IMG/VR virus record: IMGVR_UViG_3300021440_000066
Location: 1 to 38,291 of that record
Reading direction: 5' to 3' (one strand)
From: a virus
DNA length: 38,291 nt
The notes below the pieces were generated by a model that had not been told where the DNA came from, made no database searches, and saw only the letters and a list, made by a program, of their open reading frames with translations. Each line of letters opens with the position of its first letter. Within the stretch, counting starts at the first letter, position 1. Below, piece by piece: positions 1-38,291 of the stretch. Made by a program: the position numbers and the translations under genes.

Positions 1-1
1 C

Positions 2-49
2 ACGCGGCAGGCGGCGATCGACGACCTACTGGAACAGGAGGAGCTGTGA
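2..49 (+). CDS. C-terminal end of an upstream gene (partial)
   Basis: An open frame enters from the left edge and ends at a TGA at 47-49, encoding the last 15 residues TRQAAIDDLLEQEEL. The stop shares its final A with the ATG of the next gene (TGATG), the same stop-start coupling used throughout this strand, which is the main reason to treat the fragment as real. Its end carries the AGGAGGAG ribosome site of the next gene. Nothing can be said about function. Confidence 0.55.
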   Translation, partial: TRQAAIDDLLEQEEL

Positions 50-561
50 TGAAAATTCAGATCAAGCACAAATTCACCGGCGCCGTGCTGTTCGAGCACG
101 AAACGACGGATGAACAGCAATCAAGCGGACTTGCGATGAGCGCTGCGCTTGAAGCCGCTTGCAAAGCCCGCGCAGACCTGAGCGACGCAGAGCACGCCAC
201 CGACGAGCAAGCAATTGCCAATCTTGACAGGGTGCGTGAAATCATCCTCGACAACACGGCCCGCCTGGAGATGGCCCATTGGCACCAGACCGAGGAATGG
301 CGCGAGCGCACCTGCGCCGAGGAAACGCTGTGCGAGACGACGCATTGCCTCGCAGGATGGCTGCACGTCTGCTCGACAGATGAGGCGGTGCGTGCCATGT
401 CAGACCCGCAGCTCGCCGGAATCGTCAGTGCGCCGGTCGCCGCAAAGATGTTTTTCCGCAAAGGCGATGAAGTGCTGTCCTGGCTCGATCGGCGCAAGTA
501 CGTCGCGGAGATCGAGGAAGGCAACCGCCGTGCCGCCGAGCGCAAGGCGAAGCGCGCATGA
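49..561 (+). CDS. Hypothetical phage protein, early region
   Basis: Protein of 170 residues that I do not recognise. The ATG at 49 is preferred to the GTG at 46 because AGGAGGAG at 36-43 is better spaced from it and the ATG overlaps the upstream stop. The N-terminus (KIQIKHKFTGAVLFE) resembles the short beta-hairpin starts of small phage proteins that contain pentapeptide-like or TA-associated segments. The middle has Cys and His residues (CAEETLCETTHCLAGWLHVC, about 90-109), which could bind a metal or form part of a fold core, and the C-terminus is Lys/Arg/Glu rich. The gene ends in an ATGA overlap with the next one, so it belongs to the same transcription unit. Confidence 0.8.
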   Translation: MKIQIKHKFTGAVLFEHETTDEQQSSGLAMSAALEAACKARADLSDAEHATDEQAIANLDRVREIILDNTARLEMAHWHQTEEWRERTCAEETLCETTHCLAGWLHVCSTDEAVRAMSDPQLAGIVSAPVAAKMFFRKGDEVLSWLDRRKYVAEIEEGNRRAAERKAKRA

Positions 562-878
562 TCGCCACCTACGCCGACCGGATTGCCGCGCGCCTCTCCG
601 GCGTGCGCAACCGCACCATTCAGGCCGACTGCCGGCGCATCGCGGCTGAGGCAGATGAGCGGATTGCCTCTGTCGCCACACCGGCCAATGAGCTGCGCGC
701 CGCGCTGGCAGGGCTGGCAATGCAAGGGCTGTTCGCCAATCCCGACATCACCGCCAGGCTCCTCGCCAACATCGACGCCGACGACCCAGAAAACACCGCT
801 ATCGGCGACTTCACAACCACATGTGCCCGCATGTCCGTTGGCGCGGCGGATGTCCTTCTGTGGGAGTTGAACAAGTGA
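558..878 (+). CDS. Small hypothetical protein
   Basis: Encodes 106 residues, mostly predicted alpha-helical, with many Ala, Arg and Ile (MIATYADRIAARLSGVRNRT at the start). No motif or family is recognised. The start is fixed by an ATGA overlap with the previous stop, and its own stop overlaps the GTG of the next gene. This double coupling, rather than similarity, supports it as a real gene. It probably belongs to the set of small accessory early proteins at the head of this operon. Confidence 0.7.
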   Translation: MIATYADRIAARLSGVRNRTIQADCRRIAAEADERIASVATPANELRAALAGLAMQGLFANPDITARLLANIDADDPENTAIGDFTTTCARMSVGAADVLLWELNK

Positions 879-1186
879 CAAGCGACACCAAACCACAACC
901 CGCGAGCGAGCATGAAGCATTCGATGTGTTTGTGCTAGGCTGGACAGACGCCGATGCAGATGCGGCGCGGCTGGCGCTTGAACTGGAATGTCTGCTGACG
1001 GATCGTGATGTGCCGATGCCCACGCTTAGCCGCTGGTGGGACTCGGCGCATGAAGCGCTAGAACTGCACCGCGAGAGGATGCGGGCGCTGCAGACCGCGC
1101 AGCCAGCAGCGAGGCCGCATAGCGCCGACGCCGGCAAGCGCGCCCTCGCGGCACTTAGTGGTACTGCGAAGCGGGAGGCTACATGA
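875..1186 (+). CDS. Small hypothetical protein
   Basis: The start is taken as GTG at 875, giving 103 residues (MTSDTKPQPASEHEAFDV...). It overlaps the TGA of the previous gene and is preceded by GGGAG at about 862-866. An earlier ATG at 821 would add residues that do not look like coding sequence. The protein is acidic to mixed and helical, with the segment LSRWWDSAHEALELHRERMR around residues 58-77, typical of small phage helix-bundle proteins. No function is recognised. Confidence 0.65.
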   Translation: MTSDTKPQPASEHEAFDVFVLGWTDADADAARLALELECLLTDRDVPMPTLSRWWDSAHEALELHRERMRALQTAQPAARPHSADAGKRALAALSGTAKREAT

Positions 1187-1380
1187 TCGACCACAACACC
1201 CCCATCGAGATTCGCGCTGTCACCAATGGCTTCATCGTAACGCCGGCATTCACGGCCGGGCAGCGCGGCACAACCATGATTGTCACGGAAGACGTGACGA
1301 TGGTCTTCGAATCGCGGACGATGCTGCTCCAGTGGCTCTCGGTTCACTTCGATCTGACCGCAGGCGCACCGACACCATGA
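1183..1380 (+). CDS. Small hypothetical protein
   Basis: Encodes 65 residues and starts in an ATGA overlap after a GGGAGG ribosome site. The sequence reads like a small beta-rich domain (IEIRAVTNGFIVTPAF, TMIVTEDVTMVFESRTMLLQ). This pattern recurs in small phage proteins where a short sheet ends with a helix, but I cannot assign a family. It is coupled to the next gene by overlap at its stop. Confidence 0.65.
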   Translation: MIDHNTPIEIRAVTNGFIVTPAFTAGQRGTTMIVTEDVTMVFESRTMLLQWLSVHFDLTAGAPTP

Positions 1381-1550
1381 CCTACCCACACAACCACCCG
1401 TTCAGCCCGCACTACCGCGGCCGCATCGCGGAAGAGTACGCCAATCCGCGCTACCCCAACCGCGTCCAGCAGCCCAAACCGGAGGCCAAGCGCCGGCTGT
1501 GCGTCGGAGAAACGCCCGCTGGCAAGGCACTGCGAAAGGAGGCGACATGA
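1377..1550 (+). CDS. Small basic hypothetical protein
   Basis: A 57-residue protein starting at the ATG that overlaps the previous stop. It is rich in Pro, Tyr, Asn and Arg (MTYPHNHPFSPHYRGRIAEE) and probably lacks a stable hydrophobic core. No family is recognised. The longer in-frame opening from 1158 is rejected because it would overlap the preceding gene extensively. The segment just before the stop carries AGGAGG, which serves the next gene. Confidence 0.55.
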   Translation: MTYPHNHPFSPHYRGRIAEEYANPRYPNRVQQPKPEAKRRLCVGETPAGKALRKEAT

Positions 1551-1810
1551 GATGCCTCATCACTGGCTGCGCCCTGCAGCTCCAGCACTCGCCCGCTCTC
1601 GCCTGGGGCGACCTGCACTTGCTTGGCGAGTCGTTCATCTTCGACGGCACGCTCGATCGCGATGGGCGCCTGTTTTGGGCTGCCGCCAAGACGGCAGAGA
1701 CGAAAGCCCTCGGCGAGAAGTATTTTGAGCGGCGCGGTGTGCTGGTGTGTCGGGCGGACATGTCGCTGCTGAATGAGGCAGCGCGCGCATACGTGGAGAG
1801 GTGGGCGTGA
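1547..1810 (+). CDS. Small hypothetical protein
   Basis: Starts at ATG 1547 behind a strong AGGAGG (about 1537-1542) and overlaps the previous stop, giving 87 residues. Two Cys near the start (MRCLITGCALQ) and one later (LVCRADMS) are visible, but there is no clear CxxC pair. The sequence looks folded, with aromatic and hydrophobic alternation (FIFDGTLDRDGRLFWAAAK). Function unknown. The stop overlaps the GTG start of the winged-helix gene that follows. Confidence 0.65.
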   Translation: MRCLITGCALQLQHSPALAWGDLHLLGESFIFDGTLDRDGRLFWAAAKTAETKALGEKYFERRGVLVCRADMSLLNEAARAYVERWA

Positions 1811-2124
1811 AAAGAAAAGCGGCCGACCGCCGCCCCACGTGGACATCGCTGGTGCTGGACGCACTGGTCAAGTCTGACGACTTCCTGAGTCTGTCTGGTG
1901 TGATGGCGCGGACCGGCGCCACCGTCAACCGCGCCACCGCCGCGCTGCACCACCTCGGCAAGTTTCGAGTGGTGGAATATGTCGTGGGCGGAGATGGGAA
2001 GCTGTGGTGGTTCGCCACCCCGGAGCAGGATTCGCGGCTGCGTCATGTGGACGAACGGGTGCCGGAGGAGCCGGGCACGCGACGCCGGAAAAATTCAAAA
2101 CCAAGGGTTTACACCTACTCCTAG
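1807..2124 (+). CDS. Small winged-helix DNA-binding protein
   Basis: Encodes 105 residues from GTG 1807, which overlaps the previous stop and has GGAGAGG about 5 bases upstream. Residues roughly 12-75 read as a winged helix-turn-helix: helix WTSLVLDALVKSDDFLS, a turn, a recognition helix around ATVNRATAALHHLG, then a two-strand wing (FRVVEYVVGGDGKLWWFA). Both termini are basic. It is probably a small transcriptional regulator or DNA-associated factor. Its last codons lie inside the first copy of the repeated leader module, so its end and the control region for the next gene overlap. The regulatory target is not visible. Confidence 0.65.
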   Translation: MKRKAADRRPTWTSLVLDALVKSDDFLSLSGVMARTGATVNRATAALHHLGKFRVVEYVVGGDGKLWWFATPEQDSRLRHVDERVPEEPGTRRRKNSKPRVYTYS

Positions 2125-2203
2125 GCGATCAGAAATGATTCAGAATTCATTCAGAATTCATTCATCGGGGAACGGTTCTCCGGTGAACAGAAAGGAAACT
2201 GAA
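2104..2203 (+). promoter_or_regulatory. Leader module copy A (repeated early control region)
   Basis: First of three related upstream regions (others at 13101 and 15597). Shared parts are a TTTACACCTAC block (from 2108), a CAGAATT block (2141), and a leader ending AACAGAAAGGAA...CTGAAATG that holds the ribosome site. In copies A and B the first two blocks are exactly 33 bases apart. Copy A has the second block as a tandem repeat, ATTCAGAATTC twice (about 2139-2160). No good sigma-70 -35/-10 pair matches all copies. It may be a phage promoter of unusual type, an operator, or an RNA control element. Confidence 0.5.
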
Positions 2204-2527
2204 ATGAACGCCTCCCCGATCTTCGCCAGCGTAAACGGAACCAAGGTCGATCTTTCCTCTGTCACCTTTGCGACTCGCCCGGCATACTCCAGCGAGCGCG
2301 CAGAAGCGTTCGGCAAGCGCCCCGATCTTCTCCAAGGTGAGCTTTCCGTCACAGCTTATCGCGACGACGGCAGCACATACAAATTCCTGTTCTGGGTCGG
2401 CCAGCAAAAGCTCGGGCGCAAAGCGTCGAACAGCGAAGCCGCAGCATCCAACTTTCTCCGCGCGCAAGGCGAGTCCAACTTGGGCGTCGCGCTTCAAGGC
2501 AGCGACAAGCACGTCACCATTCTCTGA
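2204..2527 (+). CDS. Hypothetical protein behind leader copy A
   Basis: Encodes 107 residues. The ATG at 2204 is preferred over the longer open frame because it sits right after the conserved AAAGGAA leader and breaks the run of upstream overlaps. The protein appears beta-rich (TKVDLSSVTFATRPAYS, GELSVTAYRDDGSTYKFLFW) and ends with DKHVTIL. I recognise no family. A gene with its own leader in an otherwise coupled operon is probably expressed at a different time or level, as also inferred for the genes at 13172 and 15667. Confidence 0.7.
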   Translation: MNASPIFASVNGTKVDLSSVTFATRPAYSSERAEAFGKRPDLLQGELSVTAYRDDGSTYKFLFWVGQQKLGRKASNSEAAASNFLRAQGESNLGVALQGSDKHVTIL

Positions 2528-2546
2528 GCCACCAGGAGCACACATC

Positions 2547-3119
2547 ATGACCATCATCCGCACCCAATCGCAGATCGCCGACGCCAGCACCGCCGATCTC
2601 ATCGAGACGTACAACGCCCTCACCGGCAAGTCCATCTCCCGCTTCTCCAGCCGCGGCGCTGGTGAATCGCAGGTGGCCAACGCCATCATGGCCGCGCAGG
2701 ACCACGCCGGGCACCTCGGTGTGCCGAAGGGCGCCGCCCCCGTCGCCATCACCGTCGCGGAGGCCACGGCGAAGGCCGCAGAAGCCAACGAAGCGCTCGC
2801 GCCAGCAGTCCCGCCCCAGTCGCTGCGCGCGAAGCTCGCCCTGGCCGCGGGAGACGCCTCGCCGCACACTCCGAAGCCCAAGTCCGACCGTCCCAAGACC
2901 AACGGCGCCGCGCGGACGAAGTTGGAGGCAGTCGTGCCGACTGGCGGCGGCAAGTTCCGCCTGCAAGCAGGCTCCTTGCGCGGCCAGATCATGGCCTTTG
3001 TCGAGTCGTCCGAGGGCAAGCCCGTGCAGATGGAGGCCATCGTGGCCAAGTTCGAGGAGCGCGCCCGCGGCGCGGTGCGGCTGCTGATGGATCGCGGGCA
3101 CTTGGAGGCCGCGCAGTGA
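2547..3119 (+). CDS. Putative DNA-binding protein, DUF3489-like N-terminus
   Basis: Encodes 190 residues from an ATG after ACCAGGAGCAC. The N-terminal part (about 12-45) contains STADLIETYNALTGKSISRF followed by a conserved Ser-Arg stretch, which resembles the start of DUF3489-type proteins of phages and Proteobacteria. An Ala/Pro/Lys-rich linker follows (about 70-125). The C-terminal 60 residues (LRGQIMAFVESSEGKPVQME ... FEERARGAVRLLMDRGHLE) fit a compact winged helix. I infer a nucleic-acid-binding role. The family match is from memory. The stop overlaps the start of the flavoprotein gene. Confidence 0.6.
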   Translation: MTIIRTQSQIADASTADLIETYNALTGKSISRFSSRGAGESQVANAIMAAQDHAGHLGVPKGAAPVAITVAEATAKAAEANEALAPAVPPQSLRAKLALAAGDASPHTPKPKSDRPKTNGAARTKLEAVVPTGGGKFRLQAGSLRGQIMAFVESSEGKPVQMEAIVAKFEERARGAVRLLMDRGHLEAAQ

Positions 3120-4033
3120 CGCAACCGTTCATCGTGGGAGCCGGGCTAACCGGCCTCCTCGCGGCGCACGCGTGGCCGCGGATGGCTGTGCTGGAAGCCG
3201 CGCCCGGCCCCGCCGCGGCTCACCGCGCCCTCCTCCGGTTCCGGACGGATGCCGTCAGCCACCTGACAGGCATAGCCTTCCGCAAAGTCAGCGTGCGCAA
3301 GGCCATAGTGGCGGGCGGCGCATTCGTGGCACCATCCATCCGCCTCGCCAACCAGTACTCGCTCAAGATCGCCGGCAGGATGTTGCCGGACCGGAGCATC
3401 TGGAACATCGAGACTGCCGACCGCTTCATTGCGCCGCCAGACTTCTATGAACAGATGGTTGAGGCGGTGGGCTCGCGCATCTTCTGGGGTGAGGTGGCCG
3501 ACATTGCTGGGGCCGCGGCAGCGCGCACCACGATGATTTCGACCGCACCCATGCCTTCGACGCTGGGCGCGCTGGGCATCGGCTCGCGGCTGCAGTTTGA
3601 GCGATCGGCCATCGTCGTTGACAGGCTGCGCGTGCCGTGCGCGGATGTGTTTCAGACGGTCTACTTTCCAGAAGCAGACACCCCCGTCTACCGCGCCTCC
3701 ATCACCGGCGACCTGCTCATTGTCGAGAGCATCGGCGAAGTCGGACCGGACCCCGGAGACATCGCCATGGTGCTGGACGCCTTCGGTGCCCCGCAAGCTG
3801 ACCAGATCGACCGCGCCGAGCAGCGATACGGGAAGATCGCGCCCATCGATGACGACGGGGCGCGGCGCGCATTGTTGTTCTCGCTGACGCGCGACTATGG
3901 CGTGTACTCGCTGGGGCGGTTCGCTGTGTGGAAAAATGTGTTGCTGGACGATGTGGTCGGTGACATCGCCTCGATCAAGCGCATGATGGCCGCAGACGCA
4001 TACACGCGCCGGCTGGTGGAGGCTGCGTTGTGA
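3116..4033 (+). CDS. FAD/NAD(P)-dependent oxidoreductase-like protein
   Basis: Encodes 305 residues from the GTG/ATG-type overlap with the previous stop. The N-terminus is a classical dinucleotide-binding Rossmann start: strand FIVGAG with G8-x-G10-x-x-G13, then an acidic residue E27 at the end of the second strand (AVLEAAPG), as in FAD-dependent oxidoreductases and the protoporphyrinogen oxidase/UDP-galactopyranose mutase-like group. The rest (DFYEQMVEAVGSRIF, LRVPCADVFQTVYFP) looks like the substrate domain of a small flavoprotein. At about 300 residues it is shorter than typical amine oxidases. The substrate is unknown. Its position before the ThyX-like gene suggests nucleotide chemistry or flavin supply. 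Confidence 0.7.
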   Translation: MTQPFIVGAGLTGLLAAHAWPRMAVLEAAPGPAAAHRALLRFRTDAVSHLTGIAFRKVSVRKAIVAGGAFVAPSIRLANQYSLKIAGRMLPDRSIWNIETADRFIAPPDFYEQMVEAVGSRIFWGEVADIAGAAAARTTMISTAPMPSTLGALGIGSRLQFERSAIVVDRLRVPCADVFQTVYFPEADTPVYRASITGDLLIVESIGEVGPDPGDIAMVLDAFGAPQADQIDRAEQRYGKIAPIDDDGARRALLFSLTRDYGVYSLGRFAVWKNVLLDDVVGDIASIKRMMAADAYTRRLVEAAL

Positions 4034-4299
4034 CCGCCCATCCGGCCACCGAGTTGTGGTGGACGCAGCGCGAAAAGTGCCGCCGTTGCACCCACCACTT
4101 CCGCTTCACATTGCGCCGCCGTGACGGCGAGGATGCGGGCGGGGAGCGTTGTCGCGCGTGTCCAGATAAGCAAGGCAAGCGCGCCTTCCTGTACTGCATC
4201 GACGCCCGGCTGGCGGACGGCCCTTGCGGCCCCGACGCCAGGCTGTTCTCGCCGCGACCGCCGCCGATCATCATCCACAAGACAAAGAAGGATGCGTGA
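4030..4299 (+). CDS. Cys-rich small protein, probable zinc-binding
   Basis: Encodes 89 residues from the GTG overlapping the previous stop. Cysteines occur in spaced pairs: CRRC near residue 17, CRAC near 42, then YCIDAR and GPCGPDARLF. The last two phrases recur in small phage proteins I have seen next to flavoprotein genes, but I know no assigned function. A zinc-binding fold that helps hold nucleic acid or a partner enzyme is the simplest reading. It ends in TGATG overlap with the next small gene. Confidence 0.65.
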   Translation: MTAHPATELWWTQREKCRRCTHHFRFTLRRRDGEDAGGERCRACPDKQGKRAFLYCIDARLADGPCGPDARLFSPRPPPIIIHKTKKDA

Positions 4300-4427
4300 T
4301 GGCAAGACCAAAAGGCGTGGCCAAGAACGCTGGACGGATTTATCTGCTTCTTGCGCGAGGTCGGTCCCGTTCCAAAGTTCATGATCAAGCCAAGTATCGG
4401 GCGCAAACGACACTCGATCGGATATGA
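4299..4427 (+). CDS. Very small basic protein
   Basis: A 42-residue open frame (MARPKGVAKNAGRIYLLLAR...) starting at the ATG that overlaps the previous stop and preceded by AAGAAGGATG. It is strongly basic. The pattern GRSRSKVHDQAKYRAQTTLD might be a short helix-turn-helix fragment, but it is too short to call. The coupling and ribosome site argue for translation. No similarity is recognised. Confidence 0.45.
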   Translation: MARPKGVAKNAGRIYLLLARGRSRSKVHDQAKYRAQTTLDRI

Positions 4428-4489
4428 GTCCGGAAACATAGCTTGGGAAGAGCACTCACTCAACAGCAGGAAAAGGCGAGGAACACGAT

Positions 4490-5248
4490 ATGAAAGTTGA
4501 ACTCATCAATTACACGCAAGATGCATTGACGCTACTCTTGCGCTCGAAAAATACGCGCTTGTCTTACAAGGACGATCCGGCAACGTGGAGCGACGAGAGG
4601 CGACAGGAGCACTTGGAGTACATGCGCGACACCATTAAGTCGAGTTGGGAGATGGTGGATTACGTCTTTCAAATCGAAGGTGTCACCCGCGCCTTCACGC
4701 ACCAGCTTGTGCGCACCCGGACGGGCAGCTACGCGCAACAGGCCATGCGCGTGGTGGACGCCCGCCGCCAGCCCGTTGAGCGCCCACCGTCCATCGCAGA
4801 CAACGACCTGTGGTTGCGCATCTGGGAAGCCGGTGAGGCGACGGCGCTGGGCGCGTACGCCGACCTCATGGACCACGGTGCGCCGGCCCAGGACGCGCGC
4901 GGCATCCTTCCAACCCACATCACCACATCCATCATGGCCAAGTTCAACTTGCGCACGCTGCACGAGATGGCCAAGCTGCGGCTGTGCACCCGGACCCAGG
5001 GCGAGTACCAGGACGTGTTCCGCGCGATGCGCGCTGCGGTTGTCGAAGTCCATCCGTGGGCAGAGGAGTTCATCGAGGTGCACTGCGTCGCGACCGGCAC
5101 CTGCGCCTTCCCCCGGTACGGCAAGACCGAGTGCCCCGTATACCTGCCCGAGATGGACAACACCGCGGTGCGCGAGCGCGCCAAGGAGATTTTCTGGAAA
5201 GTGCGGCACGAAGCCGCGCCCGTGGCCAAGGACGGGAGGGCCATGTGA
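4490..5248 (+). CDS. thyX: Divergent flavin-dependent thymidylate synthase (ThyX family)
   Basis: Encodes 252 residues after GCGAGGAACACGAT. The ThyX core is clear: VTRAFTHQLVRTRTGSYAQQ (66-84) aligns with the family stretch that holds RHR(x7)S, and LRLCTRTQGEYQDV matches the later conserved helix that binds substrate. Canonical ThyX makes dTMP from dUMP using FAD, NADPH and methylenetetrahydrofolate. Here the motif reads R75-T76-R77 with Ala at 85, so the His and Ser are replaced. The Glu-His of the preceding conserved strand is Glu-Met (54-55). The flavin/dUMP-binding Arg residues remain. It may be a changed-function relative, as PolB of polyoxin biosynthesis is (a UMP C5-methylase). Upstream DNA is AT-richer than its neighbours. 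Confidence 0.8.
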   Translation: MKVELINYTQDALTLLLRSKNTRLSYKDDPATWSDERRQEHLEYMRDTIKSSWEMVDYVFQIEGVTRAFTHQLVRTRTGSYAQQAMRVVDARRQPVERPPSIADNDLWLRIWEAGEATALGAYADLMDHGAPAQDARGILPTHITTSIMAKFNLRTLHEMAKLRLCTRTQGEYQDVFRAMRAAVVEVHPWAEEFIEVHCVATGTCAFPRYGKTECPVYLPEMDNTAVRERAKEIFWKVRHEAAPVAKDGRAM

Positions 5249-5733
5249 TGTTGAACCTGGCCATCTGGGACCTGGACAACTGTTTGGCGGATGACGCGTG
5301 GCGCATCCCCTTCGTGGACTGGCACGCGGCGAGCGTGCGCGAGCGCTACGCCCGGTATCACGAGTTGTGCATCCGCGACCGCCCAGGCAACACCGAAGAA
5401 TTCCGGCGATCGGTGGCCGCCGCGGAGCCGCTGTTCATCACCGGGCGCCCCGACAGCGTGCGTTGCAAGACCATCCATTGGATCGCGCAGCACCTGGGCG
5501 TGGATTGGCCGCGACTGCTCATGCGCGGCGACACCGATCACCGGCCATCCGTGAATGTGAAGATGGAGGCGCTGGTGGCCGAGTTGTCGCGGCTCGGCGG
5601 CGCGCACATCATTCGGGCCTACGACGACCGGGAGGACATCGTGCAGATGTACCACGACACCTTCGACATCGACGCGCGGCTGCTCGGCATCCATTCCGTC
5701 GATGCCTACGCGCGCCCACGGGAGGTTGCATGA
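5248..5733 (+). CDS. HAD-superfamily phosphatase, PNKP/nucleotidase-like
   Basis: Encodes 161 residues from ATG 5248 after GGGAGGG. All HAD phosphatase motifs are visible: motif I D8-L-D10 (IWDLDNCL), motif II Thr65 in FITGRPD, motif III Lys105, motif IV D126-D127 in YDDRED. The order and spacing resemble the 3'-phosphatase domain of T4 PseT-type polynucleotide kinase and small deoxynucleotidases, with no kinase domain. It should remove phosphate from a nucleotide or nucleic-acid end. Between a ThyX-like and a nucleotide-modification-type gene, a nucleotide substrate is likely. A DNA-repair end-processing role is the alternative. Confidence 0.75.
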   Translation: MLNLAIWDLDNCLADDAWRIPFVDWHAASVRERYARYHELCIRDRPGNTEEFRRSVAAAEPLFITGRPDSVRCKTIHWIAQHLGVDWPRLLMRGDTDHRPSVNVKMEALVAELSRLGGAHIIRAYDDREDIVQMYHDTFDIDARLLGIHSVDAYARPREVA

Positions 5734-6101
5734 GCCAAAGTGACTTGATGGACGGGTGCGGCGTTCACGGGGAATTTGGCCCCGTGCAGGGCGCACGCCC
5801 GGCGCCCAATTTCAACACGGCGCTCGCCTCAGACATCCTCGCCGCGGGCGCCAAGACCTACGCCGAGCGCAACAAGACGTACGGCGAGAATTACCGCATG
5901 GTCGCGCCGATCATGAAGGTGTTGTTTCCGTACGGCGTGCCCGCTGGCACCATCCATTCGGACAAGTGGCACCTGTTTGAATTGCTGGTTGTCAAGATCA
6001 CCCGCTTTGCCACCAGCAAGTTGGCGCACCAGGATTCGATCCACGACGCGATGGTGTACGCGGCGATGATCGAGGCATCAATCAAGGAGGAGCAACAATG
6101 A
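5730..6101 (+). CDS. Nmad1/DUF1599-like (or DUF6378-like) phage protein
   Basis: Encodes 123 residues, starting at ATG 5730 after GGGAGGTTGC. From about residue 42 the sequence is AERNKTYGENY, then a variable stretch, then HLFELLVVKITRFATSKLAH and a final helix with DSIHDAMVYAAMIEA. This order (R..TYG, a helix with a K..R step, then HxDSIxDxxxY) resembles DUF1599/Nmad1, a helical family described as associated with thymidylate-synthase-like and base-modification genes, and also DUF6378 and MazG-like proteins. The role may be nucleotide binding or pyrophosphate removal. I cannot separate these families by eye. Confidence 0.6.
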   Translation: MSQSDLMDGCGVHGEFGPVQGARPAPNFNTALASDILAAGAKTYAERNKTYGENYRMVAPIMKVLFPYGVPAGTIHSDKWHLFELLVVKITRFATSKLAHQDSIHDAMVYAAMIEASIKEEQQ

Positions 6102-6778
6102 GCACCATTCTTATCACCGGAGCCGGCGCCGGGTTGGGCCGTGCGATTTACGACGCCTTGGGCGCGCATGGCCATCTGGTCCTGGCCTTCGACCGCAAGC
6201 TGGGCCACGACGTGCGCGACCCGGAGGGCACCTACGGCGGGCCGGCGCCAGCGGTTGACATCCTCATCAACTGCGCAGGCGTGAACATCACCGGATGGCT
6301 GGAAAACTTCTCCGAGTCCGACTGGGACGAAGTGCTGGACATCAACGCCAAGGGCATCTACAAGATGACCCAGTGGGCGCTGCCGGGACTGATCGAAAGC
6401 CGCGGCACCATCCTCAACATCGTCAGCAACGCCAGCCACATGCCGATGACAACATCGTTGGCTTACAACGCCTCCAAGGGCGCCGCGCACATCATGACGC
6501 TGCAGCTCGCCCGTGAGCTCACCAAGCGCCACGGCATCACGGTGTTCGGCATCAGCCCCAACAAGCTACGCGGCACCGAGATGAGCCGCGACATCGAGCG
6601 CCAAGTGGTCCAGCATCGCGGCTGGACGCCAGAGTATGCCGCAGAGTACCAGCGCGGCTCGCTGCTTTGTGGCGAGGAGACGGACCCGGCGATGCTGGCG
6701 GAGTTTATCGCCTTTCTTCTTTCCGACAAGCAGCGACACAAATTCCTGTCCGGCTGCATCATCCCTTATGGAGCGTAA
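6098..6778 (+). CDS. Short-chain dehydrogenase/reductase (SDR)
   Basis: Encodes 226 residues, starting in overlap with the previous stop after AAGGAGGAGC. All classical SDR marks are present: TGAGAGLG (7-14) for cofactor binding, Asp32 at the end of strand 2 suggesting NAD(H), NCAG (58-61), a catalytic Ser near 110-113 (IVSNAS), and Y123-x3-K127 (YNASK). The length is usual for the family. SDR enzymes oxidise alcohols or reduce ketones and aldehydes. An SDR is uncommon among phage replication genes. Placed between Nmad1-like and VOC genes, it may act on an oxidised nucleotide side group, but the substrate is unknown. Confidence 0.85.
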   Translation: MSTILITGAGAGLGRAIYDALGAHGHLVLAFDRKLGHDVRDPEGTYGGPAPAVDILINCAGVNITGWLENFSESDWDEVLDINAKGIYKMTQWALPGLIESRGTILNIVSNASHMPMTTSLAYNASKGAAHIMTLQLARELTKRHGITVFGISPNKLRGTEMSRDIERQVVQHRGWTPEYAAEYQRGSLLCGEETDPAMLAEFIAFLLSDKQRHKFLSGCIIPYGA

Positions 6779-6779
6779 C

Positions 6780-7304
6780 GTGAAATTCTTTATTGAGCAA
6801 ATTGCCCTGTGCCCGCCGCGGCCCGACGAGGCGTTGTTGCTGTTGACGGCGCTTGGGCTGGACGAGTGGGCGCTGGACACCGTCACGGCAGTCGGCGAAG
6901 TCTGGGGGGGCGAACACCCCGAACGCAACGTGGCGGAGTTGGCATTCAACTATCAGTCCAGCCGCGGCGTCGAGACTTACGACCCTGTAACGCAGTTCGC
7001 CACAGGCAACAGCTCCGCCGCAAAGCCTTTGGAGCTGGAGGTGCTGCACTACCGAGAGGGCAACAACTGGATGCAAGGCTCGGCGCCGCGCGTCTCGCAC
7101 CTGGGCATGCACGTGACGGTGGACGAGCACGAACGCTTTGACAACACCCTGCGCGGGTTGGGCTACAAGGTTGCGCAGGCGGTGCGCACCACCAGCCACA
7201 CCAACCCGGCCATCGCCGGGAAGCGCGTGTACGACTACTTCATCTACGACACCTACGTTGTGCTGGGCGTCGATCTGAAGTTCATCATCAGGCACGTGCT
7301 GTGA
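6780..7304 (+). CDS. VOC (glyoxalase-fold) protein
   Basis: Encodes 174 residues from GTG 6780, preferred over an ATG at 6768 because GGAG lies 6 bases upstream. The sequence splits into two beta-alpha-beta-beta-beta modules: residues 2-90 (FFIEQIALCPPRPDEALLLL ... LELEVLHY) and about 104-174 (RVSHLGMHVTVDEHERFDNT ... VVLGVDLKFIIRHVL). This is the vicinal-oxygen-chelate pattern, with candidate metal ligands Glu in LELEVLHY and His in SHLGMHV. VOC proteins are lyases, isomerases, dioxygenases or resistance proteins acting with a metal ion. The substrate is unknown. The GTGA at its end couples it to the exonuclease. Confidence 0.65.
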   Translation: MKFFIEQIALCPPRPDEALLLLTALGLDEWALDTVTAVGEVWGGEHPERNVAELAFNYQSSRGVETYDPVTQFATGNSSAAKPLELEVLHYREGNNWMQGSAPRVSHLGMHVTVDEHERFDNTLRGLGYKVAQAVRTTSHTNPAIAGKRVYDYFIYDTYVVLGVDLKFIIRHVL

Positions 7305-7846
7305 ACGAGTGCGCCATCATCTTCGACACCGAAACGACGGGCCTGACTTTGCACCCGTCAGCCGACATTGCGTTGCAGCCGCGCATGATCGAGTTCGGCG
7401 CGGTGCTCTTGTCGCTGGCGGACGGCAGCATTGTCGAGGAGGCCAGCATCCTCATCAATCCTGGCGCCCCGTTGCCTGCTGAGATTGTGAAGATCACGGG
7501 CATCACAGACGACGATCTGAGGGATGCGCCAACGTTCGTTGATGTCCTCCCTCAGATTCAGCGCACCTTTGCGTCCGCGTCCGCAGTCGTCGCGCACAAC
7601 CTGCCTTTCGACCGGGCGATACTTCGCGGCGAGCTTCTCCGGGCGAAAATCGACGTGTTCCCTTGGCCCGCACGCGAGACGTGCACAGTGGGGCTTTACC
7701 GATCAGAATGGGGCCGCAACCCGCGGCTGATTGAGTTGTACGAGGCCACCATGGGCCGATCCCTCGCCCAGACGCACCGCGCGCTGGACGATGTGAAGGC
7801 CATGGTGGAAATCATCCAAAAGGAGGAGCTGTGGCGCATCTTCTAG
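7301..7846 (+). CDS. DEDDh 3'-5' exonuclease (DnaQ-like)
   Basis: Encodes 181 residues from the GTG overlapping the previous stop. The exonuclease motifs are complete: Exo I D9-T-E11-T-T-G, Exo II with H99-N and F103-D104, and Exo III H159-R-A-L-D-D164, the DEDDh type of DnaQ/epsilon. The enzyme removes mismatched 3' nucleotides. It lies 211 bases before the DnaE-like gene, so it is probably the proofreading partner of the phage polymerase supplied as a separate chain. There is no extra polymerase-clamp tail as in E. coli epsilon. Confidence 0.9.
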   Translation: MNECAIIFDTETTGLTLHPSADIALQPRMIEFGAVLLSLADGSIVEEASILINPGAPLPAEIVKITGITDDDLRDAPTFVDVLPQIQRTFASASAVVAHNLPFDRAILRGELLRAKIDVFPWPARETCTVGLYRSEWGRNPRLIELYEATMGRSLAQTHRALDDVKAMVEIIQKEELWRIF

Positions 7847-8061
7847 TTCGTCCTGGACCCGTCATGGGACTGTTACAACCTTGCCCATTTTGCGGCAGCA
7901 CCATCGACGCGAAGGTCATCCGTAACCACATCTTTCCGTTGCGACAACACTGCGATGTGTCGTCCGAATTCACCAACTGCGTGGTCTGCTCCTGCGGCGC
8001 GCAAGGTCCGGAGAAGTCCGCCGAGGCGGACGCCATCCACGCCTGGAATCGTCGGCCATGA
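7831..8061 (+). CDS. Lar-like zinc-ribbon protein
   Basis: Encodes 76 residues from GTG 7831, which has AGGAGGAGCT directly upstream. The ATG at 7864 has no such site. The core reads PCPFCGS (about 18-24), then CVVCSCGA (about 50-57), and ends AIHAWNRRP. This is the Lar restriction-alleviation family layout: LxPCPFCG, a central Cys pair, then a terminal A..AWN.R. Lar of Rac prophage reduces type I restriction by the host. Many phage proteins carry the fold without tested activity, so the anti-restriction role is a suggestion. Confidence 0.7.
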   Translation: MAHLLVRPGPVMGLLQPCPFCGSTIDAKVIRNHIFPLRQHCDVSSEFTNCVVCSCGAQGPEKSAEADAIHAWNRRP

Positions 8062-10877
8062 CCTTCCCCCAACTCCGCATCCGCAGCGAGTTCAGTTTCC
8101 GCGACGGGCGCGGCGCGGCGGCATACGGCCCGTTGCCGGCGATCGCGGCGCGACTCGCTGAAATCGGTTGCACGACCGCGGGGCTAGTGGACGTATCGAC
8201 CTGGGGCCACACCCGTTGGGCTAAAACCATGCGGGAGCCGCTTTTCGGCGTGGAGCTAGCCGTTGCCCTTCCGGACGGACGCCGGCCCACAGCATGGGCT
8301 CTAGCGGGCGCCTCGTCGCGCGACCTGTACCGCCTTTCGACCGCCGCGCGGCGCAAGGATGCCGACCGGGCGGAGCTGTTCCGAGCCGCGGCCGGAAAAG
8401 TGTTGCGGTTCGCGGGCAGCGCGCTGACCGATCCAGAGTGCTTCGACTACGTGGATGTGAACCCGTCATCCGCTCGCGCCGCGATGGCAGCTGTGAGGCT
8501 GGCAAGCGCGACGGGCAAACCTCTCGTCCTTACCAGCGACAACGCCTTCCCCGCGCCGCGACACAAGAATGCGTTTCTAGCCATCGGTGGACGGGAGGCT
8601 GTCACGCCGCAGCACATTCTCAGCCTGGAGGAGTTGTGGGATGCGCTGGGCGGCATCCTCGGACGCGACGCATTCGACGTTGCTGTGGCCAACACCATCG
8701 CGGTCGCGGCGCGCGCCTGCCGTACGCTCGACACCGCCCCCATCATCCGCGTGCCCGGCGACCTGCGCGCAGAAGTCGAGAATGGCAAGGCATGGCGCCT
8801 CGCCGCGGGGCACCTCCCCGAGTGGACCGAGGTGCACGAGGCGCGCATCCAGCGCGAGCTGGAGCTGATCGAGCTGAAGCGGTACGAGTCGTACTTCTTG
8901 ATGGTGGCCGATCTTGTGCAATGGGCCAAGACCAAGATGCTCGTCGGGCCGGGCCGTGGCAGCAGTGCCGGATCGCTCGTGTGCTACCTGCTCCGCATCA
9001 CAGAGGTGAACCCGCTGGATCACGACTTGCTGTTTGAGCGGTTCATCGACGTCACCCGCAGCGATCTGCCCGACATCGACATCGACTTCAACGACACGAA
9101 GCGCGACATGGTGTTCGCGTATCTGGAGCACAAGTACGGCCGCGAGCACGTCGCGCGGCTCGGCAACGTCATCACCCTCAAGCCCCGCAGCGCCATCGCC
9201 GAAGTCGGCAAGCGCCTGGGAATCCCGCCGAGCGACACTTTCGACTTGGCCAATGTGCTGATTGAATACTCGTCGGGCGACTCGCGTTATGGAAAGGGAC
9301 TGGAGGACACCATCAACGGCACCGCGCCCGGCCGCGCGTTCATCGCGAAGCATCCCGCCGCGCAGGTCATGGCGGAAATCGAGGGGCACGCCTGGCACAC
9401 AGGCATCCACGCCGCGGGCGTCGTCGTGTGCAACGATCCCGTCAGCGACTTCGCGACGGTTGGAGACGATGGCGTGGCCCACATCGACAAGCCCGCGGCA
9501 GAGGCGCTGGGGCTGCTGAAGATCGACGCTCTGGGCCTCCGGACGCTGGGAGTCATCGAGGACTCCGGCGCAGTCTCGTCGGAACAGTTGTACGGGCTTC
9601 CGTTGAACGATACCGAAGTGTTCACAATCTTCAACGATAAGAAGTTCAGCGGCATTTTCCAGTTCGAGGGCGCGACGCAGCGCGGAGTGTCAGCGCAAAT
9701 CGACATCGACTCATTCCGCCGCATCGACCACGTGACCGCGCTGGCCCGGCCCGGCCCGCTGGGCGGCGGCGCCTCGCATCACTACATCGCCCGCGCCGCG
9801 GGGCGCGAGGAGGTCACCTATCGGCACCCGTCCATGGCGCCGTACTTGGCACAGACAATGGGCGTTATCCTGTATCAAGAGCAGGTCATGCGCATCGTCC
9901 GTGAGCTTGGCCAGTTTAGCTGGGAGGCGACGACCATCATCCGCAAGGCCATGTCCGGCCGCAAAGGCAAGGAATTCTTCGACGCTCGTGGAGCGGAGTT
10001 TGTGACTGGAGCCGCGACAGTCGGCGTGTCCTCGGGCGACGCGGCGGTGATCTGGGACGAGATCAACAATTTTGGCGCTTGGGGCATGAATGCCAGTCAC
10101 ACCGTCTCATACGGCATCATCAGCTATTGGTGCGCGTGGATGAAGCGTTACCATCCGTTGGAGTATGCCGCCGCGTGCCTACGCGGCGCGAAGGATGACG
10201 ATCAGGCCACCGAAGTGCTGCGCGAGATGGTCGCGGAAGGCGTCAAGTACATCGCCTTCGACGTGGACCGTTCGGAGGCCACTTGGTCGGTGAAAGATGG
10301 TGAGTTGATCGGAGGATTCCAGAACGTCCGCGGCATCGGCCCGATCATGGCCGCGCGGTACGTCGAGGATCGCCGCGCAGGCAAGCTCGACGCCAAGAAG
10401 CGCGAGAAAATCGCCAAGATGCCCGTCCAGTTCAACGACCTGCGCCCGGCGCACACGTTGTGGGGCCACATCTATTCCGATCCAGAGGCGCACGGCATCG
10501 TGGGCCGGGTGGAGGAGTTCGGGAAACTGCCCGAGCACGGCCGCGACGACTCCGCCGCAGTCATCGGCCTCGTCAAGAAGCGCGTGCGCCGCGACCGCAA
10601 TGAATCGATCCTCGTCAAGCGCCGCGGCGGCGAAGTTTTCAAAGGCCAGCCTCTATTCCTGGACGTGTTTGTCGTGGACGACTCCACAAGCAAGCCCGTC
10701 ATCGCCCGCATCGGCGAAAAGTTGTGGGACAGCGTCGGCGTGCACGCCGCGAACAACCTTGTGGACGACGAAGACTGGCTGCTCATGCGCGGCCGGTGGC
10801 TCAAGGAGTTCAACATGCTGTTGGTGACGAAGGTGAAGTGTCTCAATCGGCCGGAGGCGTTGAATGCGTCTGCCTGA
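8058..10877 (+). CDS. dnaE: DNA polymerase III alpha-like replicative polymerase (DnaE family)
   Basis: Encodes 939 residues, shorter than bacterial DnaE (about 1160). The start overlaps the previous stop. The polymerase core has the catalytic PDIDIDF at 338-344 and the third acidic residue D490 in KIDALGLRTL. It is followed by ARPGPLGGG and VILYQEQVMRI, which match DnaE palm and finger signatures. The N-terminal PHP domain is degenerate: the usual HxH reads RIRS near residues 7-10. The C-terminus lacks a long tau-binding region but keeps a beta-rich segment that may be an OB fold. It should replicate the phage genome with the DEDDh exonuclease at 7301. Confidence 0.95.
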   Translation: MTFPQLRIRSEFSFRDGRGAAAYGPLPAIAARLAEIGCTTAGLVDVSTWGHTRWAKTMREPLFGVELAVALPDGRRPTAWALAGASSRDLYRLSTAARRKDADRAELFRAAAGKVLRFAGSALTDPECFDYVDVNPSSARAAMAAVRLASATGKPLVLTSDNAFPAPRHKNAFLAIGGREAVTPQHILSLEELWDALGGILGRDAFDVAVANTIAVAARACRTLDTAPIIRVPGDLRAEVENGKAWRLAAGHLPEWTEVHEARIQRELELIELKRYESYFLMVADLVQWAKTKMLVGPGRGSSAGSLVCYLLRITEVNPLDHDLLFERFIDVTRSDLPDIDIDFNDTKRDMVFAYLEHKYGREHVARLGNVITLKPRSAIAEVGKRLGIPPSDTFDLANVLIEYSSGDSRYGKGLEDTINGTAPGRAFIAKHPAAQVMAEIEGHAWHTGIHAAGVVVCNDPVSDFATVGDDGVAHIDKPAAEALGLLKIDALGLRTLGVIEDSGAVSSEQLYGLPLNDTEVFTIFNDKKFSGIFQFEGATQRGVSAQIDIDSFRRIDHVTALARPGPLGGGASHHYIARAAGREEVTYRHPSMAPYLAQTMGVILYQEQVMRIVRELGQFSWEATTIIRKAMSGRKGKEFFDARGAEFVTGAATVGVSSGDAAVIWDEINNFGAWGMNASHTVSYGIISYWCAWMKRYHPLEYAAACLRGAKDDDQATEVLREMVAEGVKYIAFDVDRSEATWSVKDGELIGGFQNVRGIGPIMAARYVEDRRAGKLDAKKREKIAKMPVQFNDLRPAHTLWGHIYSDPEAHGIVGRVEEFGKLPEHGRDDSAAVIGLVKKRVRRDRNESILVKRRGGEVFKGQPLFLDVFVVDDSTSKPVIARIGEKLWDSVGVHAANNLVDDEDWLLMRGRWLKEFNMLLVTKVKCLNRPEALNASA

Positions 10878-11283
10878 GCAGCGACTGTGGGATCGGATGC
10901 GCGCTGCGCTAGTGCCGATGGGCGTGCTGTTGAAACGCATCGAGAATCTGGTGGGCGAGGGGATGCCGGACGTGGTGGCCGCGTGCCGGGGACAAGTGAC
11001 GTTTATCGAGCTGAAGGCTGTGCGGCTGGAGGATGTGCCGACGCGTGCGCGCACCCCGCTCCTCGGCAAGCAAGCCGGCCTGAGCCCAGAGCAGCGCAAC
11101 TGGCACATGGGCTGGACGCGCGCCGGCTGCCCCACCCTCATCATCATCGGCATCGGCCTGGAGATTGTGGCTATCGACGGTCGCCGTGCGGATGCCGTCA
11201 ACACCTTGTCGTTGGCGGAGTTGCGCGCCGAGGCGATGGCGAATTCATGGGCCTCGCTGCGGCAAATGCTAGGGACGACATGA
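10864..11283 (+). CDS. VRR-NUC family endonuclease
   Basis: Encodes 139 residues from ATG 10864 after GGAGGCGT, overlapping the polymerase stop. The PD-(D/E)xK nuclease pattern is seen as G33-M-P-D36 and E49-L-K51 (TFIELKAV), with a downstream Gln in LSPEQRNWH. This order is typical of VRR-NUC domain proteins, which cut branched or flap DNA. In phages they are common next to SNF2-like helicases, as here (helicase at 11646). A role in resolving replication or recombination intermediates is likely. The C-terminal tail has no recognised domain. Confidence 0.85.
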   Translation: MRLPEQRLWDRMRAALVPMGVLLKRIENLVGEGMPDVVAACRGQVTFIELKAVRLEDVPTRARTPLLGKQAGLSPEQRNWHMGWTRAGCPTLIIIGIGLEIVAIDGRRADAVNTLSLAELRAEAMANSWASLRQMLGTT

Positions 11284-11507
11284 TGAAAGTGGTGCCGCTG
11301 CCCGGCAACGACAAGGCGGAGATGCTGATGGTGCTCGACTCGTTGCGCGAGGCCATAGAGGCAGGCAGCATCATCGCGTTTGCCGCGGTCGGCATCGCGT
11401 CCGACGACAACACATCGTTGTGGGTCGCGGCCGAGCCGCGAGTGTCGGTGCTGCGGATTGTTGGCGCCGTCGCGCACATGAACAAGCACATCGAGGAGGA
11501 GATTTGA
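11280..11507 (+). CDS. Small hypothetical protein
   Basis: Encodes 75 residues (MMKVVPLPGNDKAEMLMVLD...) and starts in an ATGATGA cluster overlapping the nuclease stop. The internal pattern (LREAIEAGSIIAFAAVGIAS ... VSVLRIVGAVAHMNKHI) reads as helix, strand, strand, helix and is likely a small folded domain. Similar small proteins occur between nuclease and helicase genes in phages, but I can give no function. Confidence in the gene comes from coupling on both sides. Confidence 0.6.
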   Translation: MMKVVPLPGNDKAEMLMVLDSLREAIEAGSIIAFAAVGIASDDNTSLWVAAEPRVSVLRIVGAVAHMNKHIEEEI

Positions 11508-11508
11508 G

Positions 11509-11649
11509 ATGGACAACAAAGGCGAAATAGTTGAAATCGCAGTCATTGTTAAGCGCGTGACCGACAAGGCGTTGCTGGTGAATCACGGCGTGCCGAAAGA
11601 GGAGTGGATTCCAAAGTCACAAATCGCCATCGAAAAGGGCATGGTGTGA
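11509..11649 (+). CDS. Tiny hypothetical protein (46 residues)
   Basis: Starts at ATG 11509 behind AGGAGGAGA and encodes MDNKGEIVEIAVIVKRVTDK... ending KGMV. The sequence is a plausible small beta protein (VKRVTDKALLVNHGVPKEEW). The WIPKSQI phrase resembles short phage domains that fold as a barrel around a nucleotide or metal, and such a protein with LVN/EEWIPKS is often seen before SNF2-like helicases. Its stop overlaps the GTG of the helicase gene (GTGA), so it is part of the same unit. Confidence 0.6.
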   Translation: MDNKGEIVEIAVIVKRVTDKALLVNHGVPKEEWIPKSQIAIEKGMV

Positions 11650-13145
11650 AAACACAAGGCATGGCTCATCAACTGGAGGCGCTGCGGCGCTGCAATGGCC
11701 GCGACTTCTACGCGCTGTTTATGGAGCAGGGCACCGGCAAGACCTGGACCATTCTGGCGGACGCGGAGCGTTGCTACATGGCCGGGCAGATCGACGCGCT
11801 GCTGGTGCTCGCGCCGAAGGGCGTGCACACCAATTGGACGCTGCGCGAAGTGCCGGAGCACCTGGGCGTGCCCTGCGTCGCTGGCGCCTGGGGCACCGGG
11901 AAGCGTCTGCGCGCGGAGTTGGAGCGATTGCTACGGCCGCGCGATGCGGACGAAGTGGTGCCGTTGCGCGTGCTGACGATGAACTACGACGCCGTGATGA
12001 CCAAGGATGGCTGGGAATTTGCGGTGCGTTTCCTGAGGGCGACGAAGGCCATGCTGGCGCTGGACGAGTCGCACCGGATCAAGTCCCCGAGCGCCGGCCG
12101 CACCAAGCGCGTCATGCGGCTGCGACCGCTCGCGCAGATCGTCCGCATCGCCACTGGCACGCCGATGACCAATGCGCCGTTGGATGTGTTCTCACAATTC
12201 GAGTTCATGGAGTTCGGGCTGCTGGGCACCACCTCGTACCGGGCATTCACCGCCGAGTACGCCGACATCGTGCCCAACGATAGCCACATGATGAAAAACC
12301 TCATCAAGCGCAACCCCAACGCCGCATTCGCGCAGATCGTCGCCCGGAACCCGGACGGCAGCAAGCGCTATCGCAACCTCGACAAGCTCCAGCGGATCAT
12401 CGCGCCGCACGCCTACCGAGTGCTGAAGCGCGAGTGCCTGGACCTGCCCGAGAAAATCTACAAGCAGCACCCGTTTGAGCTCACGCCGCGGCAACGCACC
12501 ATGTACGAAACGCTGGAGGAGGAGTTGCGCATTTACCTGGACGGCGGCGAAATCGAGACGGTGGACGGCATCGCCGCGATGACCAAGTTGCAGCAGATCA
12601 CCAGCGGTTTCGTCAACATCGACGGCGCGCCAATGCTGCTGCCCGCAAAGGACAATCCGCGCATCGACGCGATGCTGGAAGTGGTTGAAGACTTGACTGG
12701 GCCGTTCATCGTCTGGGCAAGGTTCCGCGAGGAACTGCGGCAAATATCCGCGGCGCTCAGCGAAGCGGGCATCAGCGCCCGCGAATACCACGGCGGCACC
12801 AGCGCCTCTGCGCGAGAGGAGGCTGTGGACGAGTTCCAATCCGGAGCCGTCCGGGCCTTCATAGGACAGCCGCAAGCCGGAGGCATCGGCCTCACGCTCA
12901 CCGCGGCTGAGACGGTGATCTATTACAGCAACGACTTCAATCTCGGCACCCGGCTCCAGAGCGAGGATCGCTGCCACCGGATCGGCACGCGGCACAACGT
13001 CGTCTACATCGACCTGGTGGCGCTCAACACGCTGGACGCGCCAATCTCCCGCGCGCTGCAGCGCAAGACCGCTGTGGCCGCGGAAATTCTCGGGGACCGA
13101 GGGTTTACACCTACCCCCGAGGCCGTCGAGATGGGTCAGAATTGA
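11646..13145 (+). CDS. SNF2-family DEAD/DEAH-box helicase
   Basis: Encodes 499 residues from GTG 11646, overlapping the previous stop after AAAAGGG. Helicase motifs appear in order: Walker A EQGTGKTW (27-34), motif II DESH (about 139), motif III ATGTPMTN (about 170), and motif VI QSEDRCHRIGTRH near 437, the SNF2 form. SNF2 proteins move along duplex DNA and strip or remodel bound proteins and structures. With the VRR-NUC gene it forms the common phage helicase-nuclease pair. The last codons contain the TTTACACCTAC block of leader copy B. Confidence 0.9.
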   Translation: MKTQGMAHQLEALRRCNGRDFYALFMEQGTGKTWTILADAERCYMAGQIDALLVLAPKGVHTNWTLREVPEHLGVPCVAGAWGTGKRLRAELERLLRPRDADEVVPLRVLTMNYDAVMTKDGWEFAVRFLRATKAMLALDESHRIKSPSAGRTKRVMRLRPLAQIVRIATGTPMTNAPLDVFSQFEFMEFGLLGTTSYRAFTAEYADIVPNDSHMMKNLIKRNPNAAFAQIVARNPDGSKRYRNLDKLQRIIAPHAYRVLKRECLDLPEKIYKQHPFELTPRQRTMYETLEEELRIYLDGGEIETVDGIAAMTKLQQITSGFVNIDGAPMLLPAKDNPRIDAMLEVVEDLTGPFIVWARFREELRQISAALSEAGISAREYHGGTSASAREEAVDEFQSGAVRAFIGQPQAGGIGLTLTAAETVIYYSNDFNLGTRLQSEDRCHRIGTRHNVVYIDLVALNTLDAPISRALQRKTAVAAEILGDRGFTPTPEAVEMGQN

Positions 13146-13171
13146 GTCTCGCTAAACAGAAAGGAACTGAG
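13101..13171 (+). promoter_or_regulatory. Leader module copy B
   Basis: Second copy of the module described at 2104. It shows GGGTTTACACCTACCCCC from 13101, CAGAATT at 13137 (33 bases after the TTTACA start, as in copy A), then TAAACAGAAAGGAACTGAG before ATG 13172. In this copy the first block is enclosed by CTCGGGG (13089-13095) and CCCCGAG (13115-13121), which can pair and place the block in a loop. It overlaps the 3' end of the helicase gene, so control of the next genes is embedded in coding DNA. Confidence 0.5.
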
Positions 13172-13360
13172 ATGAATGCCAAGATCGTCGCCGTCCTGAA
13201 GACCCTTCGCAACGTCCCCGCCGCGCGTCGTGGCGCCCACTGGCAAATTGCCAGTCGGCACGCGAAGTTCGCGAAGTTGCTGGCGGGTCGGAACGCGGAT
13301 GCCGCGGCAGACCACCTGCGCACCGCAGAGTTCGAGTTGCAGTTCGTGAGGGCCGCGTGA
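13172..13360 (+). CDS. Small basic protein behind leader copy B
   Basis: Encodes 62 residues from the ATG just after the conserved AAAGGAACTGAG leader. The sequence is basic and helical (MNAKIVAVLKTLRNVPAARR, ASRHAKFAKLLAGRNADAAA), suggesting nucleic-acid contact, though no family is recognised. The start is chosen by the shared leader. The stop overlaps the GTG of the next gene. It is the first gene after the helicase and probably starts a separately regulated subset. Confidence 0.65.
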   Translation: MNAKIVAVLKTLRNVPAARRGAHWQIASRHAKFAKLLAGRNADAAADHLRTAEFELQFVRAA

Positions 13361-13608
13361 AGGCCATTCGCGATCTGACGCGCGCAGAAATTGAGCGCGC
13401 TTCAGACAAAGCGCACAAAGCGCGCTTCACATTCTGTGACGAGATGATCGTGGCTGGGCGCGGTTATGAACGGCCATCCGAAACTGCTCTGAAAAACGAT
13501 GACTTGTCGCTGCGCCACACGGCAGCACTGCAACTTGCGCACGACATCGCGGCGGAATGTCGTCGCAGATTGGACTTCCACGGCAATCTTCACCGCACAT
13601 CGGCATGA
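13357..13608 (+). CDS. Small hypothetical protein
   Basis: Encodes 83 residues from the GTG overlapping the previous stop. It is helical and charged (AIRDLTRAEIERASDKAHKA) with two Cys (FCDEMIV, AAECRRRLDF). No family is recognised. The end overlaps the ATG of the next gene by the usual short overlap. Confidence 0.55.
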   Translation: MKAIRDLTRAEIERASDKAHKARFTFCDEMIVAGRGYERPSETALKNDDLSLRHTAALQLAHDIAAECRRRLDFHGNLHRTSA

Positions 13609-13940
13609 ACACAGTCTACGTCCCCAACGCGCCCATGCGCAAAGACCCGGCGACGGGCGCATGGGCGCCGTCGATGAGCCTGCATGCTGCGGAGAAGCAT
13701 GGGGCGTTGTTCTACATCTTCTCGCAGGAGGAGGTGGGGGCCGGCGCCGCGCCGTGCGAGGCGATTGTCGATCGCCGTATGGCCGGCATCGCAGCAGAGG
13801 ATTGCGTCCTGTTCGTAGGCGACCCATCCCTGATGGCCATCGTCATCCGCGCCCACGCGCGCCTCTTGCCGGGCGTCCGGATGAACCTGCTGAAGTGGGA
13901 TAGGTGGACGCGCGACTACATCAAGGTCACGCTCAAATGA
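13605..13940 (+). CDS. Hypothetical phage protein
   Basis: Encodes 111 residues from ATG 13605. A start at 13557 would overlap the preceding gene by 52 bases and is not favoured. The N-terminus (MNTVYVPNAPMRKDPATGAW) and the later ALFYIFSQEEVG ... RLLPGVRMNLLKWDRWTRDY look like a small alpha/beta domain. The Pro-Asn-Ala-Pro start with DPATG recurs in phage proteins of unknown role near replication genes. The stop is coupled to the next ATG (ATGA). Confidence 0.65.
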   Translation: MNTVYVPNAPMRKDPATGAWAPSMSLHAAEKHGALFYIFSQEEVGAGAAPCEAIVDRRMAGIAAEDCVLFVGDPSLMAIVIRAHARLLPGVRMNLLKWDRWTRDYIKVTLK

Positions 13941-14458
13941 ACCAAACCAAAGACATCGATCGCGTCACGGCGTTGGCCGGGCTGTTGATCGGCACTGCCG
14001 CGCGCATCGAGCGCATCGAGGCGGAGCTGGCCGCGGCTCGGGCAGACTACTTGCGTGTGGAGCGCGAAGACCTGCCGGAGCTGATGCGGGAAGTCGGGCT
14101 GTCGCATCTGACGCTGACGAACGGCGTGGAAGTGATCGTGAGTGAGGAGGTGACCGCCTCGATCACCGAGGAGCGCCGCGCTGCTGCGCACGCTTGGCTG
14201 CGTGAGCACAACTTCGGTGGACTGATCAAGACACTCGTCACCGTGCCCTTTGGTCGCGGCGAGGAGGAGGATGCTCGCCGGCTCGCATCGCGGATCGCGG
14301 AGGAGCACGAGGTGGCGCTCACCGAGACGGTTCACCCGCAGACGCTGAAGGCGTTTGTCAAAGAGCAGGTCGAGGACGGCAAGCCGCTGCCCTTCGACCT
14401 GTTCGGCGTGCACCCGTTCAGCCGTGCGAAGATCAAGCTGCCGAAGGCAAAGAAATGA
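13937..14458 (+). CDS. Conserved phage protein with coiled-coil N-terminus
   Basis: Encodes 173 residues from the ATG overlapping the previous stop. Residues about 8-55 form a likely coiled coil (ALAGLLIGTAARIERIEAEL ...), then a conserved-looking region LTLTNGVEVIVSEEVTASIT with a later VHPQTLKAFVKEQVEDG and a basic tail (KIKLPKAKK). I recall this layout from phage replication or recombination modules of unknown function but cannot name the family with certainty. The nearby predicted nucleic-acid-binding genes support a DNA-related role. Confidence 0.65.
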   Translation: MNQTKDIDRVTALAGLLIGTAARIERIEAELAAARADYLRVEREDLPELMREVGLSHLTLTNGVEVIVSEEVTASITEERRAAAHAWLREHNFGGLIKTLVTVPFGRGEEEDARRLASRIAEEHEVALTETVHPQTLKAFVKEQVEDGKPLPFDLFGVHPFSRAKIKLPKAKK

Positions 14459-14679
14459 AGCTCGCATGGAAAGACACGTTGCTGGGTGCGATCTTGTACG
14501 ACAGCGAGACGGGCCAGATCATCGGCGAGATTTTGGAAACCGACTTTGGCCATTCCGTCGCATGGCGGAGCTGCCGTGCGACTGTTCGCGGCGAGACGAT
14601 CGGCGAATACATCAGCCGCGAGTTCGCCCGCAAAGCGGTTGAGGTGGCTGTGATTGAGGGCCAAGGTGCGCCGCCCTGA
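14455..14679 (+). CDS. Small hypothetical protein
   Basis: Encodes 74 residues from an ATGA overlap. Mixed alpha/beta sequence (MKLAWKDTLLGAILYDSETG ... FARKAVEVAVIEGQGAPP) with one Cys in WRSCRATV. No family is recognised. A 28-base gap with the ribosome site GAAGGAGAGCC then leads to the next gene. Confidence 0.6.
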   Translation: MKLAWKDTLLGAILYDSETGQIIGEILETDFGHSVAWRSCRATVRGETIGEYISREFARKAVEVAVIEGQGAPP

Positions 14680-14707
14680 GTGCGCGCCGTTTTGAAGGAG
14701 AGCCTTG

Positions 14708-15577
14708 ATGGCAACGAAGCAAGTAGAAAAGCAAACGCAAGTCGCAGAGCGCCCCGAGCCGGCCGTGGCTGTAGCGGTGATCGAATCAGAAGACTACAGC
14801 GCAGACGCGGGCGGAGGCCTGGAGGGGGCCACCTCTGACAGCTACGCCATCCCGTTCCTCACGGTGCTGCAGAAGGGTTCGCCGCAGGTGGACGAGGCCA
14901 GCGGCGTGGCTATTCCCGGCGCGAAGCAGGGCATGCTGTACGAGTCGGTCACTGGCCGCATGCACGACGGTTCCAAGGGCGTAGTCATCGTCCCCTGCGC
15001 GTATCGCCGTGTGTTCCTGCGTTGGGGCGCCCGCGGCACCGAGGGGGCGGGGTTCAAGGGCGAGCTGACCGCCGACGAAGTGGCGATCATGCGCGACAAA
15101 GGCGAGATCAAGGAGCTGGAAAACAAACTCTACGTGCCGATGGCGGACGGATCGATCAACGAGAAAAAGAGCGACCGTGTGAACGACACGCGCAACCACT
15201 ACTGCCTCATCCTTGCGGAAGACGGCACGTGGACCACTGCGCTATTGTCGCTCACTTCGACGCAGATTCGGAAGTCGAAGCTGCTCGCGTCGATGATCGC
15301 CAGCCGCAAGGTTCGCACCGCCTCCGGCACTGTGCAGCCTGCCTCCTGGGCTAGCCGCGTGCGCGTCACGACCGTGCCCGAGTCCAACGACAAGGGCAAC
15401 TGGTACGGGGTGCGGTTCGAGTTCGATGGCGATCTGCTTTCGCCGTCGTCGGACGTGTACAAGGCGGGCCGTGAGTTCAACCGGCTCGTCGCGGCAGGCA
15501 AGGCGCAGGCCAAGTACGAGGATTTGGAGGGCGACCTTGCGCACAGCGCGTCTGCTGCGGAGGGCGATAAGTTCTGA
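14708..15577 (+). CDS. Conserved phage protein, possible ssDNA-binding role
   Basis: Encodes 289 residues from ATG 14708 (a TTG lies directly before it) behind AAGGAGAGCC. Residues 1-50 are Val/Glu/Ala-rich and likely disordered. From about 50 the sequence is SYAIPFLTVLQKGSPQVDEA, then a beta-rich core (GVVIVPCAYRRVFLRWGARG ... VNDTRNHYCLILAEDGTWTT), a segment with TSTQIRKSKLLASMI, and an acidic tail (YEDLEGDLAHSASAAEGDKF). A beta core followed by an acidic tail is the layout of phage ssDNA-binding proteins, which fits its place after the replication genes, but I recognise no named family. It is the last sizeable gene before a strong terminator. Confidence 0.65.
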   Translation: MATKQVEKQTQVAERPEPAVAVAVIESEDYSADAGGGLEGATSDSYAIPFLTVLQKGSPQVDEASGVAIPGAKQGMLYESVTGRMHDGSKGVVIVPCAYRRVFLRWGARGTEGAGFKGELTADEVAIMRDKGEIKELENKLYVPMADGSINEKKSDRVNDTRNHYCLILAEDGTWTTALLSLTSTQIRKSKLLASMIASRKVRTASGTVQPASWASRVRVTTVPESNDKGNWYGVRFEFDGDLLSPSSDVYKAGREFNRLVAAGKAQAKYEDLEGDLAHSASAAEGDKF

Positions 15578-15585
15578 TGGCGATG

Positions 15586-15617
15586 GGGAGTAGGTGAAAA
15601 CACCTACTTCCCTTTTT
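15586..15617 (+). terminator. Intrinsic terminator after the early operon
   Basis: GGGAGTAGGTG (15586-15596), loop AAAA (15597-15600), CACCTACTTCCC (15601-15612), then TTTTT (15613-15617). The arms form 11 base pairs with one bulged T. It lies 8 bases after the stop of the gene ending at 15577 and fits a rho-independent terminator. Its right arm ACACCTAC is the same word found in leader copies A and B, so it may also be part of copy C. Confidence 0.8.
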
Positions 15618-15666
15618 GATCAGGATGCTTCAGAATTCGCTCACGTTGAACAGAAAGGAAGCTGAA
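15597..15666 (+). promoter_or_regulatory. Leader module copy C
   Basis: Third copy of the repeated early leader: AAAACACCTACTTCCC from 15597, CAGAATT at 15631 (34 bases after the first block, against 33 in copies A and B), then TTGAACAGAAAGGAAGCTGAA before ATG 15667. The first block doubles as the right arm of the terminator at 15586. Transcription for the small genes that follow may restart here. No matching sigma-70 element is seen in all three copies. Confidence 0.5.
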
Positions 15667-15762
15667 ATGAGCCTACGCAAAATCAAGCGCCGCACCTGCA
15701 TGATGGCGGCAACCCAAACTGTTTTGTTCATTGGCTTCAAGACGCTGGTGAGGTCGCTGTGA
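15667..15762 (+). CDS. Tiny basic protein (31 residues) with hydrophobic centre
   Basis: Reads MSLRKIKRRTCMMAATQTVL followed by FIGFKTLVRSL, then TGA at 15760-15762. It starts directly after the AAAGGAAGCTGAA leader. A basic start followed by a short hydrophobic run suggests membrane or nucleic-acid contact, but it is too short to say more. The stop overlaps the GTG of the next frame. Confidence 0.5.
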   Translation: MSLRKIKRRTCMMAATQTVLFIGFKTLVRSL

Positions 15763-15881
15763 AGCTGCTCGCTCGCATCCGCGCGGCGCTAAGTTGGTTG
15801 TTCTCGGGCTTCTACGCGCGCGAGCTGACCGGCGAGGAGCGCGACTCGGTGATTGCACTTTTCGAACCGACTTCGAAGTAG
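15759..15881 (+). CDS. Tiny protein (40 residues)
   Basis: Begins at GTG 15759, overlapping the previous stop, and reads MKLLARIRAALSWLFSGFYA then RELTGEERDSVIALFEPTSK. It has an amphipathic or membrane-seeking N-terminal helix and a charged C-terminus. No family is recognised. It is the last frame before the gap at 15882. TAGAAT near its stop might be a weak -10 element for the next gene. Confidence 0.45.
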   Translation: MKLLARIRAALSWLFSGFYARELTGEERDSVIALFEPTSK

Positions 15882-15919
15882 AATCAATGCCCTGACTAAC
15901 CATGCACAAAGGAGCAGAA

Positions 15920-16141
15920 ATGGAAGCGGCCAAGAAGTCCGGCCCGGTGTTTGAGACGATCAAGTACCTGGACAAGAACGCCGAGCGCATCCGCGCCGGG
16001 CGCCTCACGCGCATGGACGCGATCCGCGCGCTGGAGGAAAAGGGCGTGTCCCGCGCCACCGCGGCCGGCACACTGCGCAAGTGGGCCACCGCCGCGGAAG
16101 TCACTTGGGCCAAGGGCGTGCGGAAGGCGAAGGCGAGCTGA
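15920..16141 (+). CDS. Small helical DNA-binding-like protein
   Basis: Encodes 73 residues from ATG 15920, preferred to the ATG at 15902 because AAAGGAG ends 5 bases before it. The protein is basic and helical: FETIKYLDKNAERIRAGRLT, then RMDAIRALEEKGVSRATAAG, where GVSRATAAGTLRKWA has the look of a helix-turn-helix recognition segment. A role as a small DNA-binding regulator is plausible but not shown. It precedes the hairpin-rich stretch at 16148. Confidence 0.6.
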   Translation: MEAAKKSGPVFETIKYLDKNAERIRAGRLTRMDAIRALEEKGVSRATAAGTLRKWATAAEVTWAKGVRKAKAS

Positions 16142-16147
16142 ATTCGA

Positions 16148-16245
16148 GGCGGCGCCCTTGGTCAGGCATGACCACCGCCAAAAGCTGATCGGGGAACGCG
16201 CCCCTTCGGTCACGAATGTATGCGTGACGGCCCGGAGAGACGGGC
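16148..16245 (+). other. Cluster of four hairpins between genes
   Basis: The 129-base gap (16142-16270) holds four self-complementary segments in a row: GGTCA/TGACC (16160-16173) nested inside GGCGG/CCGCC (16148-16179); GGGG/CCCC (16191-16204); GTCACG/CGTGAC (16209-16228); GCCCG/CGGGC (16230-16245). No run of T follows, so it is not a standard terminator. It may be a structured leader for the tiny membrane gene at 16271 or a small RNA. The leader before 16271 also contains CAGAAAGGA, part of the word seen in modules A-C. Confidence 0.5.
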
Positions 16246-16270
16246 GACAACTCTCAGAAAGGACAGCAAC

Positions 16271-16348
16271 GTGAAACGCGCACTCGAAACAATCCTGACG
16301 CTTGCGGCATTCGCCGCGATCGGCGTCATTCTGGCTTGGAGGGGATGA
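16271..16348 (+). CDS. Tiny membrane peptide (25 residues)
   Basis: Starts at GTG 16271 after CAGAAAGGACAGCAAC and reads MKRALETILTLAAFAAIGVI followed by LAWRG. A basic N-terminus and an 18-residue hydrophobic stretch predict a single membrane segment. The stop overlaps the ATGATG start of the next gene. Its size and the conserved ribosome word support it. No function is recognised. Confidence 0.45.
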   Translation: MKRALETILTLAAFAAIGVILAWRG

Positions 16349-16608
16349 TGGCCACCAATGACGTCAAAGTGCCCATCTCATCGAGATGGTCGCCCGGCGA
16401 ACGCGTGCGGCGCGTGGACGGCGCCTACGAGGCAGTCAATCTCCGCAACATCGAGCCCGACTCCTCCTTCACGCAGCAAACACTCCTCGCCCCGCTGCCG
16501 CCGCGGGCGCCGCGACGACTGAGTTTGCCGGGACTGGGGCTGGTCCTGTACATGGCGATGGCCGCGGTCGCGGCGTGGTACTTGGTGGTTGTGGTGGTGA
16601 CGTTGTGA
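16348..16608 (+). CDS. Small membrane protein with C-terminal TM segment
   Basis: Encodes 86 residues. ATG 16348 is preferred over ATG 16345 because GGAGGGG ends about 5 bases before it. The N-terminal 55 residues are hydrophilic (WSPGERVRRVDGAYEAVNLR), followed by LGLVLYMAMAAVAAWYLVVV, a clear membrane segment at the C-terminus. It may anchor a small domain to the host inner membrane. No family is recognised. The stop overlaps the GTG of the last + strand gene. Confidence 0.6.
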   Translation: MATNDVKVPISSRWSPGERVRRVDGAYEAVNLRNIEPDSSFTQQTLLAPLPPRAPRRLSLPGLGLVLYMAMAAVAAWYLVVVVVTL

Positions 16609-16865
16609 GCGACACCGTGCCGCCAGCGCACAATGCCCACGAACTGTGGGCGGCAGCACAGCTCGCCCCTGGCGAGGGCATCGCTGATGGTGTTGCGCGG
16701 ATTGAGGCGCTGCTGGTCAACAACCGTGCCGCGGACAAGCTGCTGCGCGAACTGCTGGCCGATGCGCGCGATTCACTCACGTCGAATGGTGACCGCTACG
16801 CCAACGATCTGATGGGCCGCATCGATGTTGCGCTGCGCATGCACGACGACCTAAGCCCATCGTGA
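16605..16865 (+). CDS. Small helical protein, last + strand gene
   Basis: Encodes 86 residues from GTG 16605 in overlap with the previous stop. It is helical and acidic-to-mixed (ADGVARIEALLVNNRAADKL, LMGRIDVALRMHDDLSPS). It overlaps the 3' end of the first - strand gene by 15 bases (16851-16865), so the two operons end tail to tail without an obvious terminator between them. Function unknown. Confidence 0.55.
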   Translation: MSDTVPPAHNAHELWAAAQLAPGEGIADGVARIEALLVNNRAADKLLRELLADARDSLTSNGDRYANDLMGRIDVALRMHDDLSPS

Positions 16866-17063
16866 CTTGCCGAAATCACCGACAAACCGCACTAGCGCCC
16901 GTTGTTCTCCGGGGGTGTTGGTGCGCAGCCGCCCTTGCGGATCGCGCTCCAGGCCCGGCTTTCCGGGCACAGGCATCCACTGTTCGTGCGGCGGCTCTTT
17001 CGTAGTGGGGCGCGGCACCGGAGCGCCGAGCGGCTGAACGTCATTCGCGTCCGGCGATCTCAT
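16851..17063 (-). CDS. Small hypothetical protein, end of late operon
   Basis: Encodes 70 residues with the start at 17063 (preceded by GGAGGG). A longer frame to 17642 is rejected because it has the Arg/Ala/Pro make-up of a shadow frame and overlaps two supported genes. The protein is rich in Pro, Arg and Gly (RPTTKEPPHEQWMPVPGKPG) and ends in FVGDFGKSRWA. It is the last gene of the late operon. Its start overlaps the stop of the gene at 17060. No family is recognised. Confidence 0.5.
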   Translation of the reverse strand: MRSPDANDVQPLGAPVPRPTTKEPPHEQWMPVPGKPGLERDPQGRLRTNTPGEQRALVRFVGDFGKSRWA

Positions 17064-17377
17064 CGCCTCGTCCCTCCGCCAACCCAATGTGACATCTCCC
17101 AAAGCGCTCCGTGTATGAACCCGCCCGCGTAGGCAGCGGCCAGTGTCGTGGTCACCAGCAGAATCTGCACCCAGCCGTTCAGCGCGCGCCATCGGCGGCG
17201 GCGCCTCTCCTGGCGCGACAAGATCGGGTGGCGCGACTCCCGCGAGCCGGGCCTCTCCAGCCCGCGCCAATCCGCCTCGCCGCTGCGCGCTTCGCCGTGC
17301 CGTCCGTAAGCCCGCAGCAACTCTGATGGTGGCCCGGATGGCTCGGTGCGCTTGAACTGGCGCCAGCGGATTTTCAC
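17060..17377 (-). CDS. Hypothetical protein with C-terminal TM segment
   Basis: Encodes 105 residues from GTG at 17377, which overlaps the stop of the preceding late gene. The N-terminal 60 residues are basic and hydrophilic (VKIRWRQFKRTEPSGPPSEL, RRRRWRALNG). The C-terminal part contains WVQILLVTTTLAAAYAGGFI, a membrane segment. It could be a small membrane-bound phage protein connected with lysis or entry, but nothing more specific can be supported. Ends with ATGA overlap to the 16851 gene. Confidence 0.55.
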   Translation of the reverse strand: MKIRWRQFKRTEPSGPPSELLRAYGRHGEARSGEADWRGLERPGSRESRHPILSRQERRRRRWRALNGWVQILLVTTTLAAAYAGGFIHGALWEMSHWVGGGTRR

Positions 17378-18180
17378 GCTGCCTCCGCGACCATCCGTAG
17401 GCCAGCGAAGGTGAAGGGGCCAGCCGTGCCTGTTGCCCGCACGTCCAGGACCACATCGGCCACGGCGTAGTAGGTCGCCCCCAGCTCGAACGCGATCGGC
17501 GAGCCTGCACCCGTAGTGGCCACCAGCGCGCGGTTCCCGACCAGAGTGCCGTCCGCGTAGACGCCGATGGCGACCTCGGAGGCCGCGGCACCGGCCACTT
17601 GGCCCTCGATCGTGACATTGGTGCGAGTGCTGGCCGCGCCATTCAGCAGTCGTTCGATCGTCCCGGCCGCGATCGTCGGCGTCCAGTCGTCGGCGTCGCT
17701 GTTGTGGAGCATCGTGGTGAACGGCGCCAGGACTGTGGGCGACGCACCGAGCGTTTCGGCGACCGACGCCGCGTAGATGGCGCACTTCACGTGCGGCGTT
17801 TCTGGCGCCGTCAGTTCTGCGCGGATCGCGGCGAGCTTGTACGTCTCGAAAAAGTCCTGATCGGTGATCGTCTCGCGGTACTGGCCCTGGATGGTGCCGA
17901 GGATGTCGAGAATTTGCTGCTCCAGGTCCGACAGCCCTTCGTACACGTTTTCGAGTTCATCCACCTTCTCGATAGGCACCCCGAAGTAAATCCACACCTC
18001 GATCGTGCGCCCCGCATAGGCCGCACCGGGCGTGATGCGTGTCGGTACAATCTGGATCATCGGGTAGTCGTTGGGCGAGACATCCTCTTTGCGGCCAATC
18101 TCGCACGACACAAGCCCAGGAATGCCTGCCAAGGCTGAGCGCGCGTGCTCCAGCGCCGGCATCATGGCCGGCGTGGTCAT
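17374..18180 (-). CDS. Tail-terminator-like protein with a C-terminal beta domain
   Basis: Encodes 268 residues. Residues about 5-150 (ALEHARSALAGIPGLVSCEI ... EVWIYFGVPIEKVDELEN) match the layout of tail-terminator or tail-completion proteins: a short helix, strands, then a helix that packs at the end of the tail tube. The remaining 110 residues (from about 155) are Thr/Ala/Gly-rich with alternating strands and look like a separate beta-sandwich, an addition not needed for tube capping. It may decorate the tail-head joint. It overlaps the next gene at its stop. Confidence 0.6.
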   Translation of the reverse strand: MTTPAMMPALEHARSALAGIPGLVSCEIGRKEDVSPNDYPMIQIVPTRITPGAAYAGRTIEVWIYFGVPIEKVDELENVYEGLSDLEQQILDILGTIQGQYRETITDQDFFETYKLAAIRAELTAPETPHVKCAIYAASVAETLGASPTVLAPFTTMLHNSDADDWTPTIAAGTIERLLNGAASTRTNVTIEGQVAGAAASEVAIGVYADGTLVGNRALVATTGAGSPIAFELGATYYAVADVVLDVRATGTAGPFTFAGLRMVAEAA

Positions 18181-18497
18181 GCGCGCCTCACCGGGATGGA
18201 GTACACAGAGCCCACCTCGTTAGTCTCCTCGTCGGCCGCGGCCAGCGCCCGCGGCAGCTGGATGGCCATCTCCTCGCGGTAGGTCTTGAGCTTGGCAGTG
18301 AACAGATCGTCGGTCTTGCCTTGGTGCTCCAGGCAGGCCAGGATGTACGCCTGCAGGATCACCAGCTTCTCGGTCCAATCGGCCGACAGCGTGCGCGATC
18401 CGGCCAGCAGCGCAACCTCCTCGATGGCGCGGGCTTCGCGCTCATCGCTGATGCGCGTGTCGAGGTAGGCGTCGGGGTACGTGTAGGTCAGCGCCAT
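18177..18497 (-). CDS. Head-tail connector-like protein
   Basis: Encodes 106 residues, helical, with the order Tyr-Pro-Asp-Ala-Tyr at the start (MALTYTYPDAYLDTRISDER), then WTEKLVILQAYILACLEHQG and LKTYREEMAIQLPRALAAAD. This arrangement is seen in small helical head-tail connector (gp6-like) proteins of siphoviruses. The call rests on length, helix pattern and position between a gp10-like and a tail-terminator-like gene. It may instead be another neck adaptor. Confidence 0.55.
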   Translation of the reverse strand: MALTYTYPDAYLDTRISDEREARAIEEVALLAGSRTLSADWTEKLVILQAYILACLEHQGKTDDLFTAKLKTYREEMAIQLPRALAAADEETNEVGSVYSIPVRRA

Positions 18498-18498
18498 T

Positions 18499-18957
18499 TT
18501 ACAGGGCTCCCATGCGTTGTGTCACAAAATCCGGGGAGCGCCGGAACGCATCATTCAACGCCACATCGCGGTAGTTGTCGCCGATGTAGCCAGGGTGCCA
18601 GACGCGCCGCGCGAAGATCATCGGGCCGCCAAACCGCGACCGCCACGCCAGCACGCCGCCCGGCTTCTTGGGGCGGATTTCATGAGCTGGGAAACCGAAG
18701 ATGACGTGCTCGGCGTGTGGCGCCTCGTCCAGGTAGTGACCGACACTCTGCGTCTTGGAGCCCTCGCCGGCTCGGAACAAGGATCGATACAAGCGGCCTG
18801 TGCCCTCGGGCCGTGGAGAATGCCGGCCGGCGCCCTCGCGCATGCCTTGGTGCGCAATGGCCGCCATGTCGTCCACCACCTGCGCGGGGATGCCACCTAT
18901 CATCGACAGCGTGCGCTGAAGCTCTTGGACGCCTGTGACTGTAATGCGGATGGTCAT
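18499..18957 (-). CDS. HK97 gp10-like head-tail joining protein
   Basis: Encodes 152 residues. The sequence follows the gp10-like neck family: an N-terminal strand and helix (TVTGVQELQRTLSMIGGIPA), a helix with AAIAHQGMREGAGRHSPR, TGRLYRSL, then HPGYIG near the end with RRVWHPGYIGDNYR. Proteins of this family sit at the head-tail interface and help join heads and tails. The three genes 18957-17374 form one short neck set placed after the tail-tip genes rather than between capsid and tail tube. Confidence 0.75.
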   Translation of the reverse strand: MTIRITVTGVQELQRTLSMIGGIPAQVVDDMAAIAHQGMREGAGRHSPRPEGTGRLYRSLFRAGEGSKTQSVGHYLDEAPHAEHVIFGFPAHEIRPKKPGGVLAWRSRFGGPMIFARRVWHPGYIGDNYRDVALNDAFRRSPDFVTQRMGAL

Positions 18958-19004
18958 GGCGTCACCCTATCGGCTCCTGAGACTTTGAAAGATATGCCCA
19001 TATG

Positions 19005-20525
19005 CTAGCCATCTGAAAAGAGCTTATAGTCCGACATGATTATGCAGTTTGGATTGCCGCCGCCAACTGCATAGCCGCCCTGCCCTTTGACTTTCTGGAA
19101 ACTGTTCTGGGTGTCATTGTATTCGTTGGCTACGTCAGTATCGCCGGCCGTACCCCAAGAAGTTGTAGCCGCATTAAATACGACTTCGCTTCCTAAGGTA
19201 ACTAAGAACTCCGCTATGGGCCGAGCGTCTCCGTATATATTCTGGAACTCAAACGTTCCGGCAAAAAAGAGAGTAACTGCACCTTTTGCGTCTGTCGGTA
19301 AATACGGAGAAATAGAACCCCAACTCGGGCTGGCTTTGGTGATTATTGTTATCCAACAGTTTCCATGCGTCCCATAGTCCTCCGGACTGCCGCTCAACGG
19401 CGGGTGAGAAGTGTCCGGCCAGGGGAAAAAATAGTCGTAATACTCATTTCCGGAAGCCGCACTAAACTGAAAATACGGGACTGTCGACTCACGCGGCATT
19501 CTTATCCACGCACCGTAGTCTATCCGTACGCTCACTGTCTTTAGCGGCGACAATATGTCGTCCCAGTCTGACTGCGAAGTGGTGTAGAAAGCCACCTCGC
19601 ACCACCTAGGATTGCCGCCTTCTATAAAACGCGCATTCCACTTGCATACCTTTGGATTATCAACAAATCCAATGATTTTTGGCGTCGTCCAAGACTGCCC
19701 TGTGAACTGCACCACGACACGATCATCAACACGAAATGCCCGGTTGTGGCAATCCATGTACTCGAACTCAACGTCAGTTAACGTAGACTCCTGATTCACC
19801 GGCAGACTTTGAGCAGACGAAACCGCGTTGAAAAGATCGACCGTGGCCGTGTTTGCGGTCTGGTCGATCGCGGTGAGTGTTCCCCAACGGTACGTCGGCA
19901 TATCTTTCTGCCATCCCGGCAGAATCGCGACATTAAAGAATGCCTGCTCAGGAGACATTAGCTCGCGCGCGGCGAGAACTCCATCTGCATTGAGAATCGG
20001 GGAGCGCCCTCCAGGAGCGATCAGAATCAGGTTCGATTCTCCAGGGATATCAACTGTCGCGACATATCCCGTTGCGTCTTCTGTGAGATCACAGCACCAT
20101 GCCTCGCGCGTCTCCGTCACTGACAGCGCGGTGTACGAGGTTATGCGGCTAACCGTCACAGCCTTAGCGGCTTTAAGTGACGTCATCGCGGTGCGGATGA
20201 TGTCGTGAGATCGAACCAAATCTCTGTGCCGCTCAAGAAAATAGTTATAAAGCTTATACGCAGGATCACTTGAGGCTTCTTCTGCCGTTGGTGTTTCCTC
20301 GATGGCAATCAAAGAGTTTGCGAAGGCCGTCAAATTCGCGGCAGAAGCGGCTTCGCTGGCATCAGCCGCGTCTACTTGGACTTGTTGATCTACGATCTTC
20401 TGATCAACAATAACCAACTGCGCCTCAAGGAGTTGAAGAATCTGAAGGCGCGTCGCTTCTCCGTAGTCGAGGCTGATCGTATAGCGCCCGTCAGGGCCGC
20501 CGTCAGTTATGAGAGCGTATCCCAC
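19005..20525 (-). CDS. Large tail-tip/fibre protein
   Basis: Encodes 506 residues. The first part has a helical stretch (ATRLQILQLLEAQLVIVDQK, about 20-60, possible coiled coil) and further helices to about 150. It is followed by a beta-rich region with many aromatic residues, Cys and Trp (VEFEYMDCHNRAFRVDDRVV, VQFTGQSWTTPKIIGFVDNP) that looks like a receptor-facing domain. The end (GGYAVGGGNPNCIIMSDYKL) is Gly-rich. Its GC content is visibly lower than its neighbours, as is common for tail proteins that change hosts. It is the distal end of the tail-tip set and precedes the neck genes. Confidence 0.6.
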   Translation of the reverse strand: MGYALITDGGPDGRYTISLDYGEATRLQILQLLEAQLVIVDQKIVDQQVQVDAADASEAASAANLTAFANSLIAIEETPTAEEASSDPAYKLYNYFLERHRDLVRSHDIIRTAMTSLKAAKAVTVSRITSYTALSVTETREAWCCDLTEDATGYVATVDIPGESNLILIAPGGRSPILNADGVLAARELMSPEQAFFNVAILPGWQKDMPTYRWGTLTAIDQTANTATVDLFNAVSSAQSLPVNQESTLTDVEFEYMDCHNRAFRVDDRVVVQFTGQSWTTPKIIGFVDNPKVCKWNARFIEGGNPRWCEVAFYTTSQSDWDDILSPLKTVSVRIDYGAWIRMPRESTVPYFQFSAASGNEYYDYFFPWPDTSHPPLSGSPEDYGTHGNCWITIITKASPSWGSISPYLPTDAKGAVTLFFAGTFEFQNIYGDARPIAEFLVTLGSEVVFNAATTSWGTAGDTDVANEYNDTQNSFQKVKGQGGYAVGGGNPNCIIMSDYKLFSDG

Positions 20526-20528
20526 AAC

Positions 20529-21377
20529 CTACTCGGACCGCCAACCAACGTCGCAGTATTCGTCTGCTCCGCCCAGGACGTAGTAATTAATGAACGCGAC
20601 CACAAACGTTGTAGCGTCATACGACGCTCGCTGTGCAGGGCGCAGGAGCCAGTCTATTGCGCAGCGGAACCTTTGGCCGCTGCCGTAGGTGCTGACAGAT
20701 CGAACACCTAGCAGGGCACGATCATGCCGAGCGTGCGGCGCTAGGTCTCCGGGTATTTCGTCAAAATGCCCTTGGAGCGAGACTGTGTAATTGGTAGGCC
20801 CTTGATCAAACGTAGGCGCAGACGTGATTGGTGAACGCACACGCTCATCTTCTAAAACGTCGCCCGCCAGCGTCTGCGTACAACGACTGACGACAAAGTG
20901 TGTTGCTTCGCCGATTTGGTCCACGTAGTCCCCGGCCGCGGGGATCACGCACCCGGCATAGCACTCCGATCCAACCTGCAATGTCGCTTGCCAAGAGCTG
21001 ACTGGGAGCCGCAACAGGCCGCTGGGCGTCACGAGATCAACAACATACGTGATCGGCGTGTCTGCAATTTGATTTGTGAAATCGTGGAACGTGAGGACTT
21101 CAGAAAGCCCAAGCATGGTGTCTACTACGAGCTGTCCTGAGATGTTGTGGCCCAACAGGTAGGGTTGTCCCAAAAGGGAAACGTCCGCAATGTAGCCCAG
21201 ATACGCCGCCGTATATCCCATGATCTCAGGCGGACTCGGTAGGCCGCCATCAGAGATAGCGCCAAACGGGTCACCGGTGTACCAAGTCGCGTCTGCGTCA
21301 ATATTCGATGGGAGCGTGTACGCAGTCGGCCCGAAGGTCGCGTCCGCCGCATCGAAATCAGGGCGGGTATACGGCAT
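20529..21377 (-). CDS. Tail-tip protein, probable hub or distal component
   Basis: Encodes 282 residues, beta-rich throughout (AYTLPSNIDADATWYTGDPF, GQLVVDTMLGLSEVLTFHDF), with a final stretch (QRASYDATTFVVAFINYYVL, then GGADEYCDVGWRSE). It lies between two other tail-tip genes and downstream of the tape measure, where siphoviruses encode distal tail and hub proteins. No domain is firmly recognised. The assignment rests on position and fold type. Confidence 0.6.
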   Translation of the reverse strand: MPYTRPDFDAADATFGPTAYTLPSNIDADATWYTGDPFGAISDGGLPSPPEIMGYTAAYLGYIADVSLLGQPYLLGHNISGQLVVDTMLGLSEVLTFHDFTNQIADTPITYVVDLVTPSGLLRLPVSSWQATLQVGSECYAGCVIPAAGDYVDQIGEATHFVVSRCTQTLAGDVLEDERVRSPITSAPTFDQGPTNYTVSLQGHFDEIPGDLAPHARHDRALLGVRSVSTYGSGQRFRCAIDWLLRPAQRASYDATTFVVAFINYYVLGGADEYCDVGWRSE

Positions 21378-21382
21378 GGCGA

Positions 21383-21700
21383 CTAGGCCGGGATAACCCG
21401 GTCGATGATGTCGTTATAGAGCGTGCCGCCGGAGTCGTCCAGCACGATGCGCTGCACTTCTTCGTTGGGTGCTGCGAGCGAGTACGCGCCAGTTCCCGCC
21501 GTGCTCGTTATCTGCCCAATGAATGCGCCGTCGCTGCGACGGTACAGCCTCACGACGCGCTCGGCGGCCGTTGCGGTGTCGTCATAGACGTTGCCGGAGA
21601 CCGTCATAGTTGTCGGCGCAACCACCGTGCTGATGCTGAAGTACTGGCGATATCCGCCCTCATACCCGCCGCTCTGACCGACTGCCCCAAGGTTTGCCAT
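21383..21700 (-). CDS. Small tail protein with carboxypeptidase-regulatory-like/Ig fold
   Basis: Encodes 105 residues from ATG at 21700 (a GTG lies at 21703). Residues 30-75 (MTVSGNVYDDTATAAERVVR, then LYRRSDGAFIGQITSTAGTG and YSL) match the beta-sandwich repeat in which a motif GxVxD..G.P...V.L is followed by T...G.Y.L, as in CarboxypepD_reg-like domains found in many phage tails. It probably decorates the tail tip or links fibres. Its start overlaps the previous stop. Confidence 0.6.
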   Translation of the reverse strand: MANLGAVGQSGGYEGGYRQYFSISTVVAPTTMTVSGNVYDDTATAAERVVRLYRRSDGAFIGQITSTAGTGAYSLAAPNEEVQRIVLDDSGGTLYNDIIDRVIPA

Positions 21701-22638
21701 CACCAGCCCCCGTTAGTCTCGATGGCGAAGCCGTAGCTTGTCGCACCGGTGCGAACGATGGTGAAGTTCCGCCCGCTCAACGTGGCGTTGCCGCTGAAAG
21801 TATCGAGGTGCGTGAACGACGTGGCAAGGTGCCCTAGCGTCCAAAGACCTGGGAAGTAGCCGCGTGTCGCGGAGTTCGATTCAAGCACACCGATAGGGGC
21901 GACATGAAGCCCACCGCTGCACGAATCAGGGTATGGCGCCCCGCTGCCGCCTGATGTGGCCTGCTGCAGCAAACCGCTGGAACGCTTTGCGGTAAGCGTG
22001 ACCGATCCGCCTGTCTGCGTGTAGTTCGCGGCCATGTAGTGCCCGGCAGGTGTCGTCCCGAGGGCGGTAAAGATTTGCCGCGTAGTAGCTGCGGTTGTTG
22101 ACGAGGTAGACGTATCCGTACCGGCCATGATGAAGGCGTGATACGCATCGCCGGATAGCGCGGAGGTCAGCTCGCCGAAACCGAGGTGTGAATCGCCGCC
22201 GTCCTGATTCCCGATGACGGTTTGATTGCCGTTGATTACGAGATAGAAGCACTTATCAGTCGCCCACATGATCCACGGCCGCGCCGTAGCGCTCGCGGTG
22301 ACCGACTTGCGGCAGTACAGCCCGGACGGGAACTGTGTTTCAGTCGGGAATGGGTTCGTGCCGACCAGAATGGCAGACATCGTTGAGTAACCAACGATGC
22401 GCGTCATTTGCGCATTGGTGTCGTTCACCCAAAGCAGGGCATCGCTGCCACTGGCACTGCCCATCTGGAATGCGGCATAGTCCGCGCCGCTGCTGTACGG
22501 GCGTGTCCACCCAGCCGCGGACTTCGCGCCATAGCCATCGACAAGCACCGCCTTGAGCAGAGCGATGAGCTTGCCGACTTCCCCAGTCAGGACCGGTGCT
22601 GAACCATCTGTTGAGCGGTATTCAGTAGGAGCGGCCAT
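21700..22638 (-). CDS. Tail protein, hypothetical
   Basis: Encodes 312 residues after AGGGCAACGAC. Beta-rich and Gly/Thr/Ser-rich, with the start MAAPTEYRSTDGSAPVLTGE and a middle such as QFPSGLYCRKSVTASATARP. I recognise no domain. Similar phage proteins lie between the tape measure and the tail-tip hub. The start and stop overlap or nearly touch the flanking genes. A role in tail-tip assembly is inferred from position. Confidence 0.55.
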   Translation of the reverse strand: MAAPTEYRSTDGSAPVLTGEVGKLIALLKAVLVDGYGAKSAAGWTRPYSSGADYAAFQMGSASGSDALLWVNDTNAQMTRIVGYSTMSAILVGTNPFPTETQFPSGLYCRKSVTASATARPWIMWATDKCFYLVINGNQTVIGNQDGGDSHLGFGELTSALSGDAYHAFIMAGTDTSTSSTTAATTRQIFTALGTTPAGHYMAANYTQTGGSVTLTAKRSSGLLQQATSGGSGAPYPDSCSGGLHVAPIGVLESNSATRGYFPGLWTLGHLATSFTHLDTFSGNATLSGRNFTIVRTGATSYGFAIETNGGW

Positions 22639-22647
22639 GTCGTTGCC

Positions 22648-23037
22648 CTAGCCAATTGTGATCGTGACGAGTTCGAACGGCACCCCGGACACAAGCGACA
22701 GAGTGTTCATAACGACTTTGCCAGCTACTGCGACGGTCCCGACCTGCGCTGGTAACGCAAGCTGCACTGTGCCGGCCACGTCGCAAATCTCAGCATAAGC
22801 CGCCGTGCCCGTAGCCACGGCATTGGGGGTTGCGGATTCTGTCAACGTGAGCTGGCCTGTGGTTCCGTTTACCGTGCCGGCTGGATCGGTCAGCATCGTT
22901 GTGCAGAGCAGCACGTCGGCGGCAGTGCGAATCTTGATAGTGGCGTTGCCGGCACCCGTATCGAGCAGCGCAAGAAAAGCTGTGTGAGCAGCAATCTTGG
23001 CTGCGGCGCTGTACGTTGCAACTGACGGGGCAGGCAT
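22648..23037 (-). CDS. Small beta-rich tail protein
   Basis: Encodes 129 residues behind a strong AGGAGG. The sequence shows alternating strands and turns (IKIRTAADVLLCTTMLTDPA, GTVNGTTGQLTLTESATPNA), ending VPFELVTITIG. It lies between the 312-residue tail protein and the distal-tail-like gene. It may be a tail-tip accessory or decoration protein. No family is recognised. Confidence 0.55.
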   Translation of the reverse strand: MPAPSVATYSAAAKIAAHTAFLALLDTGAGNATIKIRTAADVLLCTTMLTDPAGTVNGTTGQLTLTESATPNAVATGTAAYAEICDVAGTVQLALPAQVGTVAVAGKVVMNTLSLVSGVPFELVTITIG

Positions 23038-23046
23038 GAGAGCCTC

Positions 23047-23400
23047 CTAGGATGAAAGTTTAGAAACGACCAGAAGGCGCAGCCGTGCTTCTTCGTTGTC
23101 TGGCGTGTACGACTCTAACAGTGCCAAGTACACACCGCCCTGCGTCGATACCTGCACACGGCTGTATAGGCGTACTAACCGCTCAACGAGAGCCTCCTGA
23201 ACCGAACTGCGTGGCCGCCAGCGCAAGTCCAGCGTGCGATCGGCTTCACTGAAACCGGAGTCATTGGTAACGGCGCCGCCGTCCAGCGTTGCGATGCGGT
23301 TTGCGCGGCGCCGAGTTTCGCCAATGGTCTGCTTCGACATCACGTCTAGCTCTATATAACCTTGAGCGTCCCACACCGTTGTGGCTAGCGTGTTGAGCAT
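23047..23400 (-). CDS. Small tail protein after the tape measure
   Basis: Encodes 117 residues starting right after the tape-measure stop, with AGGGGTTTGAG upstream. It is mixed alpha/beta and basic in part (MSKQTIGETRRRANRIATLD ... LVRLYSRVQVSTQGGVYLAL). Such short proteins commonly follow the tape measure and help link it to the tail tip. I recognise no named family. Confidence 0.55.
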   Translation of the reverse strand: MLNTLATTVWDAQGYIELDVMSKQTIGETRRRANRIATLDGGAVTNDSGFSEADRTLDLRWRPRSSVQEALVERLVRLYSRVQVSTQGGVYLALLESYTPDNEEARLRLLVVSKLSS

Positions 23401-23401
23401 C

Positions 23402-25381
23402 TCAAACCCCTAGCAAGAGTTTCAGCCCTTGCTGATTGACGCGGACCTGAATCGTTCGCAGGATTTCCCACATGAATGCCTCAAGCTGCGGCTGTAGACC
23501 GGCGCCGTCAATCTTGATCAGTGCGCCTCCACCTTCAACGGCGCGCGTCTGCGCCTTGATGGCGTCGATCTGTGCGCGCGTCAACTCTTTCTGAAGTTCA
23601 AACGATTGCTCGCGTAGTCGGCGCTCAGCATCGATCTGATCCGTGATGACGCGCAGCTCGGAAAACGACAACATTCCGGCGCTCGCCGCGAACGTGTCCA
23701 CAAGCGACACCAACGTCTCGCCGGTGCTGTTGATCGTATTGTTTATCGCCTCGAAAGCCGCCTCGACGCGCTTGGTTTGTGCCTCGATATTGGCGACGTC
23801 GATCTCAGCCTTGAATTCCAGCGCCTTGATGCGCTCGTTGCTGGCGAGCTTTTCTAGCTCCAGAGCCAGCTTGGCAGCGTTTTCCTCCGCGCGCTTTGTC
23901 TCGTCGGCCTGCTTCTTGATCTCAGAGGCGGACTCCTTGACGTAGCCGGTGTTTTTCAGGAAGGCTTCGCTGGCCTTGTCAACTTCGACGCCGTAGCGCG
24001 CCCATGTGATCTTGCCGTCCTCCGCGGCTTTCTGCAGACTGGAGACGACGCGCTCAAGTTCATCCGCGTTGTCGATTTTCGGGATGACGACGCGAAGTGC
24101 TTTGGAAATTTCATCGCCGGTCGAATCCGCTGACTTGACGATGGTGGCGAAAGCCTCAACAAAGTCTGCGCCGATGGACTTGGCGGTGAAACCAAGCTTT
24201 TTGTACGCGTCAACCAGTTCCGCAGTTGCGCCAGTGCCTTCCAGCCCGAGGCGCTTTGTTTCGGCCGCGGATTGGTTGATCTGCTGCGTCCAATCGATGA
24301 GATCGGCTGAGCCGGATCGTGCCAAGCGCGATGTTTCGGCAAGCGATTCATTGGTGCGGAAAAACTCGTTCTGGGACAACCCGGCCTCAAGGCGTGCCTG
24401 TTGCAGCGCTTTGGTGTAGCCGTCCCAGTCTGTGCCGCCAGACGCAAGAAAATTCTTTGTCGCGTTGAAAGCTGACGAAAGGAAATTCACCTCAATCACC
24501 GTACTCTTGGTGACGTTGGCGAGGTCCACCATTGCTTGCGTCAGCGCTCCGAACGCCCCTGTATTGCCGCCGGCGACTGCAAGCTCTTTTAGTGAATTGA
24601 TCAGGCGGTTCAACTCGGCGTTGAACGTCGTGACGTAAGTTGTCTCGCCGAAAGTTTTGTTCAGTTCCGCGGCCAGCTTCGGTAAAAAGTCGGTGGCGAC
24701 AACGTTGCCACCCTCAAGCAACTTGCCCAGTTCCGCAGTTGTCACGCCGACAGCGCGGGCCGCTATCTGAAAAGCGCCGGGCAAGCGCTCGCCGAGCTGA
24801 CCGCGCAATTCTTCAGCGCTGACCGTGCCCTTGCTGATCATCTGCTGGATCGCCAGCAGCGCGCCTTGCGTGTCGGCCGACGACTTGCCCAGCAGGCTCA
24901 TGGCCTTGCTGACTGCCTCGAAAATGTCGCGTGTGGCTTGACCTTCGAGCGCCGTGCCTTTCGCGGCGGCAGACAGGCTGACGAAGTTGTCAGCAGTGCC
25001 GCCTATCTCAAGACCGAGCGTGTTTGATACACTCTTGACGTAGTTAAGGGACTCCGCTGCGCCTTCGGTCGACCCCGTCACCAGTGCCATCGCACGGCCG
25101 AAGTTTTCGATGGCCACATTGGCGTCAATGAACTCCTTGACGACAATCGACCCAGCCAGCGCCCCCATGACGCGCGTCAAGTCTCCAACCGTTCCTGCCG
25201 TAGAGCCGGCCGCAGCATCCAATCGCGATGAAGCCGCGGCTGTGTCGTCTAACGCGGGCGCGGCGGTGCCCGCGGCTGTGGTAATGCCGCGCAGCGAATT
25301 CTCGACCTGCTCTGTCGTCTGGCGCAGGTTGTTGTCAACGCCCTGGAAGATGATCGCAACGGTGCGCGTCAAATCAGCCAT
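23402..25381 (-). CDS. Tape-measure protein
   Basis: Encodes 659 residues behind AAGGAAAGC. The N-terminal part has Ala/Thr/Asp-rich helices, then a recognisable tape-measure segment near 190-240 (MISKGTVSAEELRGQLGERL ... EGGNVVATDFLPKLAAEL), typical of the TIGR02675 tape-measure domain. Long helical stretches follow (AEENAAKLALELEKLASNER). Tape-measure length sets tail length, and 659 residues imply a tail on the order of 100 nm by the usual rise per residue. The gene starts 7 bases inside the end of the tail-chaperone frame, the usual order in siphoviruses. Confidence 0.9.
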   Translation of the reverse strand: MADLTRTVAIIFQGVDNNLRQTTEQVENSLRGITTAAGTAAPALDDTAAASSRLDAAAGSTAGTVGDLTRVMGALAGSIVVKEFIDANVAIENFGRAMALVTGSTEGAAESLNYVKSVSNTLGLEIGGTADNFVSLSAAAKGTALEGQATRDIFEAVSKAMSLLGKSSADTQGALLAIQQMISKGTVSAEELRGQLGERLPGAFQIAARAVGVTTAELGKLLEGGNVVATDFLPKLAAELNKTFGETTYVTTFNAELNRLINSLKELAVAGGNTGAFGALTQAMVDLANVTKSTVIEVNFLSSAFNATKNFLASGGTDWDGYTKALQQARLEAGLSQNEFFRTNESLAETSRLARSGSADLIDWTQQINQSAAETKRLGLEGTGATAELVDAYKKLGFTAKSIGADFVEAFATIVKSADSTGDEISKALRVVIPKIDNADELERVVSSLQKAAEDGKITWARYGVEVDKASEAFLKNTGYVKESASEIKKQADETKRAEENAAKLALELEKLASNERIKALEFKAEIDVANIEAQTKRVEAAFEAINNTINSTGETLVSLVDTFAASAGMLSFSELRVITDQIDAERRLREQSFELQKELTRAQIDAIKAQTRAVEGGGALIKIDGAGLQPQLEAFMWEILRTIQVRVNQQGLKLLLGV

Positions 25382-25514
25382 TCTTGCTTTCCTTGCCGCG
25401 GCGTTCGTAGTATGCGCACCACAGCGTCACTTCTTCCTCCGTGACGAAGCCTTGCGGAATGAGGTCCGGTCTGTGCTGGTACAGAAAGCCGCCTCGCTTA
25501 TCGATCATGGCCAT
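25374..25514 (-). CDS. Second half of tail-assembly chaperone (likely -1 frameshift product)
   Basis: A 46-residue frame (MAMIDKRGGFLYQHRPDLIP ... CAYYERRGKESKNG) lies between the chaperone stop (25523) and the tape measure. It is in the -1 frame relative to the first ORF and is open upstream through the end of that ORF. No ribosome site precedes its ATG. Candidate slip region: GCAAAGCCC in the last codons of the first ORF, where AAG can slip to AAA. The TEEEVTLW...YYERRG pattern fits the short T-type half of phage chaperones. Expression as a fusion (gpGT style) is therefore likely. Confidence 0.6.
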   Translation of the reverse strand: MAMIDKRGGFLYQHRPDLIPQGFVTEEEVTLWCAYYERRGKESKNG

Positions 25515-25522
25515 TGTGGCGA

Positions 25523-25978
25523 CTAGTGCGTGATCGTTTGCGAGGCGGCTTCGGGCTTTGCAATGTCGAAGCCCATGCCGGTGAGGGTCGTGATCTTGTT
25601 CGTGAGCGTCATGAACTCGATCGGGAAGGCTTCGGCCAACTTCACGGCCAACGGCAACTCAATCTTTGGCGATACCGACCCGAGAACCAGCATTTCCAAA
25701 CGCTTCACAATCTCAGCAGGCGATCCCTTGCTGATTCCGATCATCTCGCGCACCGCCTGCGCCTGATCGTTTTTCGCCAGAGCTTCGATGATGTTTTCCA
25801 TGGACGATCGACGCGCCTTGGCTTCCAGCGCAGCGTTCAATTCGTCGGACGTGAGCCCGCGAACAATCCACAACGGCTCCTCGCCCTCATCGAACCAACT
25901 TGACAACGCCGGGACGGGTACGGTTTCGCGCCGCGCCTCCAGCTTGGTCGCCAAGAACTTGTCGGGGTTGAAAGGCAT
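25523..25978 (-). CDS. Tail-assembly chaperone (gpG-like)
   Basis: Encodes 151 residues. Acidic and helical, with a loose N-terminal segment (VPVPALSSWFDEGEEPLWIV) and helices (GLTSDELNAALEAKARRSSM). Size and position between tail tube and tape measure match the gpG-type chaperone that coats the tape measure during tail assembly. Its end overlaps the upstream reading of the 46-residue -1 frame, so a fraction of product probably continues into it. The gene is separated from the tube gene by a strong hairpin. Confidence 0.75.
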   Translation of the reverse strand: MPFNPDKFLATKLEARRETVPVPALSSWFDEGEEPLWIVRGLTSDELNAALEAKARRSSMENIIEALAKNDQAQAVREMIGISKGSPAEIVKRLEMLVLGSVSPKIELPLAVKLAEAFPIEFMTLTNKITTLTGMGFDIAKPEAASQTITH

Positions 25979-25991
25979 CCTCGCTCACCTT

Positions 25992-26030
25992 CACTTAAAT
26001 AAGCCCCGCGACCCTTTCAGGCCGCGGGGC
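25992..26030 (-). terminator. Intrinsic terminator after the tail-tube gene
   Basis: On the minus strand GCCCCGCG (26030-26023), a 12-base loop and CGCGGGGC (26010-26003) make a perfect 8-pair GC stem, followed by TTATTTAA. It sits between the tail-tube stop (26164) and the chaperone start (25978). It would lower transcription past the abundantly needed tube protein, giving less chaperone and tape measure. The rest of the 185-base gap shows no coding signal. Confidence 0.75.
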
Positions 26031-26163
26031 GAAGGCCGCATCGAGCAGCGGCCGGAGGAGACAACCACAAAGAAACGCGGTCGGCGGGGCAGGAAACCAG
26101 GGCCAGGTGCGATTTTCTCGACCACGCCCTGACTCCCCTACTGCGCCGGGCGCGAAAACGCCC

Positions 26164-27180
26164 CTACGCCGCGACTTCCACGGCCGCGACCGTGGCGGAG
26201 ATGGTGCACGCGGCCTGAATCTGGTCGGCCACCGGGAACGTCCGCGCGATGCCGAGGACGCCCTGCGTCAACATGTACGGCGTAGCGTAGCGGTCAGCGT
26301 AGAACTTGAACCAAAGATTCGCATCCTTCAAAAGCACGAGTGCATCCGTGATGCCGTTGGTCAGGTAAGCTGTGAATGTGCCCTGATTCAGTGTGCTGGC
26401 CGCGGAGCCGATGGTGGCGCCGTAGACCTGCGTTGAGGTGACGCTGTTGGAAGTCTCGGGCGGCACGAAGTCCGACGCCAGCGAGATGTCGGCGAAGATT
26501 GGCGACGAATATGACGCATAAACCCGCTTCGGCACCGTGCCGGTGTGAATTTCGGGCAGCGCTGACAGGAACGTGACCGATCCGCCGGCCTTCGTCTGCA
26601 CGCCTCCTGCGATCGTCGGACCGTAGTTGATGTCGTACAACGGGAAGTCGGCGCGCTCTTGGTGCAGGCCGACCACCTGGAAAATTTCGCTGGCGGCGAT
26701 CGGCGCGGCGGTGTTCGAGGTGACGCGCGTCTGTCCAATTTCGATAGACCCGACCGGAATCAGCGGCGGACCGCCCGCGGCGGCACGAGTCTCGCTGAAC
26801 GTCGTGTCGGCGCCGTCCGTCCCGGCCACCAACGCCAAAGCACCAGAGCTGTCAACGGTGATCGAATTGATCTTGGCGACTGCCGTGGCCGGGCGCGTGG
26901 AAGTCACACTGCCCGCCGCGACCGATGTCACGACCCCGGCCAAGTTGCATGTCAGTGCTGCCACGTCCACCACGTTGTTTGCGGCAGCGTTGTCGGGAGT
27001 GCACAGCCCGCCGGTCAGCAACCCATTGGGGCGCACCACAGGTGCATACCCCGATCGCCCAGACCAAAGCGCAGCAGTGGAGGTGAATGTGAGCTCGTCG
27101 CCACTGTTCGTCAGCAGTCCCATGGCGACGGCATTCTGCCCCGCCTCGTATTGCAGTTTTGCGTCCTTTGCGGTAGCCAT
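26164..27180 (-). CDS. Major tail (tube) protein
   Basis: Encodes 338 residues behind AAGGAGTTAG. The start (MATAKDAKLQYEAGQNAVAM) and a beta-rich middle with Ala/Thr/Gly runs (VTSVAAGSVTSTRPATAVAK) and a YDINYGPTIAGGVQTKAGGS segment fit a major tail tube protein that stacks in rings. Siphoviral tube proteins are often 200-400 residues. It precedes the chaperone and tape measure, as expected. An extra domain in the first half may project from the tube, but that is inference. Confidence 0.8.
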   Translation of the reverse strand: MATAKDAKLQYEAGQNAVAMGLLTNSGDELTFTSTAALWSGRSGYAPVVRPNGLLTGGLCTPDNAAANNVVDVAALTCNLAGVVTSVAAGSVTSTRPATAVAKINSITVDSSGALALVAGTDGADTTFSETRAAAGGPPLIPVGSIEIGQTRVTSNTAAPIAASEIFQVVGLHQERADFPLYDINYGPTIAGGVQTKAGGSVTFLSALPEIHTGTVPKRVYASYSSPIFADISLASDFVPPETSNSVTSTQVYGATIGSAASTLNQGTFTAYLTNGITDALVLLKDANLWFKFYADRYATPYMLTQGVLGIARTFPVADQIQAACTISATVAAVEVAA

Positions 27181-27375
27181 CTAGCTAACTCCTTCGGAAG
27201 ATTTGGGTGTGATGCTCTTGCGCGCCTTTGCCGCGGGCGCGGGGGCTTGCCTTGCGGCGGGCGGGGCAAATTTTGAGTCGATGATGTTGAAGCCCTGGGC
27301 GCGAAGCTCAGCCTTGCGCTCGCGGCTCACTGGGTGCGGTTCGTAGACAACTGGTCTTTGTCGGGTTCCCATCAT
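27181..27375 (-). CDS. Small basic protein
   Basis: Encodes 64 residues from ATG at 27375 (the ORF could begin at 27417, but then it overlaps the upstream gene by 46 bases). Reads MMGTRQRPVVYEPHPVSRER, then KAELRAQGFNIIDSKFAPP, and a Pro/Ala/Lys tail. KAELRAQGFNIIDSKFAPP resembles the short HeH-like helix-extended-loop-helix element of small DNA-binding or capsid-associated phage proteins. Coupled by overlap to the upstream gene. Confidence 0.6.
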   Translation of the reverse strand: MMGTRQRPVVYEPHPVSRERKAELRAQGFNIIDSKFAPPAARQAPAPAAKARKSITPKSSEGVS

Positions 27376-28064
27376 GCGTCCACTTCCATCAACGAGCGGT
27401 GTTTTAACTGGCGCCACACTTCGGCCTTCGGAATCCGCAGCACAGTCCCCACCGGGTATTCGACGCCACGGATTTCAACGGGCTTAATGACCTTGATGGT
27501 GATGCCGTGTTCGACCTCCTTGAAGTCGAACACGGACGGCGCCACGTACTGCGGCAGCACCTCCTCCGCATCGTACGCCGGCCACACATCCAGCAACGGC
27601 CCGCTCACAACACGCACCGCGCAGCCCAGGAATTGTGCGTACTCCTTGTGCTGGCCGAGCGTCCGATGCGTCCCGCCATAGCAGCCGTACCCGGCCATGA
27701 TGACGGGATGCGCCCCGAGCATGCTGGCGACCCACTGTGCGACGACTCCGGTGAACATCAACCGCGGCGCCAACGGATAGTTGGTGATGCCGTAGTCGCA
27801 CCAGTGCCACGGGCCGATGATCGGAGCGTCGGTGAACTGGCGGATGATTCCGCGCATCGGGTCTTTGTGGACCGTGTGCAGGTTGTCCATCGCCACCACG
27901 TAGTCCACCGGACGCAGTGCGGCGCCGTGTTGATTGGCGCTGATCCAGATGTCGGCTTCGACCCGTGCGATGTCGTCGGCGAGAGATGGTCCGCCGCCCA
28001 TCACGCAGATGCGCGCCCCTCTGTGACGCATCACCAACTCGCCGAAGCTACGCAGCGCGATCAT
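27372..28064 (-). CDS. DUF115/MptE-like Rossmann protein
   Basis: Encodes 230 residues from ATG 28064, which overlaps the methyltransferase stop. The N-terminus has ARICVMGGGPSLADDIARV (17-35), a Rossmann-like GGGPSL followed by ADIWISANQHGAAL, and DYVVAMDNLHTV, the pattern of DUF115/MptE-related enzymes and flagellin-modification (Maf) proteins. The family includes 6-hydroxymethylpterin pyrophosphokinase and putative sugar-transfer enzymes. The ending (VEIRGVEYPVGTVLRIPKAE) is beta-rich. Its partner is the class I methyltransferase just upstream, so both may modify the same phage or host molecule. Confidence 0.65.
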   Translation of the reverse strand: MIALRSFGELVMRHRGARICVMGGGPSLADDIARVEADIWISANQHGAALRPVDYVVAMDNLHTVHKDPMRGIIRQFTDAPIIGPWHWCDYGITNYPLAPRLMFTGVVAQWVASMLGAHPVIMAGYGCYGGTHRTLGQHKEYAQFLGCAVRVVSGPLLDVWPAYDAEEVLPQYVAPSVFDFKEVEHGITIKVIKPVEIRGVEYPVGTVLRIPKAEVWRQLKHRSLMEVDA

Positions 28065-28621
28065 GGTGCGCACACCGCCAGGAGGTGCTTGCGCTTGATC
28101 ATCCTCGTTTCGACATCGCCCGAGAAGTGCGCCGTCAGCCGCTCGATCCACCACTCAGGCGGGAACACGCTCAGGTGCAGCGGCCCGTGTTGTGTGAAGT
28201 GGCTGTCGTGAAACAACGCGATCTGAAAGTAGCACGCCTTCCGAGTGTGCCGAGCGATGCCCGCGAGGACATCGTCCACACGCTCGGGCGGAATGTGTTC
28301 CATTACGTCCGCACAGAAACCATAATCCGTCTGCCCAAGGCCATCAGGCAAGGACCACAAGCAAGCCTCCACGAACGGCAGTTCGCCTTCATACGCATTC
28401 GCAGCAATGTCCACCAGCCACACATCGAATTCCCGAGCATAAAGCTCAGCCGCGACGCGTCCGGTCCCGCATCCCCAGTCCGTGAATGAGGAGTACGGGT
28501 CCGGACGCATCCATTCGAGCGCGAATCCCAAGTGCCGCGCTCCGGGCGAAACCTCGCGGTAAAGCGGGTTCGCCCAAGTTGCGCGGTACTTGGTGGCCTC
28601 GCGGTCTAGCAGTGCGTCCAC
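28061..28621 (-). CDS. Class I SAM-dependent methyltransferase
   Basis: Encodes 186 residues from GTG 28621. Motif I DWGCGTG (48-54), motif II acidic residue in VWLVDIA, and ADVMEHIPPE near 100 are typical of small class I Rossmann methyltransferases. It lacks target-recognition domains and the DPPY-type motif of DNA amino-methyltransferases, so a small molecule, sugar, lipid or protein substrate is more likely than DNA. It lies between capsid and tail genes, coupled to the DUF115-like gene. An O-methyl addition to a glycan or to a structural protein is a reasonable but unproven use. Confidence 0.85.
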   Translation of the reverse strand: MDALLDREATKYRATWANPLYREVSPGARHLGFALEWMRPDPYSSFTDWGCGTGRVAAELYAREFDVWLVDIAANAYEGELPFVEACLWSLPDGLGQTDYGFCADVMEHIPPERVDDVLAGIARHTRKACYFQIALFHDSHFTQHGPLHLSVFPPEWWIERLTAHFSGDVETRMIKRKHLLAVCAP

Positions 28622-28643
28622 GGGACTTCGCCCCGCCGACCGG

Positions 28644-29606
28644 TTAGATATTCGCCAGCGTCAGGACGCCCGCGGTGTGCTTCACGCTCGTGGCGATCTT
28701 GTCCCAGTTTGAGCCGGTTGCGATTTCCGCATCGGTCGGAGACTTGCCGCCGTTGGTCGTGTCCCACGCGTACCCCTTCAGTCCGAGGCCGAATGTGTAG
28801 TCCGCTTGCATCGTGGTGGTGATGCGCTGCGAGCCGTTGTTTGTCTCGATGTTGGTGACGAGGTCGCCCGCATCGTGCACAATCACACCTCCTGCCACCA
28901 GCGACAACACCTTCTGGTCCGCGCCGGTGCCCGTCTCGCGGAGCGCTGGAGCGTCAGTGATCACGACACGCTTGCCGAGGATTTCAACCACGGTGACGTT
29001 GCCCGCTTGGAACAGTTGCGGCGTGTTGGTCAGGTTCGCGGCGATCAGCGCATGGTAGGCAGTGCCGTCCATGATGTCGCAGATCAGCAGCTGGCTCATG
29101 TCGCCGAAGCGGGAATGGGCGGTGTTGATGTCGGTGTAGCTGATCGGGCCAGTGCCGGAGTCGTAGATGACCGTGGCGCCCACATTCTCGATGGCCGCAA
29201 CAGCCGCGGCAATCGCGGTGTTCAGCATGTCCTTCATGATCGCTTCGGCCATGTTGCGGCTGATGACTTCCACGGCCGCGGCCGGATTGTCGCCGACCCA
29301 ACGCAGTTGCGCCGGCTCCCAAGCGATCGGCCCAAACCCGCCAGCGATCTTGACGGAATTGTGCTGCAGCTGGGCCAGCGCCGTCGATGCGGCGGAGGTG
29401 TTGGTGGCGTAGCGATCGACGCGGCGCTGCGCTGCGTGCAGCGAGCTGAAGCTGGAACGCATCATGTAGTCGCCATCGAAGCCCGTGGTGGACAACTGGA
29501 TGGCGCCAGCGGATGCGGCGTTGAACTTGTCGATCATCTGGGCGACGGTCTCAATCGTGGCTTCGCGCACGTATTGATTGAAGACCTTCATGTCCGAGAG
29601 TGCCAT
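28644..29606 (-). CDS. Major capsid protein
   Basis: Encodes 320 residues behind AAAAGGAAACGC. The start MALSDMKVFNQYVREATIET and the following FNAASAGAIQLSTTGFDGDY match a phage major capsid family with an HK97-type fold found in many siphoviruses. Position directly after the scaffold and length also fit. Residues 115-140 have an Ala-rich spine helix (AEAIMKDMLNTAIAAAVAAI), and the end is beta-rich. Strong expression is expected from the upstream promoter region. Confidence 0.85.
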   Translation of the reverse strand: MALSDMKVFNQYVREATIETVAQMIDKFNAASAGAIQLSTTGFDGDYMMRSSFSSLHAAQRRVDRYATNTSAASTALAQLQHNSVKIAGGFGPIAWEPAQLRWVGDNPAAAVEVISRNMAEAIMKDMLNTAIAAAVAAIENVGATVIYDSGTGPISYTDINTAHSRFGDMSQLLICDIMDGTAYHALIAANLTNTPQLFQAGNVTVVEILGKRVVITDAPALRETGTGADQKVLSLVAGGVIVHDAGDLVTNIETNNGSQRITTTMQADYTFGLGLKGYAWDTTNGGKSPTDAEIATGSNWDKIATSVKHTAGVLTLANI

Positions 29607-29643
29607 GCGTTTCCTTTTCGCCCAGTCTTAGGTTTGGGCAGGG

Positions 29644-30411
29644 TTACTGTTTCAACTCCGGGTACTTGGAGGCGAAATACGCCGTCCGTTCATCCGGAGA
29701 GCCATCGAGTTTTCCAGTTGGCATCCCATGAGTCCGCACATTGTTCCCGCCGCCTTGCGGGGCGCCGCCGCCCGTCGCGCCAGAACCTTTGAGGAGGTGC
29801 GCCTTGTGAGGGTGCGCCTCCACCAGCAGCTCGATCGCCTCCTCAGGGTCCGCCAGCTCGCCGGGCCGCGATCGGGAATAGAGCTTCGCGCCATTGGCGT
29901 CGTAAGCGACCACTTTCCCGTCCTCGACCTTGAGCTGCTTGCCGAAAAGCGCTTGCGCGATTTCGACGCCCGCGGGGCCTTCGGTGGCAAACTTCTTGGC
30001 GATGTACTCGCTGCGAGAGAATGCGCCGCCAACCATGTAGGCGTGGAGCTGAGATTCAAGCGTGTCCTTCTGCTTGACGATGGGGTTGTACTTATCCTCG
30101 ACAGCTTTGATCGCTTGCGCGATGGCCTTGTCACGTTCGCCAGCGTCCACCAGCTTTTTGGCGTCCAGGTTCGCCACCAGCTCCAGCGCCTTGCGCGCAG
30201 CGGCAGCGTCCTCGATGCCGTCGAACAACTTATTGCGCGCCTCCGCTGCCTCGGCACGCTCGCGGTTCCCCTTCGCCTCGGCGTTGAGTCGGGTGATGGT
30301 AGCGACTGTGCCGACAGCGTCGAAAGCGACTTCCTTGCCGTCGTCGTGAGCGTAGACCGGCTTGCCGTCTTGAACGACGGCGTGCCCTTCGGCTGTGAGT
30401 TTCAGTTTCAT
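29644..30411 (-). CDS. Head scaffolding protein
   Basis: Encodes 255 residues starting MKLKLTAEGHAVVQDGKPVY (ATG 30411). A longer start to 30492 adds residues without coding character. A helical central region (GNRERAEAAEARNKLFDGIE ... AAARKALELV) and a Gly-rich tail (GSGATGGGAPQGGG) are typical of scaffold proteins. The N-terminal Lys-rich strand and KEVAFDAVGTVATI segment match the scaffold family known as DUF6651, as I recall it. It directly precedes the capsid gene. The ATG has no clear ribosome site and sits at the foot of the fourth leader hairpin. Confidence 0.8.
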   Translation of the reverse strand: MKLKLTAEGHAVVQDGKPVYAHDDGKEVAFDAVGTVATITRLNAEAKGNRERAEAAEARNKLFDGIEDAAAARKALELVANLDAKKLVDAGERDKAIAQAIKAVEDKYNPIVKQKDTLESQLHAYMVGGAFSRSEYIAKKFATEGPAGVEIAQALFGKQLKVEDGKVVAYDANGAKLYSRSRPGELADPEEAIELLVEAHPHKAHLLKGSGATGGGAPQGGGNNVRTHGMPTGKLDGSPDERTAYFASKYPELKQ

Positions 30412-30515
30412 GGGTTGATTTGTCCAATCAATCCCCGGACATCCATCCGAGGCGCCAAAAGGGCCATCCGGCCCGGTGCACCGCGAAGCCATCCGGCTTC
30501 GGCGGCAGGGATTCG
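30412..30515 (-). promoter_or_regulatory. Scaffold-capsid leader with four hairpins, each with GGA in the loop
   Basis: The minus-strand leader can fold into four hairpins: CGAAGCC-GGAT-GGCTTCG, GGGCC-GGAT-GGCCC (followed by TTTT), CTCGGA-TGGATG-TCCGGG, and GATTGATT-GGACA-AATC extending toward AACCC at the ATG. The first two share the ten-base word GCCGGATGGC. All four place GGA in the loop, the shape recognised by CsrA/RsmA-type regulators. The last loop is the only weak ribosome site before ATG 30411. This could control translation of the scaffold. The second hairpin with TTTT may act as an attenuator. Confidence 0.55.
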
Positions 30516-30519
30516 CCGA

Positions 30520-30548
30520 ATTCTACGGCGATGCCTCCAAAAACACAA
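30520..30548 (-). promoter_or_regulatory. Candidate sigma-70-like promoter for scaffold/capsid
   Basis: Minus strand: TTGTGT (30548-30543), 17-base spacer, TAGAAT (30525-30520). The -10 differs from TATAAT at one base, the -35 is weaker. It lies upstream of the leader hairpins and after the MuF-like gene stop at 30586. Spacing is ideal, but this short match is easily produced by chance. Confidence 0.5.
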
Positions 30549-30585
30549 CACGCCACCAAGGAAATTTCCCGGCCTGCGCCGATTT

Positions 30586-31590
30586 TCACGGCGCGCGCCC
30601 CAATCTTCGTGCCCTTAGCTCATCCAGCGTCAACAGCCGCCCGCGGTTGTTCAGGAACCCTTCGACGCTGACCTGACCGCGCCGGTACATGGCGCCGCGG
30701 GCCGGCCCGAGCACTTCATCCTGCCGGGCGGCGCTTTGCCGGCTGAGCCAGTTGGCGTAAGTGTTCGCGTTGGGAATTTCCCCGGCCACGAGCGGCGCGG
30801 AAGTCGAGCGGCATTTGTAGTGATAGCGGCCCGGACCGGCGCCCCAGCCGTAGCTGTGCCCGATGGGTCGGTGCGCCTCATCGGCCGTGTAGCGCTTGCC
30901 GGCCCGAGCGATGCACCACGAGCTTGTCGCCGTGTCGAGCACCGAAAGCCACACCACCGAGCGGATGATGTTGGGGTTGAGCGCGCGGAATGCCGCGGCG
31001 GAATACTCGACGACGTGGCCTATCGCCGTCCGCACCACAGTCTCCAAATGCGTCCTGGACACATTCAAAAGCCCATCAGAAAAACTCGCCGACTTCGTGC
31101 CGCGGAGCGCGCGCACTATCTCATCCGGCGACTGCTGCGCGACAAACCCAGCTTGCGCCGCGCGGCGAATGGCCGCGAAACGATTGGCCGCCAGCCCCTT
31201 CATCGTGTCGCGAAGCGTGGCGCCGATGATGGGGACGGCGATCGCTGCCGCGAACACCGTCCCGGCGCTGGGCGCGGTGCCGCCCACCAGCGATTTTTGA
31301 AACTCGATTTCGGCCTGCGTTGAGTCGAGGAGCGTTTGCAGCAGCGCGGCTTCGATCTGCGAATAGGTGTGCGCGTTCGCTGCCGCGACTTGGCGCGTCA
31401 GCGCCCGGTCAATTTCCTCAGGCGAAGCGTTGGGCCGCAGCGACAGCAGCGCCGCCAGGAGAAGCGCGAACAGCGTGTCGTCATCCTCGTTCAGTGCGCC
31501 GACCGACTCGCGCACGACACCGTTGGCATAGAACTGCAGATCGACCTGATGGCCGATCGAAGCGTCAACGATGTCTTGGTTTGTGCTCAC
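30586..31590 (-). CDS. MuF/SPP1 gp7-like head morphogenesis protein
   Basis: Encodes 334 residues from GTG at 31590. The N-terminal 130 residues are helical. A central part carries SRTHLETVVRTAIGHVVEYS, the MuF-like signature helix. A later segment has WLSVLDTATSSWCIARAGKR and YHYKCRSTSAP, matching the conserved Asp, Cys and H...C residues of the MuF/gp7 fold. These proteins enter the head with the portal and may assist DNA packaging or injection. It is coupled by overlap to the zinc-ribbon gene upstream. Confidence 0.8.
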   Translation of the reverse strand: MSTNQDIVDASIGHQVDLQFYANGVVRESVGALNEDDDTLFALLLAALLSLRPNASPEEIDRALTRQVAAANAHTYSQIEAALLQTLLDSTQAEIEFQKSLVGGTAPSAGTVFAAAIAVPIIGATLRDTMKGLAANRFAAIRRAAQAGFVAQQSPDEIVRALRGTKSASFSDGLLNVSRTHLETVVRTAIGHVVEYSAAAFRALNPNIIRSVVWLSVLDTATSSWCIARAGKRYTADEAHRPIGHSYGWGAGPGRYHYKCRSTSAPLVAGEIPNANTYANWLSRQSAARQDEVLGPARGAMYRRGQVSVEGFLNNRGRLLTLDELRARRLGRAP

Positions 31591-31919
31591 TTGTTAAACA
31601 AGTCCATCGCGTCGCTGAGCTTTCCGCAAGTCGCGCAAGCGATTGTTGGGACTTCATCCCGCAGGATGGCCGCGAAGATGCTGCCTTGGCAATTGGCGCA
31701 TGTCCAGTTCGGTACACCGTGGCGAACGAAGTTTTTGAACAGGCCTTTGTTTGCGCCGCAAGCGCTGCACTCCATGCCGTTGACTGCCCCGCCGACAGCA
31801 ATCGCCGCCTGCCAAGAGTGCCCGCACGCGAGGCACACAGCATCGCCCTGCAGATGTGGACCATCACCCTCCTGCCCTTGGCGAGCAGGGAACGAAAACA
31901 AGCGCGCAGTCCGTTTCAC
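31587..31919 (-). CDS. Zinc-ribbon protein with four CxxC pairs
   Basis: Encodes 110 residues from GTG 31919, which overlaps the stop of the upstream membrane gene. A longer frame would overlap it. Cysteine pairs: CLAC (29-32), CSAC (51-54), CANC (74-77), CATC (95-98). Two zinc ribbons are predicted. Its stop overlaps the MuF-like start. It may be a DNA- or RNA-binding factor or a structural protein. No family is recognised, and the overlap on both ends is the best evidence that it is expressed. Confidence 0.65.
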   Translation of the reverse strand: MKRTARLFSFPARQGQEGDGPHLQGDAVCLACGHSWQAAIAVGGAVNGMECSACGANKGLFKNFVRHGVPNWTCANCQGSIFAAILRDEVPTIACATCGKLSDAMDLFNK

Positions 31920-32104
31920 CGCCCAACTCGCACGTTCAGGACGTTCGCCGGAACGAACAGCGACAGAATGAACAGCACGAGAAGCACGACTACAACGACG
32001 TTGAAAATCTTCTTGATCTTCGCGTCCATCGGGATGTAGGCATTCACCAGCCAAAGCAGCACTCCGACGATGATGATTAGGATGAGCAGGTCAACCATTC
32101 CCAT
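31916..32104 (-). CDS. Small membrane protein with two hydrophobic segments
   Basis: Encodes 62 residues from ATG 32104 (GTG at 32107 and ATG at 32095 are alternatives). It has two membrane segments: MVDLLILIIIVGVLLWLVNA and FNVVVVVLLVLFILSLFVPA, with a short polar loop (YIPMDAKIKKI) between them. This hairpin layout resembles a small bacterial and phage membrane family (Thivi_2564-type) and also class II holins. It could be a holin candidate, competing with the gene at 33141. Confidence 0.65.
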   Translation of the reverse strand: MGMVDLLILIIIVGVLLWLVNAYIPMDAKIKKIFNVVVVVLLVLFILSLFVPANVLNVRVGR

Positions 32105-32316
32105 CACGCACCTCGAAATCGTTTCACGTACATTGGCTCAAGTAGCACGGCGCGCTGCTGAATCGCATAGTTCTCGGCACGCGTCCGATCCGGGGCCATC
32201 CGGCACACAAACCCATCGGGCAGCGTGACGTGATAACCAACCACCACCTCAATGTAGTCGAGGTGAACATCATTCCCAGAACGCTGGCCAGTGGCGGTGT
32301 CGATGGGATGCGGCAT
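32104..32316 (-). CDS. Small hypothetical protein
   Basis: Encodes 70 residues. The start at 32316 lies 4 bases after the lysozyme stop, with no strong ribosome site, so coupling is likely. Reads MPHPIDTATGQRSGNDVHLD then YIEVVVGYHVTLPDGFVCRM, a probable small beta-rich domain. No family is recognised. Confidence 0.5.
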   Translation of the reverse strand: MPHPIDTATGQRSGNDVHLDYIEVVVGYHVTLPDGFVCRMAPDRTRAENYAIQQRAVLLEPMYVKRFRGA

Positions 32317-32320
32317 GTGA

Positions 32321-33085
32321 TCAGACCCAGCCCTTGATGCGTTGTTTGTAGCGGTTCCACATCACCACGCTGCCGACCAGCACAAGCAATGTCGGCGCGA
32401 AAGCCGGAGCGGGGATGCCAATCGTATCAACGATGACCGTCTTGGCACTTGCCGCAACATCGCCAACAACGCCGATGTGCTCTTTGATTTCTCCCAGGAC
32501 GGATGCGCCGCCAGCAACGACTGCGACAGCGCCACTCTGCAAGATGGGCGACTTGGCGACCGATGATTGCGGCACTACGATATGCGGCATGCGCAGTTCT
32601 GGCGCGTCGGCTGGAGGGCGCAGATACAAGGCGCCTTCGGCCGCGCGGCGTGCGGTCAGGCCGCGAAGCTCTTGCCGCACCCCGTTCACCGTGGCTTGAT
32701 TCCAAAGCCCAAAGGCGCGCGACGCACTTTGCACGTCACCGCGGTTGTGAGCCTTCAGTACCGACGACTTGCGGAAGTTGCCGTGTCCAATGTTGTACTG
32801 GAGACTGACCATGGCCCCGAGTTCGTAGGGCGACGGGTCACGTGTGCAGACGGACAAGACCTCGTCACAGCGCTTGCGCAACGTGCTGCACAGGTCTGTA
32901 TCGGCCTGCTCCTTGGTCCAGAACATGCCAAGCGTGACGCCATCGGTCTGTCCCCAGCCGATTGTTGGTAGCCCGGCCGGACAGCGATAGGCATGCAGCC
33001 GCAACCCATCACTATCGGCGATCAACTCTACTGCGGCGAGCGGAATAGGCCAATCAAGATTCGGATCGGGTTTTGGTTTCGCCAT
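32321..33085 (-). CDS. T4-type lysozyme (GH24-like) endolysin with C-terminal membrane segment
   Basis: Encodes 254 residues from ATG 33085 (GAGGATCAAG upstream). An ATG at 33106 has no ribosome site. DGLRLHAYRCPAGLPTIGWG aligns with the GH24 catalytic stretch EGLRL.AY....G..TIGYG. The catalytic triad spacing E-8-D/C-5-T reads D26-8-C35-5-T41, so the catalytic Glu is Asp. Later QYNIGHGNFRKSSVLKAHNR and FGLWNQATVNGVRQELRGLT fit the rest of the domain. The C-terminus holds PTLLVLVGSVVMW, a membrane segment. It should cut peptidoglycan at lysis, with activity possibly reduced by the substitution. Confidence 0.85.
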   Translation of the reverse strand: MAKPKPDPNLDWPIPLAAVELIADSDGLRLHAYRCPAGLPTIGWGQTDGVTLGMFWTKEQADTDLCSTLRKRCDEVLSVCTRDPSPYELGAMVSLQYNIGHGNFRKSSVLKAHNRGDVQSASRAFGLWNQATVNGVRQELRGLTARRAAEGALYLRPPADAPELRMPHIVVPQSSVAKSPILQSGAVAVVAGGASVLGEIKEHIGVVGDVAASAKTVIVDTIGIPAPAFAPTLLVLVGSVVMWNRYKQRIKGWV

Positions 33086-33140
33086 CTTGATCCTCACGAA
33101 ACTCATTGATCACGGCAACGATCCGGTGCCGCGTAATCAT

Positions 33141-33431
33141 TCATGCCAGCCAAATCGCTAACCCGCCGAGCGAAGTGGCGATGACATCGCCGCGATAAAC
33201 TGAGTGTGCCTCGGGCAACCCGCCCTCCGCCGCGATCTTGTTCATTCTGCTATCGAGCATGTACTCTTTCAGTGCACCAACGACGATGGCCGCAGCGAGA
33301 GCGAGGGCCTTCGCGACGCCATGTGCGATGCCACCGAATGTCAGTGCGCAGAGCACAAGCAACGTAATGACGGCGCCAAAAACAAAGTGCAGCGCCTTAT
33401 CGCACGGGATTTCCAGAAACTTCAAATTCAT
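33141..33431 (-). CDS. Holin-like membrane protein
   Basis: Encodes 96 residues from ATG 33431 after GGGAAGGACG. Starts MNLKFLEIPCDKALHFVFGA, then two further hydrophobic stretches (ALALAAAIVVGALKEYML and DVIATSLGGLAIWLA), so up to three membrane segments. The DKALHFVFG and later VGALKE...GDVIATSLGGL pattern matches a small membrane protein family often found beside phage lysozymes. Position directly before the lysozyme in transcription order supports a holin role, but the assignment is not certain. Confidence 0.6.
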   Translation of the reverse strand: MNLKFLEIPCDKALHFVFGAVITLLVLCALTFGGIAHGVAKALALAAAIVVGALKEYMLDSRMNKIAAEGGLPEAHSVYRGDVIATSLGGLAIWLA

Positions 33432-33928
33432 GTCGGCGTCCTTCCCTTGTGACCCTGTAGCGGTATATCCGCGATTTTCGTCAGCACCACGCGCGAACCG
33501 CAAAGGTGATTGGCGTAGACGACGATGCCGTGCGAATTGGGCAGCGGCCAGACGCGCCAAGACCCAAACAAAAATGAACCTTTAGGCTTTGATTCTCCGT
33601 CTTCTGGCATATCTGTGCGAGTGATAAACGCATCGTTCAAATCACCATTCTCACTGAGTGAGTATGCTTGAATACGAACATAACTGCACTCACGCAGCTT
33701 TCGCCCACTCAAGGCAATGACTGCTTCGTCATTTGCCAACGAAATCAGCTTGCCTTGCATCTCCACGATGGGGTAGGCTCTATCGTACACACCATGCACC
33801 TCGTTTGCCGTGAGAATCACCACCGGCGCGAGTAGCGTGCCAACTACGATCCCGATCAAAATCGTAAAAGGCATCCCAAACGTCCATCGCTTCAAGACAA
33901 TAAAAGCACGGTTAACGGCGCTGATCAT
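33428..33928 (-). CDS. Membrane-anchored hypothetical protein
   Basis: Encodes 166 residues starting MISAVNRAFIVLKRWTFGMP, then FTILIGIVVGTLLAPVVILT, a membrane segment near residues 20-40, followed by a 120-residue soluble part with Cys in RECSYVRI and HLCGS. The N-terminus-in topology suggests a periplasmic domain, so it could be a spanin-like or entry protein. No family is recognised. It is coupled by overlap at both ends, and its GC content is lower than that of neighbours. Confidence 0.6.
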   Translation of the reverse strand: MISAVNRAFIVLKRWTFGMPFTILIGIVVGTLLAPVVILTANEVHGVYDRAYPIVEMQGKLISLANDEAVIALSGRKLRECSYVRIQAYSLSENGDLNDAFITRTDMPEDGESKPKGSFLFGSWRVWPLPNSHGIVVYANHLCGSRVVLTKIADIPLQGHKGRTPT

Positions 33929-34254
33929 TTCAAATTCCCACTCCGCACAAGCCAAACGATGGCCGCAGTAGTCAGGGCAAGGACGACAGAGGTTAACAAC
34001 CGCTTCCCGATCCATTGGCTCGCGTTGTTGCCGGCATGGCTGGTCAACTCCTCATAACCGCGTTTCCAGAATGCTGCGATCAATCCCTTGTCTTGGGCAA
34101 CGTTGCGCAGGGCCAGCTCCATGGCCTCGCTCACATTCCGCAACTCCCTCGAAAGATAGTCATTTGCGCGCCGCTCAATTTCACGATCGATAGCATCCTG
34201 GTCGCGCGAAAAAATTCGTCGCTCAACAAAAGGCTCTTTTTCGGGAGGGGGCAT
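33925..34254 (-). CDS. Helical protein with C-terminal membrane segment
   Basis: Encodes 109 residues from ATG 34254 (a TTG at 34272 is possible but poorly supported). The N-terminal part is charged and helical (FVERRIFSRDQDAIDREIER, RANDYLSRELRNVSEAMELA). The end, LLTSVVLALTTAAIVWLVRS, is a membrane anchor. It is probably a small lysis- or entry-associated protein. No family is recognised. Confidence 0.6.
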   Translation of the reverse strand: MPPPEKEPFVERRIFSRDQDAIDREIERRANDYLSRELRNVSEAMELALRNVAQDKGLIAAFWKRGYEELTSHAGNNASQWIGKRLLTSVVLALTTAAIVWLVRSGNLK

Positions 34255-34264
34255 GGACGCTGTC

Positions 34265-34819
34265 TCACGCAAAAAAGAACATCAAGATGACCAAGATGAT
34301 CGCGCGCCGTCGATTCTCGGCTTTTTGTTGAGCTGCGGCGTCGAAAAAATCTGACGCAATTTTCTCAGTCTCAACTCGCCGCGCAAGCTCTGCCCGCGCC
34401 ATGCGCTCCACGGTCTTATCGACAAACGCCTTGATCGCCGCGCGTCCGTCTGGAGAATCTTCTGTCGCGCCAGCCGACAGGAATGCCTGCAATGAGGCGT
34501 CGAGTACACGACGCTCAACTTCGCTGAGCGAGGGGTGCGCGGCAACAATTTGTGCGGCTGAACGCTTCTTGCTGTGCGGGCTGACTAGATCCCAATCGCT
34601 GTCGCTGTCGCTGCGGGAACGCGCTCCGCCAGACGCCGATTCTGTTGATTCTGGCGGGAATAAATGCACCCAGCCCGGCGCCGTCTGATAGCCAGAAAAC
34701 GCAACCAACATCGCCGCCGCGACGCCGTAGAACCCGGCAATCTGCCGCAGATGCTGATACGCCGGCACGCCTGTCAGGCCGCTCAGGAATGCTAGACGAT
34801 TACCGGATGTGATGCTCAT
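34265..34819 (-). CDS. Hypothetical protein with two membrane segments
   Basis: Encodes 184 residues. N-terminal hydrophobic region near 25-52 (IAGFYGVAAAMLVAFSGYQ) and a C-terminal one (RRRAIILVILMFFFA). Between them lies a Ser/Asp-rich segment (GGARSRSDSDSDWDLVSP) and a helical part (SLSEVERRVLDASLQAFL). The start overlaps the stop of the LamG fibre gene. The protein could bridge membranes during lysis, but this is inference from topology. Confidence 0.6.
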   Translation of the reverse strand: MSITSGNRLAFLSGLTGVPAYQHLRQIAGFYGVAAAMLVAFSGYQTAPGWVHLFPPESTESASGGARSRSDSDSDWDLVSPHSKKRSAAQIVAAHPSLSEVERRVLDASLQAFLSAGATEDSPDGRAAIKAFVDKTVERMARAELARRVETEKIASDFFDAAAQQKAENRRRAIILVILMFFFA

Positions 34820-36582
34820 GGGATGGGCAGCTCCTGCGTCCAGACTGCGCGCGCCAGATCGCCAACGCTAATGCCTTGCTGCAGCGCGGCAAGGATGCCT
34901 GTCAACGTGTTGCCTGCCGTCACCCCGCTTTCGAGTCTGTGATTCCACACGCAGTAGGCGTGATACTCGGCATCGTTCAGTGCCGCCGCGATGATGCTGC
35001 CGGCATAGCTCGCGGTTGCTGCGCCGGTGAGTGTGACGGCACCGTCGAAAGACTCGCTGGCCGATGCGGACACCGTGCCTGCAGACGCTGTGACCTGAAC
35101 GCCAGTGACGACAATCTGCGCCGCGCCGGACGCCGACAAAGCGCCGACCGTAGCCGATGCTGACGCACCGGTCAGAGTGACGATGGCGTTTGTCGCTTCA
35201 CTGGCAGTGACCGTCCCTGCTGCTGCGGTCGTCGTGGCGCCAGTCAGAGCGGCGGCGGCGTCGCCTGCTGCGGCCATCGTGCCGGCGCTTGATGTGAGCG
35301 CTGCGCCGACGAGTGCCGCCGTGGCGCTGCCGCCCGCCGTAGCGAGCACGGCGCCTGCTGCGGATGTCACATCCGCTCCGGTCAGGCTCACCGTAGCTGC
35401 GCCGGTGGCAGTTAGCGTACCGGCGTATGCCGTCGTGAAGATGCCCGACAATGACGTGGTGGCATCCCCGGCAACCGTGAGCGTCCCGGCTAATGATGTC
35501 GTCTCAGCGCCGGTGATGGTGGCGGTAGCACTGCCCTCAGCGCTGGCGCTGACGGCGCCAGCGTTTGACGTTGTGGCCGCGCCTGTAAGTGTCGCTGTGG
35601 CGCCGCCCGTCGCCGTCAGTGTGCCATGGGACGCTGTTGCTCCGGTTCCCGTCAGCGTCCCGGTCGCGCTGACTTCTGCACTTGCGCTTACTGTGCCGGC
35701 GTTTGCTGTAGTGCCGGCCCCTGTGAGCGTGACGGCAGCGCCGCCTGTCGCTGTGAGGGTGCCGGGGCTCGAAGTAGTCGAAGCACCGGTTACCGTTGCT
35801 GAGCCGTCGATTGAGGCGCCGCCGGTTTCGACCTGCGTGGCCAACGGAGCGACAAGAGCGGCATAAAAGCCGCTGATCCGACTGACCTGCGCGCACTCGT
35901 TATCAGACAGCGCCGAGTTTAGAAACGCGGTCGCACATATCGGCTGATTCCATCGCCATGTTCCGTCCGCGCCATGGCCTGCTTTTTGCAGGGCATCAGT
36001 TACAGCAAAACTTGGCGCACCCGCAAAACCGTCAGACGTGGTGAAGGTTTGTTCAACCCCGTCGATATATGCCGATATCGTTGTTCCACGCTTACGCAGA
36101 AGAAAACATCTCGTAGTCCCATTGGAGGCACCAGAAACGGCGCCGCCAGACCGATTGGCGCCGGACTGCAACAGTGTGACGGCCAAACTTCCATCGGGAG
36201 TCGGCGCAAAGTTTCTGTCGAAACCAATACCAACGACGCAGTAGTCGGTGGCCTCTTGAGCAAAAACATGTGTTTGCGCGTTTGAAGCGGGCGCGCCGAT
36301 AAAAATTGCGGTCCAGTCTCCGGCCCAGTTGAGTCTGTAGCCTGAAGCGTTGACCGAATAGCCGCCTGAAGACTGGAAAACCCCAAGTCCGCCCGGAGTG
36401 GCCGATAACTGGAAATCGTTTGTTGTGCTGCTCGGGGCAGTTCTTATTCCAGTCGCTGCGTCAAACGAATGATCACCGACCGTAAGAACTGCAATGCCGC
36501 GCGAACGCGCAAAGTCCGAAGGCCGAAAAAGGCCTGTAGGCTGACCATTCCGCGGCAACCAGAATTCGCTCGGGGCACCCAT
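34816..36582 (-). CDS. LamG-like fibre protein with 12-unit repeat
   Basis: Encodes 588 residues. Residues about 60-245 look like a LamG/concanavalin-like beta-sandwich (GDWTAIFIGAPASNAQTHVF, CFLLRKRGTTISAYIDGVEQ), suited to binding sugars. Residues 258-530 are twelve Thr/Ala/Gly-rich units of 22-24 residues, and the last 58 residues (NDAEYHAYCVWNHRLESGVT ... LPIP) form a separate end domain. The protein is probably a receptor-binding or surface fibre. The ATG lacks a clear ribosome site and is likely coupled to the propeller gene, which ends 9 bases upstream. Confidence 0.7.
   Translation of the reverse strand: MGAPSEFWLPRNGQPTGLFRPSDFARSRGIAVLTVGDHSFDAATGIRTAPSSTTNDFQLSATPGGLGVFQSSGGYSVNASGYRLNWAGDWTAIFIGAPASNAQTHVFAQEATDYCVVGIGFDRNFAPTPDGSLAVTLLQSGANRSGGAVSGASNGTTRCFLLRKRGTTISAYIDGVEQTFTTSDGFAGAPSFAVTDALQKAGHGADGTWRWNQPICATAFLNSALSDNECAQVSRISGFYAALVAPLATQVETGGASIDGSATVTGASTTSSPGTLTATGGAAVTLTGAGTTANAGTVSASAEVSATGTLTGTGATASHGTLTATGGATATLTGAATTSNAGAVSASAEGSATATITGAETTSLAGTLTVAGDATTSLSGIFTTAYAGTLTATGAATVSLTGADVTSAAGAVLATAGGSATAALVGAALTSSAGTMAAAGDAAAALTGATTTAAAGTVTASEATNAIVTLTGASASATVGALSASGAAQIVVTGVQVTASAGTVSASASESFDGAVTLTGAATASYAGSIIAAALNDAEYHAYCVWNHRLESGVTAGNTLTGILAALQQGISVGDLARAVWTQELPIP
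34993..35811 (-). repeat. Twelve-unit protein repeat region (in-frame)
   Basis: Twelve units of about 22 and 24 residues, several in alternating order, each of the type xxATxTLTGAxTTSxAGTLTA. Phrases such as GTLTATG and GTVSASA recur. The DNA units are degenerate rather than identical, so the array looks old. The beta-strand-and-turn pattern suggests a repetitive shaft or linker. Confidence 0.75.
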
Positions 36583-36591
36583 GCGCGTACT

Positions 36592-38291
36592 TTATGGGAT
36601 GGCTTGCAGCTCAGCCCAGACCCGTTTCGCGTAGGCATTTCCGCCACGCAGATATGGCTGCGAATTGACGTGAGCAAAGAACAACGCCGCCCTTACCGCT
36701 TCAGAATTCAGGGCTCTTGTGCCGTGGATTGACGCCATTCCAGCACGAAGATAGGCGGCTGCTTCTGCAAGTGGCATCGCCGCTATGTGGTCAAATGTAA
36801 TCAACCCTCCGCCGCTTGTGTTGCACTGGGTGGTGAACGACGGAACGACGCCACGCTGCGGACTGTTTGGGTCCGTACCGTGATGCCATACCTGCCACCC
36901 CAGACTTATCGGGTATGCGCCGTAGTCCATCGGCTCCCATTCATCATCCACAGCAAGCAATAACTGGGGATGTGTCTCTGCCTTGCCCTGAACCAGCAGG
37001 GCAGCATCGCCACTTTCATCATCGCTTCCGCATGGCGTGGCAACCCACATATAGTGGCCGAAGCTGTCATCGCAATTTGCAGCGAGCCCAACCGCACAAT
37101 GCCCACCGTTCATCATTACGCCGCTGGCGCTGGCTGTGTCCCACCCTCCACAATCGTACCTTTCGTGAATCCCGTTTTTGTTCACTCGGTACACGGCACT
37201 CATCGCACCAGCCATGTTCTGCACATACATCGTATCGACCGGGCCAAGACACCCAGTTCTGTCCACTTCAACCGTTCCGAACTTCGCAGGGTTAAGCGGC
37301 ATGCGCCACTCTTTCGGCATGATGTTCGGACTGGCGGTTCCGGTTGAGGTAGACACGCGGAACAGGTCGCGCGTTGTGGTCAGCACAATGAGGTTGCCCT
37401 CGGAGTCATGATCAACCCAGAAGGCATGTGGAACGCTACACAAAACCCGCTTTTCTTTTGTGACGGCGTCGATTGCCCAAATTCTGCTGCGAACGCTGTC
37501 AGCGACATAGACGGTGCCGTCAAATTCGCGCACCGAATCTGCACGCCCCAAGTCTGAAGCAAACTCAGTGATTGTCCAGGGGGCAGTAGCTCTGTCAACG
37601 TGAAGCACTCGACCGGCATCCGTATCAGTCACGAACAGTTGCTTGCGGCTGAGAGATGAATAGCTAAAGTCGTTTGCCCATGTCGTTACCGGGACTGAGC
37701 CGACGTGGTTGAATGATCCGTCTCGATGCAACGTGTGAATCCCGCCAAGCAGGTCAATTCCGACGAACATCGGAACTTGCACCCCGTATGAAATTGTCCC
37801 ATCTTCACGCCTGCGATGGTGCCCGTGCCATGTCATGTAGGGTGTGTTGATGCTTTCCCCGCGCTGGCCGGCGCGGATGTATAGCGGACGGTCCTCGGCC
37901 TGATACCCACGCCTAAGCGATACGACTGCGATTGACGGATCGTTGTCGGCAGATGGCAAGTAGGCTTGAAATTTTCCATCGACAATCATCGGCAGCGACT
38001 GCGCGTAAAGCTGCGTGTGCCCAAACGGGTTCACACGCACCCACTTTTTCGGTGTGCTGCCTTTGCGGTGCGGCGCCAGGGTTAACGTCTCCGCGCTTCC
38101 GTAGTAAACGCTCCAGGGAACGTGCGGAGTGTCTGGCAGCTTTGACAGGTCTACCGCATCCGCTGCCCAGTTCATATCGGTCGGGCCTCCAACCTTGTAC
38201 CGAGAGGCCCACACGGCCATTGTGCCCTCGGTCGGCGGAGGCGGCGGCGGCGGGGGTGGGGGCGGCGGTGGCGGTGGGGGCAGGGGCGGGG
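36592..38291 (-). CDS. Beta-propeller fibre protein, 5' end outside window (poly-proline linker)
   Basis: The frame is open to the right edge. An internal Met at 38220 gives 542 residues, but upstream codons in the same frame read PPL, then 16 Pro, then TEGT, so the gene continues beyond the window. The visible part has repeated strand blocks (FVTDTDAGRVLHVDRATAPW, TVYVADSVRSRIWAIDAVTK, AFWVDHDSEGNLIVLTTTRD) typical of an NHL/six-bladed propeller. It probably binds a receptor or surface molecule, with a rigid proline spacer separating it from an N-terminal domain. Lower GC than neighbours. Confidence 0.7.
   Translation of the reverse strand, partial: PPLPPPPPPPPPPPPPPPPTEGTMAVWASRYKVGGPTDMNWAADAVDLSKLPDTPHVPWSVYYGSAETLTLAPHRKGSTPKKWVRVNPFGHTQLYAQSLPMIVDGKFQAYLPSADNDPSIAVVSLRRGYQAEDRPLYIRAGQRGESINTPYMTWHGHHRRREDGTISYGVQVPMFVGIDLLGGIHTLHRDGSFNHVGSVPVTTWANDFSYSSLSRKQLFVTDTDAGRVLHVDRATAPWTITEFASDLGRADSVREFDGTVYVADSVRSRIWAIDAVTKEKRVLCSVPHAFWVDHDSEGNLIVLTTTRDLFRVSTSTGTASPNIMPKEWRMPLNPAKFGTVEVDRTGCLGPVDTMYVQNMAGAMSAVYRVNKNGIHERYDCGGWDTASASGVMMNGGHCAVGLAANCDDSFGHYMWVATPCGSDDESGDAALLVQGKAETHPQLLLAVDDEWEPMDYGAYPISLGWQVWHHGTDPNSPQRGVVPSFTTQCNTSGGGLITFDHIAAMPLAEAAAYLRAGMASIHGTRALNSEAVRAALFFAHVNSQPYLRGGNAYAKRVWAELQAIP

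Follow-up and report, generated by a model that had tools for sequence, protein, structure and literature searches.

The gene cluster at positions 3116 to 7304 of a viral DNA of 38,291 nucleotides (IMG/VR record IMGVR_UViG_3300021440_000066, the whole of which is called the window below) probably represents a modular set for DNA-base hypermodification, carried with a DnaE-type replication module. An altered DNA base is most likely built by the cluster, since its genes are jointly conserved in many phages and different enzymes are swapped in a single slot. The original prediction had set a nucleotide-modification cluster against plain dTMP supply; this reading was strengthened by comparative evidence (co-occurrence, paired SDR and VOC genes, slot enzymes), but a Cys-rich gene that it had included lies outside the unit. 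Judged by sequence comparison, hypermodification of a DNA base would fit the data far better than dTMP supply. The base that is changed, the chemistry, and the timing before or after replication are what we infer below. A base modification set by the cluster would account for the escape of Pbunavirus and Wifcevirus from restriction and for what modification-dependent nucleases would recognise in these phages. It would also make available a large, testable collection of natural variants on a single DNA-base chemistry, in which phages with SDR/VOC are predicted to differ from those without. Pbunavirus, which carries the core of the cluster, is in wide use in phage therapy.

Gene content and family assignments

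All seven enzyme-like genes of the original prediction were found on the + strand, at the positions and in the order claimed. The core consists of a flavoprotein (3116..4033), a divergent ThyX-family enzyme (4490..5248), a HAD phosphatase of the PNKP/5'-nucleotidase type (5248..5733) and an all-alpha Nmad-like protein (5730..6101), and this core order sits immediately 5' of dnaQ-dnaE. An SDR oxidoreductase (6098..6778) and a VOC-type protein (6780..7304) are optional modules. The DnaQ-like exonuclease (7301..7846, + strand) adjoins the cluster in nearly all relatives and the DnaE-like DNA polymerase (8058..10877, + strand) travels with it; a Lar-type restriction-alleviation gene is located at 7831-8061. 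The gene junctions at 3116, 4030, 5248, 5730, 6098 and 7301, read from the sequence, are of the GTGA/ATGA/TGATG type, and the flavoprotein and SDR genes have a GC3 of 0.82-0.84. Two frames counted earlier as cluster members, the Cys-rich ORF (4030..4299, + strand) and a tiny frame at 4299-4427, are not conserved and were rejected as parts of the system; for the tiny frame there was no supporting evidence of any kind. The small Cys-rich protein is lineage-specific and probably outside the system; it gave no family match and, among the loci listed, an HMM match only in the nearest relative, L050.

The flavoprotein contains a GxGxxG motif and its sole profile match was to the PHROGs family phrog_4828 (E 2.7e-89). 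A structure search, proposed with the original prediction, was carried out with Foldseek on a model of the protein (pLDDT 86.5), which is predicted to have the fold of UDP-galactopyranose mutase (UGM), a flavin N5-adduct enzyme. The best matches were to UGM (E 1.5e-10, TM 0.65 on the query) and spanned the whole model, and other FAD oxidoreductases matched as well. The copies in Wifcevirus and Pbunavirus are already annotated as UGM. Unlike the known mutases, with which it shares about 12-15% identity, the cluster protein is some 60-200 residues shorter and lacks a significant sequence match: a search of PDB sequences gave nothing significant, the best UGM hit having an E of 0.88.

The ThyX-family enzyme matches PF02511 (E 5e-34; 118.2 bits against a cut-off of 24.8) and the NCBI equivalog TIGR02170 (92.5 bits against 87.9). 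On alignment to 3n0b and 3gwc, it was observed that the Arg positions, which we take to be dUMP-binding residues, are conserved. In these respects the enzyme is like known ThyX; it differs, together with its relatives, in the signature and at the H178 position. The canonical RHR-x7-S is absent from the window protein, which has RTR-x7-A in its place, and in most of 173 relatives it is replaced by R[TS]R-x7-[TSA]. In this set, the His position is H in 2% and the last position is T in 49%, S in 28% and A in 21%, while Arg replaces H178 in 98%.

The HAD protein matches PF25109, a polynucleotide phosphatase (PNKP) family, above the cut-off, and its catalytic residues D8, D10, T65, K105, D126 and D127 are conserved. 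The family phrog_4889 matches the HAD with its N-terminal half and the Nmad-like protein with its C-terminal half (E 1.7e-22); hence, the two are halves of a single protein in many relatives. Among 79 non-redundant relatives, 39 have the fused form, and the DnaE tree shows 11 changes of this state. The label Nmad1-like had to be dropped, as no match to PF07659/DUF1599 was obtained, and membership of Nmad1 was rejected on this basis; a match to DUF6378 was below the cut-off (19.1 against 27.1). No fold matched a model of the Nmad-like protein (pLDDT 74.8) significantly, a result that speaks neither for nor against a MazG-like NTP-pyrophosphatase.

The SDR matches PF00106 (E 2.2e-33), shows the motif TGxxxGxG as TGAGAGLG, and belongs to a set of 86 sequences in which the tetrad N83, S110, Y123 and K127 is 100% conserved. 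The VOC assignment is a tentative one, drawn from conserved residues and from the names of orthologues; Pfam, NCBIfam and PDB sequences gave no match. The residues Q7, E87, H107 and D165, a GlyI-like metal pattern, are kept in phages of Pseudomonadota. A search for homologues of the VOC protein in plasmids found none.

Conservation of the core and the exchangeable slot

Related loci were collected from IMG/VR with ThyX alone as the seed, and the flavoprotein was scored where at least 4 kb upstream was covered. It was present in 58/58 such loci, and DnaE in 57/57 of the seeded loci. Gene order was kept in 170 of 178 related loci, which excludes a chance grouping. Independent scatter of the genes in relatives would have spoken against the original prediction, and it was not observed; both the core and the SDR/VOC genes co-occur.

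The SDR and VOC genes changed together in 11 of 15 independent contrasts and in none in opposite directions (p ~0.001); they are an optional pair that is gained and lost jointly. Pbunavirus has the cluster core without either. In other relatives, the same slot holds a carbamoyltransferase (6 loci), a radical SAM/SPASM enzyme (7 loci), a sulfotransferase, methyltransferases, a class II aldolase or GT-like proteins, one of which matches phrog_842, a T4-type HMC glucosyltransferase family. The earlier remark that known hypermodification enzymes are not to be seen is therefore correct for this cluster only: in its relatives, the slot is occupied by genes for radical SAM proteins, glycosyltransferases and carbamoyltransferases. 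Matches to tailoring families numbered 32 inside the flavoprotein-DnaE interval and 0 outside, a count biased by the choice of the families from inside. Mutual exclusion between SDR/VOC and other tailoring genes is no more than a tendency (p ~0.1). A 291-aa protein that accompanies radical SAM in four loci is TS-like by eye; it has no Pfam or PHROGs match and was not called as TS.

Judged by gene content, equivalent sets recur in unrelated Rhizobium and actinobacterial phages. In Rhizobium phage TM40, the flavoprotein, ThyX and a HAD-like/Nmad-like protein adjoin dUTPase and RNR, and Microbacterium phage Sparcetus has a flavoprotein of phrog_8720, HAD, SDR, VOC, Nmad-like protein, DnaE, GT2 and ThyX. 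An hhalign comparison of phrog_4828 with phrog_8720 gave 69.6%, mostly over the FAD-binding start, which is only suggestive of homology. The HADs of Sparcetus and SirHarley match the 5'-deoxyribonucleotidase NT5C, a mononucleotide enzyme.

Proposed route and competing explanations

In the proposed mechanism, C5 of a pyrimidine deoxynucleotide, most likely that of dUMP, would receive a one-carbon unit from the ThyX-like enzyme with the help of flavin and folate. The product would differ from plain dTMP and could be, for example, 5-hydroxymethyl or further substituted dU. The flavoprotein with the UGM fold would then elaborate the one-carbon unit, and the HAD and Nmad-like proteins would act on nucleotides, for example by clearing a canonical competitor. 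In phages bearing SDR and VOC, this one included, the SDR may oxidise or reduce the appended group and the VOC protein may rearrange it. The altered base would shield the genome from restriction. It is quite possible, though put forward tentatively, that this constitutes an undescribed route, with the base substituent built by a re-purposed ThyX together with a UGM-type flavoprotein and finished, in different phages, by exchangeable modules (SDR with VOC, carbamoyl, glycosyl, sulfo, methyl, radical SAM). Such a route would account for the restriction resistance of Wifcevirus and would apply to the therapeutic phages of Pbunavirus and to many actinobacteriophages.

The match of ThyX to an equivalog family means that plain dTMP synthesis is possible, which counts against modification. 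The cluster would then serve ordinary nucleotide supply, with ThyX making dTMP, the HAD and Nmad-like proteins balancing dNMP pools, and the flavoprotein, SDR and VOC as unrelated cargo of a replication operon. The conserved Arg positions, taken as dUMP-binding, and the neighbourhood of dUTPase and RNR in TM40 agree with this. It is nevertheless unlikely, given the constant presence of the flavoprotein wherever its place is covered and again beside ThyX in unrelated phages, the movement of SDR and VOC as a pair, the glycosyl-, carbamoyl-, sulfo- and radical SAM enzymes of the slot, and a restriction resistance in Wifcevirus that has no other known cause (PMC11990801).

Within the modification reading, the enzymes may act on DNA that carries 5-substituted dU made by ThyX rather than produce a complete dNTP, and this post-replicative order is a possibility of some weight, though less likely than not. 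The known thymidine hypermodifications are completed on the polymer, as the abstract of Lee et al. reportedly says; the HAD belongs to a polynucleotide phosphatase family, and the glycosyl-, carbamoyl- and sulfotransferases of the relatives could act on polymer. The NT5C matches of the HADs of Sparcetus and SirHarley argue the other way, as do the small molecules that are the usual substrates of SDR and VOC families. A small molecule outside DNA as the product, such as a sugar nucleotide or a metabolite with anti-defence activity, is suggested by the UGM-type fold, SDR, VOC, class II aldolase and glycosyltransferases, all families of sugar chemistry, but is very unlikely with ThyX, a nucleotidase-type HAD and a replicative polymerase as the fixed partners.

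Restriction resistance and relation to known systems

Wifcevirus phages, in which the full cluster is present, resist all RM systems tested except EcoP1_I, by a protection mechanism that is not known (PMC11990801). The sensitivity to EcoP1_I is left unexplained by base modification, and the Lar-type gene in the window means that protection need not stem from an altered base. The targets of END nucleases are among the nearest known parallels: a preprint on these nucleases (Yee et al. 2025, bioRxiv 2025.03.31.646159), which by its title deals with hypermodified phage genomes, is cited in papers on Pbunavirus, a carrier of the cluster core. No published description of such a modification route was found in the literature, where Yee et al. 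(2025) is known by title only.

The cluster can also be compared with the thymidine hypermodification systems of phages M6, ViI and SP10, which derive from 5-hmdU. These pathways reportedly combine a thymidylate-synthase-type first step with flavin and radical SAM tailoring enzymes, vary combinatorially and protect from restriction, and the first three traits have counterparts in this cluster and its relatives. The difference lies in the first step, for which ThyX is the candidate here instead of a TS-family dUMP hydroxymethylase. Neither that enzyme nor a 5-hmdU kinase, an aGPT-PPlase or a PLP enzyme is among the cluster genes, in a 38 kb window of a probably larger genome. The replication region of MW202621, the nearest sequenced virion relative, encodes PolA, a TS-family 'pyrimidine hmase', a dCMP deaminase and an NTP-PPase-like protein; a second candidate set for base modification is thus found within the same virion type.

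Gene assignments and conservation of the cluster

The window record, an IMG/VR virus of 38,291 bp, carries at 3116-7304 (+ strand) a run of genes that is best read as a modular DNA-base modification cluster, a reading which we consider fairly probable; the base concerned and the order of the steps are points that we infer. The ORFs and junctions of the original prediction, which had proposed a nucleotide-modification pathway, were borne out on re-reading the window sequence. The flavoprotein matches phrog_4828, a family of unknown function (E 2.7e-89), ThyX matches PF02511/TIGR02170 above the family cut-offs, HAD matches PF25109 and phrog_415/4889, the 123-aa Nmad-like protein matches the C-terminal half of phrog_4889, and SDR matches PF00106; the VOC protein had no significant match among Pfam, PHROGs and NCBIfam models. 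The residues expected to be catalytic in HAD and SDR, and those expected to form a GlyI-type metal site in VOC, are kept across relatives.

The complete run flavoprotein, ThyX, HAD/Nmad-like, SDR, VOC, dnaQ and dnaE was found in the isolated phages Luteibacter Pluto, Xanthomonas XcP1, Serratia MTx, Escherichia Mansfield (Wifcevirus) and Aeromonas Gekk3-15, and Pbunavirus and Burkholderia WTB show the identical order without SDR and VOC. By tblastn, the flavoprotein occurs in 359 phage records and the VOC protein in 54; flavoprotein and ThyX counts match by host genus (Pseudomonas 291/291, Escherichia 27/27, Serratia 9/9, Xanthomonas 6/6). When IMG/VR was scanned with ThyX as the sole seed, among the best 80 loci by E-value the flavoprotein was present in 58/58 with at least 4 kb upstream, and those with at least 6 kb downstream held DnaE in 57/57, the Nmad-like domain in 51/57 and HAD in 49/57. 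Gene order was retained in 170 of 178 loci, all scans pooled.

ThyX and the flavoprotein

Among 173 relatives, most have R[TS]R-x7-[TSA] where the defining ThyX motif is RHR-x7-S, a change borne out by alignment to solved ThyX chains. The Arg positions that we take to contact dUMP remain, and the sequence would fit an enzyme whose reaction is altered but whose type of substrate is kept. The nearest fold to the AlphaFold2 model of the flavoprotein (pLDDT 86.5) is UDP-galactopyranose mutase (UGM), with D-amino-acid and glycine oxidases matching at lower rank. UGM acts via a flavin N5 adduct, and by analogy such chemistry could suit the handling of an appended carbon unit.

Modularity and the tailoring slot

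Presence and absence mapped on a tree of DnaE from 90 non-redundant loci gave 20 changes for SDR and 15 for VOC; VOC tracks SDR in ~11 of 15 independent contrasts on supported branches, with none opposite (p about 0.001). HAD and Nmad-like form a single ORF in 39 of 79 loci, a state that changes 11 times. In relatives, the interval from flavoprotein to DnaE contains genes, confirmed by Pfam, for a carbamoyltransferase, radical SAM/SPASM protein, sulfotransferase, FkbM and other methyltransferases, class II aldolase, dCTP-deaminase-like protein and GINT1-type glycosyltransferase, and one protein matches the phage beta-glucosyl-HMC-alpha-glucosyltransferase family. Eleven tailoring representatives, compared with all ORFs of the loci, gave 32 matches inside this interval (0.67 Mb) and 0 outside (1.55 Mb), which is confinement and not unbiased enrichment, the families having been picked from inside it. 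Since these genes mostly encode hydroxyl-acting transferases, the core product would be expected to bear a hydroxyl.

In four homologous loci (L121, L124, L126, L132), a radical SAM/SPASM protein and a 291-aa protein lie as a pair 3' of the Nmad-like gene, and SDR/VOC are absent. Six others (L039, L051, L052, L059, L087, L128) have a carbamoyltransferase in the cluster, never with SDR/VOC beside it.

Mosaic genome, recurrence and restriction

The window is a mosaic of siphovirus virion genes (17374-38220, - strand) and a replication module like that of the Pbunavirus/Wifcevirus myoviruses. Its tape measure is 77% identical to that of siphovirus ctUtU524 (MW202621). The replication region of that phage differs in having a family A polymerase (PolA), a TS-family 'pyrimidine hmase', a dCMP deaminase and a PRA-PH-like NTP-PPase (4618-7694 of that genome), probably another base-modification set. 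A related virion with a different polymerase and a different candidate set suits polymerase and modification set travelling as a unit. Among the head genes (27372-28621, - strand), a SAM methyltransferase (28061-28621) overlaps a 260-aa protein.

Comparable gene sets recur in phages that are not related to these. In Rhizobium TM40 (Kleczkowskaviridae, 207 kb), flavoprotein, ThyX and a HAD-type protein with Nmad-like domain lie within 7 kb, adjoining dUTPase and ribonucleotide reductase. Microbacterium Sparcetus has a differing flavoprotein (phrog_8720), and its HAD, SDR, VOC and Nmad-like homologues are followed by DnaE, GT2 and ThyX; its ThyX motif, RQR-x7-S, is changed at the very same His. 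Krampus, SirHarley, Xenia2 and Gibson hold subsets, namely flavoprotein with ThyX and/or phosphatase, methyltransferase and FabG-like gene, then DnaE. The order in Mycobacterium SirHarley and Gordonia Xenia2 (flavoprotein, deoxyribonucleotidase/phosphatase, methyltransferase, FabG-like, DnaE) is possibly a system of like kind.

Wifcevirus phages, including Bas98-101, were found among the ThyX and VOC matches. These phages are sensitive to EcoP1_I but resistant to another type III system of similar site numbers (PMC11990801), a contrast that might point to the base that is altered. Pbunavirus papers cite a preprint whose subject is END nucleases 'targeting multiple hypermodified phage genomes', and part of the present findings may already be known through it. 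Between dnaQ and dnaE, the window also encodes a Lar-family restriction-alleviation-like zinc protein (7831-8061; TIGR03655, 41.0 bits against a cut-off of 39.6; PF14354), a possible second anti-restriction gene.
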